Below, piece by piece: positions 1-37,152 of a DNA stretch of 37,152 bases; position 1 is the first letter of the stretch, and each line of letters begins with the position of its first letter. Source of the DNA: Patescibacteria group bacterium (lineage in GTDB: Bacteria; Patescibacteriota; Patescibacteriia; UBA9570); assembly GCA_024277435.1 (NCBI GenBank), contig JAJRVJ010000029.1, positions 1-37,152 on the forward strand, read 5' to 3'. The notes under the pieces are model-generated. The model searched no databases, was not told where the DNA came from, and worked only from the letters and a program-made list of their open reading frames with translations. Both the position numbers and the translations under genes were made by a program.

Positions 1-1035
1 TACAAAATGTCCTGCTTCTTTGTAGGCAATAGTTTTTCCAATTTCAACTTCTTCTGTTTTTGCCTCCTCAGCTTCTTCCTCAGTGATGTAGCCTTCTTCT
101 ACCATGCGATCGAGGGCAAAGTCTTTTCGTTCGTATAGTGCGTCTCTGTTTTGACTAATGTAATAGGTTGGTCGCTGCGGGATGGATGCCAGCAAAGCAG
201 ATTCGGCTAAAGACAATTCGTTAGGAGTTTTTTCAAAGTAGCTTTGAGCCGCTGCGTATACTCCCAAATTAACACCACCATATGACGCCTCATTTAAATA
301 GAATTCCAAGATAGTGTTTTTATCATACTTACGTTCTAGCTCAACAGAAAGAATGAGCTCTTTGATTTTTCGAGAGTAGGTTTTTTCATTACCAACAATT
401 GCTAGCTTTACAAACTGTTGCGTAATAGTGGATCCGCCCACCTGCTGATCGGATGCAATATTAATTCCGGCGGAACGGAGAATTCCAATAGGATCAAATC
501 CGTGATGGGTATAGAAAGTTTTGTCTTCAAGTGCAACCGTGGCATGAACCATGTTGTCTGGAATGTCTTCAATTTTTGTATATGTACGACGAACATCTTT
601 TCCTGTTTCGTACAGCAAGTTTTCACCAGTGCGATCATAAATTTTTGTGCTTTCCGCTAGTACACGACTTTCAAGTTGATCGGCGCTTGGTAAATCTTTC
701 GCATAGTATGCAAAAACACCAGCTCCAGCGAGTATACCAGTAGCTAGTAGAATGATGCCGGTAATAAAGAGTCGTTTTAACCATTTTTTCCAGCGCGGTC
801 GATTCTCTTTTTTTGAGCGCTTTTGCTCCGCTTTAGAAATTGGCTTTAAGTTGGCTCGAGAAGAGGACTTCCCTTTAGTGGCTCCTTTTGTACCAGTAGA
901 TTTCTTGGATTTCAAAACTTTCTTTGACGCATTGGGCTCAACAGAAGGTTTGTTCTTTTTTATTGAGTGAGCCGCTTTTGAAGCCTTCTTTTTCGGCGGT
1001 TCTTTAGCAGCTTTCTTTGATTGTTCATCAGACAT
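1..1035 (-). CDS. Penicillin-binding protein 1A-type transglycosylase, 3'-truncated
   Basis: Class A PBP, the membrane enzyme that polymerises lipid II (GT51) and normally cross-links peptidoglycan. The first 345 residues are visible; the reading frame leaves the window at base 1, so the transpeptidase domain is outside. A very Lys/Ser/Ala-rich cytoplasmic tail (about residues 1-85) precedes one membrane helix (about 88-110). The GT51 domain follows, with the catalytic Glu motif ALEDKTFYTHHGFD (about 168-181, Glu170), GGSTITQQ (200-207) and LEFYLNEASYGG (245-254). The last residues GHFV match the linker that opens the transpeptidase part. The ATG at 1035 is the only sensible start. A weak promoter may lie at 1047-1076 (TATAGT, 18-nt spacer, TTGGAC). 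The family call is firm. Confidence 0.95.
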   Translation of the reverse strand, partial: MSDEQSKKAAKEPPKKKASKAAHSIKKNKPSVEPNASKKVLKSKKSTGTKGATKGKSSSRANLKPISKAEQKRSKKENRPRWKKWLKRLFITGIILLATGILAGAGVFAYYAKDLPSADQLESRVLAESTKIYDRTGENLLYETGKDVRRTYTKIEDIPDNMVHATVALEDKTFYTHHGFDPIGILRSAGINIASDQQVGGSTITQQFVKLAIVGNEKTYSRKIKELILSVELERKYDKNTILEFYLNEASYGGVNLGVYAAAQSYFEKTPNELSLAESALLASIPQRPTYYISQNRDALYERKDFALDRMVEEGYITEEEAEEAKTEEVEIGKTIAYKEAGHFV

Positions 1036-1136
1036 AAAACAGGCATACTATACTAAAAAAAACATAGCTTGTCCAATGCATATTGATGTGATATTCTACA
1101 TGAGAAGACTGAATTAATGACTAACCCTAGCCCCAA

Positions 1137-2330
1137 ATGGCTGAAGATCCGTTATTTGAATTACTAGATCGTGGTGTGGATACTATCTATCCATCACGTA
1201 AAGCTCTTATGGATAGGCTCTCATCAGGTGAGAAGCTCACTTTGTATTTGGGCGTAGATCCAACCGGGGCATTATTACACATTGGGCACACTGTGGTGCT
1301 GCGTAAATTGGCACATTTTCAAAAAGCCGGCCATAAAGTTATTTTGCTTATTGGTGATTTTACTGGTCGCATCGGTGATCCTACTGGAAAAGACAAAACT
1401 CGCGTACCACTAACTTCCGAGCAGCTTGCGGAGAATGCTAAAAGCTACCAGGAGCAAGCAGCAAAAATTTTAGACTTTGATAGTAAAGAAAACCCTGTAG
1501 AAATTAAACACAACGCAGACTGGTTGGCCAAGCTCACCTTTGAAGAAATTATTAAATTGGCCGCAAATTTTACTGCTCAACAAATGTTAGAACGAGACAT
1601 GTTTGAAAGTCGCATGAAAGAAGGTAAGCCAATTTCATTGCACGAATTCTTTTATCCTCTTATGCAGGGGTATGATTCTGTGGCGATGAATGTAGATTTA
1701 GAAATTGGTGGCACCGATCAAACATTTAACATGTTGGCTGGACGTACGTTGCAGAGAAAAATTAATGACAAAGAAAAATTTGTTATAACAGTACCGCTGC
1801 TAGCAGATTCTAATGGAGTAAAAATTGGCAAAACCACCGGCAATGTCATTGCCATCTCGGGGAAGCCCAGCAATTTATATGGTGGAGTAATGTCACTTGG
1901 AGACGATGTGTTGTTACAAACATTTGAGCTATGTACAGATGTTGCCATAGAAGACATTGCAGAAATGAAGCAGCAGCTGGAAGACGGCATGAATCCGCGA
2001 GATATAAAAATGCGCTTAGCCCGAGAAATCGTAACACTATATCATTCAGCGGAAGATGCTGTGGCAGCAGAAGAAGACTTTAAAAGTGTATTTGCCGACA
2101 AGGGTAGGCCAAAAGACATTCCTACGCAACCAGCCCCAACTAGCATGGCGCCGCTTGATGTGTTAGTAGGGCTTAAGCTTGCTAAATCAAAATCAGAGGC
2201 TAAGCGATTGTTTGAACAGAATGGCGTACGCATTAATGATGAGATAGTTGCAGACTGGAAAAGGGATCTATCACTCACCAGTGGAGATGTGATACAGGTA
2301 GGCAAGCGAAAATTTGTGCAAATTCAGTAG
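1137..2330 (+). CDS. tyrS: Tyrosyl-tRNA synthetase
   Basis: Class Ic aminoacyl-tRNA synthetase that charges tRNA-Tyr in the cytoplasm. The 397 residues are a normal length. Visible landmarks are the HIGH motif in LLHIGHTVVLRK (about residues 46-57), a tyrosine-pocket segment around YPLMQGYDSVAMN, the GGTDQ motif, a KMSKS-equivalent KIGKT loop near residue 230, and a C-terminal S4 RNA-binding domain starting around LDVLVGLKLAKSKSEAKRL. ATG 1137 is the first start after an in-frame TAG at 1128. No Shine-Dalgarno is seen. A possible promoter is TTGTCC at 1069-1074 and TATTCT at 1092-1097. It is divergent from the PBP gene and converges with the APH-like gene, with only 3 bp between their stop codons. 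Confidence 0.97.
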   Translation: MAEDPLFELLDRGVDTIYPSRKALMDRLSSGEKLTLYLGVDPTGALLHIGHTVVLRKLAHFQKAGHKVILLIGDFTGRIGDPTGKDKTRVPLTSEQLAENAKSYQEQAAKILDFDSKENPVEIKHNADWLAKLTFEEIIKLAANFTAQQMLERDMFESRMKEGKPISLHEFFYPLMQGYDSVAMNVDLEIGGTDQTFNMLAGRTLQRKINDKEKFVITVPLLADSNGVKIGKTTGNVIAISGKPSNLYGGVMSLGDDVLLQTFELCTDVAIEDIAEMKQQLEDGMNPRDIKMRLAREIVTLYHSAEDAVAAEEDFKSVFADKGRPKDIPTQPAPTSMAPLDVLVGLKLAKSKSEAKRLFEQNGVRINDEIVADWKRDLSLTSGDVIQVGKRKFVQIQ

Positions 2331-2333
2331 GCC

Positions 2334-3308
2334 TTAAGCGGCTCCACCATTTTTAGTTATTTGCTCAAGGCGTGGTTCGTACCACGCTTTTGCTTCGTTG
2401 ATGTACGCAACATTATCAGCTAGGGCTTCTTCCGGAATATCGCCAGCGGTATATTCTTTATTGAGTGCAGTTTCTATATCGTGCAGTAATCGATAGAATT
2501 TTGGTAGCCAATAACATATAGTTTGCCATAATTCTTTAGAGTTTTCTGTAGCCTCAACAATAGCATCTTGTTGTTCGGGTGTTCGCCAGAGCGTTAGCCA
2601 TAAAAATGCTAGGTCGTAATACTTACTACCTAGCTTAGCGTCTGACCAATCGATAAAGCCCACGCCATCGTTGGGAGTGTGCAATATGTTTTTTGGATTG
2701 AAATCGCCATGTACTAGCACGGGGGTTTTTAGCCAACTTTGTCCGTAGGCAGCAACAACCTCTTCGCAATAATCATAGATTGTTTCAGGGAGTCCAGCGG
2801 CTAAGGCAGGGGCGCGGTGCTCTTGCAGGTTGGTAATAAGGTCGGCTACTTGTACTGTTGGAAGCACAATGCGCTGTGAAATTTCCGAGCTGGACGACTG
2901 CATGAATTCAATGGCGCTCAATAATTGTTCGTGACCAATTTTTCTAATTTGGCCAAGCCCAGTATAAAAATAATACCATCCCAGAGGATTGCCAATAACG
3001 CTTGTATATACAAGCGCTTCAGGCTCGGAGTCATTGTAAATATATACATGCTCAGGCGTTACAAATGGTGTGGTTGGGTGCTCTGCAAAAAACTGGTTAA
3101 TAAAGGATTCTTTGGCGAATTCTTCCTTAGAGGCCTTGTCTGTATGGTTGCGAATTTTAATAATATACTCACTGTCTTGTGCGTCAACGGCTAGGGCTAC
3201 ATAGTATGAACCAGAGGTGCTCATAATATGTTTAATTGTGAATGAGCGTTCGGCGCAAATTTTTTCTACCAACGTTTCGATTGTATCTTGAGAGAATGAA
3301 CTAGCCAT
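2334..3308 (-). CDS. Aminoglycoside phosphotransferase (APH)-family kinase
   Basis: Protein-kinase-like small-molecule phosphotransferase, 324 aa. The catalytic loop VLVHGDFNPKNIL (HxDxxxxN pattern) and the following metal-binding GFIDWSDAKLG are clear, as is the downstream YYDLAFLWLTLWR typical of APH/choline-kinase-type enzymes. The substrate cannot be read from sequence; relatives phosphorylate aminoglycosides, choline, homoserine or sugars. It is the last gene of the long minus-strand operon and overlaps the end of glgA by 8 bp, so co-translation with glgA is likely. The position after glgA fits a sugar or maltose kinase role, but that is inference only. Confidence 0.85.
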   Translation of the reverse strand: MASSFSQDTIETLVEKICAERSFTIKHIMSTSGSYYVALAVDAQDSEYIIKIRNHTDKASKEEFAKESFINQFFAEHPTTPFVTPEHVYIYNDSEPEALVYTSVIGNPLGWYYFYTGLGQIRKIGHEQLLSAIEFMQSSSSEISQRIVLPTVQVADLITNLQEHRAPALAAGLPETIYDYCEEVVAAYGQSWLKTPVLVHGDFNPKNILHTPNDGVGFIDWSDAKLGSKYYDLAFLWLTLWRTPEQQDAIVEATENSKELWQTICYWLPKFYRLLHDIETALNKEYTAGDIPEEALADNVAYINEAKAWYEPRLEQITKNGGAA

Positions 3309-4779
3309 GTGTGTTTTGTAAGAGGTTGTTATAAATTTTTATATATTCACCGGCGGATGTTTTCCACGAAAAGTCTGTCTTCATACCATTGCGCTGAAGA
3401 CGACCCCATGTTTTTGGCACGGCATAAGCGGCTAAGCTACGTTGAATAGTTCGCCAGAGAGCTGCGCTGGAATAGGTTGTAAATACAAAGCCATTAGTTT
3501 TTTCAAACACTGTATTTTTTAATCCCCCGGTAGCGCGCGCGATAGGAACCGTTCCATAGCGCATAGCGATAATTTGTCCTAAGCCACAGGGCTCAAATTT
3601 TGAAGGCATTAAGAAAATGTCAGAGCTCGCGTAAATACGTTGCGCGAAAGGAGCATTAAAAATATTATGAAAGTAAAATTTATCGGGCCACTGCTTTTGC
3701 GCTGCATGGAATGGTGCCGTAAGGGAGCTGGGCCCGGTTCCTTCAAGTACGAACTGTATATCAAGTTGGGCCAGCTTTGGTAATAGCGGAGTAAGTAGAT
3801 CTAACCCTTTTTGAGAGGTAAGGCGTGATACCAGGCTAAACATTGGTACGTCCTTACGTTGTGGGAGGCCGACTTCTTTTTGAAGAGCAAGTTTATTTAT
3901 GGCCTTATTTTTTCTAACAGTACTTACCGTATAGTTTTTTTTGATAAACGCGTCTTTGCTAGGATTGAATAATTCAGTGTCGATTCCATTTAATACCCCG
4001 TATAAATCTTTCTTACGCTTTTTTAGTACACTCTCAAGCCCGTTGCCATATTCTTTAGTGAGAACTTCTTTTGCATACCGGGGGCTTACCGCTACAATTG
4101 CCTGGGCATGATCTATTCCTAAACGAATTAGGCGCGGTCCCTTTTTACGATTAAATTCAGAGCCGAATATTTTTTTAGCGTCCCATTCAAACGCTTCAAG
4201 ATATTTATGAGGCGTAGCCGCTACGATGCCAAGATTATGTAGTGTGATTACGCGCTTTATATGAGCCATTTCTGGATCGTTATGTACTAGAGCAAGCAGG
4301 GGCGCTGAATGATAATCCTGTGCGTGAATTACGCTTATAGGAAGCGAGAACTCTTTAATAGCTGTGTATACGGCAAATGAAAAGGCCATAAACCGTATGC
4401 GCTGACCAATCTTTGAGGTAGCATTTTTCTTAGTGAGTGGATCGTATACAGTATTGCCTTGATATATCGTGCCGCGGCCAAAATATTTTTTATTTTCAAA
4501 TAATAATAATGGTACGGTTGAATTTGGTAACCGACTCTCCCAAACGGTTATCTTAGTTTTTGATCCGCCAACGGTAATAGAGATAACACCAAGCTTTTTA
4601 AGTTGGCGTAACTGTTTGCGCCGTATTTCTTGATACCAAGGAATGGCAACCCAAGATTTGTTTACGTTTTTTTGTAGTGCTTTAGGTAATGAGCCTAGCA
4701 CATCTCCTAGTCCACCAGCTTTTGCAAGCGGCGTTAGCTCTGATCCGGCTAGTAGAACATTAATTGGTTGCTGTGTCAT
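3301..4779 (-). CDS. glgA: Glycogen/starch synthase (GT5)
   Basis: ADP- or UDP-glucose-dependent alpha-1,4-glucan synthase, 492 aa from the ATG at 4779. The N-terminal nucleotide-sugar loop ELTPLAKAGGLGDVLGSLP is the GT5 signature (KxGGL). The C-terminal Rossmann domain has VSRLTSQKGLDLL and the E(x7)E-type region KFEPCGLGQIIAMRYGTVPI, followed by ATGGLKNTV. An in-frame TTG at 4800 would add seven residues. ATG 4779 is preferred because an extended -10 (TGTTATACT) sits 6 nt upstream and the conserved N-terminus starts right after it. The gene lies 26 bp after a GT4 glycosyltransferase, suggesting glycogen-like polymer synthesis. No glgC, glgB or glgP is in the window. Confidence 0.93.
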   Translation of the reverse strand: MTQQPINVLLAGSELTPLAKAGGLGDVLGSLPKALQKNVNKSWVAIPWYQEIRRKQLRQLKKLGVISITVGGSKTKITVWESRLPNSTVPLLLFENKKYFGRGTIYQGNTVYDPLTKKNATSKIGQRIRFMAFSFAVYTAIKEFSLPISVIHAQDYHSAPLLALVHNDPEMAHIKRVITLHNLGIVAATPHKYLEAFEWDAKKIFGSEFNRKKGPRLIRLGIDHAQAIVAVSPRYAKEVLTKEYGNGLESVLKKRKKDLYGVLNGIDTELFNPSKDAFIKKNYTVSTVRKNKAINKLALQKEVGLPQRKDVPMFSLVSRLTSQKGLDLLTPLLPKLAQLDIQFVLEGTGPSSLTAPFHAAQKQWPDKFYFHNIFNAPFAQRIYASSDIFLMPSKFEPCGLGQIIAMRYGTVPIARATGGLKNTVFEKTNGFVFTTYSSAALWRTIQRSLAAYAVPKTWGRLQRNGMKTDFSWKTSAGEYIKIYNNLLQNTHG

Positions 4780-4785
4780 ACGTAT

Positions 4786-4794
4786 AGTATAACA
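4786..4794 (-). promoter_or_regulatory. Extended -10 promoter for glgA
   Basis: The minus strand reads TGTTATACT, an extended -10 (TGn plus TATACT), ending 6 nt before the glgA ATG. There is no good -35. If used, transcription would start at or next to the ATG, giving a leaderless mRNA internal to the operon. Confidence 0.5.
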
Positions 4795-4805
4795 CAGCAA
4801 TTGTT

Positions 4806-5885
4806 CTACCCATTGTTTTTTTTGTGCTGCTTAATGAGTTGCTTATATACGCGCTCATATCCGTCAGCCATTTTGGAGACAGTAAAATTTTCTACCACCC
4901 AATCTCTACAGGCCTGTCTATCAATGGTGTCAATTTTTCGAATAGCTTCTTTCATGCCATCTTCATCTTCCACAATAAATCCAGTTACACCATCTTTAAC
5001 TAGCTCTGGAACCGATCCACGATTAAATGCAATTACTGGCGTTCCGGTTGCCATTGCCTCAACCATTACTAGCCCAAAGGGCTCTTCCCACTCAATTGGG
5101 AATAATAAAGCCTTGGCTTGCCCCATAAATTTTGGAACTTGTCGCTTGTGTGTAAGTTCGCCTCGGTAGGTAATGTAGGGGCTCTTTAGGGCTGGGTTAA
5201 TATATTTTTCCCAATATTTTCGATAGACCTCACGTTGCAAATCGGTGGATCCAGCAAGAGCCAATTTACGCTTCATGCGACGACACACTTTAATAGCATG
5301 ATGAGCTCCTTTTGAAGGATGTAATCGACCAATGAACGCAAAGTGGTCTTGTGGTTTATCATTAAAAGGAAATTGATCTATGTCGATCCCATTATATACA
5401 ACGTCGGTATATTGAATACGCTCTGATTCGTGTCGAGTTTGCGCTTTAGAGATGGGTGCAATATATACATTAGAATATGGTACGCGCTTAATAATTTGTT
5501 GCGTAAGTATCTCAATAGGCCAATGCTGTGTCATGAGCGTAGGCTTATCTACTAAGGAAGACATAAAGAAGTGCAGATTGTTTAAATGACAGTGGAGAAT
5601 GTCGTACTCATCGATGTGGCGGTACGCCTTATTGAGTAGCGTAAGGTGATTGTATGCTCGCAGTGTTCGTTGCGAGGTCGCGGGGCCTTCAAGTTTTTCC
5701 GCTTCAAGTAGTTGGACGTGCTCTGTGCGCGCGCCAGCAAACGTGGTTTTTTTATTTCCATATATTATTACTTCATGGCCACGCGCAATTTGTTCTTCGA
5801 TAAGGGAAGACACTAGTAACCAACGACCACGATCTCCGTGGGGCGGTAATATTTGATGAGGGTTGGTGATGTGAGCAATTCTCAT
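4806..5885 (-). CDS. Glycosyltransferase family 4 (GT-B fold)
   Basis: Retaining glycosyltransferase of the GT4 group, 359 aa, cytoplasmic or membrane-associated. The N-terminal acceptor domain begins MRIAHITNP with a glycine/proline-rich loop, as in AviGT4/GlgM-like enzymes. The C-terminal donor domain carries FAFIGRLHPSKG (start of domain, about residue 180) and EEPFGLVMVEAMATGTPVIA with the E(x7)E pair, then GSVPELVKDGVTGF. ATG 5885 overlaps the TAA of the upstream retropepsin gene by one base (TAATG), a translational-coupling arrangement. Being adjacent to glgA, it might act on the same glucan, but GT4 donor and acceptor specificity cannot be predicted. Confidence 0.9.
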   Translation of the reverse strand: MRIAHITNPHQILPPHGDRGRWLLVSSLIEEQIARGHEVIIYGNKKTTFAGARTEHVQLLEAEKLEGPATSQRTLRAYNHLTLLNKAYRHIDEYDILHCHLNNLHFFMSSLVDKPTLMTQHWPIEILTQQIIKRVPYSNVYIAPISKAQTRHESERIQYTDVVYNGIDIDQFPFNDKPQDHFAFIGRLHPSKGAHHAIKVCRRMKRKLALAGSTDLQREVYRKYWEKYINPALKSPYITYRGELTHKRQVPKFMGQAKALLFPIEWEEPFGLVMVEAMATGTPVIAFNRGSVPELVKDGVTGFIVEDEDGMKEAIRKIDTIDRQACRDWVVENFTVSKMADGYERVYKQLIKQHKKNNG

Positions 5886-6370
5886 TATGCGGTTTTGTAA
5901 ACGTTTTTAGTTGGGTCGATCAAGAAGCCACCCATATCGCGTTTGCCTATCAGTACAGGATATAGAAGCATTTTGCGATCTACGATACTAGCGATAGTGG
6001 TAATTTTCTTGTTCTTTAATTTGTATTGTATTTCAACATACGGTCGTACAGTAATTCCATTAGTTGCTGGAATTACGCGCACATCATAGAGTCCGGGGAT
6101 TTGTTTTTTTAGCATAGGAGCAATCTCCTGCTTTACTTGTTTTTTTAGGGCTTTAAAATTACCTTTGTCGTAATTGAGCTTAGGAAGTTTTTTATGAAAC
6201 TCTTTATACACTTCAAGGAAGCCGATTTTTTTTGCAATACTTACATCAATGGCTGTGGTGCGGGCGCCAGTGTCAACTTTTGCATTGCGTCGAATGAATT
6301 TTCCATTTGGAAGATAGAACTTTACTTCTTCAACTAGGCCGAGGATAGGTTTTCGTTTAGTAGGCGTCAT
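5885..6370 (-). CDS. RimK-associated retropepsin-like peptidase (RimB / PF05618 family)
   Basis: Small (161 aa) single-lobe retropepsin-like protein of the family called 'ATP-dependent zinc protease', usually encoded beside RimK-type ATP-grasp ligases. The catalytic Asp motif KVDTGARTTAID lies at residues 31-42 (DTGA at 33-36). The family C-terminus is VLIGKRDMGGFLIDPTKN. Related proteins (RimB in Pseudomonas rimABK) act with RimK; proteolytic trimming of the ligated tail is the favoured idea but poorly tested. A second copy of the same domain is fused to the ATP-grasp protein at 8327-9718, which ends in the matching IGRRDVHGFLINPSK. An extended -10 lies 6 nt before the ATG, so it may be independently transcribed. 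Confidence 0.88.
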   Translation of the reverse strand: MTPTKRKPILGLVEEVKFYLPNGKFIRRNAKVDTGARTTAIDVSIAKKIGFLEVYKEFHKKLPKLNYDKGNFKALKKQVKQEIAPMLKKQIPGLYDVRVIPATNGITVRPYVEIQYKLKNKKITTIASIVDRKMLLYPVLIGKRDMGGFLIDPTKNVYKTA

Positions 6371-6376
6371 ATTGTT

Positions 6377-6385
6377 ATTATAGCA
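6377..6385 (-). promoter_or_regulatory. Extended -10 promoter for the stand-alone retropepsin gene
   Basis: The minus strand reads TGCTATAAT, a consensus -10 with extended TGn, ending 6 nt before ATG 6370. The -35 is weak. It predicts a leaderless transcript for this gene within the operon. Confidence 0.55.
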
Positions 6386-7354
6386 TTACATTGTAAACAT
6401 TTCTTTTAATATTGCGACTGCCGTATTCCTGGGCCGACCTTCATAGGGAAGGCGCTGCAACCCAAGCATCGGGTTGGCATTCAGCTCTACGATCGTATAG
6501 CTATTTTCCGTTTGCCCAACCGTATAGTCAGTTGTCATTAAATCGATTCCTGCAAACGGCAATTCTGGGATAGAATTAACAGCGGCAATAGCAATCTTTT
6601 GAATAGAGGGGTGGATATCATCGGTGATATCAATGCTGTCGCCACCAGCCGATATGTTAGAAACCTTTCGAAGATAGACCCGCTCACCGTCCGGCGGCAC
6701 GGACTTTGTTGTATAGCCAGATTCTTCCAGTATCGATAATTCAAGGTCGTCCAATTTAAGCTGCCGCAAGACCTTGTCTGTATTGTCTGTGTGGCGACGG
6801 GGGTCGGCATTGGCTAAATCAACTAGCTCACGAACGGTATGCTTCCCATCGGCCAGTATAGACGCAGGTCGCCGCAAAGTACCAGCCAAGAATTGTTCAC
6901 GAGTGGCAATCAAGCGCACCTCGCTGCCGGTAAAAAACTCTTCCACAACCACAATATCGTAGTCCGGCTGCAGTTGTTGGACGGCTGGAATCGTAGTTTC
7001 GACATTTGAGATACCAACGGTAATGTCAGCACCATGCGACCCTTTGAATGGCTTTACTACCACAGGGAAGGTTAAGTTCTTACAGTACTTAGCAATATCT
7101 TCAGTGGTGGAGCCTTTATAAAACTCTTCCCACCTTGGAGTATTGATATTCGCTGCGCGTAACAGGCGCTTGGTGATATGCTTCTCATTGCAACTCACAA
7201 AGCCAATGGTGCCTAGTGCAGTTGTGTGACTTTTATCAACGAGGATGGTTTTTTTGTTGTGTGTAAAACGGTGGATTGGCGTATCGGCTAGTTGTTCAAC
7301 AACAATACCTAACTCTTCGGCCGCTTCTTTAAATACATCGAGGGATAACATCAT
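6386..7354 (-). CDS. ATP-grasp amide ligase, GshF/cyanophycin-synthetase-like (copy 2)
   Basis: ATP-grasp enzyme of 322 aa that resembles the glutathione-synthetase half of GshF and the ATP-grasp core of CphA. Such enzymes activate a carboxylate as acyl-phosphate and join it to an amine. Visible are the N-terminal lid/linker ITKRLLRAANINTPRWEEF, the ATP-binding VVVKPFKGSHGADITVGIS (about 100-118), EEFFTGSEVRL, the GshF-like YLRKVSNISAGGDSIDITDD (about 226-245) and the Mg2+ motif ELNANPMLGLQRLPYEG near the C-terminus. There is no gamma-glutamylcysteine ligase domain, so it is not a GshF. It lies 4 bp after its paralogue (7359-8324). The substrate is unknown. Confidence 0.88.
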   Translation of the reverse strand: MMLSLDVFKEAAEELGIVVEQLADTPIHRFTHNKKTILVDKSHTTALGTIGFVSCNEKHITKRLLRAANINTPRWEEFYKGSTTEDIAKYCKNLTFPVVVKPFKGSHGADITVGISNVETTIPAVQQLQPDYDIVVVEEFFTGSEVRLIATREQFLAGTLRRPASILADGKHTVRELVDLANADPRRHTDNTDKVLRQLKLDDLELSILEESGYTTKSVPPDGERVYLRKVSNISAGGDSIDITDDIHPSIQKIAIAAVNSIPELPFAGIDLMTTDYTVGQTENSYTIVELNANPMLGLQRLPYEGRPRNTAVAILKEMFTM

Positions 7355-7358
7355 AGGC

Positions 7359-8324
7359 TTAACGAGCGTTTGGAAATAGTTCTAATAATATGCCGTTGGC
7401 AACATTGCGTGATTTACCTTCGAAGGGCTTGATATGCATACCGACCATTGGGTTTGAGTTAACCTCGAGAATTGTGTAGTTGTTGGGAGTTTGTTTTATC
7501 GTATACTCTTTGGTCATAAAATCTAAGCCGCCGAAGGGTAGGCCGGGAATAGCCTGAATGGCTTTTACAGCAATCTGCTTTACTGATGAATGAATAATGT
7601 CTGTGACATCAATGCTATCTCCGCCAGCTGCTAAGTTTGATACAGCGCGTAAGTATACGCGTTCATCCGCCTTAGGTTTCGAACTAAGTGTATAGCCCTG
7701 TTTTTTTAATATCCGCTTAGCGTCAGCATCTATAAGGATTGGGTAGAGCTCTGGCTGCTTACGTGTGCGTTTGGTGTGTGAATTCTTTTTCTTTACAAGT
7801 TGCGCAATGGTATTTTCCCCATTTCCCAGTACAGAGGCTGGTCGTCGCCAGATTGCCCCTAGGAATTTTTTACGGGTAGCGAGTAGGCGAATTTCAGTAC
7901 CCTCAAACATTTCTTCAGCCAATATAACATGATGATTGTCTTGCAGCTCTTTAATAGCCCGAATCGTATGACTCAGCGTAGTAATGCCTATAGTAATGTT
8001 CCTCCCATGAGTGCCGCTCTGTGGCTTTATCACTATAGGGTAGTTAAGTTGCTTGGCGTACTTACGAATATCAGCGCTCGATGATTCGCTGTAAAACTCT
8101 CTCCATGCCGAGGTGCTCAGACCAGCGTTTAATAGCAGCTGCTTGGTTATTTGTTTATTATCGGTACTGATAAGTGCGATACCAGTATGCCCGGATGTGA
8201 AGCCATCATTAAAGTACACAACTTTTTTTCCATGCCGAAACTCATGAAACGGTGTGTTTGGAACTTTCTGTACAGAAATGTTGAGGTGTTTAGCTTCTGC
8301 CACATAATAGTTGATTGATGGCAT
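7359..8324 (-). CDS. ATP-grasp amide ligase, GshF/cyanophycin-synthetase-like (copy 1)
   Basis: Paralogue of the next gene, 321 aa with the same layout: KQITKQLLLNAGLSTSAWREF, the ATP loop IVIKPQSGTHGRNITIGIT, AEEMFEGTEIRLLATRKKFL, VYLRAVSNLAAGGDSIDVTD, and the metal/ATP motif EVNSNPMVGMHIKPFEGKSR, which is very close to the GshF C-terminus. The two copies are clearly homologous over their full length but diverged in the central region (residues about 170-210 are lysine-rich here), as expected if they add different residues. It starts 2 bp after the ATP-grasp/retropepsin fusion gene, so the genes are probably translationally coupled. The role in glutathione-like or peptide-tag synthesis is inferred. 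Confidence 0.88.
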   Translation of the reverse strand: MPSINYYVAEAKHLNISVQKVPNTPFHEFRHGKKVVYFNDGFTSGHTGIALISTDNKQITKQLLLNAGLSTSAWREFYSESSSADIRKYAKQLNYPIVIKPQSGTHGRNITIGITTLSHTIRAIKELQDNHHVILAEEMFEGTEIRLLATRKKFLGAIWRRPASVLGNGENTIAQLVKKKNSHTKRTRKQPELYPILIDADAKRILKKQGYTLSSKPKADERVYLRAVSNLAAGGDSIDVTDIIHSSVKQIAVKAIQAIPGLPFGGLDFMTKEYTIKQTPNNYTILEVNSNPMVGMHIKPFEGKSRNVANGILLELFPNAR

Positions 8325-8326
8325 AA

Positions 8327-9718
8327 TTATTTAGTCTTACTTGGATTAATCAGGAAGCCATGTACATCGCGGCGACCTATAATAATAGGTTGTGATAATT
8401 TGTTGTCCATCGCAATTGCCACGTTTGTTTTTATTTCCTTACCACCAATTTTTATAGTTAGAGGCACTTTTGGACGAATGGTGTACTTGCCGCCACTTCG
8501 TACCGCGACAATATCTACAAGATCTTCATGTAGCCCTTTAATGCTCTGTCGGAAGGAGTCTTCTACTTGGCGCGCATCGCTGGCAGATATTGCACCTGGT
8601 AATACGATGTTGTCAAGAGCCTTGAGTAAGCTGGTAAATCCTAAGCGATGGGCCAAGTCCTTCGTAATGGTTGTTGATAATAATCCGGTGTCAATACGGG
8701 CGCGCATCGATTGGATTTGGCCAGAGTGGTTAGTGACGTCAATTACTTCGAATACCCCTAGCACTGGCATGTCATAATTTGATTCAACGTGGCTGCCGAA
8801 TAAGTCCTTACTTACTTTTAAGCCTTTTGTGATGGAGGTAATATCGAGGCCTTCAATACGTTCTAAGCGATCGCGCAGTGAAATGTGATTTACATTTTGT
8901 ATTTCCAATCCGGGATGACCATTTACTTCAAGTACAACTGGCCCCATTTTGCGGTCTACCACGATATCTATACCAGCATATCCAAGCCCTACGCTCCGTT
9001 GCGCTTCAGCTGAGATGCGTAACATTTCATCCCAGTATGGAATGCGAATGCCACGCAACGGTGTTCCGTAGTCTGGATGCACATCAATTTCTCCCTGCCC
9101 CTTTACAGCGGCGTATGTAGTAATACCAGTTTCTAAATCGATGCCTACACCAACGCCACCAAGAGCTAGATTGGCTTTACCGCCAGATTTTTTTGTTGGT
9201 AGGCGTAGTTCAGCAATTACGGGTACAGTATTAAATACAATAATTCGTACATCGGGAATACCTTTATAACTGATGTTTTTAAAATGCTCAGATAGGGTTA
9301 GTCGCTCTTCAAAATAGGCGACGTCAGGAATATTTGAAATTGAGAAGTTACCATCCAAAATATTACTTACACGTATTGTTAAATCTTCTTCCGTATATTG
9401 TTCATCGCCGCCGCCAATCCATTTTCCATTTTTGCCTTTGCCATACACAATTAATATACCGTTTCCACCAAGGCCAAAATTTGGTTTTAATACGAAGCTA
9501 TTTGGTAGTGAGTTCCAATCAAAATTGAATAAGTCTTCGCGACTATCAATAACGCCGTATAGCTTTGCGGTAGGTAAACCACGTTCAAGTAAACGCCCTT
9601 TAGTGGCTAGTTTATTACGAGCTAGCTGAACAGCGTTTCTACGATTATATGGGCGAATGAACTGCAGGTTGCGGGCATTCATCCCAAGGATTTGATGTCC
9701 TCGAGCGAGTAGTCCCAT
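8327..9718 (-). CDS. RimK-related ATP-grasp ligase fused to a retropepsin-like domain
   Basis: Two-domain protein, 463 aa. Residues about 1-290 are an ATP-grasp of the 'alpha-L-glutamate ligase-like' type (rimK_rel_E_lig, related to sugar-transfer-associated ATP-grasp): GMNARNLQFIRPYNRR at the N-terminus, FVLKPNFGLGGNGILIV, YKGIPDVRIIVFNTVPVIAELRLPT, and the metal motif VVLEVNGHPGLEIQN. Residues about 310-463 are a retropepsin-like domain with RARIDTGLLSTTITKDLA (DTG near 343-345) and the C-terminal IGRRDVHGFLINPSK. In most genomes these are separate neighbouring genes; the fusion supports a joint substrate. It starts 2 bp after the stop of the PKD-7TM gene. The family assignment is strong; the ligated amino acid is unknown. 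Confidence 0.9.
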   Translation of the reverse strand: MGLLARGHQILGMNARNLQFIRPYNRRNAVQLARNKLATKGRLLERGLPTAKLYGVIDSREDLFNFDWNSLPNSFVLKPNFGLGGNGILIVYGKGKNGKWIGGGDEQYTEEDLTIRVSNILDGNFSISNIPDVAYFEERLTLSEHFKNISYKGIPDVRIIVFNTVPVIAELRLPTKKSGGKANLALGGVGVGIDLETGITTYAAVKGQGEIDVHPDYGTPLRGIRIPYWDEMLRISAEAQRSVGLGYAGIDIVVDRKMGPVVLEVNGHPGLEIQNVNHISLRDRLERIEGLDITSITKGLKVSKDLFGSHVESNYDMPVLGVFEVIDVTNHSGQIQSMRARIDTGLLSTTITKDLAHRLGFTSLLKALDNIVLPGAISASDARQVEDSFRQSIKGLHEDLVDIVAVRSGGKYTIRPKVPLTIKIGGKEIKTNVAIAMDNKLSQPIIIGRRDVHGFLINPSKTK

Positions 9719-9720
9719 GG

Positions 9721-11340
9721 TTAGGTTTTTTTAGAGAAGAGTGTTTTAAAGCGCAGGTATTCAGATAGTCGTAAGCCTGTAAACCGACCAAGAATAATAT
9801 TCAACACGATAGTGATAAGTACAAGCTCTGGGTACGCCATAATGAATGTTTCAAAGGTATCCCACGTTACTATTGAGTAGCTCACAATTGCAAGCACTAG
9901 TGTTTCTATCGTAAGGATGATAGCAGTGTTTTGACCTTGTTCAATTTGGGCCTCTACAAATTTCTCGGTAAGAATAATCATTACAAGAATTGGGAAAATA
10001 GAAATTGATAATAATCCTGTTGCATGAAAATAGCTACCTACAATAAATAGTGCGAAAATAGCAAAGGCAACAACCGTGAGCACAATAGCCATGCGCGGCA
10101 TGTAGAGGAGTCGTAGACGACGAGCTGCCAAACGCGCTGCTGTAGCAGTAAGTAGTAGAACGGCAAAAATGAGTAGGCCGTATTGTAATCGCGTAATAAC
10201 AAATATAAGAGTTATTAATGTTGGCACATAAATACCAAACGCGCGCACACCTACAACTTGCCGACCAAAGGCAATAATAGTGGCCACTACGGGGAGGATA
10301 AGCAGTAAGAAGATACTATCTGGACTCACTCCTTCATTAATAAGGTAGTTAACGCCGTACGAAATAAAGTTAATAGGGTTAATAGTTCCTAGTACTCGCT
10401 GGCTATGGCTGCCAATAATTTCATATTCAAACCCCTGGGCCTTTAGGTTATTAATAATATTTTCAGGATTTGGATCGCGCAGTAACTCTTCTAGTGATTC
10501 CGTGGTTGTGAGTAGTACGTATTTTGGCTCTAAAACATTAAAGGTGTTTTGTGCGAGGCGTGACAGGGCTGGTCCAGCCTGCTTTTCATCAACACGCACA
10601 ATAGCTTTTTGTCCAAAGCTATTACTTGAAGTGGTGACGTCATCATTGCCTGAATCAAAAATGCGACCAACTTCTGACAGGGCATCAAGGCCAATATTTT
10701 TTTCTGTCCATGTAATTACTAGATCCGCCTGATCAAGATCTTCCTCAGATGTAATTAGGCGCTCAGCAAGATTGCGCGCAACTGTGTAGGTTGGTTGGTC
10801 TGGATCTTTTGGTCGCATCACAATTACTAGCGTTCCATATCGTGCGGCGTATTCTTTATAGTGTCGGGTGGTTTCTCGAGCAACGGTATCGTCAGTTAAT
10901 AACACTACAACATCTTTGGCTACAGATACAAGAATGGAGTCTTTCGAGGTCTCGGAGTCATCAGATACGGTAAGGGTGGCCTTATAAATACCGGGCTCAT
11001 CATAGATGTGTGATGCTTCAAGCGCATTAAAGGTTTGGCCATCGCCAAAGTCCCAGGCGTAGGATAACTCTTGGTCAATTGGGCCAGTTGATCCAGAAGC
11101 ATCAAATACCACATTACGTTCAACGGCAACTGTTTTGTCTTTTCCGGCCTTAGCTACTAAGGGGGTCGATTCAATAATCTCTTCTTCCTTAATATTATCT
11201 TCATCGGTAGCCGAGTCGGACTCTTCAACTCCTATTACTTCATCAATAATTTCCGCATCTTGGGCATGCGCTGGTAAGGTAAATAACCCCACTTGAATAA
11301 GTAGGCTAAGAAGCAGTATTGAAAGGAAGTGTTTTTTCAT
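9721..11340 (-). CDS. PKD-domain protein with C-terminal 7TM module of the 'inactive transglutaminase' family
   Basis: Predicted inner-membrane protein, 539 aa. It has a signal peptide ending near residue 26 (PAHA), an acidic spacer, and a PKD domain at about 65-145 (SYAWDFGDGQTFN, YDEPGIYKATLTVSDD). A further extracytoplasmic region of about 190 residues follows, then seven or so membrane helices from about residue 340 to 520. The 7TM part carries the family hallmarks VVGVRAFGIYVPTLITL, LRLLYMPRMAIVLTVV and ISIFPILVMIILTEK (Pfam 7TM_transglut). That module is usually fused to an inactive transglutaminase-like domain; here a PKD domain is found instead. It is encoded 5 bp after ruvC and 2 bp before the ATP-grasp/retropepsin fusion, its usual partner. 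Probable receptor or scaffold for the ligase system. Confidence 0.87.
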   Translation of the reverse strand: MKKHFLSILLLSLLIQVGLFTLPAHAQDAEIIDEVIGVEESDSATDEDNIKEEEIIESTPLVAKAGKDKTVAVERNVVFDASGSTGPIDQELSYAWDFGDGQTFNALEASHIYDEPGIYKATLTVSDDSETSKDSILVSVAKDVVVLLTDDTVARETTRHYKEYAARYGTLVIVMRPKDPDQPTYTVARNLAERLITSEEDLDQADLVITWTEKNIGLDALSEVGRIFDSGNDDVTTSSNSFGQKAIVRVDEKQAGPALSRLAQNTFNVLEPKYVLLTTTESLEELLRDPNPENIINNLKAQGFEYEIIGSHSQRVLGTINPINFISYGVNYLINEGVSPDSIFLLLILPVVATIIAFGRQVVGVRAFGIYVPTLITLIFVITRLQYGLLIFAVLLLTATAARLAARRLRLLYMPRMAIVLTVVAFAIFALFIVGSYFHATGLLSISIFPILVMIILTEKFVEAQIEQGQNTAIILTIETLVLAIVSYSIVTWDTFETFIMAYPELVLITIVLNIILGRFTGLRLSEYLRFKTLFSKKT

Positions 11341-11345
11341 ACGTA

Positions 11346-11840
11346 TTATATTAATCGGCTTACAGCGATGGCAATTGCTAATGCATCAGCCGCATCATCT
11401 GGCTGAGGTATTGCATCGAGTTTTAAAATTTGTTGAGTCATATACTGCACTTGTTTTTTGTTGGCCGCTCCGTACCCTGTGGTTGATTGTTTTATTTGAG
11501 TAGGAGTGAGCTCAATTAATGCATTGTTATGATGAGCTAGGGCTAGTAAAATCACTCCGCGAGCTTGGTTAACGTCAGTAGCTGTCTTTACATTTTTTGA
11601 ATAAAATACTTTTTCGCATCCTGCTACAGTTGGCTTATGCTGTGTAAGTAATTTTTCAAGGTCGCTATACATCTGGGCTAGGCGATCAACTAATGGTGTG
11701 TGAGCAGCTGTACGAATCACTCCGTATTCAAGAACAGTGGGCGTATCTGAGGCGTCAGAGAGTTCAAGAATTCCGTATCCAGTTATGGCATAACCAGGGT
11801 CAATGCCAATTACTCGTTTGCCCTCTTTAGAATTTCCCAT
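11346..11840 (-). CDS. ruvC: Holliday junction resolvase RuvC
   Basis: Crossover junction endonuclease, 164 aa, the usual length; it cleaves Holliday junctions with RuvAB. Acidic active-site residues are visible in VIGIDPGYAITGYG (first Asp), AGCEKVFYSKN (Glu) and PDDAADALAIAI (last Asp pair). The ATG at 11840 overlaps the 3' end of yebC by 14 bp, the widespread yebC-ruvC order. ruvA and ruvB are not in the window. A short N-terminal tail (MGNSKEGK) precedes the conserved strand, so the exact start is slightly uncertain. Confidence 0.95.
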   Translation of the reverse strand: MGNSKEGKRVIGIDPGYAITGYGILELSDASDTPTVLEYGVIRTAAHTPLVDRLAQMYSDLEKLLTQHKPTVAGCEKVFYSKNVKTATDVNQARGVILLALAHHNNALIELTPTQIKQSTTGYGAANKKQVQYMTQQILKLDAIPQPDDAADALAIAIAVSRLI

Positions 11841-12525
11841 TATGGGTTACCTCTACTACGTCTTCATTATTTTCAAGTGTTTCAAGGAGGCTTATCGCGC
11901 TTGCCTTTGTTTTGTCATCAACGGTAGTGCGTGTTTCTGGAACAAGGTCAACAGATGCGTATACAACCGTGTCCCCTAGCGCTTCTTTTACAGCATCTAG
12001 TGTTTTTGGTTCAGTATAAATTGTTAGGCCGCCATCTTCTTCAACAATGTCTTCAGCTCCGGAATCCATGGCTAGTAACTGCGTTTCATCGCTAGCGTCT
12101 TCAGTGCGAAGGATGCCGCGTTGTTTAAACATGTACCCTACAGCGCCTGGTTTAGCAAGCTTTCCACCACCTTTATTAAAGGTAGTTTTAATAAAGGTTC
12201 CAGTGCGATTAGTATTATCCGTTGCGCAACGAATAATTATGGCTAATCCGCCCGGTCCGTATCCTTCGTATGTGTGTTCTTCAATTTGTTGGCCGGGAAG
12301 TTCTCCGGCACCACGCAAAACCGCTCGTTCGATATTAGCTTTAGGCATATTTGCTGATTTTGCAGCATCGATGGCAGAGCGAAGGGAGGAGTTCATTTCT
12401 GGATCCTTGCCCTGTTTAGCCGCTAAACTAATATTTTTAGAAAGCTTAGTAAACAGCACTCCGCGCTTAGCATCCGCCGATCCTTTTGCCCGCTTAATTG
12501 TTGCCCATTTGGAATGTCCTGACAT
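11827..12525 (-). CDS. yebC: YebC/TACO1-family protein
   Basis: Conserved cytoplasmic protein, 232 aa, of the YebC/PmpR/TACO1 family. It was long annotated as a transcriptional regulator; recent work links members to translation of proline-rich stretches. The signature N-terminus MSGHSKWATIKRAKG is present, followed by DAKRGVLFTKLSKNI, YEGYGPGGLAIII and TDNTNRT. It is the first gene of the long minus-strand operon and has the best promoter of that operon directly upstream. The start is fixed by the invariant MSGHSKW. Confidence 0.96.
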   Translation of the reverse strand: MSGHSKWATIKRAKGSADAKRGVLFTKLSKNISLAAKQGKDPEMNSSLRSAIDAAKSANMPKANIERAVLRGAGELPGQQIEEHTYEGYGPGGLAIIIRCATDNTNRTGTFIKTTFNKGGGKLAKPGAVGYMFKQRGILRTEDASDETQLLAMDSGAEDIVEEDGGLTIYTEPKTLDAVKEALGDTVVYASVDLVPETRTTVDDKTKASAISLLETLENNEDVVEVTHNGKF

Positions 12526-12539
12526 ATGAATTCTAGCAA

Positions 12540-12568
12540 ATTATAGCAAAAATACGTGTTTAAGTCAA
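12540..12568 (-). promoter_or_regulatory. Sigma70-type promoter of the yebC-ruvC-ATP-grasp operon
   Basis: On the minus strand TTGACT (12563-12568) and TATAAT (12540-12545) are separated by 17 nt, ending 14 nt before the yebC ATG. This is the strongest promoter upstream of the ten-gene operon 12525-2334. Confidence 0.8.
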
Positions 12569-12610
12569 CGTAGCTTAGATAGGTAACTAGACCGAATTCG
12601 CGCTTCAGTA

Positions 12611-12616
12611 TATAGT
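12611..12616 (+). promoter_or_regulatory. -10 box of the isomerase/STT3-like operon
   Basis: TATAGT lies 9 nt before the ATG at 12626. Only a poor -35 is visible about 17 nt upstream. The predicted start point gives a leader of about 2-4 nt. Confidence 0.45.
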
Positions 12617-12625
12617 ACAACAACT

Positions 12626-13681
12626 ATGTCAGAAGTAAATTTTTCTATGGAAGATCGTACTACACAGCTGGATTTACAGCACATGCAAGAGTCTGTTGCG
12701 ATGTTATCAAATCAAGTTCAGCATGCATGGGAGGCCGCTCAGTTATTGGAGCTGCCAGATAATTATAAAGGCTTACGTAATATAGTGTTATTTGGTATGG
12801 GTGGTTCGGCACTTGGAATGGATGTTGTGCGAACAGCATTTGCAAGTGAGCTTACCGTTCCGGTGACGATCGTAAACGATTATGAAGTTCCAGCGCAGGT
12901 TGGTGAGGACACGCTGGTTGTTCTTTCTAGTTATTCCGGAACCACTGAGGAGGTTGTAAATGTTTCTAAAACAATTTTAGAGCGTACGAAAAATATATTT
13001 GTTGTTACAACCGGTGGCTTGCTTAAAGAGTTTGCTGAGGAGCACGATTTCCCAGCATATATTATTGATCCAAAATATAATCCATGTGGTCAGCCGCGCA
13101 TCGCCGTAGGATATGCAGTAACTGGAATGATAGGAATGTTAGTGCGGGCTGGGTATTTAGATGTGACAAAGAAGGATATTGATGACGTTATTCATTATTT
13201 AGAAGGCAATCGAGAATTGTTACGTGATGAAGCTTTAAAAATCGCAGGCGAGGCATCAGGGAAGATGCCAATATATGTTGCTAGTCAGCATTTATTAGGC
13301 AACGCTCATATTGTTACCAACCAAACCAACGAGAATGGTAAGAATTTTGCTGGCTACCATGCAATACCCGAGCTAAATCATCACTTACTTGAAGGGTTGG
13401 GCTATCCGGCGATTGTAAAAGAAGGCCTGCACTTTGTATTTATTGAATCTAGTGATTATCATAAACGTAACGAAAAACGATATCGAGTTACAAAGGCAGT
13501 GCTTGATAAGCAGGGCATTACTCACTCAACATTTGTTCCAACAGCCAGTACCGTAATTCAGCAAGTGTACGAGGTAATGCAGTGGGGTGGATTCATTAGC
13601 TTTTATTTAGCAATGCACAATGAGATTGATCCATCACCAATTCCATGGGTGGATCATTTCAAGGATGCGCTTAAAAAATAG
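12626..13681 (+). CDS. Bifunctional phosphoglucose/phosphomannose isomerase
   Basis: SIS-domain sugar isomerase, 351 aa, of the archaeal/CPR-type Pgi-Pmi family interconverting glucose-6-P or mannose-6-P with fructose-6-P. The first SIS domain shows NIVLFGMGGSALGMDV and VVLSSYSGTTEEVVN, where the SGTTEE motif binds the sugar phosphate. The second SIS domain includes VTNQTNENGKNFAGYHAIPELNHH with the catalytic Glu/His region. The length is normal. It is first in an operon with two STT3-like membrane proteins, the next of which overlaps its 3' end by 17 bp, suggesting supply of sugar phosphates for glycan assembly (inference). Confidence 0.9.
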   Translation: MSEVNFSMEDRTTQLDLQHMQESVAMLSNQVQHAWEAAQLLELPDNYKGLRNIVLFGMGGSALGMDVVRTAFASELTVPVTIVNDYEVPAQVGEDTLVVLSSYSGTTEEVVNVSKTILERTKNIFVVTTGGLLKEFAEEHDFPAYIIDPKYNPCGQPRIAVGYAVTGMIGMLVRAGYLDVTKKDIDDVIHYLEGNRELLRDEALKIAGEASGKMPIYVASQHLLGNAHIVTNQTNENGKNFAGYHAIPELNHHLLEGLGYPAIVKEGLHFVFIESSDYHKRNEKRYRVTKAVLDKQGITHSTFVPTASTVIQQVYEVMQWGGFISFYLAMHNEIDPSPIPWVDHFKDALKK

Positions 13682-15230
13682 TACACAACGCAACGCTTCT
13701 TCTGTTGTTATATATGGCGCTGTATTTATTGTAAGCGCTGTATTTTTTTCTTTATTATTATGGTCACCATGGTTTGCTGACCCCGACTCTTTTTATCATG
13801 CAAGGATTACCGCATTAATGCTAGAGAGTGGCTTGCTGCATGAGTTTCCATGGATTCAATACAGTAATCTCGCTGAACAATTTACCGATCAACATTTGCT
13901 CTACCACATTTGGTTAATGCCTTGGGTAGCTATGTTTGGGCCATTAGTAGGAGCGAAGGTGGGGCATGGCATTTTGTTGTCATTATTTAGCGTGAGCATA
14001 TTCGCAATACTGCGATCATGGAAGATTCCTTATGCAATTCCAGCAATTATTGTGTTATATACGGTTGCGCCGTTTGTGTTTCGTTTGGGGCTTGTAAAAG
14101 CTGGACCACTAGCAATTGGTTTGCTGCTGATTATTATTCATTTGGCGCTACACAAAAAATTTGATTGGGCATTTGTTGTAAGTATGGCGTATGCATGGGC
14201 TCATGGCGGCTTTATGTTGGCGCCCGTACTTGGCGGAGTATTATTTTTAGCGGATACAATTACCGCCTCTCTAAAGCATAAACGATTCAGCTTGGGTGAT
14301 CCAAGGTTTTTCTGGGTGCCGTTACTTGGCGTGCTGGTTGGACTGATTATTAACCCATATTTTCCTGGTAACATTCAATTTTTGTGGGAACAGTTTTTTC
14401 ACATCGGAGTTGTGAACTATGCCGGAGAACTACAAGTGGGAGCAGAGTGGTACTCATTTGATGTTGGTGAGTTAATTTCTGTAATTAGTGTATTATTAAT
14501 AGGCGTGGTTGGGTCTATTGTTATTGTTATTCGAAATCGGGCCAGCGCGCTACACGACACAGTAATTGTTGGAGTATTTCTTATCTCTATTGCGCTATTA
14601 TTTGCAACGCTTCGGTCGCGCCGTAATATTGAATACCTTGTTCCGTTCGTGTGGTTTTGGGTTGCGTATATAATTTTACCGTATATTAAGTCTGGCAAAG
14701 TAAAGGGGTGTGTAGATTCCACGCGTATGCGTATGGGAGAGGGGTGGTACAAGCTCTTTGTGGGATATTTTGCACTAACGTTAGTTGGTGGAGCAACTAT
14801 TGCTGTAGTTGGCGTAGCGTCGGACTTGCGTACAGGTTTTCATTTTACAAAGTATCAAGCGGCTAGCGAGTATATCGCTAATAATGCGGAGCCGGATACA
14901 GTAATTTTTCACACTGATTGGGATGATTGGCCAATGTTGTTTTATCATAACCCTCAGAATTATTACATTAGCGGACTCGATCCTACATTTACATTTTTAT
15001 ACGATCAAGCGCAGTATAATCGTTGGATAGAGATTGGTCGCGGTAAGGTTAAAGAGGGTGTTGCGCAAGTTATTATTGATGAGTTTTCGGCGGAGTATGT
15101 ATTTATTGATAGGGCGCAACAAGTACAACAATTACTAGATGCATATTTATTGCGGGATCCTGTTGCGGAGTTGGTATTTGTAGATGGCGATACTCGCGTG
15201 TATCATATACAAAGTGAAGAAAATAATTAA
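13665..15230 (+). CDS. STT3-like multi-spanning GT-C membrane protein (copy 1)
   Basis: Polytopic membrane protein, 521 aa from ATG 13665, with about 11-13 hydrophobic helices and a C-terminal soluble part of roughly 120 residues. After the first helix comes WFADPDSFYHARI, which resembles the acidic DxD-like catalytic motif of the first external loop in oligosaccharyltransferase STT3/AglB, followed by FTDQHLLYHIWLMPW. The C-terminal region has HTDWDDWPMLFYHNPQNY and SGLDPTF, a possible counterpart of the acceptor-binding WWDYG region, though not identical. An upstream in-frame ATG at 13620 exists, but 13665 gives a 17-bp overlap with the isomerase. The GT-C fold is likely; activity is not proven. 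Confidence 0.7.
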   Translation: MRLKNSTQRNASSVVIYGAVFIVSAVFFSLLLWSPWFADPDSFYHARITALMLESGLLHEFPWIQYSNLAEQFTDQHLLYHIWLMPWVAMFGPLVGAKVGHGILLSLFSVSIFAILRSWKIPYAIPAIIVLYTVAPFVFRLGLVKAGPLAIGLLLIIIHLALHKKFDWAFVVSMAYAWAHGGFMLAPVLGGVLFLADTITASLKHKRFSLGDPRFFWVPLLGVLVGLIINPYFPGNIQFLWEQFFHIGVVNYAGELQVGAEWYSFDVGELISVISVLLIGVVGSIVIVIRNRASALHDTVIVGVFLISIALLFATLRSRRNIEYLVPFVWFWVAYIILPYIKSGKVKGCVDSTRMRMGEGWYKLFVGYFALTLVGGATIAVVGVASDLRTGFHFTKYQAASEYIANNAEPDTVIFHTDWDDWPMLFYHNPQNYYISGLDPTFTFLYDQAQYNRWIEIGRGKVKEGVAQVIIDEFSAEYVFIDRAQQVQQLLDAYLLRDPVAELVFVDGDTRVYHIQSEENN

Positions 15231-16737
15231 AACAGCTTTTGGAGTAGCAAGTCTCGCAGCATTTTGCGCTGGGTTATTTACATACTTTCAGTTATCGCCA
15301 GACCTAGCTGATCCTGACGGATTTTATCATATGCGCATGGCGCATCTTATCGCTGAGCGTGGTGTCATTCGGGATTTTATATGGTTGCCGTTTACTACGC
15401 TGGGTGAATATTATGTGGACCAGCACTATGTATTTCATGTGTTAATGATTCCGTTTGTAAAATTTTCATCACCCTTACTTGGTATTAAGGTGTTTATTAT
15501 TTTGTTAGCAACCACCATGATTACTTCATGGGGATTACTTATGCGAGCGATCCCAAGTAGGTGGTGGTGGTTAATTAGCGTTGTATTAGTTCTCACTGTT
15601 CCGTTTTCGTTTCGCTTAAATTTAGTAAAAGCCACTCCGTTAGCACTGATACTTGTAGCCGCTACAATATATTGTTTATTGAAAGAAAAAAACTGGTGGT
15701 TATTACCGTTAGCCGTGTTATTTGTGTGGTCGTACGGTGGCTTTGTAATGATGTTGGTGGTGGTGGTGATTTGGGGAATGGCTCATATGCTACAGGGTGT
15801 TCATAAAAATTGGCGCAGTTGGAAATGGTGGAAGTCATTCTTGTGGCCAATTATTATTACAACAATCGGGTTGCTGGTTGGGCTATTGGTCAATCCACAT
15901 TTTCCAAATAATATATATTTTTATTGGGATCAATTTGTGCAGATTGGCATTATTAATTATCAGGAGGAAATTGGTGTAGGCGGAGAATGGTATCCGTATC
16001 GTCCGGGTCGATTATTGTTTGGATCAACGTTATTAGTAATAGCTACCATTAGTGGGTTAGTAAGTCGATTTGTTCAGCGCCAGTGGAAACAGATTGATTG
16101 GTTTGTATTGGGGTTAGCGCTATTTGGCTTGCTGCTTACGTTAAAATCTAAACGATACGTTGAATACTTTGGGCCATATTGGGCGTTGGCGGCAGCAACA
16201 TGGTTGCGTGATGTTACGTGGAGTTGGTCATCTGTTGTACAGGGATTTACGCATCGATTGGGTCGTAGTATTAGCTATACATTAATCGCGGCTGTATTAT
16301 TAATGCTATTAGTGCCTGTGGTATTAAGCGATGTTCGTAGAAATCGCAATGATTTAAAAGATGGAATTTCGCTTACTCGTTATCAGGCTGGCAGTGAATG
16401 GTTGCGAGATAATGCTGAGCCAAACACCGTTGTATTGCATAGCGATTGGGATGACTTTCCAATGTTGTTTTATCATAACCCTCAGAATTATTATATCAAC
16501 GGATTGGACCCCACGTTTATGTATAAGTACGATTCAGAGCTGTATTCAATGTGGGTTGATATTACATTGGGTAAATATTCAGGGAGTGTAGAGGCGGCGC
16601 TGCAAACATTTAAAGCGAGATATGTAATTATTGAAGAAGACCATGTGTTGATGTATAATCTTATTAATAAATCTTCAATTACTGAATTAGTATATTCAGA
16701 TGAAGAGGTAGATATATTCGCGGTCTCGGATTTTTAA
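15214..16737 (+). CDS. STT3-like multi-spanning GT-C membrane protein (copy 2)
   Basis: Tandem paralogue of the preceding gene, 507 aa from GTG 15214. It keeps LADPDGFYHMRMAHLI after helix 1, VDQHYVFHVLMIPF, the mid-protein VNPHFPNNIYFYWDQF and the C-terminal HSDWDDFPMLFYHNP plus NGLDPTFMYKYDSE. An ATG at 15184 would lengthen it by ten residues. GTG is favoured because it recreates the 17-bp overlap seen at the previous junction and starts at a typical charged N-terminus (KKIIKT). The two paralogues align end to end, so they may form a heteromer or use two acceptors. The gene ends at a palindrome and a terminator. Confidence 0.7.
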   Translation: MKKIIKTAFGVASLAAFCAGLFTYFQLSPDLADPDGFYHMRMAHLIAERGVIRDFIWLPFTTLGEYYVDQHYVFHVLMIPFVKFSSPLLGIKVFIILLATTMITSWGLLMRAIPSRWWWLISVVLVLTVPFSFRLNLVKATPLALILVAATIYCLLKEKNWWLLPLAVLFVWSYGGFVMMLVVVVIWGMAHMLQGVHKNWRSWKWWKSFLWPIIITTIGLLVGLLVNPHFPNNIYFYWDQFVQIGIINYQEEIGVGGEWYPYRPGRLLFGSTLLVIATISGLVSRFVQRQWKQIDWFVLGLALFGLLLTLKSKRYVEYFGPYWALAAATWLRDVTWSWSSVVQGFTHRLGRSISYTLIAAVLLMLLVPVVLSDVRRNRNDLKDGISLTRYQAGSEWLRDNAEPNTVVLHSDWDDFPMLFYHNPQNYYINGLDPTFMYKYDSELYSMWVDITLGKYSGSVEAALQTFKARYVIIEEDHVLMYNLINKSSITELVYSDEEVDIFAVSDF

Positions 16738-16740
16738 ATC

Positions 16741-16768
16741 GTAGGAACATGCCATGGCATGTTCCTAC
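16741..16768. repeat. Perfect 28-bp palindrome (REP/MITE-like)
   Basis: GTAGGAACATGCCA is followed at once by its exact reverse complement, with no loop. It lies 3 bp after the stop of the STT3-like gene and before the true terminator. Its GTAGRRAC outer sequence recalls the second palindromic element at 27006-27037, suggesting a dispersed family. Confidence 0.75.
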
Positions 16769-16808
16769 TGTAACCCAAATGCCTCTATGACAATCCAGGT
16801 CTCCCGAA

Positions 16809-16841
16809 AACTAACAGGCCCCAGTGAGGGGCCTGTTAGTT
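16809..16841. terminator. Bidirectional rho-independent terminator
   Basis: Perfect 14-bp stem AACTAACAGGCCCC with a 5-nt loop, between two convergent genes. T residues follow on the plus strand and four A residues precede on the left, so both the STT3-like operon and the minus-strand pilin gene can stop here. Confidence 0.85.
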
Positions 16842-16861
16842 TTGTGTGGATAGATTCCGCT

Positions 16862-17245
16862 TTACGCGTTTGTGAAGTCCAATAGATTATTGAATGCGTA
16901 TACAGCTAATCCCCATGATGCCAAGATGATCACAAGACCAATCAAAGCAGCGACAAGGAGCTTTTTAGCGCCTTCAACTTTTTCTTCATTACCACCGGCA
17001 GTCATCCAACGTAAACCACCAATGAGAATCATTACAACTGCGATCAAGGCAAGAATACCTAGAATCCAGTTAATAACGGAAACCGCAATGTCCTCTGGAC
17101 TGGCATCACCAAGACCAATGTCATTTACATAGTCACCGCCGTAATCGTTAATAGATGCTGCAGCAAATGCTGTTTTAGCAGACAATAGGCTAGCTGCACC
17201 CATGCCTAGATAGGCAATTTTTGAAATATGAGCTGTAAGCTTCAT
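16862..17245 (-). CDS. Two-helix T4SS-pilin-like protein (paralogue 1)
   Basis: Small secreted/membrane protein (127 aa) of the VirB2/TrbC-like pilin group abundant in Patescibacteria. It has a signal peptide ending near SAKTAFA, a short external segment ending GLGDASPEDIAVSVINW, TM1 (ILGILALIAVVMILIGGLRWM), the polar loop AGGNEEKVEGAKKL, and TM2 (VAALIGLVIILASWGLAVYAF). All paralogues in this cluster share this plan and the GNEEx(6)AK loop. ATG 17245 is preferred over GTG 17281, which would put extra residues before the signal peptide. It has its own promoter at 17300-17328 and a leader of about 50 nt. Exact function (pilus, DNA uptake or export) is unknown. Confidence 0.85.
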   Translation of the reverse strand: MKLTAHISKIAYLGMGAASLLSAKTAFAAASINDYGGDYVNDIGLGDASPEDIAVSVINWILGILALIAVVMILIGGLRWMTAGGNEEKVEGAKKLLVAALIGLVIILASWGLAVYAFNNLLDFTNA

Positions 17246-17299
17246 GATTATTGTATAATTTATGAGGTTAAATACCCACACTAATTAAGTAAGGCCTAT

Positions 17300-17328
17300 A
17301 TTGTAGCATCTATTTAAGGTTTTGTCAA
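17300..17328 (-). promoter_or_regulatory. Sigma70-type promoter of pilin-like gene 1
   Basis: On the minus strand TTGACA (17323-17328), a 17-nt spacer and TACAAT (17300-17305). It is near consensus and divergent from the promoter at 17360-17388, with 31 bp between the two elements. Confidence 0.8.
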
Positions 17329-17359
17329 AACTCGCATCACGTTTATTAGTTACAAGATA

Positions 17360-17388
17360 TTGACGAGTGGGTATATCTATGGTATATT
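17360..17388 (+). promoter_or_regulatory. Sigma70-type promoter of the seven-gene pilin-like operon
   Basis: TTGACG (17360-17365), a 17-nt spacer and TATATT (17383-17388). The ATG at 17396 follows 7 nt after the -10, so the predicted transcript is leaderless. Confidence 0.75.
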
Positions 17389-17395
17389 ATGCGTA

Positions 17396-17815
17396 ATGAA
17401 ACTCAAGCGACTCACAGGGTTTATCTTTTCAATCGCTTTAGTAGTTGGGATTTTCTCAACGATGCTTGGGCTATTTCAAGCTCAGGCGTATGAAGTTCGG
17501 GCATATGAGTTAGGATTTGATCCTGGTGATGTGCTACAAACAAAAACGCAGCTAGGAACCAAAGATCCAGCGTATATTGTATTTACTGTTGTGAATACAG
17601 GGCTAGTGTTTTTAGGTATGATTACAGTGGTAATTATTATTGCCGCTGGCTTTATGTTCTTGTTTGCGGCTGGTTCTGAAGAGAAGATTAAAAAGGCAAA
17701 AGATTTATTAAAGGGCGCTATTATTGGTTTGGTAATTGTAATGAGCTCATACGGCGTTGCGCAATTCGTGTTTACCGCTCTTCAGCAAGCAGCAATTGGT
17801 ACTACGGCAAGTTAA
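17396..17815 (+). CDS. Two-helix T4SS-pilin-like protein (paralogue 2)
   Basis: 139 aa, first gene of a seven-gene plus-strand operon. The signal peptide runs to about residue 31 (LFQAQA). The external region contains GFDPGDVLQTKTQLGTKDPAY, TM1 spans about 60-91, the loop is AAGSEEKIKKAKDLLKG (GSEEK replaces GNEEE), and TM2 is AIIGLVIVMSSYGVAQFVF. An upstream in-frame ATG at 17360 lies in the -35 box, so ATG 17396 is the real start. Probable inner-membrane pilin subunit; assembly partners (VirB4/TrbE, VirB6) are not encoded in the window. Confidence 0.85.
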   Translation: MKLKRLTGFIFSIALVVGIFSTMLGLFQAQAYEVRAYELGFDPGDVLQTKTQLGTKDPAYIVFTVVNTGLVFLGMITVVIIIAAGFMFLFAAGSEEKIKKAKDLLKGAIIGLVIVMSSYGVAQFVFTALQQAAIGTTAS

Positions 17816-17838
17816 GGAATTATATAGATAGTAATTTT

Positions 17839-18243
17839 ATGAAAGACTCTGTATCGAAACAATTTAGCAGTAAGCTTCTTAAATACCTTGCTTTGATAGG
17901 ATTGTTATTAATTCCTGTTGCGCTGCAAGCGGCTACACTTTCTATCGATCCATTCTGGGGCGGTGCTACAAACCTTTCAAATACAGGGCTTGGCACTACC
18001 GATCCGGTAGTGGTGGCTTCACAAATCGTGAATGTGTTTTTACGGGTTCTTGGGTTACTTTCAATGTTAATGATGATTTACGGTGGTTGGATTTGGTTAT
18101 GGGCACGTGGCAATGAAGAGGAGATTGGACGCGCTAAAGATATTATCCGTGGTGCGATTATTGGTTTGCTAGTAATTCTTGCTTCATACGGAACAATGCA
18201 ATGGGTGTTCTATTATTTGTCGTCCATTACAAATGTATCGTAA
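17839..18243 (+). CDS. Two-helix T4SS-pilin-like protein (paralogue 3)
   Basis: 134 aa. Signal peptide with LALIGLLLIPVALQAA; external STGLGTTDPVVVASQIVN; TM1 LGLLSMLMMIYGGWIWLW; loop ARGNEEEIGRAKDIIRG; TM2 AIIGLLVILASYGTMQWVF. It is one of the most typical members of the cluster. Its 3' end overlaps the next gene by 11 bp. Confidence 0.85.
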   Translation: MKDSVSKQFSSKLLKYLALIGLLLIPVALQAATLSIDPFWGGATNLSNTGLGTTDPVVVASQIVNVFLRVLGLLSMLMMIYGGWIWLWARGNEEEIGRAKDIIRGAIIGLLVILASYGTMQWVFYYLSSITNVS

Positions 18244-18703
18244 GACATTATCAATTATAACAATCATTACATCAACGGTGTTTACGCTACTTGTTTTTGT
18301 TATGCCGATACATGCCGCAAATACCGGTACAGACGCAGTTGGCTTTGGTTTTGATCCAGGTGAAAGTACGGCTGGAGATACGGAGCTTACAACTGTTGAT
18401 GCACTTACATTTTTAGCTACCGACGTTGATCCTGTAACGGCATCGGTGAATTTGATTAATGCAGCGCTCGCCTTTCTGGGGTTTATTATTGTTGGTATGT
18501 TTTTATACGCAGGATTTATTTGGTTCCGTTCTGGTGACAATGAAGAAGAGATAAAAAAAGCCAAGGATATTATTGTTGGCACACTAATTGGTTTGGTCTT
18601 GACGTTTAGCGCTTATGGAATCGCATACTTAACATTTAGTCAATTATCAAATATAACCGAACAAGATGAAGAAACGTATGAAGCATCGATTACGCCTCAG
18701 TAG
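18233..18703 (+). CDS. Two-helix T4SS-pilin-like protein (paralogue 4)
   Basis: 156 aa from ATG 18233, which overlaps the previous gene by 11 bp. An upstream in-frame ATG at 18179 would place unrelated sequence before the signal peptide. The signal peptide ends near MPIHA. The acidic external region has DAVGFGFDPGESTAGDTELT. TM1 is about AALAFLGFIIVGMFLYAGFIW, the loop is RSGDNEEEIKKAKDIIVG, and TM2 is TLIGLVLTFSAYGIAYLTF, with a charged tail. It has the same fold as its neighbours and a longer, Asp/Glu-rich exposed N-terminus. Confidence 0.83.
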   Translation: MYRKTLSIITIITSTVFTLLVFVMPIHAANTGTDAVGFGFDPGESTAGDTELTTVDALTFLATDVDPVTASVNLINAALAFLGFIIVGMFLYAGFIWFRSGDNEEEIKKAKDIIVGTLIGLVLTFSAYGIAYLTFSQLSNITEQDEETYEASITPQ

Positions 18704-19172
18704 ATTACTATTAGTAACTGTATTTTTAGTGGGCGTATTATTTTCTGTGCCAGCATTGGCTGATGATCCTGATCCTACAGAAGACACACTTGAAACGAGT
18801 GAGGGATCTACTGCAACCGAAGTTGATACTTTTGCTAAAGAAGTGCTGCCATTTGATCCATCAACTACTTCTGATAGTGAATTATCTTCCGGTGATGATA
18901 TTTTAGGCATTGGTAGTAATGATCCAATTACAGTGGCTATTCGCATTACTAACGTAATACTTACTTTGCTGGGAATCACTTTTTTGGTAACATTGATTTA
19001 TGGTGGTACGACATGGGTTTTGGCGCGTGGCAATACCGAGGAGATAGAGAGGGCCAAAAAAATGATTCGTCGTGGCCTAATTGGCTTTATCATCATTCTT
19101 TCCGCATACGGCATAGCTAATTTACTATTTGATCTAGTTGCTACAGCTGGTTCTGGAACGAGCTTCACATAA
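18666..19172 (+). CDS. Two-helix T4SS-pilin-like protein (paralogue 5)
   Basis: 168 aa, overlapping the end of paralogue 4 by 38 bp in another frame (an ATG at 18678 would reduce this to 26 bp). A basic N-terminus is followed by a signal peptide ending VPALA. The external segment is strongly acidic and Ser/Thr-rich (about residues 32-85: DDPDPTEDTLETSEGS and on). TM1 is VILTLLGITFLVTLIYGGTTW, the loop is ARGNTEEIERAKKMIRRG, and TM2 is LIGFIIILSAYGIANLLF. The extended acidic arm sets it apart from the shorter paralogues. Confidence 0.83.
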   Translation: MKKRMKHRLRLSRLLLVTVFLVGVLFSVPALADDPDPTEDTLETSEGSTATEVDTFAKEVLPFDPSTTSDSELSSGDDILGIGSNDPITVAIRITNVILTLLGITFLVTLIYGGTTWVLARGNTEEIERAKKMIRRGLIGFIIILSAYGIANLLFDLVATAGSGTSFT

Positions 19173-19183
19173 TCAATAGATTT

Positions 19184-19657
19184 ATGATTACTATAATGAC
19201 GCAAGATATTTCACGCTCAACCACAAGAATATTATTAGTAATAAGTGCACTTGTATTTGGTGTGTTAATGATACTACTTCCATTGCAAGGTGATGCTATT
19301 TCATTTAATCCGAAAGACAATTTAAGCGGAACAACCAAAGAGTTGGTGCAGGGTGATTTATCAGATTTGGATATAGGGCAGGAGCGCGCTGATGTTATTG
19401 CTATTAACTTAATTAATGTAGCGCTAACCTTATTAGGTACGCTATGCGTAGTTTTGCTTATTTATGGAGGTTTTATTTGGTTGTGGGCACGTGGCAATCA
19501 GGAAGAAGTACAACGAGCAAAAGATATTATTCAAGGAACTATCATTGGCTTGATTATTGTATTGGCCTCGTATGGTATTGTGCGGTACGTATTTGGAACT
19601 GTTGCGGATATTACGGGCGCCTCGTATGTAGATTCTAGCGCAGAATCAGACGATTAA
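19184..19657 (+). CDS. Two-helix T4SS-pilin-like protein (paralogue 6)
   Basis: 157 aa (ATG 19184, or ATG 19196 four residues later). Signal/anchor helix ILLVISALVFGVLMILLP; external ISFNPKDNLSGTTKELVQGD; TM1 ALTLLGTLCVVLLIYGGFIW; loop ARGNQEEVQRAKDIIQG; TM2 TIIGLIIVLASYGIVRYVF; Ser/Asp tail. It starts 11 bp after paralogue 5. Confidence 0.84.
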   Translation: MITIMTQDISRSTTRILLVISALVFGVLMILLPLQGDAISFNPKDNLSGTTKELVQGDLSDLDIGQERADVIAINLINVALTLLGTLCVVLLIYGGFIWLWARGNQEEVQRAKDIIQGTIIGLIIVLASYGIVRYVFGTVADITGASYVDSSAESDD

Positions 19658-19690
19658 TTTGAACCACTTAGTTATTATTTATTTGGAATT

Positions 19691-20095
19691 ATGAACAAGC
19701 AACTCTCTAAAGTAAAAACTAAAGCACTAAGCTTAACCGCTTTGGCAGTAGGCGTGATTTCTGTTCCATTTATTGCATTGGCTGCATATACTCCACAACA
19801 GCCTTCGTTTGATCCAAATTTTAATGCTCAGCGTAATACTGGATTGGGTAATGCGATGCCACAAGATGTGGCGGCTGGTATCATTGGTTGGGTGCTGGGC
19901 TTATTAGCAATTATTGCTTTAATCTTGATAATTTATGGTGGTTTTATATGGATGTTCTCACGAGGTAACGAGGAAGAAGTAAAAAAGGCCAAGGATATTT
20001 TACAAGGAGCTTTATTTGGCTTAGTAGTTATCTTGGCATCATACGGAATAACGAGTTATGTATTTGAGAATTTAGTAAACATTACCAATGCGTAA
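19691..20095 (+). CDS. Two-helix T4SS-pilin-like protein (paralogue 7)
   Basis: 134 aa. Signal peptide ending FIALAAY; external PSFDPNFNAQRNTGLGNAMP; TM1 VLGLLAIIALILIIYGGFIW; loop SRGNEEEVKKAKDILQG; TM2 ALFGLVVILASYGITSYVF. By its TGLG motif and length it is closest to paralogues 1 and 3. The last 8 bp overlap the next gene. Confidence 0.85.
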   Translation: MNKQLSKVKTKALSLTALAVGVISVPFIALAAYTPQQPSFDPNFNAQRNTGLGNAMPQDVAAGIIGWVLGLLAIIALILIIYGGFIWMFSRGNEEEVKKAKDILQGALFGLVVILASYGITSYVFENLVNITNA

Positions 20096-20606
20096 GACAT
20101 TAGCGCTAATTTTCTTATTAGTTGCTAGCGTTTTTGTTGCGCAGTCTTTGGTTGTGTACGCTGCAGAATACCAACAGCAGCCAATTGTATTAGATCCTGA
20201 CGGAACATTTCAAGAGGGTAGTAGGATTGGCAGCTATGAAGTACTTGATTGTGGTGAAGAAACGGGCGATGGCGAAGGTATGTTTGATGGTGGTGGTTAT
20301 CTGGATAGCTTAAACTGGGATGGTAGTACGTGTGGACCAACTGGTGGTCCGGTATTAATAGCTTCGCAGATAATAAACCGTTTATTACAAGTATTGGGAT
20401 TAATCGCTCTGGCTATTATGGTATACGGTGGTTATATTTGGATGATGGCGCGTGGCAACGAAGAAGAGGTTGGTAAGGCGCGTAACTTAGTTATTGGAAC
20501 AGTTTCCGCAATAGGAATAATTCTTAGTTCCTACCTTATTATGAATTTTATCTTTACAGCATTTGTTGGGTACTCTGGCGGTTATACAGGTGGATTAGGA
20601 ATTTAA
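20088..20606 (+). CDS. Two-helix T4SS-pilin-like protein (paralogue 8, with Cys pair)
   Basis: 172 aa, last gene of the plus-strand pilin operon. The signal peptide ends near VVYAAE. The external domain is long (about residues 25-90), Gly/Asp-rich and has two cysteines (VLDCGEETGDG, STCGPTGG) that could form a disulfide. TM1 is LLQVLGLIALAIMVYGGYIW, the loop is ARGNEEEVGKARNLVIG, and TM2 is TVSAIGIILSSYLIMNFIF. The Gly-rich C-terminus is YSGGYTGGLGI. It is followed by a strong bidirectional terminator. Confidence 0.83.
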   Translation: MRKTLALIFLLVASVFVAQSLVVYAAEYQQQPIVLDPDGTFQEGSRIGSYEVLDCGEETGDGEGMFDGGGYLDSLNWDGSTCGPTGGPVLIASQIINRLLQVLGLIALAIMVYGGYIWMMARGNEEEVGKARNLVIGTVSAIGIILSSYLIMNFIFTAFVGYSGGYTGGLGI

Positions 20607-20627
20607 CAGGAGTAGCGTTGCGTAAAT

Positions 20628-20659
20628 AAAAAGAACGAGGCGCACGCCTCGTTCTTTTT
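20628..20659. terminator. Bidirectional rho-independent terminator
   Basis: 15-bp stem AAAAAGAACGAGGCG with a 2-nt loop and A/T runs on both sides, located between convergent pilin-like genes ending at 20606 and 20688. Confidence 0.88.
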
Positions 20660-20687
20660 ATAGTTGTTACCGCTATTATTCTGGATG

Positions 20688-21059
20688 TTATCCTTGAGCT
20701 GCTGCTTGAAAGAGGCTGAATGTGTAATCTAGAATGGCGTAACTACTGAGAATAATTGCTAAACCTATTACAGCCCATAATAGCGTAGAGCGGCCTTTGT
20801 TGATTTTTTCTTCATTACCACCAGAGAAAATTAATTTGAATCCACCGTAGATGAATACTAATAATGTAATAGCGCCAACTACTCCAAGAACGGCTTGTGT
20901 GATTCTTGCAATAATATAAATTGGTTCACTTGGCGTGTCGCTGCCGAATGGATTTGAAAGCACGGCTGTTTCTGCGCGTACAATTAATGGTGTAGCGCTA
21001 GCCCATACCGTTCCGATGGCGATGTATGCTGATGTATTGAAGGCTTTTCGAATTGTCAT
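20688..21059 (-). CDS. Two-helix T4SS-pilin-like protein (paralogue 9)
   Basis: 123 aa. Signal peptide IAIGTVWASATPLIVRA; external ETAVLSNPFGSDTPSEPIYI; TM1 AVLGVVGAITLLVFIYGGFK; loop SGGNEEKINKGRSTLLW; TM2 AVIGLAIILSSYAILDYTF. The loop differs from the others (KGRST instead of RAKDI). It lies 14 bp after the Cys-rich paralogue and is probably the last gene of the solute-binding-protein/pilin operon. Confidence 0.84.
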   Translation of the reverse strand: MTIRKAFNTSAYIAIGTVWASATPLIVRAETAVLSNPFGSDTPSEPIYIIARITQAVLGVVGAITLLVFIYGGFKLIFSGGNEEKINKGRSTLLWAVIGLAIILSSYAILDYTFSLFQAAAQG

Positions 21060-21073
21060 AGTAAGGTAGCTAG

Positions 21074-21916
21074 TTATTTTTTATTCACACAAACTTGATC
21101 TGTACTCGGGCAAGATATATCATCGTGCTTAGTGTAGTTTTTAACGCTATCTTGATCAACATCATACACCTCTTGGGTAACGCATAGATATTCTTTACCA
21201 GCCGCATTCCTTTTCGTATCATAAGTAACTTGAGCGCAAGGCGATGCGCAAAAGCAGGCATTGTCTGTAAAGGTGGCACTTCCTATATCTGATGTGGTAT
21301 TTTCTGTGCTGCACTTGCGGTTATCACCTTCCTTAGGATCTGAGTTAATGGTTCGGAAGCAGGTGCAGTTAGTGCTATTACTATCGGTGCATTCACCAGA
21401 GCTGCCACACACCTCTCCAATATACTTGCCGGTACCCGGGGTGGAGACTGGATCGCAGGCCGGCAGAGACCACCAGTTTGTAGCCTTGCCGAATACCGTT
21501 ACACTTGCCTCGGTAGTAGTATTATCGGTTGTAAGGTTTGAATTGGCACCCTGATAGGCGATGCGTACTACAAAATTTATCGCAAACCAGGCACCAAATA
21601 CGATAGCAACTCCAGTAACTGTTCCTACGAGAATTTTCTTACCAGTTTCAATCCGCTGTTCATTTCCGGCGGACATTACCAAAAATAGACCACCAACAAT
21701 AAACATTAGCAAGGATATTCCGCTTAAAGACCCGGCAATAATATTCGATAGATTAATAAAGAAGTCAGCAATATCACAGATTCCACAACCAAGTTCACTT
21801 TGGCATTTTTCTGGAACTATCGATATAGCGCGACCAGATAGCGGTATTACTGCAATCACCAGTAAGCTAATAACTCTCCAACCGCGTTTCCATAGGTGTT
21901 GTAGTGTGTTTGCCAT
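21074..21916 (-). CDS. T4SS-pilin-like protein with Cys-rich C-terminal domain (paralogue 10)
   Basis: 280 aa from ATG 21916, with AAGGA nine nt upstream; ATG 21934 would overlap the previous gene by 14 bp. The N-terminal signal peptide is followed by three Cys (EKCQSELGCGICD), TM1 IAGSLSGISLLMFIVGGLFLV, loop SAGNEQRIETGKKILVG and TM2 TVTGVAIVFGAWFAINFVV, matching the pilin plan. A unique exposed domain of about 145 residues follows, with twelve more cysteines (VCGSSGECTDSNSTNCTCF, ACFCASPC and others), suggesting a disulfide-stabilised domain. It could be a pilus-tip or adhesin-like subunit. This extension is the clearest departure from the other nine paralogues. Confidence 0.8.
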   Translation of the reverse strand: MANTLQHLWKRGWRVISLLVIAVIPLSGRAISIVPEKCQSELGCGICDIADFFINLSNIIAGSLSGISLLMFIVGGLFLVMSAGNEQRIETGKKILVGTVTGVAIVFGAWFAINFVVRIAYQGANSNLTTDNTTTEASVTVFGKATNWWSLPACDPVSTPGTGKYIGEVCGSSGECTDSNSTNCTCFRTINSDPKEGDNRKCSTENTTSDIGSATFTDNACFCASPCAQVTYDTKRNAAGKEYLCVTQEVYDVDQDSVKNYTKHDDISCPSTDQVCVNKK

Positions 21917-21920
21917 GCGC

Positions 21921-23306
21921 TTAGTCCTTATCATAGGTTAATGATACTTGATCGGCTGCATTTTGGACAGCTTTTATTTCGCTTAATCGCCCCTCATTTA
22001 CAACGGTAATCATATTCTCAAAAATACTTTCCGTTTCCGTGGGGTCGTTACCAGCATACCAACTTTGAGCAGTAAGGCTTTGATCGGCAAAAATTGAAAG
22101 TACATAATCTTCTTGTTGATCTGCTAGTACAGCCTTTAAGGCGGCTGGTAATTGAGTTCGTTCGATGTAATCGGCTACTATGCCTTGTTCTGTAGTAATT
22201 GCTTGGATAAGACCCCACGCTTCATCTGGATAGTCGCTATTGGCCGCTACTGTTTCCACCCAATAGTTTGCATAGTTTACATCGGCGTTAGGATTGGTTT
22301 GCGGTACGCTAGTTACGTCAAAGTTTAAATTAGGAGCGCGACTTTGAATTTCTTCTAAATGATAATGATAACCAACAAAGAAAGCGGTTTGTTCGTTAAT
22401 AAATGCTTCAAGTGCATCTGGTTGCTCAGCATTCCAGCTGTACCACTCTACGTCTGGATTAGCAAAGCTTGTATAGAATTCTACCGCGCGTACGCCTGGG
22501 TAGTAATCTTTTTGCTCTTTATCTTAATTAGCGAATGCTACACGATTACCTATAGTCATGGTGGCGCCATTTTGCATCATTAACAGTGATACGATATCCA
22601 TTGAGCGCGGTACGTTATTACTTGTACCAAAGGCTGCTCCAGATTGAATAAGATTATTATCAACATCTTGTAGTGTAAGGCGTGGTACTTGATCTACAAA
22701 ATCCTGCCAAGTTACTGGTGGAAGCGCTATTTTTACGCGACTTAACATGTCTTTGTTGTAGTATAAAACAAGCGTATCCATTGATAACGGAAGTCCAAAT
22801 ACACGTTCACGGGCTTGAGCATCATCCGATTCACGATAGTCATAAACAACATCGTCGTAAACAACCTGTGGAAAGCTACTTGATACTTGCTGCACAGATA
22901 TGGTACGTAAAGTTTGTGGTGTAATAATGGTTTCTTTGGTGCCAAGTGATTTTTCTGTAACTACCGTTGTTAAATCAATGGTATCTTGTAGTGGCTGAAT
23001 CAAATCTTTGAATGCCGCAATGTGGGTATTTGGTAATGAATAAATATCAGGGCCCTCACCTTTAAGCCAGGAGCTAATTAATTCATCTTCGTATTCGTTC
23101 GGGCTTAGTTGGCGAACTCGAACTGTAATGTATGGGTGAGTTGCAGTAAATTGAAGAATTGATTGGTTAAGTTGTTCGGTATCGCTAAATACTGTCCAAT
23201 AATCTAAAACCAAAGCATCTGGTTGCGTATCGCGTGATTTGCAAATAGCACCACTAGTAGTAATTAAAATAAGTAGCAATGAAAGACCAAATATACTGCG
23301 TTTCAT
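21921..23306 (-). pseudogene. Extracellular solute-binding protein (family 1), interrupted by an in-frame TAA
   Basis: ABC-type sugar-binding-like lipoprotein or secreted protein. From ATG 23306 the frame reads 260 codons (MKRSIFGLSLLLILITTSG..., VLDYWTVFSDTEQLNQSI, EGPDIYSLPNTHI, GLPLSMDTLVLYYNKDML) to TAA at 22524-22526. It then continues without any other stop to 21921, including VRAVEFYTSFANPDVEWYSW, INEQTAFFVGYHYHLEEIQ and DEAWGLIQAITTEQG. Both halves are in the same frame and together make a normal-length protein (461 aa). So this is a single nonsense change, a sequencing error or a read-through stop, and no indel is needed. The signal peptide has a Cys after TTSGAI, a poor lipobox. No permease genes are nearby. 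It has its own promoter and is co-transcribed with pilin-like paralogues 10 and 9. Confidence 0.85.
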
Positions 23307-23312
23307 AAATCT

Positions 23313-23341
23313 ACCATACCATTTTTTGTTAGATTTTGCAA
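23313..23341 (-). promoter_or_regulatory. Promoter of the solute-binding-protein/pilin unit
   Basis: On the minus strand TTGCAA (23336-23341), a 17-nt spacer and TATGGT (23313-23318), ending 6 nt before ATG 23306: a predicted leaderless transcript. It supports the ATG rather than the longer TTG/GTG-initiated reading frame. Confidence 0.6.
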
Positions 23342-23349
23342 GTCGTATA

Positions 23350-24591
23350 CTAGTCAATTTCTATATCGTAGGACCGCTGTAGTAATTGAGTGAATTCTTT
23401 ATGAAGTGCGTCTGGATGAGCGGCATCTTTATATATTAATAAATCCACATACCGTTTTACTGGCCAGAATCGCTTTACGCGCGGAACAACTATAAATTTT
23501 GAAGATATATTTACATCACAAGCAAAATGTTCGAGTTGGATAACGTCATTATCACCAATGGTTTTTTCTGCAAGTACTAGAGGTAGGTCCTCATTAAATT
23601 CTAAAAGATTTTGAATAGTGAACCAAAATGTATTGGTATTGAACCAGGGGATAGTAGATTGATCAAACTGTTTAGGAAACTTCATTTGTTCAACGATAAT
23701 GAGTTCATTATCTACAAAACATGGAGCGCCTCCTTTATCGCCAGCTTCTTTAGCTGCTAGCTCAACGGTGCGACCTTGTTGGTGAGCAATGTGGTAGCCT
23801 AGTAAATCTGGAGTTATGGTAGAGCCGAGATTATCGATGTTCGCAAAGAACATATACTTTATATTTGGAACGCGAGTATTGCGGAGGTAGTCTTGTAGTA
23901 AATAAATAAAGTCACCATGTCCACAGGGTGCGTAGGATAAATTTCCACGAGAATTTACAAATACATCAACGTTTTTTAAATCTTTCACATTTGAAAATCG
24001 TGGAATCGTTGGTTGCTGAACAACAAAATGAAAGCGATCTGGATCTAAAGCTGGATATTTTTTAAAAAGTGTTTTTAAGTGTGTTCGAGTTGCCTCATCG
24101 GTAATAAAGCTATTCATCAGTAATATGTGTGGGTGAACAGCTAGTTTGTGTTGTTTGGTAAGTTTTAATAAGTTACGAATTTTTAATTCAAGATAACTCA
24201 TGTCCTTATGTACGGGTGTTATACCTTTTGGCGAAGTTTTTATGTCGTTGCTTATTGCATCAAGGTCTTGCTTGTAGAGCTCATATTCATCTGGTGATAC
24301 TTTTGATCCATCGAAATAGCGGGTAGCGGCCCCGCCATTCAGCCAAAATACCAATAATTCATCATTCTTTAGTGCTTCTGCCCCAATATTTTTAAGGGCT
24401 ACTTGGTTGATATCTTCATAATGATCAACGTCTGTTTGCTTGGGGGTGGTGAGTTTTTCTTCATCAATTACAAAAGAGCTGTGATCTAATTCACCAGTTT
24501 GGAGCTTAATATGAAGGGATTTTATGTGATCAGGATCTATGCCTCGGTTGCGCAGTTGTCCTTGAATATCTTCACGATCTATATGATACAT
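23350..24591 (-). CDS. UDPGP-family nucleotidyltransferase (UTP--sugar-1-phosphate uridylyltransferase-like)
   Basis: 413 aa, cytoplasmic, of the eukaryote-type UDPGP family (UDP-glucose/UDP-GlcNAc pyrophosphorylases), which make UDP-sugars from UTP and a sugar-1-phosphate. Visible are a divergent N-terminal glycine-rich loop VFWLNGGAATRYFDGSK (about residues 81-97), HKDMSYLELKIRNL, the uridine-binding YAPCGHGDFIYLL, FFANIDNLGSTITPDLLG, and the KGGAPC and NTNTFWFTIQNLL elements. The usual loop is GGxGTRLG, so GGAATRY is atypical and the nucleotide or sugar specificity should stay open. A leaderless promoter lies just upstream. It may feed the GT4/STT3-like glycan machinery. Confidence 0.85.
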   Translation of the reverse strand: MYHIDREDIQGQLRNRGIDPDHIKSLHIKLQTGELDHSSFVIDEEKLTTPKQTDVDHYEDINQVALKNIGAEALKNDELLVFWLNGGAATRYFDGSKVSPDEYELYKQDLDAISNDIKTSPKGITPVHKDMSYLELKIRNLLKLTKQHKLAVHPHILLMNSFITDEATRTHLKTLFKKYPALDPDRFHFVVQQPTIPRFSNVKDLKNVDVFVNSRGNLSYAPCGHGDFIYLLQDYLRNTRVPNIKYMFFANIDNLGSTITPDLLGYHIAHQQGRTVELAAKEAGDKGGAPCFVDNELIIVEQMKFPKQFDQSTIPWFNTNTFWFTIQNLLEFNEDLPLVLAEKTIGDNDVIQLEHFACDVNISSKFIVVPRVKRFWPVKRYVDLLIYKDAAHPDALHKEFTQLLQRSYDIEID

Positions 24592-24598
24592 GAAGGAT

Positions 24599-24627
24599 AC
24601 TATAACATTTTATATGATATTTTTCAA
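24599..24627 (-). promoter_or_regulatory. Promoter of the UDPGP-like gene
   Basis: On the minus strand TTGAAA (24622-24627), a 17-nt spacer and TATAGT (24599-24604), followed by 7 nt and then ATG 24591. A leaderless transcript is predicted. The element overlaps the 3' end of the BtuF-like gene. Confidence 0.7.
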
Positions 24628-25362
24628 CACCTCTTGTATGGCCTTTGCGCCTTGCAAGATTCTAGGCCCAGGACGGTTAAGGAGTGAATTATCTATGCAT
24701 ATTATGTGATTATGTATTACTGCTTGTAACTTATCCCATCCTGGTCTAGCCGGCAGAGTTTGAGAGTGTGAGTGTTCGGCAAATCTGCACCAGCACAAAA
24801 TAATAATATCTGGTTTAAATTTAAGTAACTCCTCAATATCAAATTCATGACTATATATACCGCTGCGAGCAAATGATTTTCCACCGGCGATCTCAATAAG
24901 TTCAGGCACCCAGTTTGCAGAGGCGGTTGGTGGACGATCCCACTCTTCGCAATAGACATGTAATTTCTTTTTGGGACGATTTTTTTTAATAATTTTTAAT
25001 TCTTGCTTAATACTATTTATTACATTTAGCGCTTCAATTTTTCGATCTATACTATTTCCAATTTGCAATATACTATTATATATTCCATCGAGTGACTGCG
25101 GGTTAACATGCTCAATATGAATTGATCGTTCGGTACAGGCTTCTTGTAGGCATTCTGGTAGATACCCTGAGGTAATTACGATATCTGGTTTGAGTTCATC
25201 AAGAAATTTCATATCCCGAACATTTACCCAGCTAGCTATACTGCGAATAGATTTAGCTTCCGCAGGGTAATCACAGGCGATTGTTTTTCCTACAATTAAA
25301 TCTCCAATACCAAGTGCGAATAGTATTTCCGTATTGCTTGGTGCTAAGGAGATAATTCTCAT
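24610..25362 (-). CDS. BtuF-like cobalamin/siderophore-type binding protein without signal peptide
   Basis: 250 aa, type III periplasmic-binding fold (Peripla_BP_2, BtuF/FhuD-like). It starts directly with the conserved first strand RIISLAPSNTEILFALGIGDLIVGKT, followed by ASWVNVRDMKFLDELKPDIVITSG, WDRPPTASANWVPELIEIAGGKSF and FKPDIIILCWC. It has no signal peptide or lipobox, so as annotated it is cytoplasmic, unlike transporter-linked relatives. No BtuCD-type genes adjoin it. Cytoplasmic solitary members have been annotated as cobalamin-binding proteins; the ligand here is unproven. The gene is noticeably AT-rich. A TATAAT box is 7 nt before the ATG. Confidence 0.82.
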   Translation of the reverse strand: MRIISLAPSNTEILFALGIGDLIVGKTIACDYPAEAKSIRSIASWVNVRDMKFLDELKPDIVITSGYLPECLQEACTERSIHIEHVNPQSLDGIYNSILQIGNSIDRKIEALNVINSIKQELKIIKKNRPKKKLHVYCEEWDRPPTASANWVPELIEIAGGKSFARSGIYSHEFDIEELLKFKPDIIILCWCRFAEHSHSQTLPARPGWDKLQAVIHNHIICIDNSLLNRPGPRILQGAKAIQEVLKNII

Positions 25363-25369
25363 ATATGGT

Positions 25370-25375
25370 ATTATA
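25370..25375 (-). promoter_or_regulatory. -10 box of the BtuF-like gene (overlapping divergent -10)
   Basis: TATAAT on the minus strand, 7 nt before ATG 25362. On the plus strand the shifted hexamer TATTAT (25369-25374) sits 7 nt before ATG 25382 of the phosphatase gene. One near-palindromic box may therefore serve both divergent genes. No clear -35 on either side. Confidence 0.45.
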
Positions 25376-25381
25376 TCAACT

Positions 25382-26206
25382 ATGTCATATAATAATGAAC
25401 AATTAGTCCAGGAAGTACTAACCTTTGCGAAAAAACTAGCACATGATGCTGGTGTGTTACTTGCAGATGCTTATGCAGCACAGCCAGTTGCAAGCGCTGT
25501 GCGAACTTCTCCAAAAGAGATGAAGCTAGCTGAAGATAAAACAATTGATAAGTGGTTAGTTCAAAAAATTCAGGAGCAGTATCCTGATCACGATATTCTA
25601 ACGGAAGAATCAGGTAGCGTGGATTCAATTCATGAATTGAATCGTAGGAAAGATAATCAACACGTTTTATGGGTGATAGATCCTATTGATGGTAGTGTAA
25701 ATTTTTCGAACAACAATCCTTTTTTTGCAATTTCATTAGCCATTATGATTGATGGTGAATTAATCATCGGTGCTATAGAGGCGCCATTATTGCAAGAGCA
25801 GTATGTTGCAGTGCGCGGACAAGGCGCAACAGTGAATGAGCAGCCCTTACATGTTTCAAAGATCAAGGAGTTGCAAGATGCATATCTTGTAAGTTGTGAT
25901 GGCGGAGTGACGGATCGTACAGTAGCTTTTTCTACAATGATTCGTGCGTACTATGATCAGGTGAAGGATTACCGAAAGTTAGGCTCTGCCGCGCTGGAGT
26001 GTGCTTGGGTAGCTACGGGCAGAGCCGATGCATACGTTACGATGGCGATTGATTCTTGGGATGTGGCGGCTGGAATATTATTAGTGCAAGAAGCTGGTGG
26101 CAAGGTAACCACGTTTGATGGTAGTGATTGGGAGCTTAAACAAAGCGATGTGATTTGTTCGAACGGGTTACTGCACGAACAACTGACCGACAGAATTTGG
26201 ACTTAA
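25382..26206 (+). CDS. Inositol monophosphatase / CysQ-family phosphatase
   Basis: 274 aa, Mg2+-dependent, lithium-sensitive-type phosphatase fold. All metal-site motifs are present: ILTEESG (Glu pair), VIDPIDGSVNFSNNNPFFAIS, and WDVAAGILLVQEAGGKVT with the terminal Asp. Family members hydrolyse inositol phosphate, 3'-phosphoadenosine-5'-phosphate or fructose bisphosphate; the sequence does not distinguish these. ATG 25382 is favoured over the upstream 25334 ATG because that one lies inside the divergent gene and would add a non-homologous tail. TATTAT 7 nt upstream suggests a leaderless mRNA. Confidence 0.9.
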   Translation: MSYNNEQLVQEVLTFAKKLAHDAGVLLADAYAAQPVASAVRTSPKEMKLAEDKTIDKWLVQKIQEQYPDHDILTEESGSVDSIHELNRRKDNQHVLWVIDPIDGSVNFSNNNPFFAISLAIMIDGELIIGAIEAPLLQEQYVAVRGQGATVNEQPLHVSKIKELQDAYLVSCDGGVTDRTVAFSTMIRAYYDQVKDYRKLGSAALECAWVATGRADAYVTMAIDSWDVAAGILLVQEAGGKVTTFDGSDWELKQSDVICSNGLLHEQLTDRIWT

Positions 26207-26227
26207 GTTTAATCTAATTAATCATGT

Positions 26228-26935
26228 CTATTTTTCATACGCAAACTGCAAGGTTGCTTGAATAAGTGTTTGAGTGGAATTAACCATTGGCATAGTAAAT
26301 GAAGTAGTGCTTAATGCTAATGGTAATTCTGTGCAGCCAATAATGATTCCTTCCGCACTGTTTTTTATTAAACTATTTCCAATTAATTGCAGTTGAGCAG
26401 CGTCGTGCTCAGTGGCTTTACCTGTCATTACCTGCAGGATAATATTATCGAGTTCTATTTGCTGATCGTTGGTGACATGTAGCGTGGTGATTTTATGTTG
26501 TGTAAGTTGATTTTCATATAACTGTAATTCACGAGTAGTTGCTGAAGAGAGAATACCTACAGTTGTAAGGTTGTGCGCTGCTACTTGCTGAGCAGTAATT
26601 TCAAGAATATTGAGAATCGGTATATCGATTGAGGACTGTAGAGTGTTGATATATGCATGAACTGTATTGCAAACTATTACAATAAAATCTGCGCCGGATT
26701 GCTCTAGCATTTTTACAGCTGTAATTAATTGTTCTTTAACAAGTACGCTGTTGGTTACGCCGGTTTCATCAAAGTTGGCCAATGGTAAATTGTAGATAAT
26801 CATTGGTGGATAATTATTGTCTTGAATAGCCCCATATTGTGTTTGTGCTTGGGTAATGAGTTGTTGATAGAAGTGAGCGCTAGCGGCTGGCCCCATGCCT
26901 CCGAGGATGCCAATAGTTTTTAATTGTTTTTTCAT
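26228..26935 (-). CDS. Aspartate/glutamate racemase family protein
   Basis: 235 aa, PLP-independent Asp/Glu racemase fold. The N-terminus IGILGGMGPAASAHFY is characteristic of the RacX/YgeA branch. The two catalytic cysteines are in VIVCNTVHAY and GIIIGCTELPLAL. It could provide D-amino acids (D-Asp or D-Glu) for peptidoglycan or for the ATP-grasp ligases of this locus (inference). ATG 26935 is chosen; the longer frame starts with TTG at 26959. It converges with the IMPase gene, 21 bp apart, without an obvious hairpin between. Confidence 0.9.
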   Translation of the reverse strand: MKKQLKTIGILGGMGPAASAHFYQQLITQAQTQYGAIQDNNYPPMIIYNLPLANFDETGVTNSVLVKEQLITAVKMLEQSGADFIVIVCNTVHAYINTLQSSIDIPILNILEITAQQVAAHNLTTVGILSSATTRELQLYENQLTQHKITTLHVTNDQQIELDNIILQVMTGKATEHDAAQLQLIGNSLIKNSAEGIIIGCTELPLALSTTSFTMPMVNSTQTLIQATLQFAYEK

Positions 26936-26984
26936 ATGTGGTTGGTTGATTGAATTCAATTTACGGATTATTATTTTTGTAGAC

Positions 26985-27071
26985 GTAGAAGGTGGTTTGG
27001 GATTAGGGTAGAGACGCGATTAGTCGTGTCTCTACCCTTTGCCGCCCAGTGGGTGGCAACCCTCCTTCTAC
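26985..27071. repeat. Cruciform / three-way-junction palindromic element
   Basis: The outer arms GTAGAAGG (26985-26992) and CCTTCTAC (27064-27071) enclose two hairpins. The first (27006-27037) has 14-nt arms GGGTAGAGACGCGA with one G-T wobble and a 4-nt loop. The second is GCCGCCC / GGGTGGC (27041-27057) with one mismatch. The element covers the stop codon of the GC-rich orphan gene. The inner hairpin resembles the 16741-16768 palindrome. It could act as a 3' RNA structure or as a mobile palindromic repeat. Confidence 0.65.
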
Positions 27072-27625
27072 TCCTCTGAATCTCCCAGCCAGCGCCAGTT
27101 TTCATCGAGATCAAACAGGATGGTTCTGAGGCGAAGTTCCGGCAGGATGACCCGCAGGATGCGTTGCAGGTTGATCTGCTGCTGTTCGTAGAATTCCGGC
27201 AGGATGTTTACGGCAGAGCTGTGTCCGAGCTGGTGTTTGTAAGCGCTGAGCGCTACATCCAGCAGAGTGCAGAGTGGGAAGCCAGCGCTGTTTGTGAGCG
27301 CGATGTCTTTCCAATACCAGCAGCCCGATCGCCGTTGCTTGGCACGGCTGCGCCTTGGTTGATGTGCGAGCTGTTCCAGAATTTCCAGCGCCAGAGGACG
27401 CATAGTGGATTCCAGCACAACGTGGCTCACCTGTGGATCGAACAGTTGTACTGGCAACATGCGTTCATTGTCCTGCATGTCATTCAGGTCATGGACGTCG
27501 TCGATGAACAACAGCGTGTCATCATCGGCGGAGCGCACTTGTTGAAGGATTTTCCAGCTCGTGGTGGACCAAATAGTGGGACCATGGCACTGGTAGTAGT
27601 GGCCAGCTTCGATGATGCAGCGCAT
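27068..27625 (-). CDS. GC-rich orphan protein of unknown function (185 aa)
   Basis: I do not recognise this family. The protein is soluble, without signal or membrane segments. It starts MRCIIEAGHYYQCHGPTIW and contains an acidic stretch LLFIDDVHDLNDMQDNERML, a basic arm QPRRSRAKQRRSGCW (about 110-124) and a C-terminal hydrophobic/charged segment. Codon use strongly favours G/C in third position (many CTG, ATC, GAC, CAG), unlike the AT-rich neighbours, so the frame is real and probably horizontally acquired. ATG 27625 is preceded by GGAGG, the clearest Shine-Dalgarno in the window. It is expressed from a strong promoter through a leader of about 165 nt containing an attenuator-like structure. 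The overlapping plus-strand reading frame is rejected as its shadow. Confidence 0.78.
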   Translation of the reverse strand: MRCIIEAGHYYQCHGPTIWSTTSWKILQQVRSADDDTLLFIDDVHDLNDMQDNERMLPVQLFDPQVSHVVLESTMRPLALEILEQLAHQPRRSRAKQRRSGCWYWKDIALTNSAGFPLCTLLDVALSAYKHQLGHSSAVNILPEFYEQQQINLQRILRVILPELRLRTILFDLDENWRWLGDSEE

Positions 27626-27673
27626 ATTGCCTCCAGGCTTATTGGGCGCAGTTGGGATGAGTGGAATAAAAAA

Positions 27674-27692
27674 CAACCTCGTCTTGAGGTTG
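27674..27692 (-). terminator. Intrinsic terminator/attenuator in the leader of the orphan gene
   Basis: Read on the minus strand: CAACCTC, loop AAGAC, GAGGTTG, then six T residues. It lies between the promoter (27798-27826) and the ATG at 27625, so it must be bypassed for expression, i.e. it behaves as an attenuator. Confidence 0.72.
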
Positions 27693-27719
27693 CATGATAG
27701 TGTGGATTGGTAAAAAGAT

Positions 27720-27778
27720 ACGCAATAGCAAACAGCCTCAAGTTATTCTTGAGTTGCGTCGCCGCAAAGTTGTTTGCT
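27720..27778 (-). ncRNA. Candidate structured leader RNA (riboswitch-like three-way junction)
   Basis: On the minus strand AGCAAACA (27778-27771) pairs with TGTTTGCT (27734-27727), enclosing the hairpin TTGCG-GCGA-CGCAA (GNRA-type loop) and the hairpin CTCAAG-AATAA-CTTGAG. A following TTGCGT (27725-27720) can instead pair with ACGCAA, giving an alternative pseudoknot. CTTGAGG in this domain is also complementary to CCTCAAG of the downstream terminator, so terminator and antiterminator forms are mutually exclusive. I do not recognise a known riboswitch class. Confidence 0.5.
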
Positions 27779-27797
27779 GAAATAGGTTCATATATAC

Positions 27798-27826
27798 GTT
27801 ATATATTGTGTATGTATTTTTGTCAA
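27798..27826 (-). promoter_or_regulatory. Sigma70-type promoter of the GC-rich orphan gene
   Basis: On the minus strand TTGACA (27821-27826), a 17-nt spacer and TATAAC (27798-27803). The predicted start near 27791 gives a 5' leader of about 165 nt. Confidence 0.75.
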
Positions 27827-27844
27827 TATAATATGTTAAACTAA
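27826..27844 (+). repeat. 19-bp direct repeat, left copy, with -10 box
   Basis: ATATAATATGTTAAACTAA; an identical copy is at 32512-32530. It contains TATAAT (27827-27832). In both copies the ATG of the following gene begins 16 nt after the TATAAT. Confidence 0.75.
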
Positions 27845-27848
27845 ACTC

Positions 27849-30466
27849 ATGAAGTTCCAGCATACTAAACGAAACCTCTTTGTACTTATTGCAATATTTG
27901 GCCTTGCCCTTATCTTACCTGGAAACGCAGCTGCAAAAATCTCTGGGAGCTACGGCGAGCACATTGAAAAATTTGACTCAGAGATATCAGTTCAAAGTGA
28001 CGGCAGCGTACTCGTGACCGAACGAATTTTATACGACTTTACCTCCTACGACCGCCACGGCATCATCCGCTACATCCCACTTCACTACTCTCCACAAAAC
28101 GACAACAATACTAGCACCTCCTTTGGGGGTAGCGCGCTCGGAATAAATGAAGTAACGCCAAAGATTACCGTGCGCTCTGTCACAGACGAAAACGGCGTCC
28201 CCTATCAGTTCAAAGAGACGCGGTACTCTTACCTATCATTACGTGTTGGTGACCCAGACCTGACCATTAGCGGCGAGCGGTGGTACGTCATCACCTACGA
28301 GATTGACGGAGTTGTCGCCAAACATAGTGGGTATGACGAACTTTTTTGGAACGTCACCGGAAACGGATGGAATGTGCCTATTAATAAAGCGACCGCCACT
28401 ATTTCCATTCCAGAGGGATCATCATTCGAAGAAAACTACTCGCTGTGCTACACCGGCAGCAGCAGATCAAAGCAACAACTTTGTGAAGCAATCGTTGTAG
28501 ATGGCCAAACCTTCACCTACAGTGCGACAAACCTACTAAGCTACGAAGGTCTTACCATCAGCGCTGCCTTTGCCAGCGACCTTCTGCCGGAAAAATCTCT
28601 CTTTCGGCCCGCTCGCATTACCAACTACGATGTGCAAGCAACGGTTGAACAGGATACGGCTATTCATGTGGTCGAAACTATTGATATAGACTTCGGGCAA
28701 TACAAGCCAAAAGAGCTAGAGCGTGAGCTGTTAAATGTTTTCGGTAGAAATGATAGCTACACACTACCCATAAAACTGCACAGTGTGACGGACTCAGCCG
28801 GTAATGAACTACGCGCCAGAGATTTTGACGACCTCTATCACCATCCAATATACATACCCGCTGCCTCTGGCAAGACCTTTTCCGGCACCGATCAGATAAC
28901 GATCGACTACACCGTAGAGGCCACCGGCTGGCAGGTAGGGAGTAGCAATCAAGATAGCGTCTACTGGAATGTCACAGGTATATCTTGGCCGATGCCTATT
29001 GAACAGGTCGATGTACGACTCACCATTCCTGAAGGCAGCACCCTCGCACAAAATAGCGGGGAGTGCTATATCGGCTACTCTCTCTACGCCAATGACCACT
29101 GCACAACCGAACTCGTAAACGGCACCACCTTTACCTACAACGCCTCCAATCTCGCTGCCGGAGACGGGCTGGCTGTAGCCGCGAACTTTGCCAGAGGCAC
29201 AGTGGTACTACCCGCTGACATCTCTATATTCACAACTCCAGATAACGGCACAAAGGTTACCATTGGTGACTGGTACGACTCTAGCGGCCTGTACGCAAAC
29301 CCACTCAAGCTGCGCGTGAGCCCCGGCACCCACTCCATAACTGCATCAAGCCCCGGCTACTACGACCTCACCACCTCCGTCACGCTTGAATCAGGTGATG
29401 ACAAAACCGTCACCCTTGACCTCAGAATGACTCCGCCTAATATCTTTTGGACATTTATAGTACCATGGGTAACCATAGCCTTGAGCGCCAGTCTCCTACT
29501 CTTCTTTTGGTGGGAACGTGGTCGCGACCCAAAAGGCCGTGGTACAATAATCGCCGAGTACGAACCGCCGGACCAGCTTAGCCCCGGGGCGCTTGGTGTA
29601 ATCTACAACAGCAAAGTTAACAAACTTGATATCACAGCCGAAATTATCCACCTGGCTGTTAACGGATATATCAAAATTAAAAAAAGCGGAAAAAATCCTC
29701 ATCTATCAGTATGAAGGGAAGATACAACTATACCTTCATCAACCTAAAAGATGGACGCAGCGACGACTCACTTACCGAGTACCAGCAGCTCGTATTTAAA
29801 GCGATCTTTCCGCAAAAAAGCACCAAGGAGAAAAAACTCACTCAGCTTCGCAACAAATTTTATACACATATTCCAGGAATAAAAACCAGCTTGTACATCG
29901 CGGTCACGGAAGCTGGTTACTTCGCCAGGCGTCCAGATAGATCTCTAGCGTTATGGGTAACCGGCGGTATCCTTGCCTCCATGGGCATCGCCGCGCTGTT
30001 CATAACCGCGGGCTTCTTCACTGAGAACATTTTCTACTTCTTTGGTATCGGTGTAGGAGTGGAAGCCTTTACCCTGTCCTTCTTCATGCCGAGGCGAAGC
30101 AAAAAAGGAGCTGTCACCGCTGAACGCATCGAAGGGTTCAAACGATTCCTGACCACCACAGAAAAAGATCGCCTCAAGTTCCACAATGCACCAAAAACCT
30201 ACAAAGAGTTGTTCGAGCGCTATCTACCCTATGCCATGGTACTGAAAGTTGAAAAAGAATGGACCGAGCAGTTCAAAGACCTCTTCGAAGATGAAAACTT
30301 TGCCTGGTTCGAAGGTGGCGTTGGCTCCTTAAGCGCCATCGCGCTCGGCAACGCCATGTCAGCACTAGGCGCAGCAACAACCAGCACAATAGGCTCTGTA
30401 CCACCGCCCAGTAGCAGCGGCGGCTTCTCCGGCGGAGGCTTCGGCGGCGGCGGCAGTAGCTGGTAG
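27849..30466 (+). pseudogene. DUF2207 membrane protein, frame changed by -1 at an A6 run
   Basis: Predicted surface/membrane protein of the DUF2207 family. The first frame (27849-29714) has a signal peptide (to about residue 29), two tandem DUF2207-type beta domains (about 30-255 and 256-455), a PEGA-like segment (about 458-530: VRLTVSPG-type, here LRVSPGTHSITASSPGYY), a membrane helix (about 535-555) and WWERGRDPKGRGTIIAEYEPPDQLSPGALG. It ends at a TGA just after YIKIKKSGK. The normal continuation YTFINLKDGRSDDSLTEYQQLVFKAIF, more membrane helices and the terminal GGGFGGGGSSW tail are in the -1 frame (29711-30466). The shift maps to AAAAAAT at 29690-29696. It could be programmed slippage, mutation or assembly error. 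Codon use is more GC-rich than the neighbours. Confidence 0.85.
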
Positions 30467-30722
30467 ATTGCCATTCACAACTGTAACCTCTAACTGTCTT
30501 GAGTACAGCTATCTAAACCCTCGCTGACCATTCGTCCCCAGATCAACTCTTTTTTTATTTCCAAAGCTATCAATTTCCTTGAACTACTATTCTAGGATAT
30601 ACTACAGGCATCACAGTAAATAGTAATAAAAAGACCATGAAAAAGATCCTTTTTGGGTCTAACTAACTAAAATGGAACAAGGTATACTGGCAGTCACTAA
30701 ACAACCATAACCTTGTCCCATT
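30467..30722. other. Intergenic region with two hairpins before the IS remnant
   Basis: No gene seen. A hairpin at 30632-30660 combines AGACC/GGTCT with AAAAAG/CTTTTT and may terminate the DUF2207 transcript. Inverted arms ATGGAACAAGGT (30672-30683) and ACCTTGTCCCAT (30710-30721) match at 11 of 12 positions and immediately precede the transposase ATG, so they may belong to the left end of the IS1595-like element. Confidence 0.5.
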
Positions 30723-31440
30723 ATGTTCACTCTAACGAACCCACCAACAAAAAGCCAGATCAGTAAGGAAATGAGGAGGGTACTTCTACCAAAGGGTATT
30801 CAGTGTCCTCGGTGCAGTAGAAGATGCAGCTATAAGCTAGATGAACGATATTTCTGTAAAAAATGTCGATACAAATTTACATGGAAAAGATGCACCTTTT
30901 TTGCTCATTCTAAGCTTCCTATTGTGCAATTATAGCAGCTGCTCTATGCATGGTTGCAGCAAATGAGCCCTAATGATGTAGAGATGAGCATTGGTCTTTC
31001 TCACACAACTATACGCAGATGGTATCGACGTTTCATACAAGCTATACTAGAAGAGATCTCTGCGTTGCTTTTAGGCACTGTTGAGGTAGACGAGGCATTT
31101 GTAGGCAGGCGTCGTTCTGGGAGCTAATAAATTGTCATTGGTGCATTTGAGAGGTAAACAGAACAGATACGACTTCAAATAATCCCTAACCGTAGTCAAG
31201 AAGAGACGGATATATTTATTCTCTCAACCATCTATAGTGTGTACTGATGCTTTTTCTAGCTACATACACCTAGAGACCTTTAATAATGATAGTTTTGAAG
31301 CAACAGAAAAATTTACAAAACTTTTAAAGGAATTTTTGGAAAAGGAGACAATTACTCAACCCATTGTCGCCGTGGAGCAGAATATTACACAAAATGTGTA
31401 TCTGAAGAAACATTCAATATTAAAGGCAATGTATTGGGCT
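30723..31440 (+). pseudogene. Decayed IS1595-like transposase
   Basis: Remnant of a DDE transposase of the IS1595 type. The N-terminal zinc ribbon IQCPRCSRRCSYKLDERYFC and KKCRYKFTWKRCTFFAHSKLP is intact (30723-30935). After an in-frame TAG the same frame continues with SIGLSHTTIRRWYRRF and TVEVDEAFVGRRRSG (first catalytic Asp), then has TAA TAA and further stops. A frameshift near 31230 leads to VCTDAFSSYIHLE (second catalytic Asp). The 3' end is missing where the IS481-like element begins. It is clearly non-functional. Confidence 0.82.
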
Positions 31441-32506
31441 ACCACATATTGCACTCATGGTGGTTAGCTAGTAGAAATTGTATGGGAGACTTGAGATTAA
31501 GGCTCCAATGTGGTCGTTTGCCATTGTGCCATAACAGATAGTCAATCATCTTGTCGTTACACGTATCTGGTTCCAGCAGGAGTGGTTTGTGGAAATTGAG
31601 GAATTCTTCCTGTAATGTTCTGTTAAAGCGTTCCACATGAGCATTCATCTTTGGTGTTCTGGGATAGGTATGCCAATGGGTTTTGTGTTGCTTTCTCAGT
31701 TCAGCATCAAACTCCTTGGCAAACTCAGATTCATTGTCGGTGAGGATGTATTTGAGTTCATACGGAAACACCACGGCCACACACTGAAAGAACTCTTTAG
31801 CAGCAAGCGATGTATGACTGGTGGTGGCCCAGGAACAGCTGAAGCGTGAGTAGATATCGGTGAATGTAAGCACGTAGCGTCGTGACCCCATGCACATGCT
31901 CCTCAATGGTATCAAAGGAGCCACAATGTCCAGGGTATTCAGCCACAAACCCTTTAGGGTTGCGTTGTTTTTTGGCTTGTTTCGTTGTTTCTTCGGTTTT
32001 CCAAAATGAGTGTATTTCTCTGGTTTCATACGCATCTTGTCTGGAGCATCTGCTATTAACCAGCCAATGGTTCGTACCGATGGACAAACTAACGTTTGCT
32101 TCTGACAAAACGGTTACAAGAAAATATGTATCTTCTCTTTCCCAATGTTGGGGTGCTCTGTCCGAACCCTTCTCATTTCATCAATAATGCGTTGGTTCCA
32201 CACTCGCCTCCGCTTGGGCGCGCGTGAGCCGGGCTCCAAGGCGGCAAAATGCCCATTGCTTTCCCGCATTTTCTTCTGCCAATTGTATAGCGTTCTTCGA
32301 CTGACGTTAAACGCTTCTGTGGTGGCCCTCAGGCCATGTTTCCTCCAAAACTGTACTATGTCTGCCCTCCGTTGTGCGTGTTCATTGATCATAGACGACC
32401 AGCGTACACTATATTCGTAGAGTCTCCAAAAGCCTTTGATACCTTTGGATATGTTGTATTGTTGCATGATTCGCTCCTGGTTAGGAGTGTAATATGTATC
32501 TGGCCT
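31436..32506 (-). mobile_element. IS481-like insertion sequence (about 1.07 kb)
   Basis: Imperfect terminal inverted repeats bracket a single transposase gene: ACATATTGCACTC at 31444-31456 matches the complement of 32485-32497 at 12 of 13 positions, with a weaker outer GGC part. The size fits IS481. The left end abuts the truncated IS1595-like transposase, so it inserted into that element. The right end is next to the 32512 copy of the 19-bp repeat. No target-site duplication was found. Confidence 0.65.
31439..32467 (-). pseudogene. IS481-family transposase, degenerate
   Basis: The N-terminal helix-turn-helix part (32467-32117) includes ADIVQFWRKHGLRATTEAFN and SRRTLYNWQKKMRES. An in-frame TAA at 32114-32116 interrupts it, and the same frame resumes with the integrase core. 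TLDIVA, FTDIYSRFSCSWATTSH, YILTDNESEFAKEF (catalytic Asp) and NAHVERFNRTLQEEFLNF (catalytic Glu) are visible. Near 31870-31920 a short stretch (SFDTIEEHVHG) reads correctly only in another frame, indicating two compensating indels. It is probably inactive. Confidence 0.82.
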
Positions 32507-32511
32507 TACGC

Positions 32512-32530
32512 ATATAATATGTTAAACTAA
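32512..32530 (+). repeat. 19-bp direct repeat, right copy, with -10 box
   Basis: Identical to 27826-27844. TATAAT (32513-32518) lies 16 nt before the ATG at 32535, the same offset as the left copy has to the DUF2207 gene. It marks the right edge of the accessory segment. Confidence 0.75.
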
Positions 32531-32534
32531 TAGT

Positions 32535-32906
32535 ATGAATAACCTCGAAGAACGCATCAAAGAGTTAGAAAATCAAGTTGCGGTGTTAGAAGGGCGTAAT
32601 GCGCAAGTTGATGCGCGAAAGGCAAAGGATGTTGTTCAAGAAGAGCAGGTTCGAGAGTTTATTCAACACGAAATTATTGCAATACGTGAGCGTAATATTC
32701 GTGTAGAAAAAGATAAGGCATGGGAAACTAGTTGGGCGCGTCGTTTTTTGGTGGCAGCGGTTACGTATTTAGTGATTATGATTTTTTTCTTGGTGATTGA
32801 CGTGGATCACCCTTGGATTAATGCAATAGTACCAACGTTGGGATTTTTACTTTCTACACTTACCATAAATACCATTAAAAATATTTGGCTAAAAAATCGT
32901 AAATAG
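32535..32906 (+). CDS. Small coiled-coil, two-helix membrane protein
   Basis: 123 aa; family not recognised. Residues about 1-65 form a charged coiled coil with heptad-like leucines/valines (LEERIKELENQVAVLEGRN). A basic junction (ARRF) is followed by two membrane helices (about 73-92 and 97-114) separated by VDHPWIN, with a basic C-terminus. It is probably an inner-membrane hairpin protein with a cytoplasmic coil. It is expressed from the TATAAT inside the 19-bp repeat and followed after 10 bp by another small gene. Base composition returns here to that of the host. Confidence 0.72.
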   Translation: MNNLEERIKELENQVAVLEGRNAQVDARKAKDVVQEEQVREFIQHEIIAIRERNIRVEKDKAWETSWARRFLVAAVTYLVIMIFFLVIDVDHPWINAIVPTLGFLLSTLTINTIKNIWLKNRK

Positions 32907-32916
32907 CCTAATTCTT

Positions 32917-33150
32917 ATGACAGGACCAGAGCGGCGACGACAACACCATGTAGCATCTTCATCTAGTAGGCATGAGCAAGCTGTGCGGGTTCGTACGCAT
33001 TCTTCGGGTCGTGGTAGAGGTACTATTGCTGAAAAATTGGCAGCCGCACAACAGCGGCGCGCTCAACAAACACAGGAGCGTAGGCAGCGTCCAGAGCAGC
33101 CACATAATATTGCCCTAGGAGATATGGAGCCAGGAGATCGCTTACAATAA
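32917..33150 (+). CDS. Small basic, disordered protein
   Basis: 77 aa; no family recognised. Low-complexity Arg/Gln/His/Ser composition (PERRRQHHVASSSSRHE, QQRRAQQTQERRQR) suggests an intrinsically disordered, possibly nucleic-acid-binding peptide. It sits 10 bp after the coiled-coil membrane protein and 12 bp before the 276-aa gene, in what looks like a three-gene operon. Coding status rests on its position and codon bias. Confidence 0.55.
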   Translation: MTGPERRRQHHVASSSSRHEQAVRVRTHSSGRGRGTIAEKLAAAQQRRAQQTQERRQRPEQPHNIALGDMEPGDRLQ

Positions 33151-33162
33151 CTCGATAGCAGA

Positions 33163-33993
33163 GTGACTGGACTAGACTTGTTTATTGAAGCTTTTCAGCC
33201 AGATGGACCGGGTCGCGATTTATCTCGCGATGAAGCTGCGTTGGTAGAGAGGGCTAGAGTGCGTTTAGCGCGCTACATGAATGAGGATTCAGATGGATTT
33301 GGCGCGCTGCCGTATCTTGAAGCTGCTTCTCAGTTACGCGATGCGTATGCACAGTGGCGTGAACAAACTACCGCAGAATTGCCAACCGCAGCTATTACTG
33401 AAGAAGTCTCTGGTTTTGAAGGTCTGGCTCCAGCTGAGCAACTGAGCCGTACAGAAGAGCGTATCGTAACGCACTTGTTATATGAAGAAGTGGTTCAAGG
33501 TAACCTAGGGGCAGATGGCATTACGGCTGATCAATTAGATGCCTTAAAAGAACTGCACGATCGAGTAGTACGATACAAAGATGAGCCAGAATATGAAGGC
33601 ATGAGTCGCTTACAGATTTCCCAAGCTATGCGCGAGGCGTTGGCGTCTATGCGTGATCGTATTAGCGGCGAAATAGAACGAGCCGCAGAACCAGAACCGC
33701 AAATGGAGCAATACCAAGAAGTTGCTCCGCATGGATATGGTAGTGGTTGGTATGTTTTATTTGTGGAGCCGGGCGGCACATATATTGTTGCAAATAAAAA
33801 TCTTGTGCAGGCGCGAGGAGGTTATGATGGTAGTGCGCGCAGTGTAGTTGAGCGATTGCGTAATGGACGAAATCAAAAAGATGAACGAGGTATTATTTAT
33901 TATAAAAACAAACCCCTGGCATTTGAAATGCCTTGGCAGCAACTGGAAGAGCTGTGTGATCCAGGCTACAAATCACCTAACGATATTTATTAA
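33163..33993 (+). CDS. Hypothetical acidic helical protein (276 aa)
   Basis: No family recognised. The start is GTG 33163; no ATG lies between it and the upstream stop. The N-terminal 200 residues are mainly helical and acidic, with two similar segments: LSRDEAALVERARVRLARYM and LSRTEERIVTHLLYEEV followed by LDALKELHDRVVRYKDE, perhaps an internal duplication. The last 80 residues look like a separate beta-rich domain (YGSGWYVLFVEPGGTYIVA, IIYYKNKPLAFEMPW). It is soluble and lacks a signal peptide. It follows the disordered small protein by 12 bp. Confidence 0.68.
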   Translation: MTGLDLFIEAFQPDGPGRDLSRDEAALVERARVRLARYMNEDSDGFGALPYLEAASQLRDAYAQWREQTTAELPTAAITEEVSGFEGLAPAEQLSRTEERIVTHLLYEEVVQGNLGADGITADQLDALKELHDRVVRYKDEPEYEGMSRLQISQAMREALASMRDRISGEIERAAEPEPQMEQYQEVAPHGYGSGWYVLFVEPGGTYIVANKNLVQARGGYDGSARSVVERLRNGRNQKDERGIIYYKNKPLAFEMPWQQLEELCDPGYKSPNDIY

Positions 33994-33999
33994 ACATGC

Positions 34000-34005
34000 T
34001 ATATT
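34000..34005 (+). promoter_or_regulatory. -10 box of the EamA transporter gene
   Basis: TATATT ends 6 nt before the GTG start at 34012, again predicting a leaderless mRNA. No clear -35. Confidence 0.4.
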
Positions 34006-34011
34006 AGCAAC

Positions 34012-34920
34012 GTGAAGAAATTACAAGAGCGTCACGGTGCAATTTTTGTATTGCTAAGTACATTTACTTGGGTATTGTTTCCAATACTGGCGTATTCGGC
34101 CACGCGCATTATGCCGCCACTGTGGTTTGCGGCGCTTAGTGCATGGGTGGCGGCGGTGTTGTTATTTATATATTTTGCAGCCAAAGGGCAGTGGCAAGAG
34201 CTTGGTAAGCGCGAGGCCTACTTTCCAATAGCACAGGTGACATTATGCATTGTGGTAATTCCGTATGCGTTATTTAATGTGGGGTCCAGTCTAACCACCG
34301 GAGTAAATAGTTCATTGTTATTATTGTCAGAGATAATTTTTACACTTATTCTTACGCATTGGTACGGTGAAAAAACTACGTGGTTAAAAGTCGCAGGATC
34401 TGGCGCCGTACTCCTGGGGTTAATTGGACTATTGTATGAGCCAGGACAGTCTATTAGCGTAGGTGATATGTTAATTATTTTGAGTACATCTACCTATCCA
34501 ATTGGTAATTTTTACAATAAACGAGCATTAACGTATACAACCCCGGCGATGATTTTAATGAGTAGATTTGTGCTTGGAGCTGGATTACTTACTATTATTG
34601 CGTTGTTATGGAGCGATCCATTAACCATGCAGCATATAGGCGGTACCTGGTGGATGATTATGCTGAATGGTTTTGTAGTATTAAGTATTGGGAAATTATT
34701 ATTTTATGAAGGCTTGAAAAGATTAGATATCACAAAAGCTATTACATTAGGAAGCGTTGCCCCAGCATTGTCTGCGTTATATTTTCTTATTTTTACCTCT
34801 GAAGCGCTGCTGTGGTATCAATTTATTGGGATGGCTATATTAACACTTGGATTATGGCTTACATTTAGACGTAAGTCTGCATCGATTGAGCGTACCCGGT
34901 ACGGAAAACATTTGCAGTAG
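34012..34920 (+). CDS. EamA/DMT-superfamily transporter
   Basis: 302 aa with ten predicted membrane helices in two repeated five-helix halves, typical of drug/metabolite exporters (RhaT/EamA). The halves start near LLSTFTWVLFPILAYSATRIM and MLIILSTSTYPIGNFYNKRAL. The ends of the repeats show GSSLTTGVNSSLLLLSEIIFTLILTHWYGE and ITKAITLGSVAPALSALYFL, the conserved EamA helix pattern. GTG 34012 is the start; TATATT is 6 nt upstream. The substrate is unknown. A short basic tail (FRRKSASIERTRYG) is cytoplasmic. Confidence 0.88.
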   Translation: MKKLQERHGAIFVLLSTFTWVLFPILAYSATRIMPPLWFAALSAWVAAVLLFIYFAAKGQWQELGKREAYFPIAQVTLCIVVIPYALFNVGSSLTTGVNSSLLLLSEIIFTLILTHWYGEKTTWLKVAGSGAVLLGLIGLLYEPGQSISVGDMLIILSTSTYPIGNFYNKRALTYTTPAMILMSRFVLGAGLLTIIALLWSDPLTMQHIGGTWWMIMLNGFVVLSIGKLLFYEGLKRLDITKAITLGSVAPALSALYFLIFTSEALLWYQFIGMAILTLGLWLTFRRKSASIERTRYGKHLQ

Positions 34921-34985
34921 AGAGGGACTCATGGCATACTATCTTGAGTATATTTTTTAATAAATAAAATTTTAACACATAAAGT

Positions 34986-35600
34986 ATGAAAAAATATTTA
35001 GCATATTTATTATCCGTACTAGCTGCTACACTAGTTCTTACTGGCGCTGGTTGTACTTCAGCTGAGGACACAACTAATATTAATAGTGAGGCTACAGAAG
35101 TTAGCGATGTTGAAGTAGACGCAGATGATGCAATGGCGATTGAGAAAGCAGAAATGGTTGATGCTATGGAAGAGGATGAAATGATGATGGAAGTTGACGA
35201 TGTAATGATTTCCGCACTACGTGAGCCAGACTACACCCATAAAGGTAAGTTAGTAGCCGTTGCGGACGACGCTGCAACTGGTCCGGAGAATGGATTAGTA
35301 TGGTCGGTATATAATGCTGATGAGGAGATGTATACATTGTATGCAACCTTTGATGGATTGCCAGTAGTTGACGCTGAGGAATTTTTCTATGAAGGTTGGA
35401 TTGTTCGCAAAGGTGATAATATGAGTGTTGTAAGCACTGGCGCTGTAGAATATGATGCTGACCTCAAGCAGTGGGTGAATCGTTATCAAACTGCAACTGA
35501 CTTAAGTGATCATGATTTTTATGTATTAACATTAGAGCCTAATGATGATGACTCAGCGCCGGCCGACCATATTCTTGAAGGTACATTAGAAGAGCTATAA
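34986..35600 (+). CDS. Acidic lipoprotein with anti-sigma-K (RskA)-like C-terminal domain
   Basis: 204 aa. The signal peptide ends in the lipobox LTGAGC, so a lipidated cell-surface protein is expected. An Asp/Glu/Met-rich linker (about residues 28-80) precedes a beta-rich domain: LVWSVYNADEEMYTLYATFDG, EEFFYEGWIVRKGDN, VVSTGAVEYD and HDFYVLTLEPNDDDSAPADHIL. The YEGWIV strand and overall order recall the extracytoplasmic part of RskA-type anti-sigma factors and related CPR lipoproteins, but no sigma factor is adjacent. The similarity is from pattern memory and should be taken as tentative. Confidence 0.75.
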   Translation: MKKYLAYLLSVLAATLVLTGAGCTSAEDTTNINSEATEVSDVEVDADDAMAIEKAEMVDAMEEDEMMMEVDDVMISALREPDYTHKGKLVAVADDAATGPENGLVWSVYNADEEMYTLYATFDGLPVVDAEEFFYEGWIVRKGDNMSVVSTGAVEYDADLKQWVNRYQTATDLSDHDFYVLTLEPNDDDSAPADHILEGTLEEL

Positions 35601-35620
35601 TTCAGAAGTGAACGAATTTA

Positions 35621-35652
35621 AAAACAGCCTCGCCATTTTGTGGGGCTGTTTT
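35621..35652. terminator. Bidirectional terminator between the lipoprotein gene and ung
   Basis: AAAACAGCC (35621-35629) pairs with GGCTGTTTT (35644-35652) around an inner, partly paired loop. A and T runs flank the stem. It serves two convergent genes. Confidence 0.8.
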
Positions 35653-35673
35653 GTTATTGTGGTATTTATATAT

Positions 35674-36339
35674 TCACGCCCATTGAATGGGTGCTCTACC
35701 CATGCTTTTAAGCAGTTTGTTTGTTTTGCTGAAGTGCCTGCATCCAAAAAATCCGCTGTGGGCAGAAAATGGAGATGGGTGCGGAGCTGTAAGAACATGG
35801 TGTTTGGTTGTATCAATTACACTACCCTTTTGTTTGGCATAGTTGCCCCATAGTAAAAATACAATCCCCGTTTTTGTATTAGAGAGCGTTTGAATTACGG
35901 CGTCAGTAAATTCTTCCCAACCCTTGCCTTGATGTGATCCAGTATTTCCAGCACGCACAGTGAGAGTGGCATTTAGCAGAAGAACTCCTTGATCGGCCCA
36001 CTGTTCTAAATTACCGGTTGCGGGAATGGGGGCGCCAATATCGCTATGAATCTCTTTAAAAATATTCTGCAATGATGGAGGGGTTCGTACAGTATCGTGC
36101 ACGGAAAAACATAGTCCATTAGCTTGTCCAGCGCCATGGTATGGATCTTGTCCTATAATCACTACTTTCACATCATCGTAGCTACAGTGATTAAATGCAG
36201 AAAAAATTTCTTTTGGCGGTGGATATATTGTTGCGCTCTTGTATTCGTTGCGAACAAAATTTGTTAACTCTTTGAAGTAGGGTTTTTTAAATTCTGTTGT
36301 TAGAGCATCTTTCCAGCTTTGTTCAATTTTTACATCCAT
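35674..36339 (-). CDS. ung: Uracil-DNA glycosylase (family 1)
   Basis: 221 aa, removes uracil from DNA in base-excision repair. The catalytic water-activating Asp is in VVIIGQDPYHGAGQANGLCF. Uracil-binding LLLNATLTVRAGNTGSHQGKGW and the DNA-intercalation loop APHPSPFSAHSGFFGC with the conserved His are all present. The length is normal. It starts 12 bp after msrB on the same strand, so the two repair genes are probably co-transcribed. Confidence 0.96.
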   Translation of the reverse strand: MDVKIEQSWKDALTTEFKKPYFKELTNFVRNEYKSATIYPPPKEIFSAFNHCSYDDVKVVIIGQDPYHGAGQANGLCFSVHDTVRTPPSLQNIFKEIHSDIGAPIPATGNLEQWADQGVLLLNATLTVRAGNTGSHQGKGWEEFTDAVIQTLSNTKTGIVFLLWGNYAKQKGSVIDTTKHHVLTAPHPSPFSAHSGFFGCRHFSKTNKLLKSMGRAPIQWA

Positions 36340-36351
36340 TGGTGTTTTTAA

Positions 36352-36762
36352 TTACGCTTGATCTTTTTCTTGAAAATTAAGTGAACAAGAATTTATGCAA
36401 TAGCGTTTACCTGTACTTCTAGTTGGTCCGTCATCAAACATGTGACCGAGGTGGGAGCCGCAGTTTTTACACTTCACTTCTGTGCGGCGCATGCCGTGAC
36501 TAGTGTCTTCTATTAATTCAATGTGTTCAGCATTTATAGGATCGTCGAAGCTAGGCCAACCAGAGCCAGAATCAAATTTAGTTTTGGAAGAAAATAATTC
36601 TTGCCCACATGCGGCGCAAGCATACATCCCTGTTTCATGGTTATCCCAGTACTTTCCGGTAAATGCTGCTTCGGTACCTTGTTCACGCAGTACTTGATAT
36701 TCTTCGGGGGTAAGTTTTTCTTTCCAGTATGAGCCTGGTTTGTTTTTTATATCTTCGTTCAT
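36352..36762 (-). CDS. msrB: Peptide-methionine (R)-S-oxide reductase MsrB
   Basis: 136 aa from ATG 36762; the longer frame upstream runs through a terminator and is not homologous. Reduces methionine-R-sulfoxide in proteins. Two zinc-binding CxxC pairs are visible (YACAACGQ and VKCKNCGS), as are FDSGSGWPSF, SHLGHMFDDGP and the catalytic RYCINSCSLNF. An additional Cys replaces the usual Ala in INSA, giving INSC, two residues from the conserved Ser-Leu-Asn. Encoded just before ung. Confidence 0.95.
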   Translation of the reverse strand: MNEDIKNKPGSYWKEKLTPEEYQVLREQGTEAAFTGKYWDNHETGMYACAACGQELFSSKTKFDSGSGWPSFDDPINAEHIELIEDTSHGMRRTEVKCKNCGSHLGHMFDDGPTRSTGKRYCINSCSLNFQEKDQA

Positions 36763-36778
36763 ATAATTTAAGTGTATC

Positions 36779-36799
36779 AAAAAATGCCCATGGTGGGCA
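36779..36799 (-). terminator. Rho-independent terminator of the GC-rich mini-gene
   Basis: On the minus strand TGCCCA, loop CCA, TGGGCA, then six T residues. It separates the mini-gene at 36885-37025 from msrB and rules out the longer msrB reading frame. Confidence 0.75.
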
Positions 36800-36833
36800 G
36801 CTTGGTATGTGTTATGTATAAAATAAAGTGGAA

Positions 36834-36876
36834 TTGGCGGCGCGGGTTGAATGGTCATAGACCCCCGCGCCGCCAA
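36834..36876. repeat. Long GC-rich hairpin after the mini-gene
   Basis: Perfect 13-bp arms TTGGCGGCGCGGG and CCCGCGCCGCCAA separated by 17 nt. The arms are almost entirely G/C in an otherwise AT-rich genome. It lies 8 bp beyond the mini-gene stop and could be a 3' RNA-stabilising stem or a mobile-element end. Confidence 0.7.
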
Positions 36877-36884
36877 ACCTGATG

Positions 36885-37025
36885 TCATGCGCTCTTCCGC
36901 TCGTCAGTGCTCTCCACAGGAGGACGATCTTCGGCGTGCTCGAGCTCAGCCAACTTGGCCATGCCCTCGCGCCATGCGTCTCCGTGGATAGCGCCGATGT
37001 CGGCAGAGGCAGGAGACCGTTTCAT
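36885..37025 (-). CDS. GC-rich mini-gene (46 aa), function unknown
   Basis: Small acidic/polar peptide starting MKRSPASADIGAIHGDAWRE and ending ESTDERKSA; not recognised. Support for coding is the strong G/C bias at third codon positions, quite unlike the surrounding genome, and the ordered 3' end with a strong hairpin and then a T-tailed terminator. An upstream TTG would lengthen it by 17 residues, but the GC-rich composition starts close to ATG 37025. Likely of foreign origin. It could instead be a structured RNA rather than a peptide gene. Confidence 0.45.
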   Translation of the reverse strand: MKRSPASADIGAIHGDAWREGMAKLAELEHAEDRPPVESTDERKSA

Positions 37026-37059
37026 TTTGGGCGCGTAAAAAGTCGTTTTCTCTGCTATG

Positions 37060-37100
37060 ATTAGCTTCAAATACATTGTTTAACCTGTTAAGAAGCTAAT
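37060..37100. promoter_or_regulatory. Nested palindrome upstream of the mini-gene (operator-like)
   Basis: ATTAGCTTC (37060-37068) and GAAGCTAAT (37092-37100) flank a loop that itself ends with the palindrome TTAACCTGTTAA (37080-37091). Its position 35-75 bp upstream of ATG 37025 suits an operator or promoter region. The remaining 52 bp to the window end hold no supported gene. Confidence 0.4.
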
Positions 37101-37152
37101 TATGATAAAAAAAACGAAACAATCCTTATTGTCCAAAGTGCGCTAATCCACA

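Follow-up and report, generated by a model that had tools for sequence, protein, structure and literature searches.

An expanded, partly fused relative of the Rlo operon in Patescibacteria, with evidence suggesting peptidase exchange in related loci

What might a bacterium with a genome of 1.33 Mb (97% complete) do with three ATP-grasp ligase domains and two retropepsin domains encoded next to a seven-transmembrane (7TM) protein? In this study, we analyzed a stretch of 37,152 nucleotides, hereafter the window, from a Patescibacteria group bacterium of the UBA9570 lineage (assembly GCA_024277435.1, contig JAJRVJ010000029.1, positions 1 to 37,152). A first-pass annotation had read five of its genes as an operon that builds a short amide-linked peptide or tag in steps and trims it, with input from outside the cell through the 7TM protein. 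We found that these genes are related to the Rlo operon of Pseudomonas aeruginosa, from which they differ by fusion and by additional genes, that operon encodes the retropepsin RloA, the 7TM inactive transglutaminase RloB and the ATP-grasp protein RloC (PMC12239564). The five genes represent neither a RimK system nor a cyanophycin synthetase.

All five genes lie on the minus strand. The RloB-like membrane protein (9721-11340, 539 aa; PKD PF18911 3e-21 and PF14402 7TM_transglut 1e-30 in Pfam) is followed by an RloC-type ATP-grasp ligase with a C-terminal retropepsin (8327-9718, 463 aa; PF14397 9e-61, TIGR02291 1e-76), the accessory ligases AG1 (7359-8324, 321 aa; TIGR02068 2e-67, model positions 159-473 of 862) and AG2 (6386-7354, 322 aa; TIGR02068 1e-68), and a stand-alone retropepsin with a VDTGA motif (5885-6370, 161 aa; PF05618 8e-7, NCBIfam RloA3 4e-7). 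The intergenic gaps are 2, 2, 4 and 15 bp. The five ORFs and their spacing, the PKD-7TM protein, the ligase-retropepsin fusion and the stand-alone retropepsin, and the count of three ligase and two peptidase domains had all been given in the first-pass annotation, and they were confirmed by the ORF coordinates, by Pfam and NCBIfam, and by the domain content, respectively. However, the five genes do not form a closed unit: the run reads yebC (11827-12525), ruvC (11346-11840; PF02075 2e-45), the five genes, a GT4 glycosyltransferase gene (4806-5885; PF00534 8e-26), glgA (3301-4785) and an APH-like gene (2334-3308). Every gene of the run lies on the minus strand and overlaps the next or is separated from it by a few bases. 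The GT4 gene overlaps the downstream end of the stand-alone retropepsin gene by 1 bp and probably shares a transcript with the five genes; its adjacency is retained in two relatives (loci L025 and L021), and it is a candidate member of the system. A Transgly match (class A PBP family) was observed near the operon at 1-1035, and an Rfam search gave no match.

In the RloC fusion, the ATP-grasp domain occupies residues 1-300 and the retropepsin residues 310-463, with DTG at 343-345. The PF14397 match exceeded the gathering score, and the match to TIGR02291 (alpha-L-glutamate ligase-like) reached 258 bits, which is under the curated cut-off of 314. Membership of the RimK family was not supported (TIGR00768, 51 bits against a cut-off of 143; PRK10446, 21 against 331). 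The C-terminal retropepsin-like domain was weak when taken alone (PF13650 0.008, PF05618 0.03) and became firm from the family alignment; the clan AA motif is present as RIDTG and KVDTG in the two retropepsins of the window. The earlier reading hinged on intact ATP/Mg-binding residues, and these were found: K78, E264 and N266 of RloC are invariant in an alignment of 13 relatives, AG1 and AG2 both carry the K-P loop, E-E and E-V/L-N residues, and no catalytic motif is missing. No hydrophobic N-terminal segment was detected on any of the four enzymes, which are therefore expected to reside in the cytoplasm. The nearest relatives of this RloC are an unclassified 'bacterium' record (69% identity) and, among named ones, Candidatus Kerfeldbacteria records (64% and 61%), which makes a Kerfeldbacteria-type bacterium the very likely source.

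The RloB-like protein consists of a signal peptide, a PKD domain (residues ~60-141), a Rossmann-like ectodomain (~143-310), the PF14402 7TM region (343-534) and a basic C-terminus. Its ectodomain, which sits outside the cell, was confidently modelled by AlphaFold as a Rossmann-like alpha/beta fold (pLDDT ~90). A Foldseek search of the model against the PDB gave meaningful matches to PKD domains alone, and no clear relative of the Rossmann-like domain was found there. With Legionella adelaidensis and Aeromonas caviae as canonical Rlo comparators, the inactive transglutaminase domain PF14400 was readily detected in the RloB proteins of both (1e-44 and 2e-59, respectively), whereas the same Pfam search gave no match at E <= 1 in the window protein. 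The 7TM part is 26% identical to that of Aeromonas RloB.

The two accessory ligases are paralogues (44% identity). They had been annotated as GshF-like, and a GshF match does exist (194-197 bits); however, their best NCBIfam match was to cyanophycin synthetase, over its ATP-grasp half (residues ~160-473, 228-232 bits), followed by GshF; N-acetylglutaminylglutamine synthetase was also matched (138-148 bits). PDB matches (7lgm, 1e-42; 3ln7, 5e-41) aligned throughout this half. Yet they are not cyanophycin synthetases, as the match covers the ATP-grasp half alone and stays far below the cut-off of 850 bits. No CphA Mur-ligase half is present in the operon, and none was found in the window genome in a search run without a positive control. 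The stand-alone retropepsin is an orthologue (9e-45, 48% identity in the alignment) of a retropepsin that is fused to a CphA-like ligase in locus L021 of a related genome (G005). Because that fusion joins the accessory type of ligase to the stand-alone type of retropepsin, each ligase type appears to have its own eraser, and the window may be read as two ligase-eraser pairs.

Comparison with known systems placed the operon closest to Rlo. Both share an RloC of the PF14397/TIGR02291 kind, a PF14402 7TM protein and a PF05618-kind retropepsin in one operon. However, the window differs from P. aeruginosa in several respects: its order is B-C(A) and not A-B-C, the inactive transglutaminase of RloB is replaced by a PKD and Rossmann-like ectodomain, two CphA-like ligases and a second retropepsin have been added, and one retropepsin is cytoplasmic and fused to RloC, whereas RloA of P. 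aeruginosa is exported (PMC12239564). The annotated RloA of Legionella likewise lacks a hydrophobic N-terminal segment. Since neither the transglutaminase ectodomain nor an exported retropepsin was found, the locus should be considered an Rlo variant and not a standard member, and its cutting step may differ from that of P. aeruginosa, given the different location of the retropepsin. No match to RLAN (PF14401) was obtained in the window genome, in a search that had no working positive control. RimB-RimK systems resemble the window in pairing an ATP-grasp ligase with a cytoplasmic retropepsin, which share a single chain in RimBK, but there the retropepsin is N-terminal on RimK, whereas in the window it is C-terminal on RloC and accompanied by a 7TM partner. 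RimB cleaves polyGlu and removes it from RpsF (PMC11957791); it also enhances RimK-dependent polyGlu synthesis, and a hybrid of RimB and RimK is known (PMC12239564, PMC11957791). Ribosomal protein S6 (RpsF) was considered as an acceptor; its gene is present, and the long tail of the protein, read from the sequence, ends in TDIETKL with no Glu-Glu end, which gives no support for this candidate. With respect to CphA1 and GshF, AG1 and AG2 align over the entire ATP-grasp half but lack the Mur-ligase or GshA half and are two adjacent paralogues.

The Rlo-like arrangement proved to be widespread in the phylum. Each of 10 genomes examined from the order contains PF14402, as do 110 of the 380 genomes sampled across the phylum. 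Gene order was read in a non-redundant set of 158 RloC loci. RloB was immediately upstream of RloC in 154 of these loci, many of which had been found through RloB and hence contain it by construction; loci retrieved by RloC alone likewise have an upstream RloB. A peptidase-like domain lies at the C-terminus of each of the 158 RloC proteins, so that ligase and peptidase are obligatorily paired. A haloarchaeal plasmid ORF contains the 7TM region and the RloC ATP-grasp domain in one chain, a natural fusion which argues for a ligase positioned at the inner face of the membrane beside RloB. The extra ligases, which the first-pass annotation had regarded as a special addition, are indeed present but not peculiar to this contig: between one and five further ATP-grasp genes lie within 4 kb downstream of RloC in 81 of the 158 loci, and in 71 loci, from diverse families, one directly follows RloC. 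CphA-like genes were found downstream in 35 loci (ten of these genes, drawn from diverse families, were checked, and all ten had CphA as best match), and the other downstream ATP-grasp genes are RimK/glutathione-synthetase-like. Thus, the gene order recurs in relatives and is not unique to the contig, although, among the loci examined, the exact set of five genes appeared in the window genome alone. As for other neighbours, ruvC precedes rloB in 73 tabulated loci and yebC does so in 59, and a MATCAP-like peptidase, YdjC, DUF3541 and RuvA are also recurrent.

The MATCAP-like peptidase deserves particular attention. In 32 of the 158 proteins, RloC runs through the retropepsin-like stretch into a MATCAP domain (PF08014, TIGR02421). 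Of the 111 proteins without MATCAP nearby, 110 retain an intact retropepsin motif D[TS]G, compared with only 4 of the 32 with a fused MATCAP (28 have lost it) and 3 of the 9 with MATCAP in the next gene (lost in 6); all 6 with MATCAP further along retain it. The single exception among the 111, L032, has lost D[TS]G with no replacement seen nearby. HExxxH is retained in all 32 fusions and in 19 separate MATCAP genes. Strict mutual exclusivity of fused MATCAP and D[TS]G, observed in the first 119 proteins, was dropped, since the second sample contains four fusions with D[TS]G. In the RloC tree, the fused form makes up one supported clade of 31 rows (one with a split gene) and, separately, L101, whereas five proteins with an adjacent MATCAP group in a clade of their own, which corresponds to about three MATCAP gains with loss of the aspartic site. 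A tree pair test gave 3 concordant and 0 discordant pairs, too few events for significance, so that the Fisher test on the above counts overstates the link. Within the large clade the motif has decayed variously (DPH, NPL, APE, DTS and others) and four members retain D[TS]G, a pattern that may mean that MATCAP arrived first and the retropepsin was relaxed afterwards. A Foldseek search of the triple-domain model of L062 recovered MATCAP and RimK; its dead retropepsin domain did not appear in the top 50 and is therefore identified from profile matches. MATCAP was not found in the window genome (search without positive control). Taken together, these alignments strongly suggest, though they do not prove, that a MATCAP-type peptidase took the place of the retropepsin on one and the same ligase. 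As D[TS]G is lost mostly where MATCAP is present and is otherwise kept, the ligase seems to need some eraser. No description of such an exchange was found in the literature covered, to which the 2009 amidoligase survey does not belong.

On the basis of these observations, we consider, with about even confidence, that the five genes encode a Patescibacterial Rlo variant, in which a membrane-coupled writer and eraser act on a nonribosomal amide-linked, probably glutamate-rich, peptide or tail. RloB would anchor or receive the product at the inner membrane, with its PKD/Rossmann-like domain outside. At the cytoplasmic face, RloC would add amino acids one at a time with ATP, writing glutamate or a similar residue onto the C-terminus of a peptide or protein at RloB, and the fused retropepsin would trim the chain in the same compartment. 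AG1 and AG2 may add more residues, probably of another kind, with the stand-alone retropepsin as their paired eraser. This model is based on the adjacency of RloB and RloC, the constant presence of a peptidase, the apparent eraser swap, and the shared activity of the two eraser families on glutamate tails: RloA cleaves polyGlu (PMC12239564), and human TMCP1/MATCAP and TMCP2 remove C-terminal residues of tubulin and shorten polyglutamate chains (PMC10499314). In P. aeruginosa, the effect of losing the peptidases is rescued when rloB or rloC is deleted (PMC12239564), which is the epistasis expected if the product of RloB and RloC must be cut back. The choice of glutamate, the acceptor, any direction of transport or signalling and a part played under envelope or osmotic stress are inferred; RloB might just as well export the product, act as a scaffold or provide the acceptor site as carry a signal inward, as first proposed. 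The original interpretation is partly supported: a ligase always joined to a peptidase and the eraser swap fit an amide-linked peptide or tag that is built and trimmed, but it had missed the experimentally studied Rlo core (PMC12239564). More tentatively, and with the chances somewhat against it, the family might represent a cycle of writing and erasing C-terminal tails at the membrane, often within one polypeptide, with an interchangeable retropepsin or MATCAP-type metallocarboxypeptidase. It would be a prokaryotic counterpart of the tubulin TTL(L)/MATCAP cycle, with two such pairs in the window. The likeness lies in the ligase and tail-carboxypeptidase logic, as the 32 relatives fuse MATCAP (PF08014, HExxxH) to an ATP-grasp domain; the relatives differ in being bacterial and fused.

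Several alternatives were weighed. The one that survives best, although we consider it unlikely, is a small soluble peptide serving as an osmolyte or redox compound, similar to N-acetylglutaminylglutamine or glutathione, with the peptidases in salvage and RloB exporting it or sensing turgor. The matches of AG1 and AG2 to the corresponding synthetase and to GshF, a GNAT gene in 7 related operons, and the hypo-osmotic sensitivity of P. aeruginosa rlo mutants (PMC12239564) are in line with it. However, the window operon has no GNAT, amidotransferase or GshA partner, and retropepsins of the RloA kind want runs of 8 or more Glu, not dipeptides (PMC12239564). A role in cell-wall modification, by adding peptides either to peptidoglycan precursors or to a regulator of penicillin-binding proteins, appears improbable: class A PBP genes occur downstream in 35 tabulated loci, and one also lies near the window operon, FemAB occurs in 6 loci, and rlo mutants show shape and beta-lactam phenotypes (PMC12239564), but the housekeeping neighbours (yebC, ruvC, ruvA, tyrS) suggest that synteny alone may explain the PBP, and neither retropepsins nor MATCAP are known to act on peptidoglycan peptides. 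Slightly less probable still is a cyanophycin-like, stored or secreted polyamino acid made by the CphA-like ligases, primed by RloC and degraded by the retropepsins. AG1 and AG2 do correspond to the ATP-grasp half of cyanophycin synthetase, and three loci (L120, L124 and L178) encode both CphA halves as nearby genes, one gene of the run matching the Mur-ligase half (residues 481-860); yet that half is missing from the window operon, as noted above, cyanophycinase-like peptidases were not seen, and no polymerase role is known for a duplicated ATP-grasp half by itself. The least probable explanation, that only RloB and RloC cooperate and that the last retropepsin, AG1 and AG2 belong to a separate peptide pathway that happens to lie alongside, would account for the sister genomes G001-G003, in which the second retropepsin is retained but AG genes are absent from the same place, and for the variable number of extra ligases (0 to 5), but it is at odds with ATP-grasp genes directly following RloC in 71 loci and with the ligase-retropepsin fusion in L021.

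The Rlo operon of Pseudomonas is important for stress tolerance, biofilms and sensitivity to antibiotics. The Rlo core itself was already known; its RloB had been reported as 96% proteobacterial (PMC12239564), and this range is now extended to 110 of the 380 sampled genomes of the phylum. The most surprising part is the apparent MATCAP exchange, which lies outside the window. Natural fusions indicate which ligase and eraser work on one and the same chain, and the apparent replacement of a retropepsin by MATCAP would suggest that the job of the eraser is generic tail removal. Our results may also offer a bacterial relative of tubulin-tail chemistry.

An unannotated ORF of 584 aa on plasmid CP007061 of Halobacterium sp. 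DL1 (L225, 4164-5918) carried an RloB-type 7TM domain (residues 51-243) and an RloC ATP-grasp domain (residues 286-557) in a single chain, and is predicted from its sequence to be a membrane-bound ligase in an archaeon. In the Moranbacteria-type genomes of three other loci (L120, L124 and L178), the ATP-grasp half of cyanophycin synthetase (CphA) and CphA residues 481-860 were matched by separate genes in one run; a split CphA within these rlo-like operons is possible.

Class A penicillin-binding protein (PBP) genes lay close to the rlo-like operon in the window (gene at 1-1035) and at L025 (gene at 2496-5369), and rlo-like operons followed by PBP genes were found at 35 loci of the gene-order table. 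The ribosomal protein S6 gene of the window genome (G000:C31 near 8077-8343, L222) had a long and acidic C-terminal extension, with an open frame of 217 aa.

Among the RloC-retropepsins examined, only that of L032 (6633-8057) had a broken D[TS]G motif (DST) and no MATCAP nearby; its neighbours encoded a protein with a FecR domain as well as a phosphoesterase and an inositol monophosphatase. Finally, the Legionella adelaidensis plasmid record NZ_LR134414 (L223) contained an rloABC operon of standard type. Because its annotated RloA was without a signal peptide, RloA may, judging from sequence, be cytoplasmic also beyond Patescibacteria.
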